From the NCBI GenBank assembly GCA_944324475.1, contig CALUWK010000018.1:1-32960 (forward strand): a stretch of DNA of 32,960 nucleotides, in the 5' to 3' direction. Source of the DNA: Candidatus Gastranaerophilales bacterium. GTDB taxonomy: Bacteria; Cyanobacteriota; Vampirovibrionia; Gastranaerophilales; Gastranaerophilaceae. The notes beneath the pieces are model-generated. The model saw only the letters and a list, made by a program, of their open reading frames with translations, searched no databases and was not told the DNA's origin. Both the position numbers and the translations under genes were made by a program. How positions within the stretch are numbered: position 1 is the stretch's first letter; the number at the start of each line of letters is the position of its first letter. Positions 1 through 32,960 of the stretch are shown piece by piece.

Positions 1-1
1 A

Positions 2-1375
2 TCAAACAAAATTGAAGAATTTGAACCAATCGAGCAAAACAAGGTTAAAATGTATGTTTGCGGGCCTACTGTTTATGATAATGCACATTTAGGTCATGCA
101 AGATGTTATATTACTTGGGATACGTTATATCGTTATTTAAAATTTAAAGGTTATGAGGTTACATATTGCAGAAATGTAACCGATGTTGACGATAAAATTC
201 TTAAAAAAGCTGAAAATGAAGGGGTTGAACCTTCAGTGATTACTGATAGATATTATAAATCTTTTATAAATTCAATGAATAATTTAAATGTTCTAAAGCC
301 TGATATAGAACCTCGTGCAACTAAAACACTTGGCGAGATGATTGCAATGGTTAAAAAACTTGAGCAAGATGGCTTTGCTTATGCAATTGACGGGGATGTT
401 TATTTCAGAGTTGAAAAATATAAAAAATACGGCGAATTATCATCTCAACCGATAAAAGACTTATTAAACGGCGCAAGAGTAGAAACAAATGATAAAAAAG
501 AAAGCCCTCTTGATTTTGCGTTGTGGAAAAAAGATGAAGCCCATGGCTATAAATCCCCTTGGGGTATAGGCCGTCCCGGGTGGCATATAGAATGTTCTGC
601 TATGAGCAAAAAACATTTAGGTAATACTATTGATATTCACGCAGGTGGTGCTGATTTAGCTTTTCCTCATCATGAAAATGAAAGAGCTCAATCAGAATGC
701 GCTAACGGATGTCAATTTGCAAAATATTGGATGCACAATGGTTTTGTTACTATCAATAAAGAAAAAATGTCAAAATCTTTGAATAATTTTCTAACTATTG
801 ATGATGTATTAAAAACTTATGACACAAACGCAATAAGATTATTTATTTTAACTAATCATTATAGAATGCCTGTTGAATTTAATGATGTAGCGCTATCCGG
901 TGCTTCAAGCGGAGCAAAAAGACTTATAAATTCCATTGCAGGAATTGAATTAGGCAATGAATATGATGATGAAGCCATAAAAGAATTTGAAGAAGCAATG
1001 GATGAAGATTTAAATACTTCAAAAGCGCTTGCAATTTTATTTAAATTAGCAGATAAAGTGCGAAAAAATGAAAATAAACAAATTAGCGCTAATACGCTAG
1101 CTTACCTGGGTTCAGTTTTAGGATTTGATTTTTCATTATCTCAAAGGGAAGTATCTGATGAAGAATTAGAAAAAATAGTTGAACCATTATATGAAGAATT
1201 TAATATCGATAAATCAATCGATAAGAAAAATATAATTGATGAAATTATTAAAATCAGAAAAACAGCTAGAGATAACAAAGATTGGGCTAAATCTGACGAG
1301 ATAAGAGATAAATTATTGATTCATAAAATTCAGCTAAAAGATTCTAAAGAAGGTACAACTTGGCAAATAATATAG
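2..1375 (+). CDS. cysS: Cysteinyl-tRNA synthetase, 5' end cut by window edge
   Basis: Charges tRNA-Cys with cysteine in the cytoplasm (class I synthetase). The frame is open from base 2 and reads into the typical family N-terminus KMYVCGPTVYD, so the methionine at 50 is internal and the true start lies roughly ten codons left of the window. Visible are the HIGH-type motif AHLGHAR, the zinc-site pieces MYVCGP, GWHIECSAMS and HHENERAQSE, and the KMSKS loop in KEKMSKSLNN. Allowing for the missing start, the length (about 467 residues) is normal for the family. The stop overlaps the start of rsmI by 16 bases, so the two are probably cotranscribed. Identity is very secure. Confidence 0.97.
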   Translation, partial: SNKIEEFEPIEQNKVKMYVCGPTVYDNAHLGHARCYITWDTLYRYLKFKGYEVTYCRNVTDVDDKILKKAENEGVEPSVITDRYYKSFINSMNNLNVLKPDIEPRATKTLGEMIAMVKKLEQDGFAYAIDGDVYFRVEKYKKYGELSSQPIKDLLNGARVETNDKKESPLDFALWKKDEAHGYKSPWGIGRPGWHIECSAMSKKHLGNTIDIHAGGADLAFPHHENERAQSECANGCQFAKYWMHNGFVTINKEKMSKSLNNFLTIDDVLKTYDTNAIRLFILTNHYRMPVEFNDVALSGASSGAKRLINSIAGIELGNEYDDEAIKEFEEAMDEDLNTSKALAILFKLADKVRKNENKQISANTLAYLGSVLGFDFSLSQREVSDEELEKIVEPLYEEFNIDKSIDKKNIIDEIIKIRKTARDNKDWAKSDEIRDKLLIHKIQLKDSKEGTTWQII

Positions 1376-2175
1376 AAAATGCTCTATATGTTGTTGCAAC
1401 ACCCATAGGAAACCTTGATGATATTACATTAAGGGCATTGGATACTTTAAAAAACGTTGATATAATAGCAGCTGAAGATACCAGAAACACAAGTGTTTTA
1501 TTAGAAAAATATTCAATTTCAACAAAATTGATAAGTTATCATAAATATAGTGAAAATTCTCGTCTTGAGCTTTTTTTGGGATATTTAAACGAAGGAAAAT
1601 CAATAGCGCTCGTGTCAGACGCTGGAACTCCATTAATATCTGACCCTGGAGCAGTTTTGGTGGAAGCTGTTAAAAAAGCAGGCTATAAAGTTATTCCAAT
1701 CGTTGGAGCAAGTGCAATTTTAGCTTTGTTATCATCAATTCCAAGGATTGATGAGGATTTTAAATTTATTGGATTTTTGCCGAGAGTTAAAAATCAAATT
1801 AAAGAAATAATTTCAAAAAATAAAAATGAAAATTTGGTTTTTTATGAAAGTCCTAATCGCTTAATTGAGACACTTGAAATTATAAAAGAAGATTATCCAA
1901 ATAGAAAAATAGCCCTTGGTAGGGAGCTAACTAAAAAATTTGAAGAAATTAAGGTTTTAAGCGTATCCGATATGATTGAATATTATAAAAATAATATTTT
2001 AAAGGGTGAACTTGCGCTTATGCTATATAAAGACGATGAAAAAGATGAAATTGATTTGGATGAAAAAATTAAAAAATTGAAAATGCTTAATTATACCAAT
2101 AAGGACATAGTAAAAATTTTGTCTTTGCTATTTGATATAAATAAGAATAAAATTTATGATTTATGTTTAAAATAG
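1360..2175 (+). CDS. rsmI: 16S rRNA (cytidine-1402-2'-O)-methyltransferase RsmI
   Basis: Uses S-adenosylmethionine to 2'-O-methylate C1402 in the decoding centre of 16S rRNA. The N-terminal motif VVATPIGNLDDITLRAL, the following IIAAEDTRNT and the loop SDAGTPLISDPG are hallmarks of this tetrapyrrole-methylase-fold family, and 271 residues is normal. The start is a TTG at 1360, lying inside the last codons of cysS in another frame. It is supported by an AAGAAGG ribosome site about 7 bases upstream and by the lack of an in-frame ATG before the conserved motif. The C-terminal part is lysine-rich and weakly conserved, as usual. The gene ends 6 bases from the converging C_GCxxG_C_C gene, with no visible terminator between. 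Confidence 0.96.
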   Translation: MANNIENALYVVATPIGNLDDITLRALDTLKNVDIIAAEDTRNTSVLLEKYSISTKLISYHKYSENSRLELFLGYLNEGKSIALVSDAGTPLISDPGAVLVEAVKKAGYKVIPIVGASAILALLSSIPRIDEDFKFIGFLPRVKNQIKEIISKNKNENLVFYESPNRLIETLEIIKEDYPNRKIALGRELTKKFEEIKVLSVSDMIEYYKNNILKGELALMLYKDDEKDEIDLDEKIKKLKMLNYTNKDIVKILSLLFDINKNKIYDLCLK

Positions 2176-2181
2176 GTTAGT

Positions 2182-2607
2182 TTATTTTTTTATTAATGTT
2201 TCAGATTTGATTTCAGATAACATTTGGTCGAGTATTTTTCCGCATTCTTCTACTATATTTGTGCAATGAGCTTTTCTTTCTGGAGAATGAAAGTCTTTAA
2301 AGTTTGCAGAAAGTATTTTGCAACAAGCAACTTTGTGATTTTTTGTAAATCTTTCATAAAATTCTTTTGCAAGACTCCTTGCGCAGTTATCTTGATTTTT
2401 ACCATGCAGAAGCCCTAAAACCATTTGCGAACCTGCAACAGCACCACAAAGGCAACGTGAGCCCATGCCGCCTGAAAAACTTGTTGCAATGGAAACAAAA
2501 CTATCATCAGAAAGCCCCATTTCAACAGCAGCCCTTGCTATAGATTCAGAGCAAGAAAACCCTTCCTTGAAATAATTAGGTGCTAAAGTTTTAAAATTTT
2601 TATCCAT
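2182..2607 (-). CDS. C_GCxxG_C_C family redox protein
   Basis: Small cysteine-rich protein of the family named for its C_GCAxxG_C_C pattern; its members are thought to be redox-active but lack a settled function. Visible pieces are FSCSES near the N-terminus, GSRCLCGAVAGSQ in the middle, then ACCKIL, HCTNIVEECG and a charged tail. I start it at 2607 because AGGAAA lies 6 bases upstream and the protein then begins like its relatives. An alternative in-frame ATG at 2637 would add ten residues and overlap dgkA by 20 bases; it has only a weaker GGAAG upstream. It is the last gene of the pgpH-ybeY-dgkA operon. The assignment to family is secure; the role is not known. Confidence 0.85.
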   Translation of the reverse strand: MDKNFKTLAPNYFKEGFSCSESIARAAVEMGLSDDSFVSIATSFSGGMGSRCLCGAVAGSQMVLGLLHGKNQDNCARSLAKEFYERFTKNHKVACCKILSANFKDFHSPERKAHCTNIVEECGKILDQMLSEIKSETLIKK

Positions 2608-2617
2608 ATTTGCTTTC

Positions 2618-2998
2618 CTATCTGTAATATAATTCATAAATTTTACTTCCGTATATCAAAAAAGATATAATGACACTTGCACAAGCAGATAAAAGAACAG
2701 AACCTGCGGCTATATCTTTTGAAAGTTTTGCCAGTTTTGCCCACTTATTTTTGTAGTATGCGTCAATTACAAATTCTATAACAGAATTTATCATTTCCAT
2801 GACTAGCACTAATGTATTTGCAAAGATAATTATACAAAACTCTACAACAGTCACTTTTAGTAAAAACGCTATAGAAAGAGTTAAAAATGCTATTAAAAGA
2901 TGTTTTCTGAAATTTCTTTGTGAGCGAAAAGCTAATCTTAATCCATTCAGTGCATATAATAAACTTTTTTGAAAATTTCTTGATTGAAATTTATTCAT
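2618..2998 (-). CDS. dgkA: DgkA-type lipid kinase (diacylglycerol or undecaprenol kinase)
   Basis: Small integral membrane kinase of 126 residues. In most bacteria outside Proteobacteria this type phosphorylates undecaprenol to recycle the cell-wall lipid carrier; which lipid is used here cannot be told from sequence. It shows the conserved EMINSVIE motif and the signature AKLSKDIAAGSVLL, with three hydrophobic segments (about residues 33-50, 53-70 and 95-115). Its ATG overlaps the ybeY stop as ATGA, so translation is probably coupled. Position after pgpH and ybeY matches the order in Firmicutes and cyanobacteria, which supports the call. Confidence 0.94.
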   Translation of the reverse strand: MNKFQSRNFQKSLLYALNGLRLAFRSQRNFRKHLLIAFLTLSIAFLLKVTVVEFCIIIFANTLVLVMEMINSVIEFVIDAYYKNKWAKLAKLSKDIAAGSVLLSACASVIISFLIYGSKIYELYYR

Positions 2999-3486
2999 AA
3001 TTCCTCTAAAATTTTACTTTGAACACCTACAATAAAATCGTAATCTTTTTTTGTTAAATGGTCAAATCCGATTAAGTGTAAAATTCCATGACAAATTAGG
3101 GTTAAAATTTCTTTTCTTAAATTATTATTTTGTTTTTGTTTATTTGCTGTTTCAACAGATACTATAATTTGCCCAAGTTCGGCGGTTTTTCTATATATTG
3201 TTGAATTTATATCATCATAAAATAAAGAAAAGGTGATTACATCGGTCGGTTTATTTTTGTTTCTGTATTCTTTATTTATATTTTTTATAGTTTCATCATT
3301 GCAAAAAGAAATATCAAATCTTACTTTTGAAATTTTTGGTGAAAATATCTTGCTTGTCTTTAAGTCAGGGTGATTTAGTATTATATTAGTTAATTTTTTG
3401 ATGTCTGTTTTGTAATTTTTTAAAATTATATTATATTTTCTTAGGTTTATCTCGTCTATTTTTTCTAAAGTAAAACTACTGTTCAT
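2995..3486 (-). CDS. ybeY: Endoribonuclease YbeY (rRNA maturation and quality control)
   Basis: Metal-dependent single-strand endoribonuclease involved in 16S rRNA 3'-end maturation and ribosome quality control. The zinc site is visible as HGILHLIGFDH near the C-terminus, preceded by RNKNKPTDVITFS and LGQIIVSVETA, both family hallmarks. The open frame extends upstream to 3591, but that extension is a lysine-rich out-of-frame reading of the end of pgpH. I choose the ATG at 3486 (a second ATG is directly adjacent at 3489), with AAGAAAG close upstream; this gives 163 residues, normal for the family, and an 11-base overlap with pgpH. Translation is probably coupled to pgpH and, through ATGA, to dgkA. 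Confidence 0.95.
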   Translation of the reverse strand: MNSSFTLEKIDEINLRKYNIILKNYKTDIKKLTNIILNHPDLKTSKIFSPKISKVRFDISFCNDETIKNINKEYRNKNKPTDVITFSLFYDDINSTIYRKTAELGQIIVSVETANKQKQNNNLRKEILTLICHGILHLIGFDHLTKKDYDFIVGVQSKILEEL

Positions 3487-5686
3487 CATTTTCTTTCTTT
3501 TGAGCTTTTTCTTGTAGTTCTTGAATTTTCTTTTCAAATTCGTCATCCGTCGGGCTTTGAATTGTAATTTTGTTTTTATTTGCAATTTCATTTATTACTT
3601 TTTCTTGATATTTAATTCTTTCATGTTGCATGCCTCGAAGAATTTTGTTAAATGTCATTGCGATTATTTTTATGTCTTTTAAGGTTAAAGGACTGTCTGA
3701 CAGTTGCCCATCGTTAAGTCTTTCTGTAAAAATTTTGTTTACTATTGCTTCAATTTCTTCTTGTGTTGGTTTTTTTAGTGTTCTAACAACGCTTTCAAGA
3801 GCATCTGCAAGCATTAATATAGCAGTTTCTTTTGTTTGCGGTTTTGGGCCAGGATACCGAAATTGTCCTTCTTGAACATTTTCTGCTCCTTCTTGTTCTA
3901 TAGCTTTATTATAGAAGTGTCCGGCAAGACTCTCTCCATGATGTTGTTGGATAAAATCAATTATAACTTGAGGAAGTCCGTATTTTTTTGCCATTTCAAC
4001 GCCATCTTTAGTATGAAGCGTTATTACCATTTTACTTTGTCTTGGAGTAAGTGTGGTATGAGGGTTTTCAACTCCGAAATAAGATTGATTTTCGATGAAA
4101 AACAAAGGTCTTTGTAGTTTTCCTATATCATGATAAAAAGCTCCAACACGGGCTAGTATTGAGTCTGCTCCAATGGCTGATGCAGCCGCTTCGCAAAGAT
4201 TCGCAACCATAAGTGAGTGATGAAAAGTTCCAGGAGCCGAGCTTCTCATTTTGGATAAAAGTTCTTGATTTTGGTCGGCAAGTTCTATTAGAGCATAGGG
4301 GGATACAATTTTACATATTTTTTCAATTATTGGAATTAAAAACATTGCAATCATAGATGAAATAAGTCCGTTAATTATTCCTAGTATGGGATTTTGGGTG
4401 TGAAAATGAGTTAGTCTTGTAAATGCTTCAGTTTGAACTTCAAATAAAGAAACAAAAAACATTGCAAAAAACATTACAATGCCGACTTGAATTCCACACC
4501 ATATAATATCGAATCTTTTTGAATAAGACATTTTGGAGACAAGGTAACTTGAAGATAAAATTGCACAAATAAATACATAAAAAATTTGTGAGTCAAAAAA
4601 CAGGGTAACAGAGAGTATTCCAAGCATTAATATTGAAACTAAAAATGACAAAATAGGGTTAGTGAAAATTGCAAGTATCATTGTAAAAGCTACAAAAGGC
4701 ATAAGATAATTTGATATATAACTTGAATTGGAAATTAAAATACAAATGTAGGTTAGAATTATTGATGACATTGCAACATAAGACATATAACGAGGTGTGT
4801 AATATTTTTTTTCGTATTTTTTTATGTATAGCATAAGTGAATACATAGAAAGACATACTAGGGCAAAAATACCAATTACTCCTTCTCTGTTGAGTTCAAA
4901 AGCATTGTAACCTGATTGTTTTAGGGCATCTTTTTTAAGTTGGGTTACTTTTTCTCCCAGAGTTAGTATTTTATCTCCTTTTTTGAATGATACTACATAA
5001 GGTTTTACTGCATTTTTTGCATTTTTGCGAGCAATCTCCGTTGCATATTCATCGATTATCAGGTTTGGAATGACACTGTGTTCGATTAAACCAATGATTA
5101 AAGGATATTGATTTTTTTTAACATGTACTCCGAGTGTTTTGTCAATGTAACTGTCTGTTATAAAGTTTGATACATCGGTGTCGAAAAAGCCTATATTGAG
5201 TAGTTCGCTTAGAATATATTTTGTATTTGTAAACGTTGAGGTTAAGTTTGCTTCCGATGTGGATAAAATAAATGCTATTGCTTTGTTTTTTCTTTCCGTA
5301 TCGTTGATTTCAAGTAAATCAAAAAGTTCTTTTTGTTTTGTTTGATAGGTTGTTTTTTCTTTTTTTATTCTTTCAATGTCATCTATTACTTTTTGTAAGT
5401 CGATTTTTATGTAATCTCCTTCAACAGGCGCTACAACTGGACGTATTTTATTTGCAACCTCGCGTCTTATTAGTTCTGTTCTTTGTTTGTCTACAACTTC
5501 AAAGCTATTTTTTGCATATATTGTTTTCTGGGCAATTCCATTTGAAATTATATTTTGATAAAGATAATATCTGATAGACAACAATGCAGTTAAAATTATT
5601 GCTACTAATAGAAAAGCACTTATTGCTGCAGGTTTTGAGGAATGAAAAATGTCTTCGTTTTTAAAAATATTATAAAATTTTTTCAT
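3476..5686 (-). CDS. pgpH: 7TM-HD family phosphohydrolase (PgpH-like cyclic di-AMP phosphodiesterase)
   Basis: Membrane protein of 736 residues. A first membrane segment (about 18-40) is followed by a large extracytoplasmic 7TMR-HDED-type domain (about 50-265), a bundle of about seven membrane helices (about 268-455), and a cytoplasmic HD domain. HD-site residues seen are H489/H490 in FHHSLMV, H519-D520 in YHDIGK, H558 in LHTKDG and H582/H583 in QQHHGE. Characterised relatives such as Listeria PgpH hydrolyse cyclic di-AMP; that substrate is inferred here. The tail after residue 690 is charged and probably coiled coil. It heads the operon with ybeY and dgkA. A TATAAT box lies at 5723-5718, about 32 bases before the start. 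Confidence 0.95.
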   Translation of the reverse strand: MKKFYNIFKNEDIFHSSKPAAISAFLLVAIILTALLSIRYYLYQNIISNGIAQKTIYAKNSFEVVDKQRTELIRREVANKIRPVVAPVEGDYIKIDLQKVIDDIERIKKEKTTYQTKQKELFDLLEINDTERKNKAIAFILSTSEANLTSTFTNTKYILSELLNIGFFDTDVSNFITDSYIDKTLGVHVKKNQYPLIIGLIEHSVIPNLIIDEYATEIARKNAKNAVKPYVVSFKKGDKILTLGEKVTQLKKDALKQSGYNAFELNREGVIGIFALVCLSMYSLMLYIKKYEKKYYTPRYMSYVAMSSIILTYICILISNSSYISNYLMPFVAFTMILAIFTNPILSFLVSILMLGILSVTLFFDSQIFYVFICAILSSSYLVSKMSYSKRFDIIWCGIQVGIVMFFAMFFVSLFEVQTEAFTRLTHFHTQNPILGIINGLISSMIAMFLIPIIEKICKIVSPYALIELADQNQELLSKMRSSAPGTFHHSLMVANLCEAAASAIGADSILARVGAFYHDIGKLQRPLFFIENQSYFGVENPHTTLTPRQSKMVITLHTKDGVEMAKKYGLPQVIIDFIQQHHGESLAGHFYNKAIEQEGAENVQEGQFRYPGPKPQTKETAILMLADALESVVRTLKKPTQEEIEAIVNKIFTERLNDGQLSDSPLTLKDIKIIAMTFNKILRGMQHERIKYQEKVINEIANKNKITIQSPTDDEFEKKIQELQEKAQKKENDEQ

Positions 5687-5717
5687 AAGACCCCGTACTT
5701 AAACATACTACTTATAA

Positions 5718-5723
5718 ATTATA
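5718..5723 (-). promoter_or_regulatory. Probable -10 box for the pgpH operon
   Basis: A perfect TATAAT reads on the minus strand, giving an expected transcript start near 5711 and a leader of about 25 bases with a GGGG ribosome-site-like run before the pgpH ATG. No good -35 is seen. It overlaps the -35 region of the divergent GH13 promoter. Confidence 0.5.
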
Positions 5724-5748
5724 CAATAAATTATTTTTACTATATACT
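5720..5748 (+). promoter_or_regulatory. Promoter of the GH13 gene
   Basis: TATACA, a 17-base spacer, then TATACT. The expected transcript start is about 5755, only a base or two before the ATG at 5757, and no purine-rich ribosome site lies in between or upstream. Confidence 0.5.
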
Positions 5749-5756
5749 TTTATATT

Positions 5757-7304
5757 ATGAAAAGAGTTAGAATTATTATCGGATTGGTTAGTTTATTTTT
5801 ATTTTGTTTTTCTGCTTTTGCACAAAATCAAAATAATAGTATAAGAGAGCTTTTTAATAATAATGAAGCGATAATTTATGCAATAAATATAAGAAATTTT
5901 GGTGCAGTGGATAAAAATTCAGATGGAATTATTGATATTGATGACGGAGACATACCCGGAACATTTATTAACGCTAAAGAAAGATTAAAGAATCTGAAAG
6001 ATGAAGGGATAAATACGCTTTACGTTCTTCCTATTACAAAAACAGGTAAACTGAAGGCCTTGGGAACGGCAGGTTCATTGTATGCAATGGACAGTTTTAT
6101 TGAAATTAGCCCTTTTTTAGACGATAAAACAAACGAAATTTCAGTATACGATGAGGCAAAAGATTTTGTAAATTATGCTCATAGCCTAGGATTTAAGGTA
6201 ATAGTTGATCTCCCGAGTTGCGGTTCTTTTGATTTAAGTTTAAAAAAGCCTTCCTGGTTTTTAAAAGACAGAAATAATGAGACTTATGCACCTGCAGATT
6301 GGACAGATGTGCGTTTATTTAGGATTTATAATAGAAATAGAATTTTAAATGAAGATATTTTGAATAATTTTAAAAGTTTTGTTGATTTAGTTCAAAATTT
6401 GGGTTTTGATGGAATTAGAGCTGATGTTGCTGCGATAAAACCATATGTTTTTTGGAAAAATATAATTGATTATGCAAGAAACAAGAATAATGATTTTTTG
6501 TTTTTAGCAGAAGCAAGTCCCGATTGGACAAATCCTGCATTAGGTATAATAGGGCATTATGCAACAATTGATGAGTTATTATCTGCTGGTTTTGATTGTT
6601 ATTACGGTTCTTGGAGTAATTTTAAAAACATTAAAACAAAAAAAGAATTTGATTTGAATATTGAAAAAAATTTAAAAATTTTAAAAAACAATAAAAATGT
6701 TTCAATTATGACTGCTATTGCAACACATGATCAGCAAGCTCCGATACTTAGGGGTAAGAATTATTGGAATATGGTTTTGTGGTTAAATGCTACATTGAAG
6801 CAAAACGCTTATTTTCTTGACGGTTTTTCAACAGGCGATGATTTCACGTATTCTTATGAAAACAAAAAAGCCAGAAGAACTCATACGGATGATGAATATT
6901 ATTTTGTTCATTCAGGCATGTTTGATATTTTTAATTTATCTGCAAGACCGGCGGGTAATTATCCTGATTTAAAAAATCAATATTTAAAAGCAATAGATTT
7001 TAAAAAAAGAAATGCATCTTTAATAAAAGACGGGATGTTTTCGCTTTTAAAAACCAATAATGATAAAGTTTTTGGATATAAAATTAAAAATTTCGATAGA
7101 GAATTAATTGTAATTGGTTCTTTGGACGAAAATAATAATCAAAACGTAACTGTTAAGTCAGACTATTTGAAAAAAGATTATTTATTTTCAATAATTAATG
7201 CCAAAAAGCAAGCTAAAATTGAAAAAAATAAAATAACTGTTTCTCTTGAACCTTTAGAACTTCAAGTATATTTGATAAGTCTTGCAAAATATAGGGCGAT
7301 GTAA
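5757..7304 (+). CDS. Secreted alpha-amylase superfamily (GH13) protein
   Basis: Glycoside hydrolase family 13 TIM-barrel protein of 515 residues, likely acting on alpha-glucans or related sugars outside the cytoplasm. A signal peptide covers about residues 1-22 and ends SAFAQ. The loop DKNSDGIIDIDDGD (52-65) matches the calcium-binding loop of many GH13 enzymes. The nucleophile is D223 in GIRADVA, the acid/base E252 in LAEAS and the transition-state Asp D325 in ATHDQQ, so the catalytic triad is intact. Region I is degenerate: DLPSCG (151-156) replaces the usual D-x-x-x-N-H. A small beta domain occupies the last 80 residues. No ribosome site precedes the ATG. Exact substrate cannot be told. 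Confidence 0.88.
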   Translation: MKRVRIIIGLVSLFLFCFSAFAQNQNNSIRELFNNNEAIIYAINIRNFGAVDKNSDGIIDIDDGDIPGTFINAKERLKNLKDEGINTLYVLPITKTGKLKALGTAGSLYAMDSFIEISPFLDDKTNEISVYDEAKDFVNYAHSLGFKVIVDLPSCGSFDLSLKKPSWFLKDRNNETYAPADWTDVRLFRIYNRNRILNEDILNNFKSFVDLVQNLGFDGIRADVAAIKPYVFWKNIIDYARNKNNDFLFLAEASPDWTNPALGIIGHYATIDELLSAGFDCYYGSWSNFKNIKTKKEFDLNIEKNLKILKNNKNVSIMTAIATHDQQAPILRGKNYWNMVLWLNATLKQNAYFLDGFSTGDDFTYSYENKKARRTHTDDEYYFVHSGMFDIFNLSARPAGNYPDLKNQYLKAIDFKKRNASLIKDGMFSLLKTNNDKVFGYKIKNFDRELIVIGSLDENNNQNVTVKSDYLKKDYLFSIINAKKQAKIEKNKITVSLEPLELQVYLISLAKYRAM

Positions 7305-7305
7305 T

Positions 7306-7494
7306 TTATTCAAGTAAGTTTTCAAGGATATCTGCATTTTTTTGAGCATTTTTTGGGGCTATTCTTGAAGATTTTTTGATATATTCTCTTAACGCTTCTC
7401 GGACAAATTCTGAGCGAGTTCTTTGTTCTTTATTTGCAAGTTCATCTATTGTTTTTAAAAAATTATCTTTCATTGAAATTAGTATTCGAGCCAT
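7306..7494 (-). CDS. Ribbon-helix-helix (CopG/MetJ-type) DNA-binding protein
   Basis: A 62-residue protein whose first 45 residues form a ribbon-helix-helix fold: strand ARILISMKD, helix FLKTIDELANKE, turn and helix RTRSEFVREALREYIKK. Such proteins are small repressors or the antitoxin half of a toxin-antitoxin pair. GGAG lies 6 bases before the ATG. No toxin gene follows, because its stop is 1 base from the end of the converging GH13 gene, so it is either an orphan antitoxin or a stand-alone regulator. Its targets might include its own promoter or the divergent superoxide reductase; that is only inference. Confidence 0.75.
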   Translation of the reverse strand: MARILISMKDNFLKTIDELANKEQRTRSEFVREALREYIKKSSRIAPKNAQKNADILENLLE

Positions 7495-7519
7495 ATCAAT
7501 CTCCGTAAATTATGTTTGT

Positions 7520-7547
7520 ATTATATCATATTTTTTAAAATTGTTTA
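7520..7547 (-). promoter_or_regulatory. Promoter of the ribbon-helix-helix gene
   Basis: An extended -10 (TGATATAAT, 7528-7520) with TAAACA 16 bases further upstream on the minus strand. Expected transcript start is about 7513, leaving a 19-base leader that contains the GGAG ribosome site. Confidence 0.55.
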
Positions 7548-7626
7548 GAATTAACCAAAGTTGCTAATTTTTTTTAATTTTATCCTGTGCAAAAATTTAA
7601 CAAGATAAATTAAAGGAGAGAAAAAA

Positions 7627-8025
7627 ATGACAAAATTATTAGAGCTTTACAGGTGTGAAATTTGTAATAATCTTGTAGAGATTGATCATGAAGGAATGGG
7701 CACTTTGGTTTGTTGCGGGCAAGATATGAAACTTTTAGTTGAACATGAAGCAACAAGCGAAAATGCACATTTTGCACATGTTGAAACAGTTGAAAATAAT
7801 GACGGGTCAAAAATTATAACTGTAAAAATTAATCATGGAATGACCGATGAACATCATATTGAATTTATTGAGGCTATTTCAAAAGATAAGAAATATACAA
7901 AGAAGAAGTTTTTAAAAGCCGGTGAAACTCCCGAAATGGTAATTAAATGTAACTGCAGTGAAGGTTTTTATATTAGATTATATTGCAATAAAGATGGTGG
8001 TTGGTTAACAAAAACTGAAATATAA
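7627..8025 (+). CDS. dfx: Desulfoferrodoxin / superoxide reductase with an altered iron ligand
   Basis: Reduces superoxide to hydrogen peroxide in anaerobes, usually with electrons from rubredoxin. It has the two-iron class I layout: an N-terminal desulforedoxin domain with C10, C13, C29 and C30, then the catalytic domain with ligands H48, H70 and H76 (in NHGMTDEHH) and C120. The last expected ligand, the His of the usual YCNLHG, is Asp here (YCNKDG, D123). If real, the active iron lacks one of its four histidines. An excellent AAGGAG site precedes the ATG. Ferritin follows after an 11-base gap, so the two are probably one transcript, and a rubredoxin gene lies 7 kb away. Family is certain; full activity is not. 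Confidence 0.92.
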   Translation: MTKLLELYRCEICNNLVEIDHEGMGTLVCCGQDMKLLVEHEATSENAHFAHVETVENNDGSKIITVKINHGMTDEHHIEFIEAISKDKKYTKKKFLKAGETPEMVIKCNCSEGFYIRLYCNKDGGWLTKTEI

Positions 8026-8036
8026 GGGGCTTTAAG

Positions 8037-8525
8037 ATGGAAACTAAATTGATACAAGCATTTAATAAACAAATCAATCATGAATTTTATAGTGCGTATT
8101 TATATTTTGCTATGTCTACATATTTTGATGAAATTGCAATGTGCGGTTTTTCGAAGTTTATGAAACATAAAGCATCTGAAAAATTAGACTGTGCACAAAA
8201 AATTTATGATTATATAATTTTAAGAGATGAGAAATTAACTTTTTCAAAAATTGAAGAACCTTCAGTTGATTGGATAAATGTTTCTGATATATTTTCAACG
8301 GCACTGTCTCATGAAGAATTTATGTTAACTCAAGTTCATGAGCTTTATAAAACCGCAAGAGAGGTTGATGATATTGCAGCTCAAGAATTTATATCAAATC
8401 TTTTAAATGATAAAGTTGTAACGGTCGGATGTTATAGAAAACTTGTATTTAGGGTTAAAAACAGTAATATAATATCTGCTAATATAGAACATCTTGATGA
8501 AGTTATAAATGACATTAAAATTTAG
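8037..8525 (+). CDS. Ferritin-family protein with a degenerate ferroxidase centre
   Basis: A 162-residue four-helix protein aligning along its length with E. coli FtnA, the iron-storage ferritin. By hand alignment, FtnA E17 and E94 are kept (E16 and E93), but E50 becomes K49, H53 becomes C52, Q127 becomes K126 and E130 becomes T129. Most iron-oxidation ligands are therefore gone, so it may store iron with help from a partner subunit, or do something else. No other ferritin gene is in the window. It sits 11 bases after superoxide reductase, fitting a role in iron and oxygen stress. Its stop overlaps the end of nth by 4 bases. Confidence 0.88.
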
Positions 8526-9163
8526 TCGATGTTTTTAGCGCAGAATTTTGATATTGAACAATCTTTACATTTTGGTTTTTGCGGTTTGCAGATATTTTGA
8601 CCAAGTGTAACAAGGAGTGTATTAAAATCAATCCAATATTTTTTGGGAAGAATTTTTCTTAAAGCAAATTCTGTTTCATCAGGTGTTTTGGTTTTAACGT
8701 ATCCTAATCTGTTTGAAATTCTGTGCACATGAACATCAACACATATTGCAGGTTTATTAAATCCTTTTGTCATAACGAGGTTGGCGGTTTTTCTTCCGAC
8801 ACCTTTAAATTTAATTAGTTCATCAATCGAATCAGGAACTTTTGAATTGTAATTTTTAATGAGAATTTTTGAAAGGTTAATTATTTGTTCGGCTTTATTT
8901 TGATAAAAACCGACAGGATAAATTGCTTTTGATAACGTTTCAATATCTAATTTTGAAATTTCTTCAGGAGTTTTTCCTAGTTCAAGCATTCTTTTTGTTG
9001 CTTTGATTGTAGTTTTGTCATTTGTTCTTAAAGATAAAATGCAACAAATTAGAACTAAATACGGATCTTTTACATTTTCCATAAAGTCCACAAATTCGCT
9101 ATGTTCCAGATGATTTTTGTCAAAATCGTTTTTTAGTATAGAAAAAATTTTATCAATATCCAT
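8522..9163 (-). CDS. nth: Endonuclease III (base-excision DNA glycosylase/AP lyase)
   Basis: Removes oxidised pyrimidines and cleaves at abasic sites. The helix-hairpin-helix [12 protein letters not shown] carries the catalytic Lys, the catalytic Asp is in [12 protein letters not shown], and the 4Fe-4S ligands fit C-x6-C-x2-C-x5-C (from CKPQ to KFC). From the ATG at 9163 it has 213 residues, normal for the family; the TTG at 9178 would add five without support. There is no ribosome site before 9163, and a TATGAT lies so close that the message could start at the ATG. It is divergent from trxA, and the two control regions overlap. Confidence 0.94.
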
Positions 9164-9171
9164 GGTATAAT
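9163..9171 (+). promoter_or_regulatory. Extended -10 promoter of trxA
   Basis: TGGTATAAT is a perfect extended -10. Expected transcript start is near 9178, giving a leader of about 19 bases with the AAGGAG ribosome site of trxA. It overlaps the nth start codon on the opposite strand. Confidence 0.6.
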
Positions 9172-9175
9172 CATA
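9170..9175 (-). promoter_or_regulatory. Possible -10 box for nth
   Basis: TATGAT on the minus strand ends 6 bases before the nth ATG, so transcription would begin at or next to the start codon. It overlaps the trxA -10. No clear -35 is seen, so this is tentative. Confidence 0.3.
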
Positions 9176-9196
9176 CAAGAAAATAAGGAGTTTTTC

Positions 9197-9520
9197 ATGA
9201 GTGAAATTTTAGAAATAAATGATAATAATTTTGAACAAACTGTAATTAAATCAGATATTCCTGTGATTGTTGATTTTTGGGCTCCTTGGTGCGGACCTTG
9301 CAGAAAGCTTGCTCCAGTATTAGAACAATTACAGAGTGAATTTAAAGATAACGTTAAATTTGTTAAAATAGACGCGGATAAAAATATGGCTACAGCCAAG
9401 GAATATGGAATATCTGCTCTTCCAAGTGTTTTAATTTTTAAAGATGGCGTTGTAAAGGAAGTTATGGTAGGATTATTAGCTAAATCTGCCATAACTTCTA
9501 ATATTAAAAAATATCTTTAA
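9197..9520 (+). CDS. trxA: Thioredoxin
   Basis: General cytoplasmic dithiol reductant of 107 residues. It has the catalytic WCGPC in [15 protein letters not shown], the buried Asp in VDFWAP, and the cis-proline in [15 protein letters not shown] lies a few bases before the ATG. A strong extended -10 drives it on its own. It converges on the glutaredoxin gene with a 4-base overlap of stops. Thioredoxin reductase is not in this window. Confidence 0.97.
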
Positions 9521-9777
9521 TTAAAAGAAATTTCATTATTTTGAAATTTTTCAACTAAATCCGTATAGCCGCCAATATTTTTGCCATCAATTATAATTTG
9601 AGGAAATGTGGCAAGATAGGGAAGATTGTATTTTTTTGTGAGTTTTTCTCTCATTTCATCTTCATTTTCTTCGCAAGAGATTTCTTCAAATTTCACTTTG
9701 TGTTCATCTAAAAACATCTTTGCTTTTTGGCAAAAAGGGCAATAGTCAAGTGTGTAAATTTTTACTTCTTTTGTCAT
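9517..9777 (-). CDS. grxC: Glutaredoxin (dithiol, CPFC)
   Basis: An 86-residue thiol-disulfide reductase with active site CPFC in LDYCPFCQKAK, the cis-proline in ATFPQIIIDG and the family-typical GGYTDL near the end. It could work with glutathione or with thioredoxin reductase; which one is not visible. Its ATG overlaps the stop of the preceding TPR gene as ATGA, so the two are translationally coupled. Confidence 0.94.
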   Translation of the reverse strand: MTKEVKIYTLDYCPFCQKAKMFLDEHKVKFEEISCEENEDEMREKLTKKYNLPYLATFPQIIIDGKNIGGYTDLVEKFQNNEISFN

Positions 9778-10235
9778 TTTTTAATCCTATCTAAAATTTT
9801 TCTGACCGATTTTTTTTCATCTTCCGGTATGTCTAATTTCAGGTAGTCTTCAAAATATTCAACGGCAGAGATTTTATCGTTTCTGCCAAGAAAAAGTACT
9901 CCTAATTTTTTATAGCTTGGTGCAAATTTTTCATTTAGCATAACGGATTTTAAATATGCTCCTATTGCTTTATCTATTTGTTCGTCTGCCTGATAGGCTT
10001 CACCCAGCATATAAAAAAGCAGGTGATTTCTTACTTTTTCTGTTACTAATTCTAAATTAGAAATTGCCGATGCGTAATTACCCAACTCCATAAATATTCT
10101 GGCTAATTCATAGTTGTAATCAATGTTGTCAGGTTCTTCTTCGGTTGCAATGGATAATATCTCCATAGCGTCATTATATCTGCAATCTGCTATTAATTCT
10201 CTTATATAATCTATTCTTGATAATTCATTTTGCAT
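9774..10235 (-). CDS. TPR-repeat protein
   Basis: A 153-residue all-helical protein with about four tetratricopeptide repeats (residues near 15-45, 46-75, 77-105 and 110-140), for example YELARIFMELGNYASAISNL and LGEAYQADEQIDKAIGAYL. There is no signal peptide or membrane segment, so it is probably a cytoplasmic scaffold. It is coupled to glutaredoxin by an ATGA overlap. A possible extended -10 (TGGTATTCT, 10268-10260) lies about 25 bases upstream. Function unknown. Confidence 0.85.
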   Translation of the reverse strand: MQNELSRIDYIRELIADCRYNDAMEILSIATEEEPDNIDYNYELARIFMELGNYASAISNLELVTEKVRNHLLFYMLGEAYQADEQIDKAIGAYLKSVMLNEKFAPSYKKLGVLFLGRNDKISAVEYFEDYLKLDIPEDEKKSVRKILDRIKK

Positions 10236-10329
10236 GGTAAAAAGTAACCTTTCTTATTAAGAATACCATGAAATACTATGGATTTATATAGAAAATTTGC
10301 TTGAGATGTTTATTGTAAGTCTTTAATTC

Positions 10330-10358
10330 TTGATAATTCATTATTCCTGTGTTTTAAT
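10330..10358 (+). promoter_or_regulatory. Promoter of yebC
   Basis: TTGATA, a 17-base spacer, then TTTAAT preceded by TGT (extended -10). Expected start near 10365; AAGGAA lies 7 bases before the ATG at 10388. Confidence 0.6.
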
Positions 10359-10387
10359 TAAGAAAAAGATAAGATAAGGAACTGAAT

Positions 10388-11182
10388 ATGTCAGGGCATT
10401 CAAAATGGGCAAATATAAAACATAAAAAAGCAAAAACTGATGCACTGAGAGGTGCTAATTTTGCAAAATTTTCAAGAGAAATAATTATAGCTGCAAAAAT
10501 TGGTGGCGGGGATTTAAACGGTAATTTTCGATTGAGAACCGCTGTTGAAAAAGCAAAAGCCGGCGGGCTTCCAAATGATACAATAAAAAGAGCTATTGAT
10601 AAAGGTTGTGGAAATGCTCAGGGTGATAATTTCGAAGAAATTACTTATGAAGGTTATGGCGCAGGCGGAGTCGCTATATTTATAGAAGCGGCAACCGATA
10701 ACAGAAATAGAACAGCAGGAGATATCAGAAGTTATTTTACTAAATTCGGTGGAAATTTGGGCGAAACAGGTTGTGTGGGATGGATATTTGAGCCTTGCGG
10801 GTTGATTTCAATTGATAAGCCTGTTGAAGTCAATAAACGTTCTAAAGAAGAAGTTAAAATGTTTGATTTTGATAAACTTTTTGAAGATTGTATGGAATTT
10901 GATCCTATGGATGTATGGGAAGATGAGGAAGATGGTGATTATAAAATTAAAACAACAACCGAAAATTTGCAAATGACAGCAGAAGGATTGGAAAAGTTGG
11001 GTTATAAATTAAAAAGCTCGGAACTTACAAGAATTCCATCTAATTCTAATGAAGTGACTGACGTAGATATTGCAAAGAAGGTAGTTCTTCTTTTGGAAAA
11101 ACTGGATGAACATGATGATGTGCAAAATGTTTATTCAAATTTTGAAGCAAGCGATGAAATAATGAATTCATTTGATGTATAA
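10388..11182 (+). CDS. yebC: YebC/PmpR family protein
   Basis: A conserved cytoplasmic protein of 264 residues, annotated as a transcriptional regulator; recent work links members to translation of difficult proline stretches. It opens with the family signature MSGHSKWANIKHKKAKTD and ends with DVQNVYSNFEASDE. The middle domain carries an acidic insertion (about residues 143-185, with WEDEEDGD) not usual in the family and accounting for the extra length. A good promoter and ribosome site precede it. The next gene begins 17 bases downstream and is probably cotranscribed. Confidence 0.96.
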   Translation: MSGHSKWANIKHKKAKTDALRGANFAKFSREIIIAAKIGGGDLNGNFRLRTAVEKAKAGGLPNDTIKRAIDKGCGNAQGDNFEEITYEGYGAGGVAIFIEAATDNRNRTAGDIRSYFTKFGGNLGETGCVGWIFEPCGLISIDKPVEVNKRSKEEVKMFDFDKLFEDCMEFDPMDVWEDEEDGDYKIKTTTENLQMTAEGLEKLGYKLKSSELTRIPSNSNEVTDVDIAKKVVLLLEKLDEHDDVQNVYSNFEASDEIMNSFDV

Positions 11183-11199
11183 TTTATTTTGAAGGTTTT

Positions 11200-12195
11200 A
11201 TGATAGAAATTACACCAAGCTTCATATTTATGATTATCGGGTTTTTATTGTCCCTTTATGCTTGTGTTTCAAATGATGCAATACAAACCTTGGGTACTTT
11301 TTTAAATACTACAAAAAATAGACCCGTCTGGCAGATATGGCTTTATGTTAGTTTTGTTATGGTTTTAACTTTTACAATCGGTTGGATTGTAAATGATGGG
11401 GATATGGCTTTTGGAAGATTAGATAGAATTCCGCATGCTCAAACGTTTTATTGGTGGCATATATTACCCCCGTTGGTGCTTTTATATTTAACAAAAAAGG
11501 GTATTCCTGTTGCAACTGCTTTTTTAATTGTAAGTGTTTTTTCGTCAAACACGGTTATTGGTTTAATGATTACAAAGTCTTTTGTTGGTTATGTATCAGC
11601 TTTAATTGTTTCGTTGGTTTTATATTTCTTTATTGCACGCAGAGTTGAAAAAATATTTCTATATATGAAAAATAAACCGATTTCAACACCTTGGATTGTT
11701 GCAAAATGGCTTTCTACTGCTTTTTTATGGAGTGCTTGGTTATTGCAGGATGGAGCTGTATTGTTTATATATCTACCTAGAAAATTAACATTGTTTCAAT
11801 TAATTCTCAGTTTGTCGGTATTTTTGGCTTTACTTTTTATATTGTGTTATAAACGGGGTGGTGAAATTCAAAATATAGTTAAATTAAAAACAAATACTCA
11901 AGATCCTAGAAGTGCAACTATTATAGATTGTGTATATGCATTAATTCTTTTATATTTTCAAAATGTAAATAATATTCCAATGTCAACTACTTGGGTATTT
12001 TTAGGGGTGTTAGCTGGTAGAGAAATTGCGTTATACAATAGGTTGCGCTTTATCACCGAGAAGAAAGTATATAAATATTTAATAAAAGATTTATCGAAGG
12101 CTATATTTGGACTTGTGGTTTCTATTGCAGTTGTTTTTGTTATAAATCAATATGAAAGTATTGTTGAACTTATAAAACATTATATAAGTTTATGA
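11200..12195 (+). CDS. Multi-pass membrane protein, possibly PiT/PHO4-like transporter
   Basis: 331 residues with about nine or ten hydrophobic segments and no signal peptide. Three pieces recall the inorganic phosphate transporter (PiT/PHO4) fold: SNDAIQTLGTFL near the N-terminus, KGIPVATAFLIVS in the first half and NNIPMSTTWVFLGV in the second, the latter two like the paired PVSTTH motifs of PiT. The second N-D motif expected of a full PiT repeat is missing, so it is at best a divergent relative and the substrate is unknown. AAGG lies just before the ATG. It follows yebC by 17 bases and overlaps the end of metG by 6. Confidence 0.6.
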   Translation: MIEITPSFIFMIIGFLLSLYACVSNDAIQTLGTFLNTTKNRPVWQIWLYVSFVMVLTFTIGWIVNDGDMAFGRLDRIPHAQTFYWWHILPPLVLLYLTKKGIPVATAFLIVSVFSSNTVIGLMITKSFVGYVSALIVSLVLYFFIARRVEKIFLYMKNKPISTPWIVAKWLSTAFLWSAWLLQDGAVLFIYLPRKLTLFQLILSLSVFLALLFILCYKRGGEIQNIVKLKTNTQDPRSATIIDCVYALILLYFQNVNNIPMSTTWVFLGVLAGREIALYNRLRFITEKKVYKYLIKDLSKAIFGLVVSIAVVFVINQYESIVELIKHYISL

Positions 12196-13749
12196 TTTAT
12201 TTTTTTTGTCTGCAAGTTCACTGTCTATTCTTAAAAATACAGGGATAATTTCTTCTTTTGAAATTAATTTACCTTCTTTTATATTACCGATTTTAATGTT
12301 GTCCAATTTTGTGTTGATATCGTATTTTAGTTGTTTTGCCATTGAATTTGCAATGTTTGGGCAATAGGGATATATTAGAGATGATATTATACACATAATC
12401 TCCAGTACTGTATATAAAACATTTCCGCATTGTTCCATTTTTTCTTCTTTTGCAAGTGTCCAGGGGGCATTATCTGTTACAAATTTATTTGTTCTATCAA
12501 TAAGTTCATTGATTTTTAAACTTGCTTCTTGAACTTCAAAATAATCAAAATGATGTTTTACTTCTTGAATGGTTTTAACTGCTTCATCAAAAAGCGGTGA
12601 AGTTTTGATAAATTCAGGCTTAATTTCTCCTTCAAAATATTTAACAAGCATGGATAATGTTCTGTTTAAAAGGTTGCCCATTGAATTTGCAAGATGTGCA
12701 TTAACTTTTTCTTTAAAATCTAAATCCGAATAATTGCCGTCACGACCTACAGGTGCTGCTGTTGCCATATAGTATCTAAAAGCATCAGGATTTGTTAATT
12801 CATAAGCTTTCATAACGTTTTCGGGCGAAACAACGTTTCCCAGCGATTTTGACATTTTGGCTTCATCGATTGTAATCCAGCCATGAGCTAGAATATGTTT
12901 TGGAAGGGGAAGTTCAAGCGCCATTAAAATTGCAAGCCAATATATACTATGAAATTTTAAAATATCTTTTCCGATAATTTGAACATCTGCTGGCCAATAT
13001 TTTTTAAATTTTTCCGATGGATTTTCTGTGTCGTATCCAAGTGCCGTTATATAGTTTGAAAGAGCGTCAATCCAAACATATATAACTTGTTGCTCGTCAT
13101 CAAGTACATCTATTCCCCAATTTACACTGGATTTTGCTCTTGAAACAGAGATGTCTTCAATGTTTTCAAGTTGGTTTATAACTTCATTTGCTCTAAAATC
13201 AGGAATAATAAAATCAGGATTTTGTTTTATATGTTTTAAAATAGCATCTTTGTATTTTGTTAATTTAAAGAAATAATTTTCTTCGGATACTTGTTCGGGT
13301 TTTTTCTTGTGAATGGGGCAACATCCGTTTTCATCCAAATCTTTTTCTGCTAAAAAAGCTTCACAGCCTGAACAATATAGTCCTGTGTATGAATTTTTAT
13401 ATATATCTCCCTTTTTAACAAGTTTTTTGAATATTTTTTGAACGGTTTTTTTATGGTAATCATCTGTTGTTCTGATGAATTGAGAATAATTTATATCGAG
13501 CAGCTTCCAGCAGTCCATAAATTTTTTAGCATTTGTGTCGCAAAATTCCTTTGGGTTTATATTGGCTGCAGAGGATGTTTTTTGGATTTTAATACCATGT
13601 TCATCAGTACCTGTTAACATATAGGTATCATCTGCTCTTTGGCTAAAATGTCTTACAATGACATCTGTTAAAATTTTTTCATAGGCATGACCTATGTGAG
13701 GAGCACCGTTAACATAATCTATTGCTGTAGTTGCGTAAAATTTTTCCAT
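12190..13749 (-). CDS. metG: Methionyl-tRNA synthetase (short form)
   Basis: Charges initiator and elongator tRNA-Met. It has the HIGH-type motif PHIGHAY, a zinc knuckle CSGC followed by CCPIH, and the KMSKS loop in EAKMSKSLGNVV, then the anticodon-binding helical domain. At 519 residues it ends after that domain and lacks the C-terminal tRNA-binding (EMAP-like) extension found in longer homologues. GGGA lies about 8 bases before the ATG, and a strong extended -10 is found 31 bases upstream. It overlaps the PiT-like gene tail to tail. Confidence 0.97.
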   Translation of the reverse strand: MEKFYATTAIDYVNGAPHIGHAYEKILTDVIVRHFSQRADDTYMLTGTDEHGIKIQKTSSAANINPKEFCDTNAKKFMDCWKLLDINYSQFIRTTDDYHKKTVQKIFKKLVKKGDIYKNSYTGLYCSGCEAFLAEKDLDENGCCPIHKKKPEQVSEENYFFKLTKYKDAILKHIKQNPDFIIPDFRANEVINQLENIEDISVSRAKSSVNWGIDVLDDEQQVIYVWIDALSNYITALGYDTENPSEKFKKYWPADVQIIGKDILKFHSIYWLAILMALELPLPKHILAHGWITIDEAKMSKSLGNVVSPENVMKAYELTNPDAFRYYMATAAPVGRDGNYSDLDFKEKVNAHLANSMGNLLNRTLSMLVKYFEGEIKPEFIKTSPLFDEAVKTIQEVKHHFDYFEVQEASLKINELIDRTNKFVTDNAPWTLAKEEKMEQCGNVLYTVLEIMCIISSLIYPYCPNIANSMAKQLKYDINTKLDNIKIGNIKEGKLISKEEIIPVFLRIDSELADKKNKS

Positions 13750-13779
13750 AATTTAATCCCGTTATTATTGACATAAGGG

Positions 13780-13788
13780 ATTATATCA
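13780..13788 (-). promoter_or_regulatory. Extended -10 promoter of metG
   Basis: TGATATAAT on the minus strand, identical to the box of the ribbon-helix-helix gene. Expected transcript start near 13773, with a leader of about 24 bases containing the ribosome site. Confidence 0.6.
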
Positions 13789-13807
13789 CAAAAAAATAAT
13801 ATCAAAA

Positions 13808-14455
13808 CTATTCTTTGCTTCCGGAACGATAACCATTGTATATGTATATTATAGGAAGCAGGATGTCAACGGGTATGATTTCTGCGATTTTTTTAAATCC
13901 TAATTTTATGGTTGCAACTATGTCGTCGAAATTTGCAAGAGAATCTTTTATTGTATATTTTCTTTCGGGTTCGCCTTCTTTTTTGGTTGCATTTGTAATA
14001 CCCGTTGCTATCATTGCCCCTGATAGCATGGCTATAATTGAAGCAATGATTTTAGTTGAATTTTTATTAAGGGATTTAATGCTTTCACAAGTTTTTATTG
14101 CACCCGTTACCATTAGCATAGGAATTGATGTGTTCATTATTTGGAACATTGCTTCTTTATATTTTTTCTTTTTTTCTTTTTTTGTAGCATTGATTGAGCC
14201 TGCAACAACACCTCCAACATTGGCCCCGCCTGCCATTAAGAGCATTTCAGTTACATCTCTCAAGGTTGATTTTTTGAGTTTGCTGGTATCAGGTATGATA
14301 GAGTGCTTAAATAATTTTGCAGACGCAACCATTGCAACACCTGCTCCAATAACTGCACCTGCTAATGGCTTTATTTGAAGCTGTTTTTGCTCAGGTTCTT
14401 TTTTGAAATCCTTGTGTGATTTAAAATTAAGGTATGTGTTATTTTCTACTAACAT
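13808..14455 (-). CDS. Hypothetical membrane protein
   Basis: 215 residues, not recognised. A polar N-terminus (NTYLNFKSHKDF, then a charged stretch) is followed by Gly/Ala-rich hydrophobic segments at about 31-48, 68-88, 104-120, 134-153 and 190-207, with a lysine-rich loop (91-98). It has no classical signal peptide. Codon use and strand bias fit its neighbours. A long frame on the other strand (13836-14378) is its mirror and lacks a ribosome site. It lies between metG and the rubredoxin gene, 69 bases after the latter, so cotranscription is possible. Confidence 0.7.
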   Translation of the reverse strand: MLVENNTYLNFKSHKDFKKEPEQKQLQIKPLAGAVIGAGVAMVASAKLFKHSIIPDTSKLKKSTLRDVTEMLLMAGGANVGGVVAGSINATKKEKKKKYKEAMFQIMNTSIPMLMVTGAIKTCESIKSLNKNSTKIIASIIAMLSGAMIATGITNATKKEGEPERKYTIKDSLANFDDIVATIKLGFKKIAEIIPVDILLPIIYIYNGYRSGSKE

Positions 14456-14524
14456 GGTATTTGCTTCCGCCGTATATAATAAAAGCAGAAAATAAATAAA
14501 TTTGCTATAATTATTTTTTTAAAT

Positions 14525-14665
14525 TTAGAGCACTTCAGAAAATTCTTCTTTAGATACATGACAAATAGGGCACACCCAATCGTCTTTTAAATCTTCAAAT
14601 TCAATGTTATTGTTTTCTTTTGGGTCGTAAATATAGCCGCAAACTTTACAGATGTATTTTTTCAT
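14525..14665 (-). CDS. Rubredoxin
   Basis: A 46-residue one-iron electron carrier. It has the two CxxC knuckles CKVCGYIYD (C6, C9) and [11 protein letters not shown] (C33, C36); conserved aromatics Y4, Y11, Y13 and W30 are present. The Gly normally after the last Cys is His. The strong site AAGGAGAG lies about 5 bases before the ATG. It is slightly shorter than the usual 52-54 residues because the loop between knuckles is reduced. It is the natural electron donor for the superoxide reductase at 7627. Identity is secure despite the size. Confidence 0.93.
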
Positions 14666-14844
14666 AATCTCTCCTTTTTTATTATTTTACATATAGATTT
14701 AAAAAAAGTTATTCCTCAATTTGGCTAATTTGTTAATAAAAGTTAATAAATTTTGTTTTTTTAAGTTGTGAAGGGCAATTTTAAGATTAAAAAAAACTTT
14801 ATAAAAATATAGGGGTTTATTTTTATAGGGAGGATGCACACAAA

Positions 14845-16518
14845 ATGTCAGGTTACATTAGTAGTATGGAGTTTCAGTCTATAAACAACGAATATACTGC
14901 AGCTCAAAGAAGAAAATTAGTTGCGCAAAATATGATTGCAAATTCTTCAACTTCTTCTCAGTCGGTTTTTCAAAGTAGTGGTACTGAAAACGATTATTAT
15001 GGCTATGAATGTGTTGATGGCGCGGATGATGGTCAAATTTCTTTTTGGGAAAAAGCTAAATGCGCAGTTAATGGCGTTGGAAAATCACTTTTGAATATGG
15101 TTACGGGGGCTATTAAAAATCCTGTACAAACTATAGGAATGGTTGCTTTATGTTGCGTTCCTGTTGTTGGTCCTTTGGCAATGGGCTTTTTTGCTGCTAA
15201 AGGATTAGTTAGTGGAATTGGCCAAGTGGTTCAAGCTGCATCTATTGCAAGTAATGCAACATCGGATGCTGAAGCTATGTATGCGTGGGAAAATATTGGT
15301 AGCGGTTCATTCCAAGCAGGTGCATCGGTTGTTGGGCTCAAGGGTGCAGGAAGTTTATTAAAGAGCCAATTAAGCGGTGGTTCTATGACGGTTAATACAA
15401 TTAGAAGTGGGGAAACTGTTGGTCAGATAGTAAAAACAGCAATTAATGAAACTGGAAAAAATATGGGAGCTGTTGCAAAAGCCGCTGTAAATAAAGTTTC
15501 AAATATTGGCAGAAGCATAAAAAATGCATATGAAGGTATAAAAAGTAATGGTTTTAGTACTTATTTAAGTGAAAAATTTACCCAATTTCAATCTTGGGGA
15601 AGGACAAAAGTTAATCAATTTGCAGATAATGTACAACAAAAAATTGATAATTTTGGAAAAGATTCAAATGGAACAAGTTTAGCTGAAAGAGTCAGAAGTC
15701 GTTTTTCAAAAGCAGGAAAAGCTCAAAGAAAAGCAGAAGCAGATGCGGCAGCCGAAAATTTGGAAGGATTAAAATCTAATCCTAATGCTAAAAAGACTTC
15801 ATCTGGTTATGAAGTAACAGAAAAAGGTAGTAATGGAGCTGAAACAACAAAAGTCTACGATTCAAATGGTTATCTTAAAGAAACTACTGTTAAAACTACT
15901 CAAAATGGAGTTACTACTACTGAAATAACTTCTTATAATAAAAATGGCACAACAAGAAATATAAAAACGACTGAAGCACCTGCTAAAGGAACTACTGGAA
16001 AAACAGTAGAAACTAATGAAAAATTTGGTAGTCTCGGCTCTCATAAGACAACAACAACTGCCACAACTAAAAATGCAGATGGTTCCACAATAACGAGTGT
16101 TGAAACAGATAAAACAACTGTTTTTGGTAATCATATTTCAAAAGGAAAACAGACTGTAACAAATGCAGGTGGAAAATCTGTTCAAGCAAGTTCTTATAGA
16201 ATAAATGAAGGAACAGGTGTAGTATCATTCAAACAAACATCAGGAGATATTACAGAAAGCGGACGTTCGGGAAATGGTTATGCGTCTTTATCAAGTTCAA
16301 CGAAAGTTGGTGGCAAGACTAAGACTACAAATGGATATTCTTTGAATGATTATGATACTACAACTCTGACACCAACTGAAAGACTCAGAATGTATGCTAA
16401 TACAACAGATGTTGGAGTTTATGCAAATAGATTTGTGGGCAAAGCAAGAACATTTGATAACAATCCGTTTTATTCTTTATACTCTTGGTATGAAGCAACT
16501 AAAGATGAAAATCAGTAA
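14845..16518 (+). CDS. Unrecognised Gly/Ala- and Thr-rich protein
   Basis: 557 residues without signal peptide. Segments in order: a polar N-terminus (1-55); a short acidic piece GADDGQISFWEK; a hydrophobic Gly/Ala hairpin (about 80-150) containing CCVPVVGPLAMGFFAAKG; a helical lysine/glutamine-rich stretch (about 195-310); then a Thr/Ser/Gly-rich region predicted as beta strands (about 315-500) with loose repeats such as YDSNGYLKE and YNKNGTTRN; and an aromatic tail. The layout resembles large surface or effector-type proteins, but nothing identifies a function. GGGAGG lies 11 bases before the ATG, a rather long spacing. It is a single-gene unit closed by a strong terminator. Confidence 0.75.
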   Translation: MSGYISSMEFQSINNEYTAAQRRKLVAQNMIANSSTSSQSVFQSSGTENDYYGYECVDGADDGQISFWEKAKCAVNGVGKSLLNMVTGAIKNPVQTIGMVALCCVPVVGPLAMGFFAAKGLVSGIGQVVQAASIASNATSDAEAMYAWENIGSGSFQAGASVVGLKGAGSLLKSQLSGGSMTVNTIRSGETVGQIVKTAINETGKNMGAVAKAAVNKVSNIGRSIKNAYEGIKSNGFSTYLSEKFTQFQSWGRTKVNQFADNVQQKIDNFGKDSNGTSLAERVRSRFSKAGKAQRKAEADAAAENLEGLKSNPNAKKTSSGYEVTEKGSNGAETTKVYDSNGYLKETTVKTTQNGVTTTEITSYNKNGTTRNIKTTEAPAKGTTGKTVETNEKFGSLGSHKTTTTATTKNADGSTITSVETDKTTVFGNHISKGKQTVTNAGGKSVQASSYRINEGTGVVSFKQTSGDITESGRSGNGYASLSSSTKVGGKTKTTNGYSLNDYDTTTLTPTERLRMYANTTDVGVYANRFVGKARTFDNNPFYSLYSWYEATKDENQ

Positions 16519-16536
16519 AAACTTGGTTTTCGGAAT

Positions 16537-16567
16537 AAAAAAGAGGTGATTTCATCACCTCTTTTTT
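16537..16567. terminator. Bidirectional intrinsic terminator
   Basis: A stem of 14 pairs built on AGAGGTGAT and ATCACCTCT with a 3-base loop, flanked by A and T runs, works on both strands. It serves the 557-residue gene (+) and the exporter operon (-), overlapping the last bases of the ybhR-like stop. Confidence 0.93.
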
Positions 16568-17684
16568 ATTCCATTTTTCTTTTAAAACTCCACCTTGCAA
16601 CCGAAAGCGTGATTATTGCAATAATAATTAACGGGATTAAATTTTTAAATACTGTTATAATATCCATATTTTTAAAATATATCCCCTTAATTATAAGCAT
16701 ATAGTACCTTAGGGGGTTAAGTGAACTTATGTATTGAAAAAATTTTGGCATGTCTTCGATTGGTGAAACAAATCCTGATAACAGCACCGCAGGCATTTGA
16801 AATGCAAAAACTCCTAAAATTGCCTGTTGTTGAGTATAAGCAAGAGATGATATAAAAAGCCCGACTCCTATTATAGAAAATAATGAAATAAACGTGGAAA
16901 TCAGATATAAAATAATTGAACCTGAAAAAGGTACTTTAAAAACATAGACAACTATTAAAGTAATAATTCCACTTGAAATAAGTGCTACAATTAAAGGCGG
17001 TATGGTTTTTGAAATTAATATTTCATCATTATTCAAAGGGCTTACCATAAGTTGCTCAAAAGTTCCCAGCTCCCTTTCTCTTGCAATGGATAATGCACTT
17101 AAAAGCAAACTTAAAACAAGGGATAACATAACAATCATACTTACCGTTAAGAACCATTTATATTCTATATTTGGGTTAAACCAATTTCTTGTAATAACAT
17201 TAATTTGTGTTTTTTTGATGTTTAATTTTTTTTCAAGTTCGCTGTTGTATATTCCTATTATTTGGCTTGCATATCCTGAAATTATGCTTGCAGAGTTTGT
17301 TTGCCTTCCATCTGTTATAATCAGAATTTCTGTTGGAGTTTTTTCGTTAATTTTTTTTGCAAAATCATTTTGAATTATTATTCCAAGTTGCGAATTTTTT
17401 AAATCTATGTCATTTTTGAGTTCTTTTAGGGTTTTTCTGTAGTGTATTTTTCTGAACCATTTTGAATTATAAAATCTTGAAACAAGTTCTCTTGAATATT
17501 GTGTGTTGGAATAGTCAAGAACTGAAACATCTATGTTTCTTACTTCAAGGGTTATGGCATGAGCAAAAATAAATAGCTGGATTATTGGCGGAAAAATAAT
17601 TAAGGCTCTATTTTTGGGGTCTTTAAAAATTGCAAGAAACTCTTTTTTAATTGCTGCTTTTATTCTTATGAGGGTATTTTGCAT
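16566..17684 (-). CDS. ybhR: ABC-2 type permease, YbhR-like
   Basis: 372-residue membrane subunit of an ABC exporter. The layout is one N-terminal membrane helix (about 26-46), a large extracytoplasmic domain (about 47-175), and five helices in the last half, with the family-typical ERELGTFEQLMVSPL loop before the bundle and LSGFVSPIEDMPKFFQ in it. It overlaps the preceding permease by 19 bases and is the last gene of the operon, running into the bidirectional terminator. Together with its partner it would form the transport channel; the substrate is unknown, drugs or lipids being common for this class. Confidence 0.9.
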   Translation of the reverse strand: MQNTLIRIKAAIKKEFLAIFKDPKNRALIIFPPIIQLFIFAHAITLEVRNIDVSVLDYSNTQYSRELVSRFYNSKWFRKIHYRKTLKELKNDIDLKNSQLGIIIQNDFAKKINEKTPTEILIITDGRQTNSASIISGYASQIIGIYNSELEKKLNIKKTQINVITRNWFNPNIEYKWFLTVSMIVMLSLVLSLLLSALSIARERELGTFEQLMVSPLNNDEILISKTIPPLIVALISSGIITLIVVYVFKVPFSGSIILYLISTFISLFSIIGVGLFISSLAYTQQQAILGVFAFQMPAVLLSGFVSPIEDMPKFFQYISSLNPLRYYMLIIKGIYFKNMDIITVFKNLIPLIIIAIITLSVARWSFKRKME

Positions 17685-18793
17685 TTTTCAAGCCTCAAAT
17701 TTATGTTTTTGTATACCAAAAGGAATAATAATGTTCCTAAAATACTCATAAAAATTGAATTTATAATTACAATTTTTGGAATTGTTCCTGCCATAAATTC
17801 GCTTTGGATAAAAATTATAAAATATCTGGGAGGTAAAATCATGGTTAAATATTGAAAAATAACTGGCATGGAAGAAATCGGATAAATAAGTCCTGATAAC
17901 ATTAATGCAGGTAAAAGTCCAAAAGAAAGTGCCATTTGAGATGATGAAAATTGCTCTTTGTAGGATGAACTTATTGCAAGACCAACTCCAAGGCAACAAA
18001 ATAAATATAATCCTCCTACAAAAAACAAAATTAAAATATTTCCTTTAAAGGGAATTTGAAAAATTTTTATGCATAAAAAAACATTAAATGCTAAAGATAA
18101 CATTCCTAAAATAAAATATGGGATATATTTTCCCATAACAAAATTCATTCTTGAAATATTGGTTGCAAAAAGTGATTCAATAGTTCCTCTTTCCCATTCC
18201 CTTGAAATAACAAGAGCGGTAAGAAGCATTCCTATTAAGTTCATTGTAATTGCAAGTGATCCAGGTAAGATAAAAAGGTGCGAATTTATGTCTTGATTGT
18301 ACCAAAATCTGTTATCTGCGGAAATTAGGTCTTTTGAAGTTTGATATTTAAAATCAGATGAATTAATAAGCCAGTTTTTTACTATTTCAGAACAATAGTT
18401 TTGAACATAATTTGCAAGATTTGCTTCCGATCCGTCTGTAATTACAAAAACATCTGCATTATTTTGTTTTATGAGTTTTTTTGTAAAATCATTAGGAAAA
18501 ATTATTGCCCCTTTAAGATAAGAGTTTTGTATTTTTTTATACATTTTATTTTTGTCAAAAAAATATTGGGTTTTTATATAATCACTGTGATCAAAAGAAT
18601 TTATTAATGTTGATAATTTTGGATTTATGTCATCGTTTTTTATTCCGAGTGTTATTTTAACAGTGTCTAAATTTACGCCGTATCTGTACAAAATAAGAAT
18701 TATCAGCGGTAGAATGAATGCTATAAGTATACTGGAAAAATCTCTTATAATTTGATAAAATTCTTTTTGAATAAGTGCAAAGTAAATATTCAT
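17666..18793 (-). CDS. ybhS: ABC-2 type permease, YbhS-like
   Basis: 375 residues with the same layout as the following gene: an N-terminal helix (about 20-40), an extracytoplasmic domain (about 41-175) and a C-terminal helical bundle. It shows ISREWERGTIESLFATNI and LSGLIYPISSMPVIFQ, conserved in ABC-2 permeases. Its ATG overlaps the ATPase stop as ATGA. The two permeases are distinct in sequence and presumably form a heterodimer. Confidence 0.9.
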   Translation of the reverse strand: MNIYFALIQKEFYQIIRDFSSILIAFILPLIILILYRYGVNLDTVKITLGIKNDDINPKLSTLINSFDHSDYIKTQYFFDKNKMYKKIQNSYLKGAIIFPNDFTKKLIKQNNADVFVITDGSEANLANYVQNYCSEIVKNWLINSSDFKYQTSKDLISADNRFWYNQDINSHLFILPGSLAITMNLIGMLLTALVISREWERGTIESLFATNISRMNFVMGKYIPYFILGMLSLAFNVFLCIKIFQIPFKGNILILFFVGGLYLFCCLGVGLAISSSYKEQFSSSQMALSFGLLPALMLSGLIYPISSMPVIFQYLTMILPPRYFIIFIQSEFMAGTIPKIVIINSIFMSILGTLLFLLVYKNINLRLEKCKIPS

Positions 18794-20277
18794 TGTTTTT
18801 TCACTCCTTTTATCAGGTTAAAAAAAGCTTCGTTCATATTTTTTGCGTTTGCTTTTTTAATAAGGTTTTGAGGGGTGTCGAGTGCTATAATTTCTCCGTT
18901 ATAGAAAAGACTTATATTATCGCAAAATTGTGCTTCATCCATAAAATGCGTTGTGACAAGTACACTTACACCCATTTTTGAAAGTGCTTTTATGTGTGTC
19001 CAAAACTCTTTTCTTTGAATAATATCGACTCCTGAAGTAGGTTCGTCTAAAAATAAAACCGGTGGTTGATGGATTAAGGCACATCCTAGGGATAATCTTT
19101 GTTTGAAACCCAATGGTAAAAGTGATGTTATTGTATTTTTATATTCTTCAAGTTCAAAAACTTCTATAATTTTGTTTATTTTTTCTTTTTTATCTTTTCC
19201 AAAAAGTCCATATATACCCGAGAAGAAATTTAAATTATCGAGAACGGATAATCGCGAATAAAGTGAAAATTTTTGTGCCATATATCCAAGATAGCTTCTT
19301 GCTTTTTCAGGGTTTTGAGCAACGTCAATTCCCATCACGTAGCCTTTTCCCTTTGTGGGTTTAATTAAACCGCACATCATTTTAAAAGTTGTCGATTTAC
19401 CCGCTCCATTTGGCCAAAAAAAAAAAAAAATTTCGCCTTTTTGAATACAAAAAGAGTTGTTTTTAACTGCCCAGAAATTACCATATTGTTTAGATAAGTT
19501 TTCGGCTAATACTCTGCAATTTTCTTTGAATTCTTGAACATGGTAGTTTTTTGCTATTTCAGAGGGTTTTTGTTTGTAGCCACCCATTAAATTTATGATT
19601 TTTTCTTCAAATTTATCTAAATTATCTCCAAGAGTGAGCGTAGAACCTTCGAAAATTATTTTTCCTTTATCTAAAATAATGCTTAAATCAAAATTAAAAG
19701 CTTCATCCAAATAGGAGCTTGACCAAATAACACTTGTGTTTTCATCAATGGTTTTTTTAACTAAGTTCAACAAATCCACTCTTGAAATAGGATCAACTCC
19801 GACAGATGGTTCATCTAGAATTAAAAGTTTTGGTTTTCCTATTAAAGCACAGGCTAGTCCGAGTTTTTGTTTCATTCCGCCCGAGAGTTTTCCTGCAAGT
19901 CTTTTTTTGAAAGGTTTTAATTTAGTGAATTCAAGCAATTCGTCAAAATTGCTTTCGTCTTTTTTTAATTTTGAATATAATTTTAAATTTTCGATTACGG
20001 TTAAATCTTCGTATAGACCAAATTTTTGGGGCATATAGCCTATTATTTTAACAAGATCGTTTTTATTTGATACGGGATTTAAATTTAAAGTTATAATGTT
20101 ACCTTTACTGGGGCAGATTAGTCCTATAATTAGCCTTAAAAGCGTTGTTTTTCCTGAGCCGTCAGCTCCGAGCAGTGCAATTATTTTTTTGTCTTTTAAT
20201 TTCAGATTTATGTTTTTTAAAACATCATGATTGTCATAAGTTTTTGTCAGATTGTTTATTTCAATACAGTTTATCAT
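18790..20277 (-). CDS. ybhF: Double ABC ATPase of efflux system, YbhF-like, with altered second Walker A
   Basis: 495 residues holding two ATP-binding domains that power the exporter. Domain 1 has Walker A GADGSGKTT (K43), signature LSGGMKQKLGLA and Walker B LLILDEPSVG. Domain 2 has signature LPLGFKQRLSLG, as usual in YbhF, and Walker B LFLDEPTSG. Its Walker A region reads IFFFFWPNGAGKST (I283 to T296) instead of the usual IFGFLGPNGAGKST: a run of 15 T gives four Phe and puts Trp at the first Walker glycine (W288). K294 is kept. This may be a sequencing fault or a real change. The start overlaps the ybhG-like stop by one base (TAATG). Confidence 0.93.
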   Translation of the reverse strand: MINCIEINNLTKTYDNHDVLKNINLKLKDKKIIALLGADGSGKTTLLRLIIGLICPSKGNIITLNLNPVSNKNDLVKIIGYMPQKFGLYEDLTVIENLKLYSKLKKDESNFDELLEFTKLKPFKKRLAGKLSGGMKQKLGLACALIGKPKLLILDEPSVGVDPISRVDLLNLVKKTIDENTSVIWSSSYLDEAFNFDLSIILDKGKIIFEGSTLTLGDNLDKFEEKIINLMGGYKQKPSEIAKNYHVQEFKENCRVLAENLSKQYGNFWAVKNNSFCIQKGEIFFFFWPNGAGKSTTFKMMCGLIKPTKGKGYVMGIDVAQNPEKARSYLGYMAQKFSLYSRLSVLDNLNFFSGIYGLFGKDKKEKINKIIEVFELEEYKNTITSLLPLGFKQRLSLGCALIHQPPVLFLDEPTSGVDIIQRKEFWTHIKALSKMGVSVLVTTHFMDEAQFCDNISLFYNGEIIALDTPQNLIKKANAKNMNEAFFNLIKGVKKQ

Positions 20278-21128
20278 TAACTTGCCTCATTGGGATTGAT
20301 TTTTATAGTAACGGGCATTCCTTGTCTCAAAAATTTATCGGTTTCATATATGTAAACTCTTATTCTATACATAAGATCAACTCTTAAATCCTCTGTTTGT
20401 ACTGTTTTTGGAGTAAATTCAGCGACGGGAGAAATGTAGCCTATGTACCCTGTATATTCTTTTTTCTTTTTTGTTTTTGGATCGGTTGTATCTGTGTATA
20501 CATGTGCTTTTTGACCGTATTTAATGTTACCTAAATCAGTTTCTTTTATATAAGTTCTTACCCAAACGGGATTATTTAAACTCATTACAAAAACTATTTG
20601 AGAAGCATTTACAAACGCTCCTTTTTCTTGTGCCCTTGTTGTTATAATGCCGTCTTGCGGAGCATATAGTTTTGTGTAATCTAATTGGTTTTTTTGATAA
20701 ATTCTGTTTGCGACATTTTCTTTGTATTTTGCTTTTGAATAATCTTTTTTGTTTAAAAGTGCGGTGCATTCTTCTTTTGAGATTGTATCATCTGAGCATA
20801 GAGGATAGTTTCTTTCAAATTTGGATAAATCATCTTTTGCCTGAGCAAGCGAGCTTTTTTCAAGGTAAATTGCCTTTTTGTAATTTGCTATATAATCTCT
20901 GTTATCTATTGTTGCAATTAAATCCCCCTTTTTTACATAATCTCCTTCTTCTTTATATAATTTGTCAATTACTCCCGAAACCTGAAAGGATAAATCTACT
21001 TGCCTTATTTCAATATTTCCAAAAGTTTCTATTATGTTTGATTTTTTTCTGAATATAATTAAGGCAAAAGTTGTTAGGATTATAAAAGAAGTTATAATTA
21101 TAAGAATTATCAGTATATTTTTTTTCAT
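20277..21128 (-). CDS. ybhG: Membrane fusion protein (HlyD family), YbhG-like
   Basis: Periplasmic adaptor of 283 residues linking the inner-membrane ABC exporter to the TolC-like channel. It has an N-terminal membrane anchor (about 4-27), a split lipoyl domain (DLSFQVSGVIDKLYKEEGD and APQDGIITTRAQEKGAFV), a coiled-coil hairpin between them (about 80-150) and a beta-barrel part after 180. The hairpin includes CSDDTISKEEC, two cysteines near its tip that could form a disulfide. Translation is coupled on both sides: ATGA with the upstream TolC-like gene and TAATG with the ATPase. Confidence 0.92.
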   Translation of the reverse strand: MKKNILIILIIITSFIILTTFALIIFRKKSNIIETFGNIEIRQVDLSFQVSGVIDKLYKEEGDYVKKGDLIATIDNRDYIANYKKAIYLEKSSLAQAKDDLSKFERNYPLCSDDTISKEECTALLNKKDYSKAKYKENVANRIYQKNQLDYTKLYAPQDGIITTRAQEKGAFVNASQIVFVMSLNNPVWVRTYIKETDLGNIKYGQKAHVYTDTTDPKTKKKKEYTGYIGYISPVAEFTPKTVQTEDLRVDLMYRIRVYIYETDKFLRQGMPVTIKINPNEAS

Positions 21129-22459
21129 AATTGTCCGCCTAAAGCCTTATATAAAGTTATGTAATTGATTAATCTGGATGCTTTAGCACTTGCTAAAAGT
21201 TGTTGTTTTTGATTTAGAGTATTTTTTGATTTTAAAAAATCAATTTCTGATATAGTTCCTCTGTTTAATTTTTTGTTTGAATTTTTGCAATTTTTTTCTT
21301 CGAGAAAAACTTGATATTTTGCGTTATTTTCGGTTATTCTGTCGTATTTTATTATGTTTAGTGCATTATTTATTTCTTTTATGGCATTAAGATCTCTTTG
21401 TTTATAGGTTTCCATGAGCTCTTCAAAACGGGCTTTTTTAATTTTTAAGTTAGTAATTTTTCTTCCGCCTGTAAAAATATCTTGTGTTAAGCCTGCAATT
21501 AAAAATGCAAAAGATGACTCCCAAGCAAAAAAATTTCCCCTTCCGGCTGTGTCAAATGCTAAAAAGCCGTTTAATTTAAATGATGGAAAAAAGTCTTTTT
21601 TAGCTACAGTTATATCAATTTTTGCACTTTTTAGTCTGTTTTCTATTTCAATTAAATCAGGGCGATTATAAATGATATTACTGTCTATTGTTTCGGGAAT
21701 AGTTTTTAAATATTCAAAATTGTCTAATTTACCTCTTTGTATATCTTTTGAGTTATTGGCACTTTCTCCTATTAAAAGGCAAAAATTATTTATGATTGTT
21801 TTTCTGTTTTTTATCAGGTTGTCATAAATTGTTTTTTGAGTTGTGTTTTCTTTTTTGGCGTCATTCAAATCTGTTGAACTAATTACACCGAGTAAAAATT
21901 TTTTTTCAATTTTTGTAAGGTTTTTATTGTCATTATTTAAAATTTCAAGTTGTTTTTTTATTAAATTGTCATATAGTAAGATGTTAATATATCCGCTTGC
22001 AACATCACTCAGGAGTGAAATATAAACGTTTTTTTGTTTTGCAAGTTCTGCTTGGTACAGTTTTTTTGTTGATTTTGTTTTATCTCTGTTTTTAAGTAAA
22101 AAATCAGGCTCATAACTTGCTTGAAAGGGTAAAATAAAGGAATTTTTGTTAAGAAAAATATTCATATCTCCGTTAGGAAAATGTGTCCCAAGGTAATTTG
22201 CTCCAACTGAAAGCTGTGGTAATTCTTTTGAAAATGAATTTTTAATTTCAAGCCTGTATTGTTCTACTATATGATTTGTTTGTTTTAGTTCATGGTTATT
22301 TTCAAGTGCTTTTGATATATATCCAATTAAAAATTTATCATTGAAATTATTAAAAAAATCAAGATTAGGTATTATTGTGCTTGAAAAAGCACTATTCATA
22401 AATAGTAAAATAGTTAAAAATAAAATGCTAAAAAATTTCATATAAGAATTTTTTAGCAT
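21125..22459 (-). CDS. TolC-family outer membrane efflux protein
   Basis: 444 residues with a signal peptide ending near NSAFSST and the two internal repeats of the TolC/OprM family (RPDLIEIENRLKSAKIDI in the second, AGLTQDIFTGGRK after it). It forms the outer-membrane exit duct of the exporter whose other parts follow. The start at 22459 is uncertain: an in-frame ATG at 22441 gives a cleaner signal peptide, and neither has a good ribosome site. It lies 36 bases after the GGDEF gene and overlaps ybhG by ATGA. Its presence in the same operon makes the tripartite system complete. Confidence 0.9.
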   Translation of the reverse strand: MLKNSYMKFFSILFLTILLFMNSAFSSTIIPNLDFFNNFNDKFLIGYISKALENNHELKQTNHIVEQYRLEIKNSFSKELPQLSVGANYLGTHFPNGDMNIFLNKNSFILPFQASYEPDFLLKNRDKTKSTKKLYQAELAKQKNVYISLLSDVASGYINILLYDNLIKKQLEILNNDNKNLTKIEKKFLLGVISSTDLNDAKKENTTQKTIYDNLIKNRKTIINNFCLLIGESANNSKDIQRGKLDNFEYLKTIPETIDSNIIYNRPDLIEIENRLKSAKIDITVAKKDFFPSFKLNGFLAFDTAGRGNFFAWESSFAFLIAGLTQDIFTGGRKITNLKIKKARFEELMETYKQRDLNAIKEINNALNIIKYDRITENNAKYQVFLEEKNCKNSNKKLNRGTISEIDFLKSKNTLNQKQQLLASAKASRLINYITLYKALGGQL

Positions 22460-22495
22460 TTTAGTAACTTTTTAAATAGTTTAGTCAGGTTAATT

Positions 22496-23371
22496 CTAAC
22501 AACCTAAATTCATTTTTGAAAATTCAATTATTTTATTTTTACCTGATTGTTTCGCATTATAAAGTGCGTGTTCTGCGTATCTTATTAATGTATTTGAATT
22601 TTCTTCTATATCACCATCGCAAGGGAAAGATGCAATTCCGCCTGATATAGTTATCGGATGGCGTTCTTCTTCGTTTGCAGGTATAAATTCCATTTTTTCA
22701 ACATCGCTTCTAAAGCGTTCCGCAAAAATCATTGCTTGTTGTTCTGTTGTTTCGGGCAATATTACAATAAATTCTTCATCTCCGTATCGGGTTAAAACAT
22801 CTTCTTTTCTAACTAATGCACTTAGCATTTGGGCTATTTTTTTAAGTAGAATATCACCCCAGTCATATCCGTACATATCATTTACTATTTTAAAGTAATC
22901 AATATCAAGCAATAGGCAGGAAACGGGTGTCCCATATCTTTTTGAACGTGATATTTCGGCATCTAATCTGTGGTGTAGATATTTTCTGTTATATAGTCCG
23001 GTTAATTCATCACATATTGCGGATTTTACAAGTTCTTTTTTTGTTTCAAAAGTTTTTAAAAGTGCATTTACTCTCACATTTAATTCAGTTTTGTTGAGAG
23101 GTTTTTTAATGTAATCATAGCTTAAAGCTCTTACTATGAAGTTTTCAGGTATTTCATCCGTTGGAATTAAAACACTACATTCTAGTTTTCTTATTGCGCA
23201 AAATTCTCTGATTTTTTCCAAATTAAAATCTAATATTAAAAGTGAAGGGTTATATTGTTTGTAGTTCTCGAGTTCATTGAGTTCAAATTTTCTAATTTCA
23301 ACTTCATCGATTGTGTCGATTAATTGCGCAATTTCTGATTCATTATTTTCACTGTATATAACTATATTCAT
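22496..23371 (-). CDS. Receiver-GGDEF protein (putative diguanylate cyclase) with GDEEF motif
   Basis: 291 residues from the ATG at 23371, chosen because CGGAG lies 9 bases upstream; the frame is open to 23407. Residues 1-110 resemble a response-regulator receiver (D48 in LLILDFNL, K90 in IKKP). Residues 118-290 are a GGDEF domain (DELTGLYNRKYL, LLLDIDYFKIVND, YGYDWGD). The active-site loop is GDEEF (197-201) instead of GGDEF/GGEEF, with Asp at the second Gly. The inhibitory RxxD site is kept (R188-D191). It would make cyclic di-GMP if active. It has its own extended -10 and is the first gene before the efflux operon; a partner kinase is not in the window. Confidence 0.9.
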   Translation of the reverse strand: MNIVIYSENNESEIAQLIDTIDEVEIRKFELNELENYKQYNPSLLILDFNLEKIREFCAIRKLECSVLIPTDEIPENFIVRALSYDYIKKPLNKTELNVRVNALLKTFETKKELVKSAICDELTGLYNRKYLHHRLDAEISRSKRYGTPVSCLLLDIDYFKIVNDMYGYDWGDILLKKIAQMLSALVRKEDVLTRYGDEEFIVILPETTEQQAMIFAERFRSDVEKMEFIPANEEERHPITISGGIASFPCDGDIEENSNTLIRYAEHALYNAKQSGKNKIIEFSKMNLGC

Positions 23372-23397
23372 AAGTTTGTACTCCGTAATCTTTTTAA

Positions 23398-23406
23398 AGT
23401 ATAGCA
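23398..23406 (-). promoter_or_regulatory. Extended -10 promoter of the GGDEF and efflux operon
   Basis: TGCTATACT on the minus strand; expected transcript start near 23391, leader about 20 bases with CGGAG. No other clear promoter is seen before the TolC-like gene. Confidence 0.55.
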
Positions 23407-23507
23407 TAATTTTTGTTGTATTTTTTTTATTTCATACATTTATATTATGTTTAATTTTTTTATATTGTTTAAACTGTTTTTGTCGATAGTTTTTTGGGTA
23501 CGTTGTA

Positions 23508-24698
23508 TTGTCAAGTCCTTTAAAAAAATATAATTATAATCAAAAATATCATTATGAGCCTTTGTATGAAAAGAATCATTTATACTGTGATTCAGGCTTA
23601 AAGCAAGTTAAAAAAAAGCTTTCAAAAGGTAAAAAAATAAAAAGAAAGAATATTGTTGCAACCTTATTTGCAATGTTTCTTTTAGGGGCTTGGTGTTATT
23701 ATGTTTGTCCTTATATGTATGAAAATTACCTTTGTCCTTTATTTTTAAACAGATTTTATAACAGACATTTTAATCTTGATGTGTCTTCTTATGTATATCC
23801 TACAAGAGATTATCTTAAAAATTCTTATTTATTAGATAGAAGTCTTCTTGTTCCCAAAGTTGACAAATCTAAAGAATTTACTGATATACAGGTTTTATCT
23901 GAACTTACAGAGACTAAAAATAAGTTGATAACTTTGTTTCAAAAATATCCAAAATTAGAGCCAAGTGTTTTTGTATGGGAATATTCAACCGGGGCTGGTT
24001 TTGAGATTAATTCGGATAAAGTTTTTTCTTCTGCAAGTATAATAAAAATTCCTATTGCGTTTGAGCTTATGCGATTAATTGATAGTTCAAAAAATACCAA
24101 TCATAAAATCGAACTTACTGATAAGAGAGTTTTTAGCGAAGAATTTAGAACATCGGGTTCAGGCAACCTTCAATATAGCAAGGTTGGAAATATATATTCT
24201 CTTGATTATCTTGCAAATATTATGATAACCGATTCTGATAATTCGGCTACAAATATGCTTCTTTATGAAATTGGCGGAGTCGATGCTTTTAATCGTGCCA
24301 TGAGAAATATAGGTTTAAAAGTTACTTCTATGCATGAATGGTTCCCGGATTTGGAAGGCGAAAATAAGACTACTGCTAGAGAAATATCAAAGATATTGTA
24401 TAATATAGATAATCCGAATTATATTGACGTGAAATATAAAAATATTTTAAAAGAATATTTGGGAAATACCAAGAATAGTCATTTATTAAAAGAAAAATTA
24501 CCCAAGGATGCAATGGTTTTGCATAAAACTGGTGATATTCCGTCTATGCTTGGTGATGTTGGAATTATATATACTAATAACGGCAAAAAGTATATTGCGG
24601 CTATTTTAGTAAAAAGACCAAAAAATGATTTGAGTGCAAAGAATTTAATTCAAGAAGCTTCACTTATAATTTATAATGATATCAAAAGTCTTATGTAG
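23508..24698 (+). CDS. Membrane-anchored class A beta-lactamase-fold serine hydrolase
   Basis: 396 residues. A lysine-rich cytoplasmic N-terminus and one membrane anchor (about 49-66) are followed by a periplasmic serine hydrolase domain with the S-x-x-K motif SIIK (S177, K180), SDN (243-245) and KTG (340-342). The E-x-x-L-N motif of true class A beta-lactamases is not seen; that region reads FPDLEGENKTT, as in cell-wall peptidase-like relatives. Hydrolysis of antibiotics is therefore doubtful and a peptidoglycan or housekeeping role more likely. The start is TTG, the only candidate between the upstream stop at 23489 and the membrane anchor; its ribosome site is weak. Confidence 0.85.
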   Translation: MSSPLKKYNYNQKYHYEPLYEKNHLYCDSGLKQVKKKLSKGKKIKRKNIVATLFAMFLLGAWCYYVCPYMYENYLCPLFLNRFYNRHFNLDVSSYVYPTRDYLKNSYLLDRSLLVPKVDKSKEFTDIQVLSELTETKNKLITLFQKYPKLEPSVFVWEYSTGAGFEINSDKVFSSASIIKIPIAFELMRLIDSSKNTNHKIELTDKRVFSEEFRTSGSGNLQYSKVGNIYSLDYLANIMITDSDNSATNMLLYEIGGVDAFNRAMRNIGLKVTSMHEWFPDLEGENKTTAREISKILYNIDNPNYIDVKYKNILKEYLGNTKNSHLLKEKLPKDAMVLHKTGDIPSMLGDVGIIYTNNGKKYIAAILVKRPKNDLSAKNLIQEASLIIYNDIKSLM

Positions 24699-24718
24699 TC
24701 GCTTTTTCTACATTTTTT
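24693..24718 (+). terminator. Intrinsic terminator of the serine hydrolase gene
   Basis: A 6-pair stem ATGTAG/CTACAT with a 9-base loop and a T run; the left arm contains the stop codon. The stem is AT-rich, so it may be leaky. Confidence 0.55.
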
Positions 24719-24719
24719 C

Positions 24720-24748
24720 TTGACTATATTTTTTAATTGTAAGATAAT
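24720..24748 (+). promoter_or_regulatory. Promoter of the SLH-domain gene
   Basis: TTGACT, a 17-base spacer, then GATAAT: the closest match to a consensus housekeeping promoter in the window, fitting an abundant surface protein. Expected transcript start near 24755; AGGAG precedes the ATG. Confidence 0.65.
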
Positions 24749-24797
24749 GAATCTGTGTTATAGGAAAATAATTCCGCACTAAGAATAGGAGTATGCT

Positions 24798-26222
24798 ATG
24801 AGAAAAACTACGCAAGTGTTATCTGTAACTTTAGCTATGTTTTTAACATGTGCTGTTGTTATGGCAAAACAACCCTGCTGTAATCAGGAAAAAGTTGAGG
24901 TTTATGCTCACCCTTCTTTGATGAATGCTGATGCTACCGAATTTAAAGATGCAGATAGTATTTACAGAATTGGTGGAAAGGTTCTTAAACAAAAGAACAG
25001 AATTGGTTTTACAAACAAAGACAATATGTATGTTAATGCATGGTCTAAAGATTTATTGAATGCTATGAGCGTTAGAAAAGGTGATAGGGATTTTGATATT
25101 AAAATGCCAATTTCAAGATCCGAATTGGCTTATATGCTTTCAGAAGGTTTAAATATGAAAAGTGTCGGTGTTGTAAAAAAATATACTGACGTAACTTCTT
25201 CATATTGGGCAAGTGAAGAAATTAAAAAAGCAACAGCAGCTGATGTTATGATTGGTTATCCGGATAAGTCATTTAAGCCTGACCAAGCAATCACTAAGGC
25301 AGAAGTTTTTGCAACAGTTGCTAAGCTAATTGAAGTTCCATATACCAATGATGGCAGTGCGCCTACATTAAATGGAAAGAAAATTGAAAATATTCCGACT
25401 TGGGCATATGGTTGTACAAAAGAAGTTGTTGCATCTGGTTTAATTGATAATTTGCCTGATGAAAAAACTTTACTTGAAGCACCATATTTATCAAGACATC
25501 AAGTTGCTAATTTAGTTGGTGAATTGAGATTAAAATACGGCGCAAATGGAAAATTGGTCGGAGATGCATTTAAGGCTGCTCCTGTTGCAATAAAAGTTAA
25601 AATGTTAGACAGGATTGACGCTAAACATTCAAATATTGGTGACAGATTTGCTGCTAAAACAACTGAAGAGGTTATGGTGGATGGTAAAACATTCCCTGCT
25701 GGTTCTATTGTTTATGGTAAAGTTGTTACTGTACAAAGACCTGGTCTTGGAACGCATCCGGGTTCTGTTACAGTTAAATTTACAGAAATTAAAAATGGTG
25801 ACTGCTGTGCTAAATTCCCGAAAGAGTTGACTTCCGCTAAAGCAGATTGTTTAAAAAATCCAAATATTTTTGCAAGAATTTTAGGACTTCCGTTTACAGC
25901 TGCAGCTAGAACTGTTGGCGTTGCAGGACGTTCTGTAGGTCAGGTTGTTAATATTTCAGCAAACGGATTAGAAGAATACGGTGACAGATTGTCTGATACA
26001 TTTGTTGAAACATTTACGGGACATTTAGGACGTGGTGTTGCAAGTTTTGGTAATTCCTTTGTTACTCTTGGTAAAGGTGTATACGGAATTGTTAAAACAG
26101 TTATCTCAGGTACATTTGGAGTAATTTATGAAATTGGGGACGAATTATTGTATACAATCGTTCCCTCTGTTTCAAATTCTTCAGCATTGAATCCTAATGA
26201 AGAATTAACAATTGTATTCTAA
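24798..26222 (+). CDS. SLH-domain surface protein
   Basis: 474 residues exported by a signal peptide (about 1-23, ending VVMA), followed by QPCC. Three SLH-like repeats, which in other bacteria bind cell-wall polymers, lie at about 75-115 (partial), 120-175 (YTDVTSSYWASEEIKKA, IGYPDKSFKPDQAITKAE) and 195-245. A beta-domain follows (about 258-335, with DGKTFPAGSIVYGKVV), then a Gly-rich amphipathic region (about 350-460). It lacks the porin barrel seen in cyanobacterial SLH porins, so the outer-membrane link is unclear. Strong promoter, ribosome site and terminator suggest high expression as a single gene. Possible roles: outer-membrane tethering or envelope scaffold. Confidence 0.9.
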   Translation: MRKTTQVLSVTLAMFLTCAVVMAKQPCCNQEKVEVYAHPSLMNADATEFKDADSIYRIGGKVLKQKNRIGFTNKDNMYVNAWSKDLLNAMSVRKGDRDFDIKMPISRSELAYMLSEGLNMKSVGVVKKYTDVTSSYWASEEIKKATAADVMIGYPDKSFKPDQAITKAEVFATVAKLIEVPYTNDGSAPTLNGKKIENIPTWAYGCTKEVVASGLIDNLPDEKTLLEAPYLSRHQVANLVGELRLKYGANGKLVGDAFKAAPVAIKVKMLDRIDAKHSNIGDRFAAKTTEEVMVDGKTFPAGSIVYGKVVTVQRPGLGTHPGSVTVKFTEIKNGDCCAKFPKELTSAKADCLKNPNIFARILGLPFTAAARTVGVAGRSVGQVVNISANGLEEYGDRLSDTFVETFTGHLGRGVASFGNSFVTLGKGVYGIVKTVISGTFGVIYEIGDELLYTIVPSVSNSSALNPNEELTIVF

Positions 26223-26240
26223 ATATTTATTGGAATAATA

Positions 26241-26270
26241 AAATTGCTCCCTTGCTGGGGAGCAATTTTT
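26241..26270 (+). terminator. Intrinsic terminator of the SLH-domain gene
   Basis: An 11-pair stem (AAATTGCTCCC with GGGAGCAATTT), 6-base loop, followed by a T run. The A run on its left makes it usable from the other strand too, though no gene needs it there. Confidence 0.93.
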
Positions 26271-26331
26271 ATTTAAGTAAATGTTACATTTTATAGAGTT
26301 TTATATGCTTTATCTTGCAACTTTTACTTTT

Positions 26332-26340
26332 TGCTATAAT
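26332..26340 (+). promoter_or_regulatory. Extended -10 promoter of the PBP1A gene
   Basis: TGCTATAAT, a perfect extended -10, ends 8 bases before the ATG at 26349; transcription would start at about 26347. No ribosome site fits in between. Confidence 0.6.
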
Positions 26341-26348
26341 ATGTTGCT

Positions 26349-28451
26349 ATGAATAGTGTTAGAAGAAAAAGAGTTACAAAAAGAGGACCTAAAAAGCGTA
26401 ATATTTTTTTGTGTTTGTTTTCAATGTGCGTTTCTGCAATGCTTGCTGCTATTGCGGCCTTTAATATATATTTAGCTTCTTTGCCTCCAATTTCAAATTT
26501 TGAAGATATTAAACCTAATCCGGTTACAACGATATATTCTTCTGATGGAGAAGTTATTAAAACTTTTACTGCTTTTAAATTTGAAAAAGTCTCAATAAAT
26601 AAAATTCCTAAATATTTAAAAGAAGCGGTAATTGCAACAGAGGACAAGAATTTTTATCACCATAGGGGTTTTGATACCATGGGCATGATAAGGTCTACTA
26701 TTACAAATATATTATCTGGAGAAGTTAAACAAGGTGGTTCTACAATTACTCAACAGCTTGCAAGAATATTGTTTTTGTCTAATGAGCGCACTTTTGATAG
26801 AAAAATAAAGGAATTGATTATTGCTCACCGAATTGAAAAAACAATTTCAAAGGATGAGATTTTGGAGTTGTACTTAAATTCTGTTTATTTGGGTTCGGGT
26901 GTTTATGGTGTTTCTTCTGCTGCTAGAACTTTTTTTGATAAGGATTTATCTCAGTTGACTTTGGCAGAACAAGCTTTGATTGCAGGTTTGCCTCAAGCAC
27001 CGTCAATTTATTCTCCTTTTGCTAATAAGAAAGCAGGTTTAAAAAGAAGAAATCAAGTTTTAAGAAGAATGTATCGTAATAAATATATTACACAAGAACA
27101 AATGCTTGCAGCTCAAAAGGAGGGGCTGCGTTTATCAAATAAGCCCCGTATCTACTCGTATAACAAAGCGCCCTACTATATAGATTTTGTGTTAAACGAG
27201 TTAAAAAATATTGGTTTTGAAGAACAGGAAATTTCTCAAGGTGGTTTGAAAATTTATACAACTCTTGATTATAAGTCACAAAATGCAGCTCAAAATGCTG
27301 TTCAAAATGCGTTGACCAAAGCAGGCTTGACAAAACCTGCAAATCAAATTGCATTGTTTTCTTTTTCTCCTACTACAGGAAGAATATACGCTTACATTGG
27401 AGGAAAAAATTATGAACAAAGCCAATATGATAGGGTGACAAAAGCTATAAGGCCTTCTGGTTCATCTTTTAAACCTTTTGTATATGCGACTGCATTGCAA
27501 CAGGGGGTTAGTGTAAATGATATAATTGAAGATACTCCTTTAACTATACAAGATTGGACCCCTAAGAATTATGGTAAAAAATATAGGGGTAAGATTGCTA
27601 TTTGGCAAGCTCTTGCAATTTCATCTAATGTTGCTGCTGTTCGTTTGATTAAAAAATCCGGTGTAGATGCTGTTATTCAAACTGCTCGTGAAATGGGTAT
27701 AACAACCCCTTTAGCAAGTGATATGACTATTGCATTGGGTTCAAATGGCGTAAAATTGTATGATATGGTTGTTTCATACGGTGCCTTTGCAAATGGTGGT
27801 TTTAGGGTTCGTCCTTATTGTGTCGAAAGAGTTGAAAATTCAAGAGGTGTCACAATATATGAAAATTCGGGTCCTAAAATAGTAAAAGTTATAAATTTTG
27901 AGACCGCTGCGGGTATGACATATATGTTGAGAAAGGTTGTTGAAGTAGGCACAGGTAAGGCTGCAAATATTGCACAAAATGTTGCTGGTAAAACAGGTAC
28001 AACAAATGATTACAGAGATGCTTGGTTTGTTGGATATACTCCGGATATTGTAACTGGCGTTTGGGTTGGAAATGATAACAATTCGAAGCTTCCCGGTATA
28101 ACAGGAGGAGCTTTGCCGGCGCGAGTTTTTGCTGAATATATGAAGGTAGCTACCCAGAATTTTCCAAAGAGTGTGTTTGATTATCCGACAATGGGAGGGT
28201 CTGCTGCTTTAAGTCCTGTTAGAATAGATGATGTTGATGAAACTGTGGATGAGTTAGATGAGGATGAGGTTTTAAATAAGAAAAGTATTCAGGCTCCTGT
28301 GCCCAATGTTATTCCTTCTAATCAAAATGATATTGAGCAGGTAAAGCCACAAAAACCAAAAAAACAAAAACAGGTTTTTGACGCCGCATCTGATTTAATC
28401 GAATATGATGATGAAAAAACCATAAATAGCGCTCCTTTGCCCGGAATGTAA
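26349..28451 (+). CDS. mrcA: Class A penicillin-binding protein (PBP1A type)
   Basis: Bifunctional peptidoglycan synthase of 700 residues. A basic cytoplasmic tail and membrane anchor (about 19-43) lead to a GT51 glycosyltransferase (catalytic E98 in ATEDKNFYHHRGFD; QGGSTITQQLARILF) and a transpeptidase with S372-x-x-K375 in SGSSFKP, SSN in AISSNVAAV and K548-T-G. The C-terminal tail (about 620-700) is acidic, then Pro/Lys/Gln-rich and probably unstructured. It has no ribosome site, and its -10 box sits so close to the ATG that the message is probably leaderless. It converges with the acetyltransferase, with 1 base between stops. Confidence 0.96.
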   Translation: MNSVRRKRVTKRGPKKRNIFLCLFSMCVSAMLAAIAAFNIYLASLPPISNFEDIKPNPVTTIYSSDGEVIKTFTAFKFEKVSINKIPKYLKEAVIATEDKNFYHHRGFDTMGMIRSTITNILSGEVKQGGSTITQQLARILFLSNERTFDRKIKELIIAHRIEKTISKDEILELYLNSVYLGSGVYGVSSAARTFFDKDLSQLTLAEQALIAGLPQAPSIYSPFANKKAGLKRRNQVLRRMYRNKYITQEQMLAAQKEGLRLSNKPRIYSYNKAPYYIDFVLNELKNIGFEEQEISQGGLKIYTTLDYKSQNAAQNAVQNALTKAGLTKPANQIALFSFSPTTGRIYAYIGGKNYEQSQYDRVTKAIRPSGSSFKPFVYATALQQGVSVNDIIEDTPLTIQDWTPKNYGKKYRGKIAIWQALAISSNVAAVRLIKKSGVDAVIQTAREMGITTPLASDMTIALGSNGVKLYDMVVSYGAFANGGFRVRPYCVERVENSRGVTIYENSGPKIVKVINFETAAGMTYMLRKVVEVGTGKAANIAQNVAGKTGTTNDYRDAWFVGYTPDIVTGVWVGNDNNSKLPGITGGALPARVFAEYMKVATQNFPKSVFDYPTMGGSAALSPVRIDDVDETVDELDEDEVLNKKSIQAPVPNVIPSNQNDIEQVKPQKPKKQKQVFDAASDLIEYDDEKTINSAPLPGM

Positions 28452-28452
28452 A

Positions 28453-29007
28453 TTAGCCAACGGTTTTGATGATTTTGGCAGGATTGCCTGCAACAAGAAC
28501 GTTTTTAGGAATATCTTTTGTGACGACACTTCCTGCGCCAATAATCGAGTTGTCATCAATATGAACTCCTGAAAGCACTGTTACATTTCCTCCAAACCAG
28601 ACGTTTGAACCAACCTTAATTTCTTTTGCATATTCAACCCCACTGTTTCTTGTTGTTGCGTCAAGGGGATGCTCTGGAGTATAAAAAGAACAGTTTGGTC
28701 CTATTAGGACATTATTTCCAAATGTTACTTTAGCACAATCTAATATTAATAAATTGTGGTTTGCGTAAAAATTATCTCCAATTTCAATATTATAGCCGTA
28801 ATCGCATTGAAAAATTTGTTCTATGAGACAATTTGAGCCAACTTTACCCAGGATTTTCTTTAGAAGGTTGCTTCTTTTTTTGATTTCAGAAAAGTTTGTA
28901 TTATTATATTCAAAACAAAGTGTCTTGCATCTTGTTCTATCTTGGATGAGTTCTTTGTCGTTGTAAGAATACAATTCACCTTTTAACATTTTTTCTTTTT
29001 CGCTCAT
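28453..29007 (-). CDS. Sugar O-acetyltransferase (maltose/galactoside acetyltransferase family)
   Basis: 184 residues of the left-handed beta-helix (hexapeptide repeat) acetyltransferase family that moves acetyl from acetyl-CoA to sugars. The N-terminal cap MLKGELYSYNDKELIQDR is typical of Maa/LacA/NodL. Hexapeptide repeats run from about 75 to 175, with the catalytic His in FYTPEHPLDATTR and the C-terminal GAGSVVTKDIP and AGNPAKIIK. Substrate unknown. It follows the SIMPL gene by 3 bases. Confidence 0.92.
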   Translation of the reverse strand: MSEKEKMLKGELYSYNDKELIQDRTRCKTLCFEYNNTNFSEIKKRSNLLKKILGKVGSNCLIEQIFQCDYGYNIEIGDNFYANHNLLILDCAKVTFGNNVLIGPNCSFYTPEHPLDATTRNSGVEYAKEIKVGSNVWFGGNVTVLSGVHIDDNSIIGAGSVVTKDIPKNVLVAGNPAKIIKTVG

Positions 29008-29010
29008 GGT

Positions 29011-29736
29011 TTATTTCACCGTAAATACAATATTTGCAACTGCTGTAACTTTTTTGTCTATTGTAGTTGTGTCGTTGACACCCATATCGGATACCATTGT
29101 GCTATCAGGAGGAGTGATTTGAAATACCCCCATTCGCATTTGTTTTACCTTGCCTACATTTGCACCTGCTGCCTTTAACATTGATTCCGCTCTTTGTTTA
29201 GCATCAAGAGTTGCTTCCTTTAATAAATCAATTTTAATTGAAGCTAAATCAGAGTAGAAATACTCAGGTCTAAATATAGACAAATTTATTCCTTTATCGG
29301 TTAAGTTTTGAATATCTGTTGATATGTTTTTAATTTTTTCAACGTCATTTGAAGTAATTTGAATCTCTTGAGAAGCGTTGTAACTTGCAATTTCATTTGT
29401 AGCATACCCGTTTGGGCCTGTTTTGTATGTATAATAACTGCTTATAGGTTTAGTTTCTATGTTTTTTGAATCTATACCTTTTTCTTTTAGGTATTTTATA
29501 ACTTCGGGATATTGATTTTTTATTATAGCATAGGCTTCTTTTTGAGTTTTAGCTTTTGATTGAATATCAAAGCCCAGTTTAGCACTGTCAGATTTAACAA
29601 TTTTATATGCTGAACCTGTTACTGTTATGTTTTCACTTTTTGGTATTCTTGAGGCAAAAATTAATGATATAAAAAATAAGCCTAAAATTATTACAACACA
29701 ACATATAATTGCTTGAAATTTTACAATTTTATCCAT
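29011..29736 (-). CDS. SIMPL-domain (DUF541) membrane-anchored protein
   Basis: 241 residues. An N-terminal membrane anchor or uncleaved signal (about 5-28) is followed by a periplasmic SIMPL domain (ENITVTGSAYKIVKSDSAKL near its start; DAKQRAESMLKAAGANVGKV toward the end). The family includes oxidative-stress protein YggE, with no agreed function. The start at 29736 is preferred: AGGAG lies 5 bases upstream and it begins just before the anchor. The longer reading from 29790 would overlap queA and add a non-conserved stretch. Confidence 0.88.
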   Translation of the reverse strand: MDKIVKFQAIICCVVIILGLFFISLIFASRIPKSENITVTGSAYKIVKSDSAKLGFDIQSKAKTQKEAYAIIKNQYPEVIKYLKEKGIDSKNIETKPISSYYTYKTGPNGYATNEIASYNASQEIQITSNDVEKIKNISTDIQNLTDKGINLSIFRPEYFYSDLASIKIDLLKEATLDAKQRAESMLKAAGANVGKVKQMRMGVFQITPPDSTMVSDMGVNDTTTIDKKVTAVANIVFTVK

Positions 29737-29771
29737 AAACACTCCTATCTTCTTAATTATATAATATTTGT

Positions 29772-30818
29772 TTAATAAATCAACATGCAATCGCCATAGC
29801 TAAAAAATCTGTATTTTTCATCTATTGCCTTTTTATATGCACTAAATATGAAATCTTTTTCTGCAAAAGCACTGACTAGCATAATTAGAGTAGATTTTGG
29901 AAGATGAAAATTAGTAATCAATTTGTCTATGGATTTGATTTTATATGGAGGATATATAAAAATGTTTGTTTTGTCTTTTGTTGCAATAATTTTTCCGTAT
30001 TTTTTATATGTAGCTTCAAGACATCTTAATACAGTAGTTCCGACGGCAATTATTGAACCTTTTTTCTCTTTAATTATTTTTTCTGTTTCAGGTGGAATTT
30101 CAAAATTTTCATAATGCATTTTGTGTTCTTGGATATTTTCTGATTTTACGGGCATAAAGGTTCCCAAACCGACATTTAATGTTATGTATGCTATTTTAAC
30201 ACCTTTAGATTTTATTTTTTCCAAAAGTTCTTTTGTAAAATGCAGACCTGCGGTAGGACAAGCAGCAGAACCTATATTTTTTGCAAAAACAGTTTGATAA
30301 TCATTTGCATCTTTTTTGTTTGCTTTTCTTGAGATATATGGCGGAAGAGGGATTGAACCATATTTATTTAAAATTTCATATACATTTTGGCCTTTGAAAA
30401 TAAGTTCGACAATGTATTTTGGAATTTCATTTTTATCTTGGGTTGATAATTTTTTAATTATTTTAATTTGAAAATCTGATGAAATTTCTAAAATTTCTTT
30501 GTCTTTAACTCTTTTAGCATTTTTTGTTAGTGCTTCCCAGTAATTTGGTTCATCAGAAGGATTGAGTAAGAATATTTCAACATTTGCTCCTGTTTTTCTT
30601 TTAGCGATTATTCTTGCAGGATAAACTTTTGTGTCATTCAATATAAGAATATCGTTTTTGTTAAGGTAATCAAGTATGTTAAAGAAGTGTTTGCTTTCGA
30701 TTGTTTTATTTGATTTATCAAGTACCATCATTTTGCAAAATTCTCTTTTTTCAAGAGGATTTTGCGCAATTAATTCTTTTGGTAAAGTGTAGTCAAAGTC
30801 TGATGTTTTAAAATTCAT
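29772..30818 (-). CDS. queA: S-adenosylmethionine:tRNA ribosyltransferase-isomerase QueA
   Basis: Makes epoxyqueuosine in tRNA by transferring the ribosyl part of S-adenosylmethionine to the preQ1 base. The 348-residue protein shows FDYTLPKELIAQNPLEKRE at the N-terminus, then NDTKVYPARI, PTAGLHFT, GLGTFMPVK and NFHLPKSTLIML, all family hallmarks. It begins 2 bases after the gcvPB stop and is probably on the same transcript. The other queuosine genes are not in the window. Confidence 0.97.
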   Translation of the reverse strand: MNFKTSDFDYTLPKELIAQNPLEKREFCKMMVLDKSNKTIESKHFFNILDYLNKNDILILNDTKVYPARIIAKRKTGANVEIFLLNPSDEPNYWEALTKNAKRVKDKEILEISSDFQIKIIKKLSTQDKNEIPKYIVELIFKGQNVYEILNKYGSIPLPPYISRKANKKDANDYQTVFAKNIGSAACPTAGLHFTKELLEKIKSKGVKIAYITLNVGLGTFMPVKSENIQEHKMHYENFEIPPETEKIIKEKKGSIIAVGTTVLRCLEATYKKYGKIIATKDKTNIFIYPPYKIKSIDKLITNFHLPKSTLIMLVSAFAEKDFIFSAYKKAIDEKYRFFSYGDCMLIY

Positions 30819-30820
30819 AA

Positions 30821-32158
30821 TTATTCTTTTAAATTCGGGTGTCTTGCTGCTAAAACTTCGTCAATTCTGTTAATGGGGGTGGTTTTGGGGTATTGACTAA
30901 AGTTTTCTTGGTTTTCTATTTCTTTAGCTATTTTTTTCATAATATTTATAAAATTATCTAAAACTTCTTTTGTTTCAGATTCAGTAGGCTCAATCATAAA
31001 TGCTTCATGAACAATTAGGGGAAAATAAATCGTTGCAGGATGTATGTTTTCGTCCATTAATCTTTTTGCTATGTCCAGAGTTGAGACATTTTTTTCTTTT
31101 TTGTCTGAATTGTCAATAACAAACTCGTGCGCACAGTGTTCTTTAAATGCTATATTGTAATCATTTTTTAAGCTTTCTTTTATGTAATTTGCGGTTAGAA
31201 TTGCGTCTTGAGAGACATTTTTTAATGATTTTCCCATCATGTAAATGTAATTGTATGCTTTAATTAAAACATTAAAATTTCCGTAAAATGTTGAAACTTT
31301 TCCGATTGATTCAGGATGGTTGTAGTTTCTTACATATTTGTTATTTTTAAATTCTATCTTTGGAATAGGTAAATATGGAGCCAATTTTTTAACTACTCCT
31401 ATTGGGCCTGAACCTGGACCACCTCCTGCATGTGGAGTTGAAAAAGTTTTATGCAAATTAATATGCACAACGTCAAATCCCATAAGGCGAGGGTTGGTAA
31501 GTCCCATTATTGCATTGAAATTGGCGCCGTCATAGTATAGTAAAGAGTTATTATTGTGCATAATTTCTGATATTTTTAATATGTTATTGTCAAAAAGTCC
31601 TAATGTGTTTGGATTTGTCATCATTATAGCTGCAATGTTTGATGAAAATTCAGTTATAATCTTTTTAAGTTCATTAATGTCTACAAGCCCATCTTTGTTT
31701 GATTTAACTTCAATAACTTCAAAACCACACATTGAAGCGCTTGCAGGATTTGTTCCATGGGCATTGTCGGGAATGATTACTTTTTTTCTTTTTTCACCAG
31801 TTTTTTCAAAGTATTTTTTTATTACCATCATGCCGCTTAATTCGCCATGTGCTCCGGCACAGGGTTGCAAGCTTATTTCATCCATTCCTGTTATTATTTT
31901 TAAGAAGTTTTGAAGATCATACATTAATTTTAAGGCACCCTGACAATCTTCATCTTTTTGATTGGGATGAAGTTTCGAAAAACCTTCGAGCTTATTTGCC
32001 CATTCGTTAATTCTTGGGTTGTATTTCATAGTGCAAGAGCCAAGAGGGTAAAATCCTTTTTCAATACAAAAGTTTTTGTCTGAAAGCTCTTTGTAGTGTC
32101 TCATCAATTCTAATTCTGTTTTATTTTTGATTTTAATTTCTGTTGCTCTCTTTTTCAT
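30821..32158 (-). CDS. gcvPB: Glycine dehydrogenase (decarboxylating) subunit 2, short at N-terminus
   Basis: PLP-bearing half of the two-subunit P-protein of the glycine cleavage system. It shows FYPLGSCTMKYNP (36-48), NAHGTNPASASMCGFE and the PLP lysine K237 in HKTFSTPHAGGGPG. At 445 residues it is about 40 short at the N-terminus compared with usual relatives: the SCTMKYNP motif normally lies near residue 80. The start is supported by AGGA a few bases upstream and a TATAAT. Its usual partners gcvPA, gcvH and gcvT are absent from the window; the region upstream is a terminator and an unrelated gene. Possibly gcvPA is elsewhere. Confidence 0.92.
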   Translation of the reverse strand: MKKRATEIKIKNKTELELMRHYKELSDKNFCIEKGFYPLGSCTMKYNPRINEWANKLEGFSKLHPNQKDEDCQGALKLMYDLQNFLKIITGMDEISLQPCAGAHGELSGMMVIKKYFEKTGEKRKKVIIPDNAHGTNPASASMCGFEVIEVKSNKDGLVDINELKKIITEFSSNIAAIMMTNPNTLGLFDNNILKISEIMHNNNSLLYYDGANFNAIMGLTNPRLMGFDVVHINLHKTFSTPHAGGGPGSGPIGVVKKLAPYLPIPKIEFKNNKYVRNYNHPESIGKVSTFYGNFNVLIKAYNYIYMMGKSLKNVSQDAILTANYIKESLKNDYNIAFKEHCAHEFVIDNSDKKEKNVSTLDIAKRLMDENIHPATIYFPLIVHEAFMIEPTESETKEVLDNFINIMKKIAKEIENQENFSQYPKTTPINRIDEVLAARHPNLKE

Positions 32159-32186
32159 TGGTATTTTCCTGCTTTTGATTGCTTAT

Positions 32187-32192
32187 ATTATA
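32187..32192 (-). promoter_or_regulatory. -10 box of the gcvPB-queA operon
   Basis: TATAAT on the minus strand; expected transcript start near 32180, leader of about 22 bases. The -35 is not clear. Confidence 0.5.
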
Positions 32193-32240
32193 TAACAAAA
32201 ACTTTTTCGTTAATTGAGTTGTCTTGAATAATTTTATAGC

Positions 32241-32272
32241 AAAAAAAAAGCCCTCATTAATTGAGGGTTTTT
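32241..32272 (-). terminator. Intrinsic terminator downstream of the DUF512 gene
   Basis: On the minus strand CCCTCA and TGAGGG pair around a 5-base loop and are followed by a run of 9 T; on the plus strand the same stem is followed by 5 T. It lies about 160 bases past the DUF512 stop, with no gene seen between on that strand. Confidence 0.85.
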
Positions 32273-32329
32273 GAAAATCTGTTTTTTGATTCTCGTGTGA
32301 AAAGGTTAATGTGTTAAAATTAACTATGT

Positions 32330-32380
32330 AGGGGGGAGGTATTTATGTCTTACATATATATAAAGTATATATTCAGATAA
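32330..32380 (+). other. Very strong ribosome site with an 11-codon ORF
   Basis: GGGGGGAGG, then 5 bases and an ATG at 32345 opening MSYIYIKYIFR and a stop at 32378-32380. The spacing is ideal and this is one of the strongest ribosome-site matches in the window. The rest of the gap from 32159 to 32430 holds only the terminator, the gcvPB promoter and AT-rich sequence. It could be a tiny hydrophobic peptide, a remnant of a lost gene, or chance. Confidence 0.35.
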
Positions 32381-32430
32381 AAATTGCGTGATTAATTATA
32401 TTTGTTACATTTCTTAATAAAATATTTATT

Positions 32431-32960
32431 TTATAAAGAGTTAATTAATTTTCTTATTTCATCAAAACTGTAGCAATCTTTTAGGATATGAATTTTAGAG
32501 TTCTTATTGCTTATTTTTACATCATTAATTGTTATTTCGTCTAAAAATATTTCTTCGTAATTTTCTCCGTTTTTTTTAAGCATTACCGAGGGAATTACGA
32601 GATGTTGTATTTCTTTATTTTTTATAGCATCAATTACATCGTTACCTGTAATCAAGCCGGCAACATTAATATTGTTACCAAAGAATTTATTTTTTATTTC
32701 AAGTATTTCAAAATCAAGCCCTTTTACTTTAATTTGTTTTTTGAATTCCTTAAATATTTTGCTTGCTGTTGTTGCTGTTGCAATAGTTATTTTTGTGGGT
32801 TTTTTTAATTTTTTCTTTATTTTTTTTAAATTTTTTTTATTATTTTTTTTTATAAATTTTTTTTTTTTTTTTTGTGATATAATTATAAAAATTTTTTTAT
32901 TTTTTTTTTATAAAAAAAAATATATTGTTTTTTATTTTTTTTTGTTTTATTGTATGACTT
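32431..32960 (-). CDS. DUF512 protein, C-terminal part, cut by window edge
   Basis: The last 74 residues plus about 50 more, read upstream of the TTG at 32655, match the end of the DUF512 family: PTKITIATATTASKIF, then NKFFGNNINVAGLITGND, LVIPSVML and FLDEITINDV. The family is a radical SAM/PDZ-type protein well represented in cyanobacteria and Firmicutes, function unsettled. The start lies beyond the window. Upstream of about 32800 the same frame stays open but is only Lys/Asn/Ile from T-rich DNA, not recognisable as this family; that part may be an artefact of sequencing or assembly. The gene ends before the terminator at 32241-32272. Confidence 0.8.

Follow-up and report, generated by a model that had tools for sequence, protein, structure and literature searches.

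It is close to certain, as read from its sequence and a predicted structure, that a ferritin encoded beside a superoxide reductase (SOR) homologue in a Candidatus Gastranaerophilales bacterium is without a ferroxidase centre. We give about an even chance to the reading that this protein, named FTX here, is a structural, catalytically inert subunit which has come to resemble the animal ferritin L chain by convergence, and which is probably mixed into cages with an intact ferritin. Gastranaerophilales are non-photosynthetic gut relatives of Cyanobacteria. The source genome (1.72 Mb in 64 contigs, about 97% complete) supplied the window, that is, the whole stretch of 32,960 nucleotides that was analysed, in which the pair of genes is laid out as follows.

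7627 to 8025, forward strand: homologue of desulfoferrodoxin-type SOR (Dx-SOR), 132 amino acids, with the Cys4 centre I intact and centre II altered
8026 to 8036, forward strand: gap of 11 bases between the sor stop and the FTX start, beside a GGGG stretch that is a possible ribosome-binding site
8037 to 8525, forward strand: FTX, the ferroxidase-less ferritin, 162 amino acids, predicted helices A to E

The 11-base gap and the GGGG stretch suggest one transcript, and sor and FTX, which lie on the same strand, are thus likely to be cotranscribed.

The FTX reading frame is intact, from an ATG start to a TAG stop, and in a profile search its product matches Pfam Ferritin (PF00210) at 1e-27, scoring 97 bits where 24.5 are required. 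The first-pass annotation had called for structure prediction of the helical core, and an AlphaFold2 model of the single chain, computed from an alignment of 52 sequences, has the ferritin fold over the full chain (pLDDT 91.6), with five ferritin helices, helix E included. The model superposes on Escherichia coli FtnA with 161 residues aligned (1eum; Z 24.4, 1.2 A) and, in the case of 9bye, a thermostabilised mutant of the same protein, with 162 (1..162 onto 2..163); Z scores against structures of the Ftn type are 24-25. The nearest solved structures are the ferritins of Thermotoga maritima, Pyrococcus furiosus and Archaeoglobus fulgidus (TM 0.94-0.96 among the top matches, identity 28-32%). 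In the T. maritima protein, however, the six ligand residues are all present, whereas FTX has lost four. A HMMER alignment of these two proteins runs without gaps over residues 4-151 and, together with the full-length superposition on FtnA, leads us to reject alignment error as the source of the ligand changes.

The superposition places FTX numbering one below that of FtnA, and the six ligand positions, with their states among 26 orthologues from the genus, are these.

8082 to 8084, forward strand: E16 (FtnA E17), retained; E in 24/26 orthologues, Q in 2/26
8181 to 8183, forward strand: K49 (FtnA E50; human E62, L-chain K62); K in 24 and R in 2 of 26 orthologues
8190 to 8192, forward strand: C52 (FtnA H53); His in 0/26 orthologues
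8313 to 8315, forward strand: E93 (FtnA E94; human E107), putative salt-bridge partner of K49; E in 26/26
8412 to 8414, forward strand: K126 (FtnA Q127); Q in 17/26, K in 5, then G, E, T and S in one each
8421 to 8423, forward strand: T129 (FtnA E130); E in 2/26 and D in 3/26 orthologues

This is the list that had been proposed from a hand alignment with FtnA (E17 and E94 kept; E50K, H53C, Q127K and E130T changed), on which superposition and ungapped alignment agree in register. The di-iron ligand set is therefore incomplete in every member: four of six ligands are changed in the window protein, and among the 26 orthologues two are lost in 2, three in 13 and four in 11, the two mildest cases (L024 and L027) lacking E50 and H53. 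The glutamates that neighbour the ligands, at FtnA positions 49, 126 and 129 (site C and the inner surface), are likewise relaxed in the clade. A structure-based alignment might have brought other acidic or His residues into the ferroxidase positions, and this was not seen: position 52 has neither an acidic residue nor His in any orthologue (C12 N7 S2 R2 T1 L1 V1), position 129 is acidic in 5/26, and position 49 is basic in 26/26. The earlier claim that the iron-oxidation centre is gone is thus upheld by the superposition and by clade-wide ligand loss, and also by the purifying selection described below.

Comparison of the 26 FTX proteins with 18 intact SOR-linked sister ferritins indicates what took the place of the site. 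At just two columns, 45 and 49, is each group fixed (at least 85%) for a different residue: the sisters have Q and E there, and FTX has K at both. Seven positions with at least 95% conservation among the sisters are variable in FTX (below 60%): 40, 48, 52, 125, 128, 129 and 133, which are the H53 and E130 sites with neighbouring glutamates, plus two others. Acidic residues at 128-130 are gone from nearly all FTX proteins, a Trp at position 121 in 14/18 sisters is found in 0/26 FTX, and net charge averages approximately -6 for FTX, -12 for the group of 18 sisters and -13 for 27 ordinary ferritins. Residues newly fixed in FTX lie in the BC loop (71, 78 and 80) and in the helix D-E region (135, 141, 142, 149, 151 and 153). 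The L-type residue pair is found throughout, with K or R at the human E62 position in 26/26 and E at the E107 position in 26/26, and we infer that a buried salt bridge between K49 and E93 (and E16) stands where the metal site was. The analogy is with human L-ferritin, in which a salt bridge between Lys62 and Glu107 takes the place of the iron site (PMC11396501), the same bridge being K58-E103 in the numbering of PMC2603009. The FTX pocket would be imperfectly conserved, since the residue equivalent to E17 is Gln in 2/26. The L-chain acidic nucleation cluster on helix B, human positions 57, 60, 61 and 64, corresponds in FTX to H in 22, S in 21, E in 12 or Q in 11, and a variable residue (D in 5, E in 1), respectively, of the 26 proteins. 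The cluster positions are partly listed in PMC2603009. Because acidic nucleation positions are absent, FTX is not an L chain in the nucleation role, and the likeness, to judge from these residues, is that of the dead site.

We sought the point of loss among ferritins outside the clade. A ferritin match was present in 181/191 genomes drawn from the family, and 45 ferritins were read for comparison, comprising 40 rows (L035-L074) from 17/40 other genera and five ordinary ferritins of this genus. Rows L035-L054 were best matches, taken automatically, whereas the choice of L055-L074 was manual and mostly favoured matches extending to the C-terminus; one gene was read twice, as L054 and as L071, and the incomplete rows L059 (internal stop) and L070 (contig end) were set aside. 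All six ligands are kept in 43/43 full-length ferritins read outside the FTX clade, and in 34/34 of the full-length SOR-linked ferritins, which span 15 other genera. In a tree of 76 rows the 26 ferroxidase-less proteins form one clade (support 100/100), the stem of which measures 0.84 changes per column, and this clade sits inside one group of SOR-linked ferritins (100/98); outside the genus, SOR-linked ferritins do not make up a single clade. Nearest to FTX are six intact sequences of genus g36, in a weak grouping (90/76). Gene order points the same way: the succession sor, ferritin, nth (on the opposite strand) and trx is common to the FTX locus and to five loci of other genera (L129-L131, L137 and L139), the ferritins of which have all six ligands intact. 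Four further loci from outside the genus (L133-L136) have sor and ferritin, with nth and trx absent within the stretch compared, and in L138 nth and trx lie on the opposite side of the pair. As the SOR-linked relatives are intact in 34/34 cases, some at the same chromosomal place, tree and gene order together place the ligand loss on the genus stem, and a single loss in the genus ancestor, in a vertically inherited gene, would be the simplest reading. The row set aside for its internal stop is a SOR-linked ferritin of another genus (L059; G033:C11, ~822401-822862) whose frame is interrupted by a TAG; its genome is 99% complete.

Within the genus, FTX has an orthologue in 26/28 genomes, at 56-100% identity, and a SOR gene adjoins it in 26/26 loci. 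The relatives that bear names are largely metagenome assemblies labelled 'Candidatus Gastranaerophilales bacterium', some of them bearing sample names that refer to goat or rabbit ('Lapin'). The two genomes without FTX, G004 and G025, are 77% and 82% complete, and in G025 the contig stops 0.2 kb past sor, leaving a remnant without a ferritin frame. Ratios of dN/dS in 15 pairs from six close genomes are 0.03-0.09 for FTX, 0.07-0.17 for SOR and 0.02-0.07 for the ordinary ferritin, single values being rough as dS reaches 1.9 in some pairs. Given this range, FTX is a working gene under purifying selection.

A second ferritin is encoded elsewhere in the source genome, on a different contig (G000:C7:41006-41413), with all six ligands intact and about 34% identity to FTX. 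The search for such a gene, likewise proposed in the first-pass annotation, was positive well beyond this genome: an ordinary ferritin was found in 28/28 genomes of the genus, and its six ligands are intact in 27/27 copies read as well as in the source genome's own. Two further proteins of the source genome we take, from sequence features, to be rubrerythrin-like.

The first-pass annotation had named a mixed cage, a scavenger and something new as possible roles, and the presence of this intact second ferritin makes the mixed cage the leading reading. We rank an L-like subunit of such a cage first because the partner occurs in 28/28 genomes, because Lys-Glu exchange is known to stabilise an empty site, and because bacterial mixed cages with centre-less subunits exist. 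In Magnetospirillum gryphiswaldense MSR-1, Bfr2, the ferroxidase residues of which are mutated, forms a mixed 24-mer with its competent partner Bfr1 (PMC6529640). Bfr2 differs from FTX in that it is a haem-binding bacterioferritin sharing one operon with its partner (PMC8945002), whereas FTX is non-haem and lies away from its supposed partner. Mixed cages of FtnA and BfrB are described in Pseudomonas, where both subunits are competent (PMC8945002). Counting against the mixed cage are the low identity of FTX to the ordinary ferritin (about 34%) and the location of their genes on separate contigs. The likeness to the animal L chain extends to the fold, to the Glu62 position changed to Lys with Glu107 kept (PMC11396501, PMC2603009), and to the presence of an intact-centre subunit alongside. 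Unlike the L chain, FTX is bacterial, is derived from a SOR-linked bacterial ferritin and is without the acidic nucleation cluster, and its co-assembly is putative. In animal L chains His65 is lost.

Under the L-like, mixed-cage reading, the bridge of Lys49 with Glu93 (and Glu16) would hold the four-helix bundle together where two irons once sat, much as Lys62-Glu107 does in the human protein, and FTX and the ordinary ferritin would co-assemble as mixed 24-mers. With inert subunits mixed in, each cage might then have fewer oxidation sites, which could tune iron uptake or release in what is presumably an anaerobe, and expression beside the only SOR found could link the proportion of such subunits to oxidative stress.

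The altered SOR that the first-pass annotation had placed beside FTX is borne out across the genus. The model of this protein superposes on the Desulfoarculus baarsii SOR (a class I desulfoferrodoxin, Dx-SOR; 2ji2) over 120 residues (Z 17.6, 1.7 A), sharing its fold, its Cys4 centre I (C10, C13, C29 and C30, kept in 26/26) and four of the five ligands of centre II (H49, H69, H75 and C116, each kept in 26/26). It differs from the D. baarsii protein at two sites within the window.

7762 to 7767, forward strand: SOR N46-A47, replacing D. baarsii E47-K48; E and K absent in 26/26 SORs of the genus
7993 to 7995, forward strand: SOR D123, replacing the iron ligand His119; D in 21/26, H in 5/26

The window protein accordingly lacks the full Fe(His)4(Cys) set, and it scores 104.3 against an equivalog cut-off of 146.9; P50 is also replaced, by A or G, in 26/26. 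In a set of 36 SORs from other genera, by comparison, all have H119, 34 have E47 and 31 have K48. Loss of K48 slows superoxide reduction. Glu47 and Lys48 of the D. baarsii enzyme are the subject of a study cited in PMC3116461. The five SORs that retain His119 are those of L011, L013, L014, L015 and L030; parsimony needs one change, on a SOR tree that is poorly resolved. A variable loss of the ligand H49 was considered and dropped, as H49 aligns with H48 of the window protein and is kept in 26/26. A quick tree of 60 rows unites the SORs of the genus (SH-aLRT 100) on a stem of 0.80 changes per column, and by these trees FTX and its linked SOR changed on the same stem.

One SOR match per genome was found in 27/28 genomes, 26 of these above the family cut-off, and none was found in G004 (77% complete). 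Searches for Fe/Mn superoxide dismutase in the source genome (0/1; control positive in 12/14) and for Cu/Zn superoxide dismutase in the genus genomes (0/28; control positive in 4/14) found none. With a single SOR and neither dismutase found in these respective sets, the cell may still need the SOR against superoxide. In some genomes (L016, L017, L114 and L115) sor and ferritin are 0.3-0.4 kb apart. The product of a rubredoxin gene within the window (14540 to 14659, reverse strand; 42.6 bits) could donate electrons to the SOR homologue, and a second rubredoxin gene of the source genome lies at G000:C7:51749-51889.

FTX may instead form a cage of its own, slow to bind iron and serving as a readily mobilisable pool, for example for Fe-S repair once superoxide has done damage, beside the SOR; we hold this possible, if only tentatively. 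A Salmonella study, by its title, is said to give ferritin B a role in Fe-S repair. FtnB of E. coli and Salmonella is the one bacterial ferritin type named in PMC6315955 as being without rapid ferroxidase activity, and like FTX it is a second non-haem ferritin beside an ordinary one. Linkage to SOR in 26/26 genus loci and the five predicted helices, helix E included, would suit a homomeric cage, as would the conserved genus-specific residues of the BC loop and the helix D-E region, which suggest specific new contacts. However, the inner acidic residues are relaxed in FTX, and obvious binding sites for an iron pool are hence lacking. FTX also differs from FtnB in being SOR-linked and of another lineage. 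It scores 36.2 bits (5e-9) against NCBIfam PRK15022 'non-heme ferritin-like protein', the FtnB model, where the cut-off is 154, and does better against PRK10304 'non-heme ferritin' (50.3, against a cut-off of 178); bacterioferritin (TIGR00754) gives 19.3 bits against 125.55. On these curated cut-offs we rejected membership of FTX in either FtnB or bacterioferritin.

The shared stem raises the further idea that both proteins were turned to a new function together, the SOR homologue becoming an electron donor or partner of the cage, as Bfd is for bacterioferritin, and FTX providing the docking surface. This we consider unlikely. In its favour are the change of both proteins on one stem (0.84 and 0.80 changes per column for ferritin and SOR), the loss of E47 and K48 and the replacement of P50 in every genus SOR, with H119D in 21/26 and the centre I cysteines kept in 26/26, and also the newly conserved residues on FTX and the two rubredoxin genes of the source genome, one of them in the window. 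Yet H49, H69, H75 and C116 of centre II are kept in 26/26, and His119 itself in 5/26. The protein is also the only SOR found, with neither Fe/Mn dismutase in the source genome nor Cu/Zn dismutase in the 28 genomes detected. A contact between SOR and FTX is moreover hypothetical, and the genes stand 0.3-0.4 kb apart in some genomes. Similarly doubtful, in our view, is a joint conversion of sor and ferritin in which the ferritin lost iron oxidation and the SOR homologue lost its Glu-Lys pair and usually one iron ligand, so that they would now act as a single device, for example a cage whose dedicated Fe(Cys)4 reductase controls iron release from mixed cages; if this were true, an L-type ferroxidase-less subunit would have evolved twice, the second time in bacteria, from non-haem ferritins and together with an electron donor.

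Far less credible is continued iron oxidation by FTX at a remodelled site, made up for instance of E16, E93, C52 and Y23, or at a mononuclear one. E93 and Y23 are kept in 26/26 and E16 in 24/26, and Cys52 is present in 12/26, but the E50 position is Lys or Arg in 26/26, and a working metal site would hardly tolerate the variation among C, N, S, R, T, L and V at position 52; with position 129 variable too, a residual or relocated ferroxidase site is disfavoured. Least credible of all is a paralogue decaying under relaxed selection, for which the long stem and the largely free variation of residues 116-132 might speak, but which low dN/dS (0.03-0.09; 15 pairs, six genomes), 46/170 invariant columns in the alignment of 26 sequences and retention in 26/28 genomes contradict, the two exceptions being only 77% and 82% complete and one of them (G025) having a contig that ends near sor; on dN/dS and retention we rejected FTX as a pseudogene.

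According to a review, every prokaryotic ferritin subunit has a catalytic centre and forms homopolymers (PMC7762939). As regards the centre, that statement does not hold for this genus. In ferritin literature on Gastranaerophilales or Melainabacteria, a search by titles and the beginnings of abstracts, with most subscription journals outside its coverage, returned no work about FTX. A genus that carries a centre-less ferritin and a competent one, with intact relatives elsewhere, offers a clean natural experiment on the use of a ferroxidase-less subunit, and the Glu-to-Lys change in FTX is the one that marks animal L chains, here in a bacterial non-haem ferritin. The matched change in the only SOR found, in turn, offers a way to test whether SOR and ferritin are functionally linked.

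Several observations concern the surroundings of the pair. At L146 (3234-3405) the contig ends 0.2 kb past sor in what looks like a dispersed repeat. Upstream in the window, a forward-strand frame of 515 residues (5757 to 7304) has a signal-like N-terminus and, by eye, the look of an alpha-amylase type, with no Pfam match at 0.001. Between it and sor, and divergent from sor, lies a gene for a small CopG-type ribbon-helix-helix protein (7306 to 7494, reverse strand; 1.6e-10), which occurs at the same place in many genus loci and may be a regulator or an antitoxin-like protein; extra DNA separates it from sor in L106 and L128 (about 1.9 kb) and in L111 (3.2 kb). An operator-like inverted repeat upstream of sor was considered and dropped, the typed pattern being present in only 3/26 genus loci. 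In the same region (window 7546 to 7626; L005-L030), the motif CTAATTT...TTT is followed by TGTGCAAAAATTTAA or similar; this element was recognised by eye in many genus loci and in none of the other-genus loci printed, and is a possible promoter or operator.
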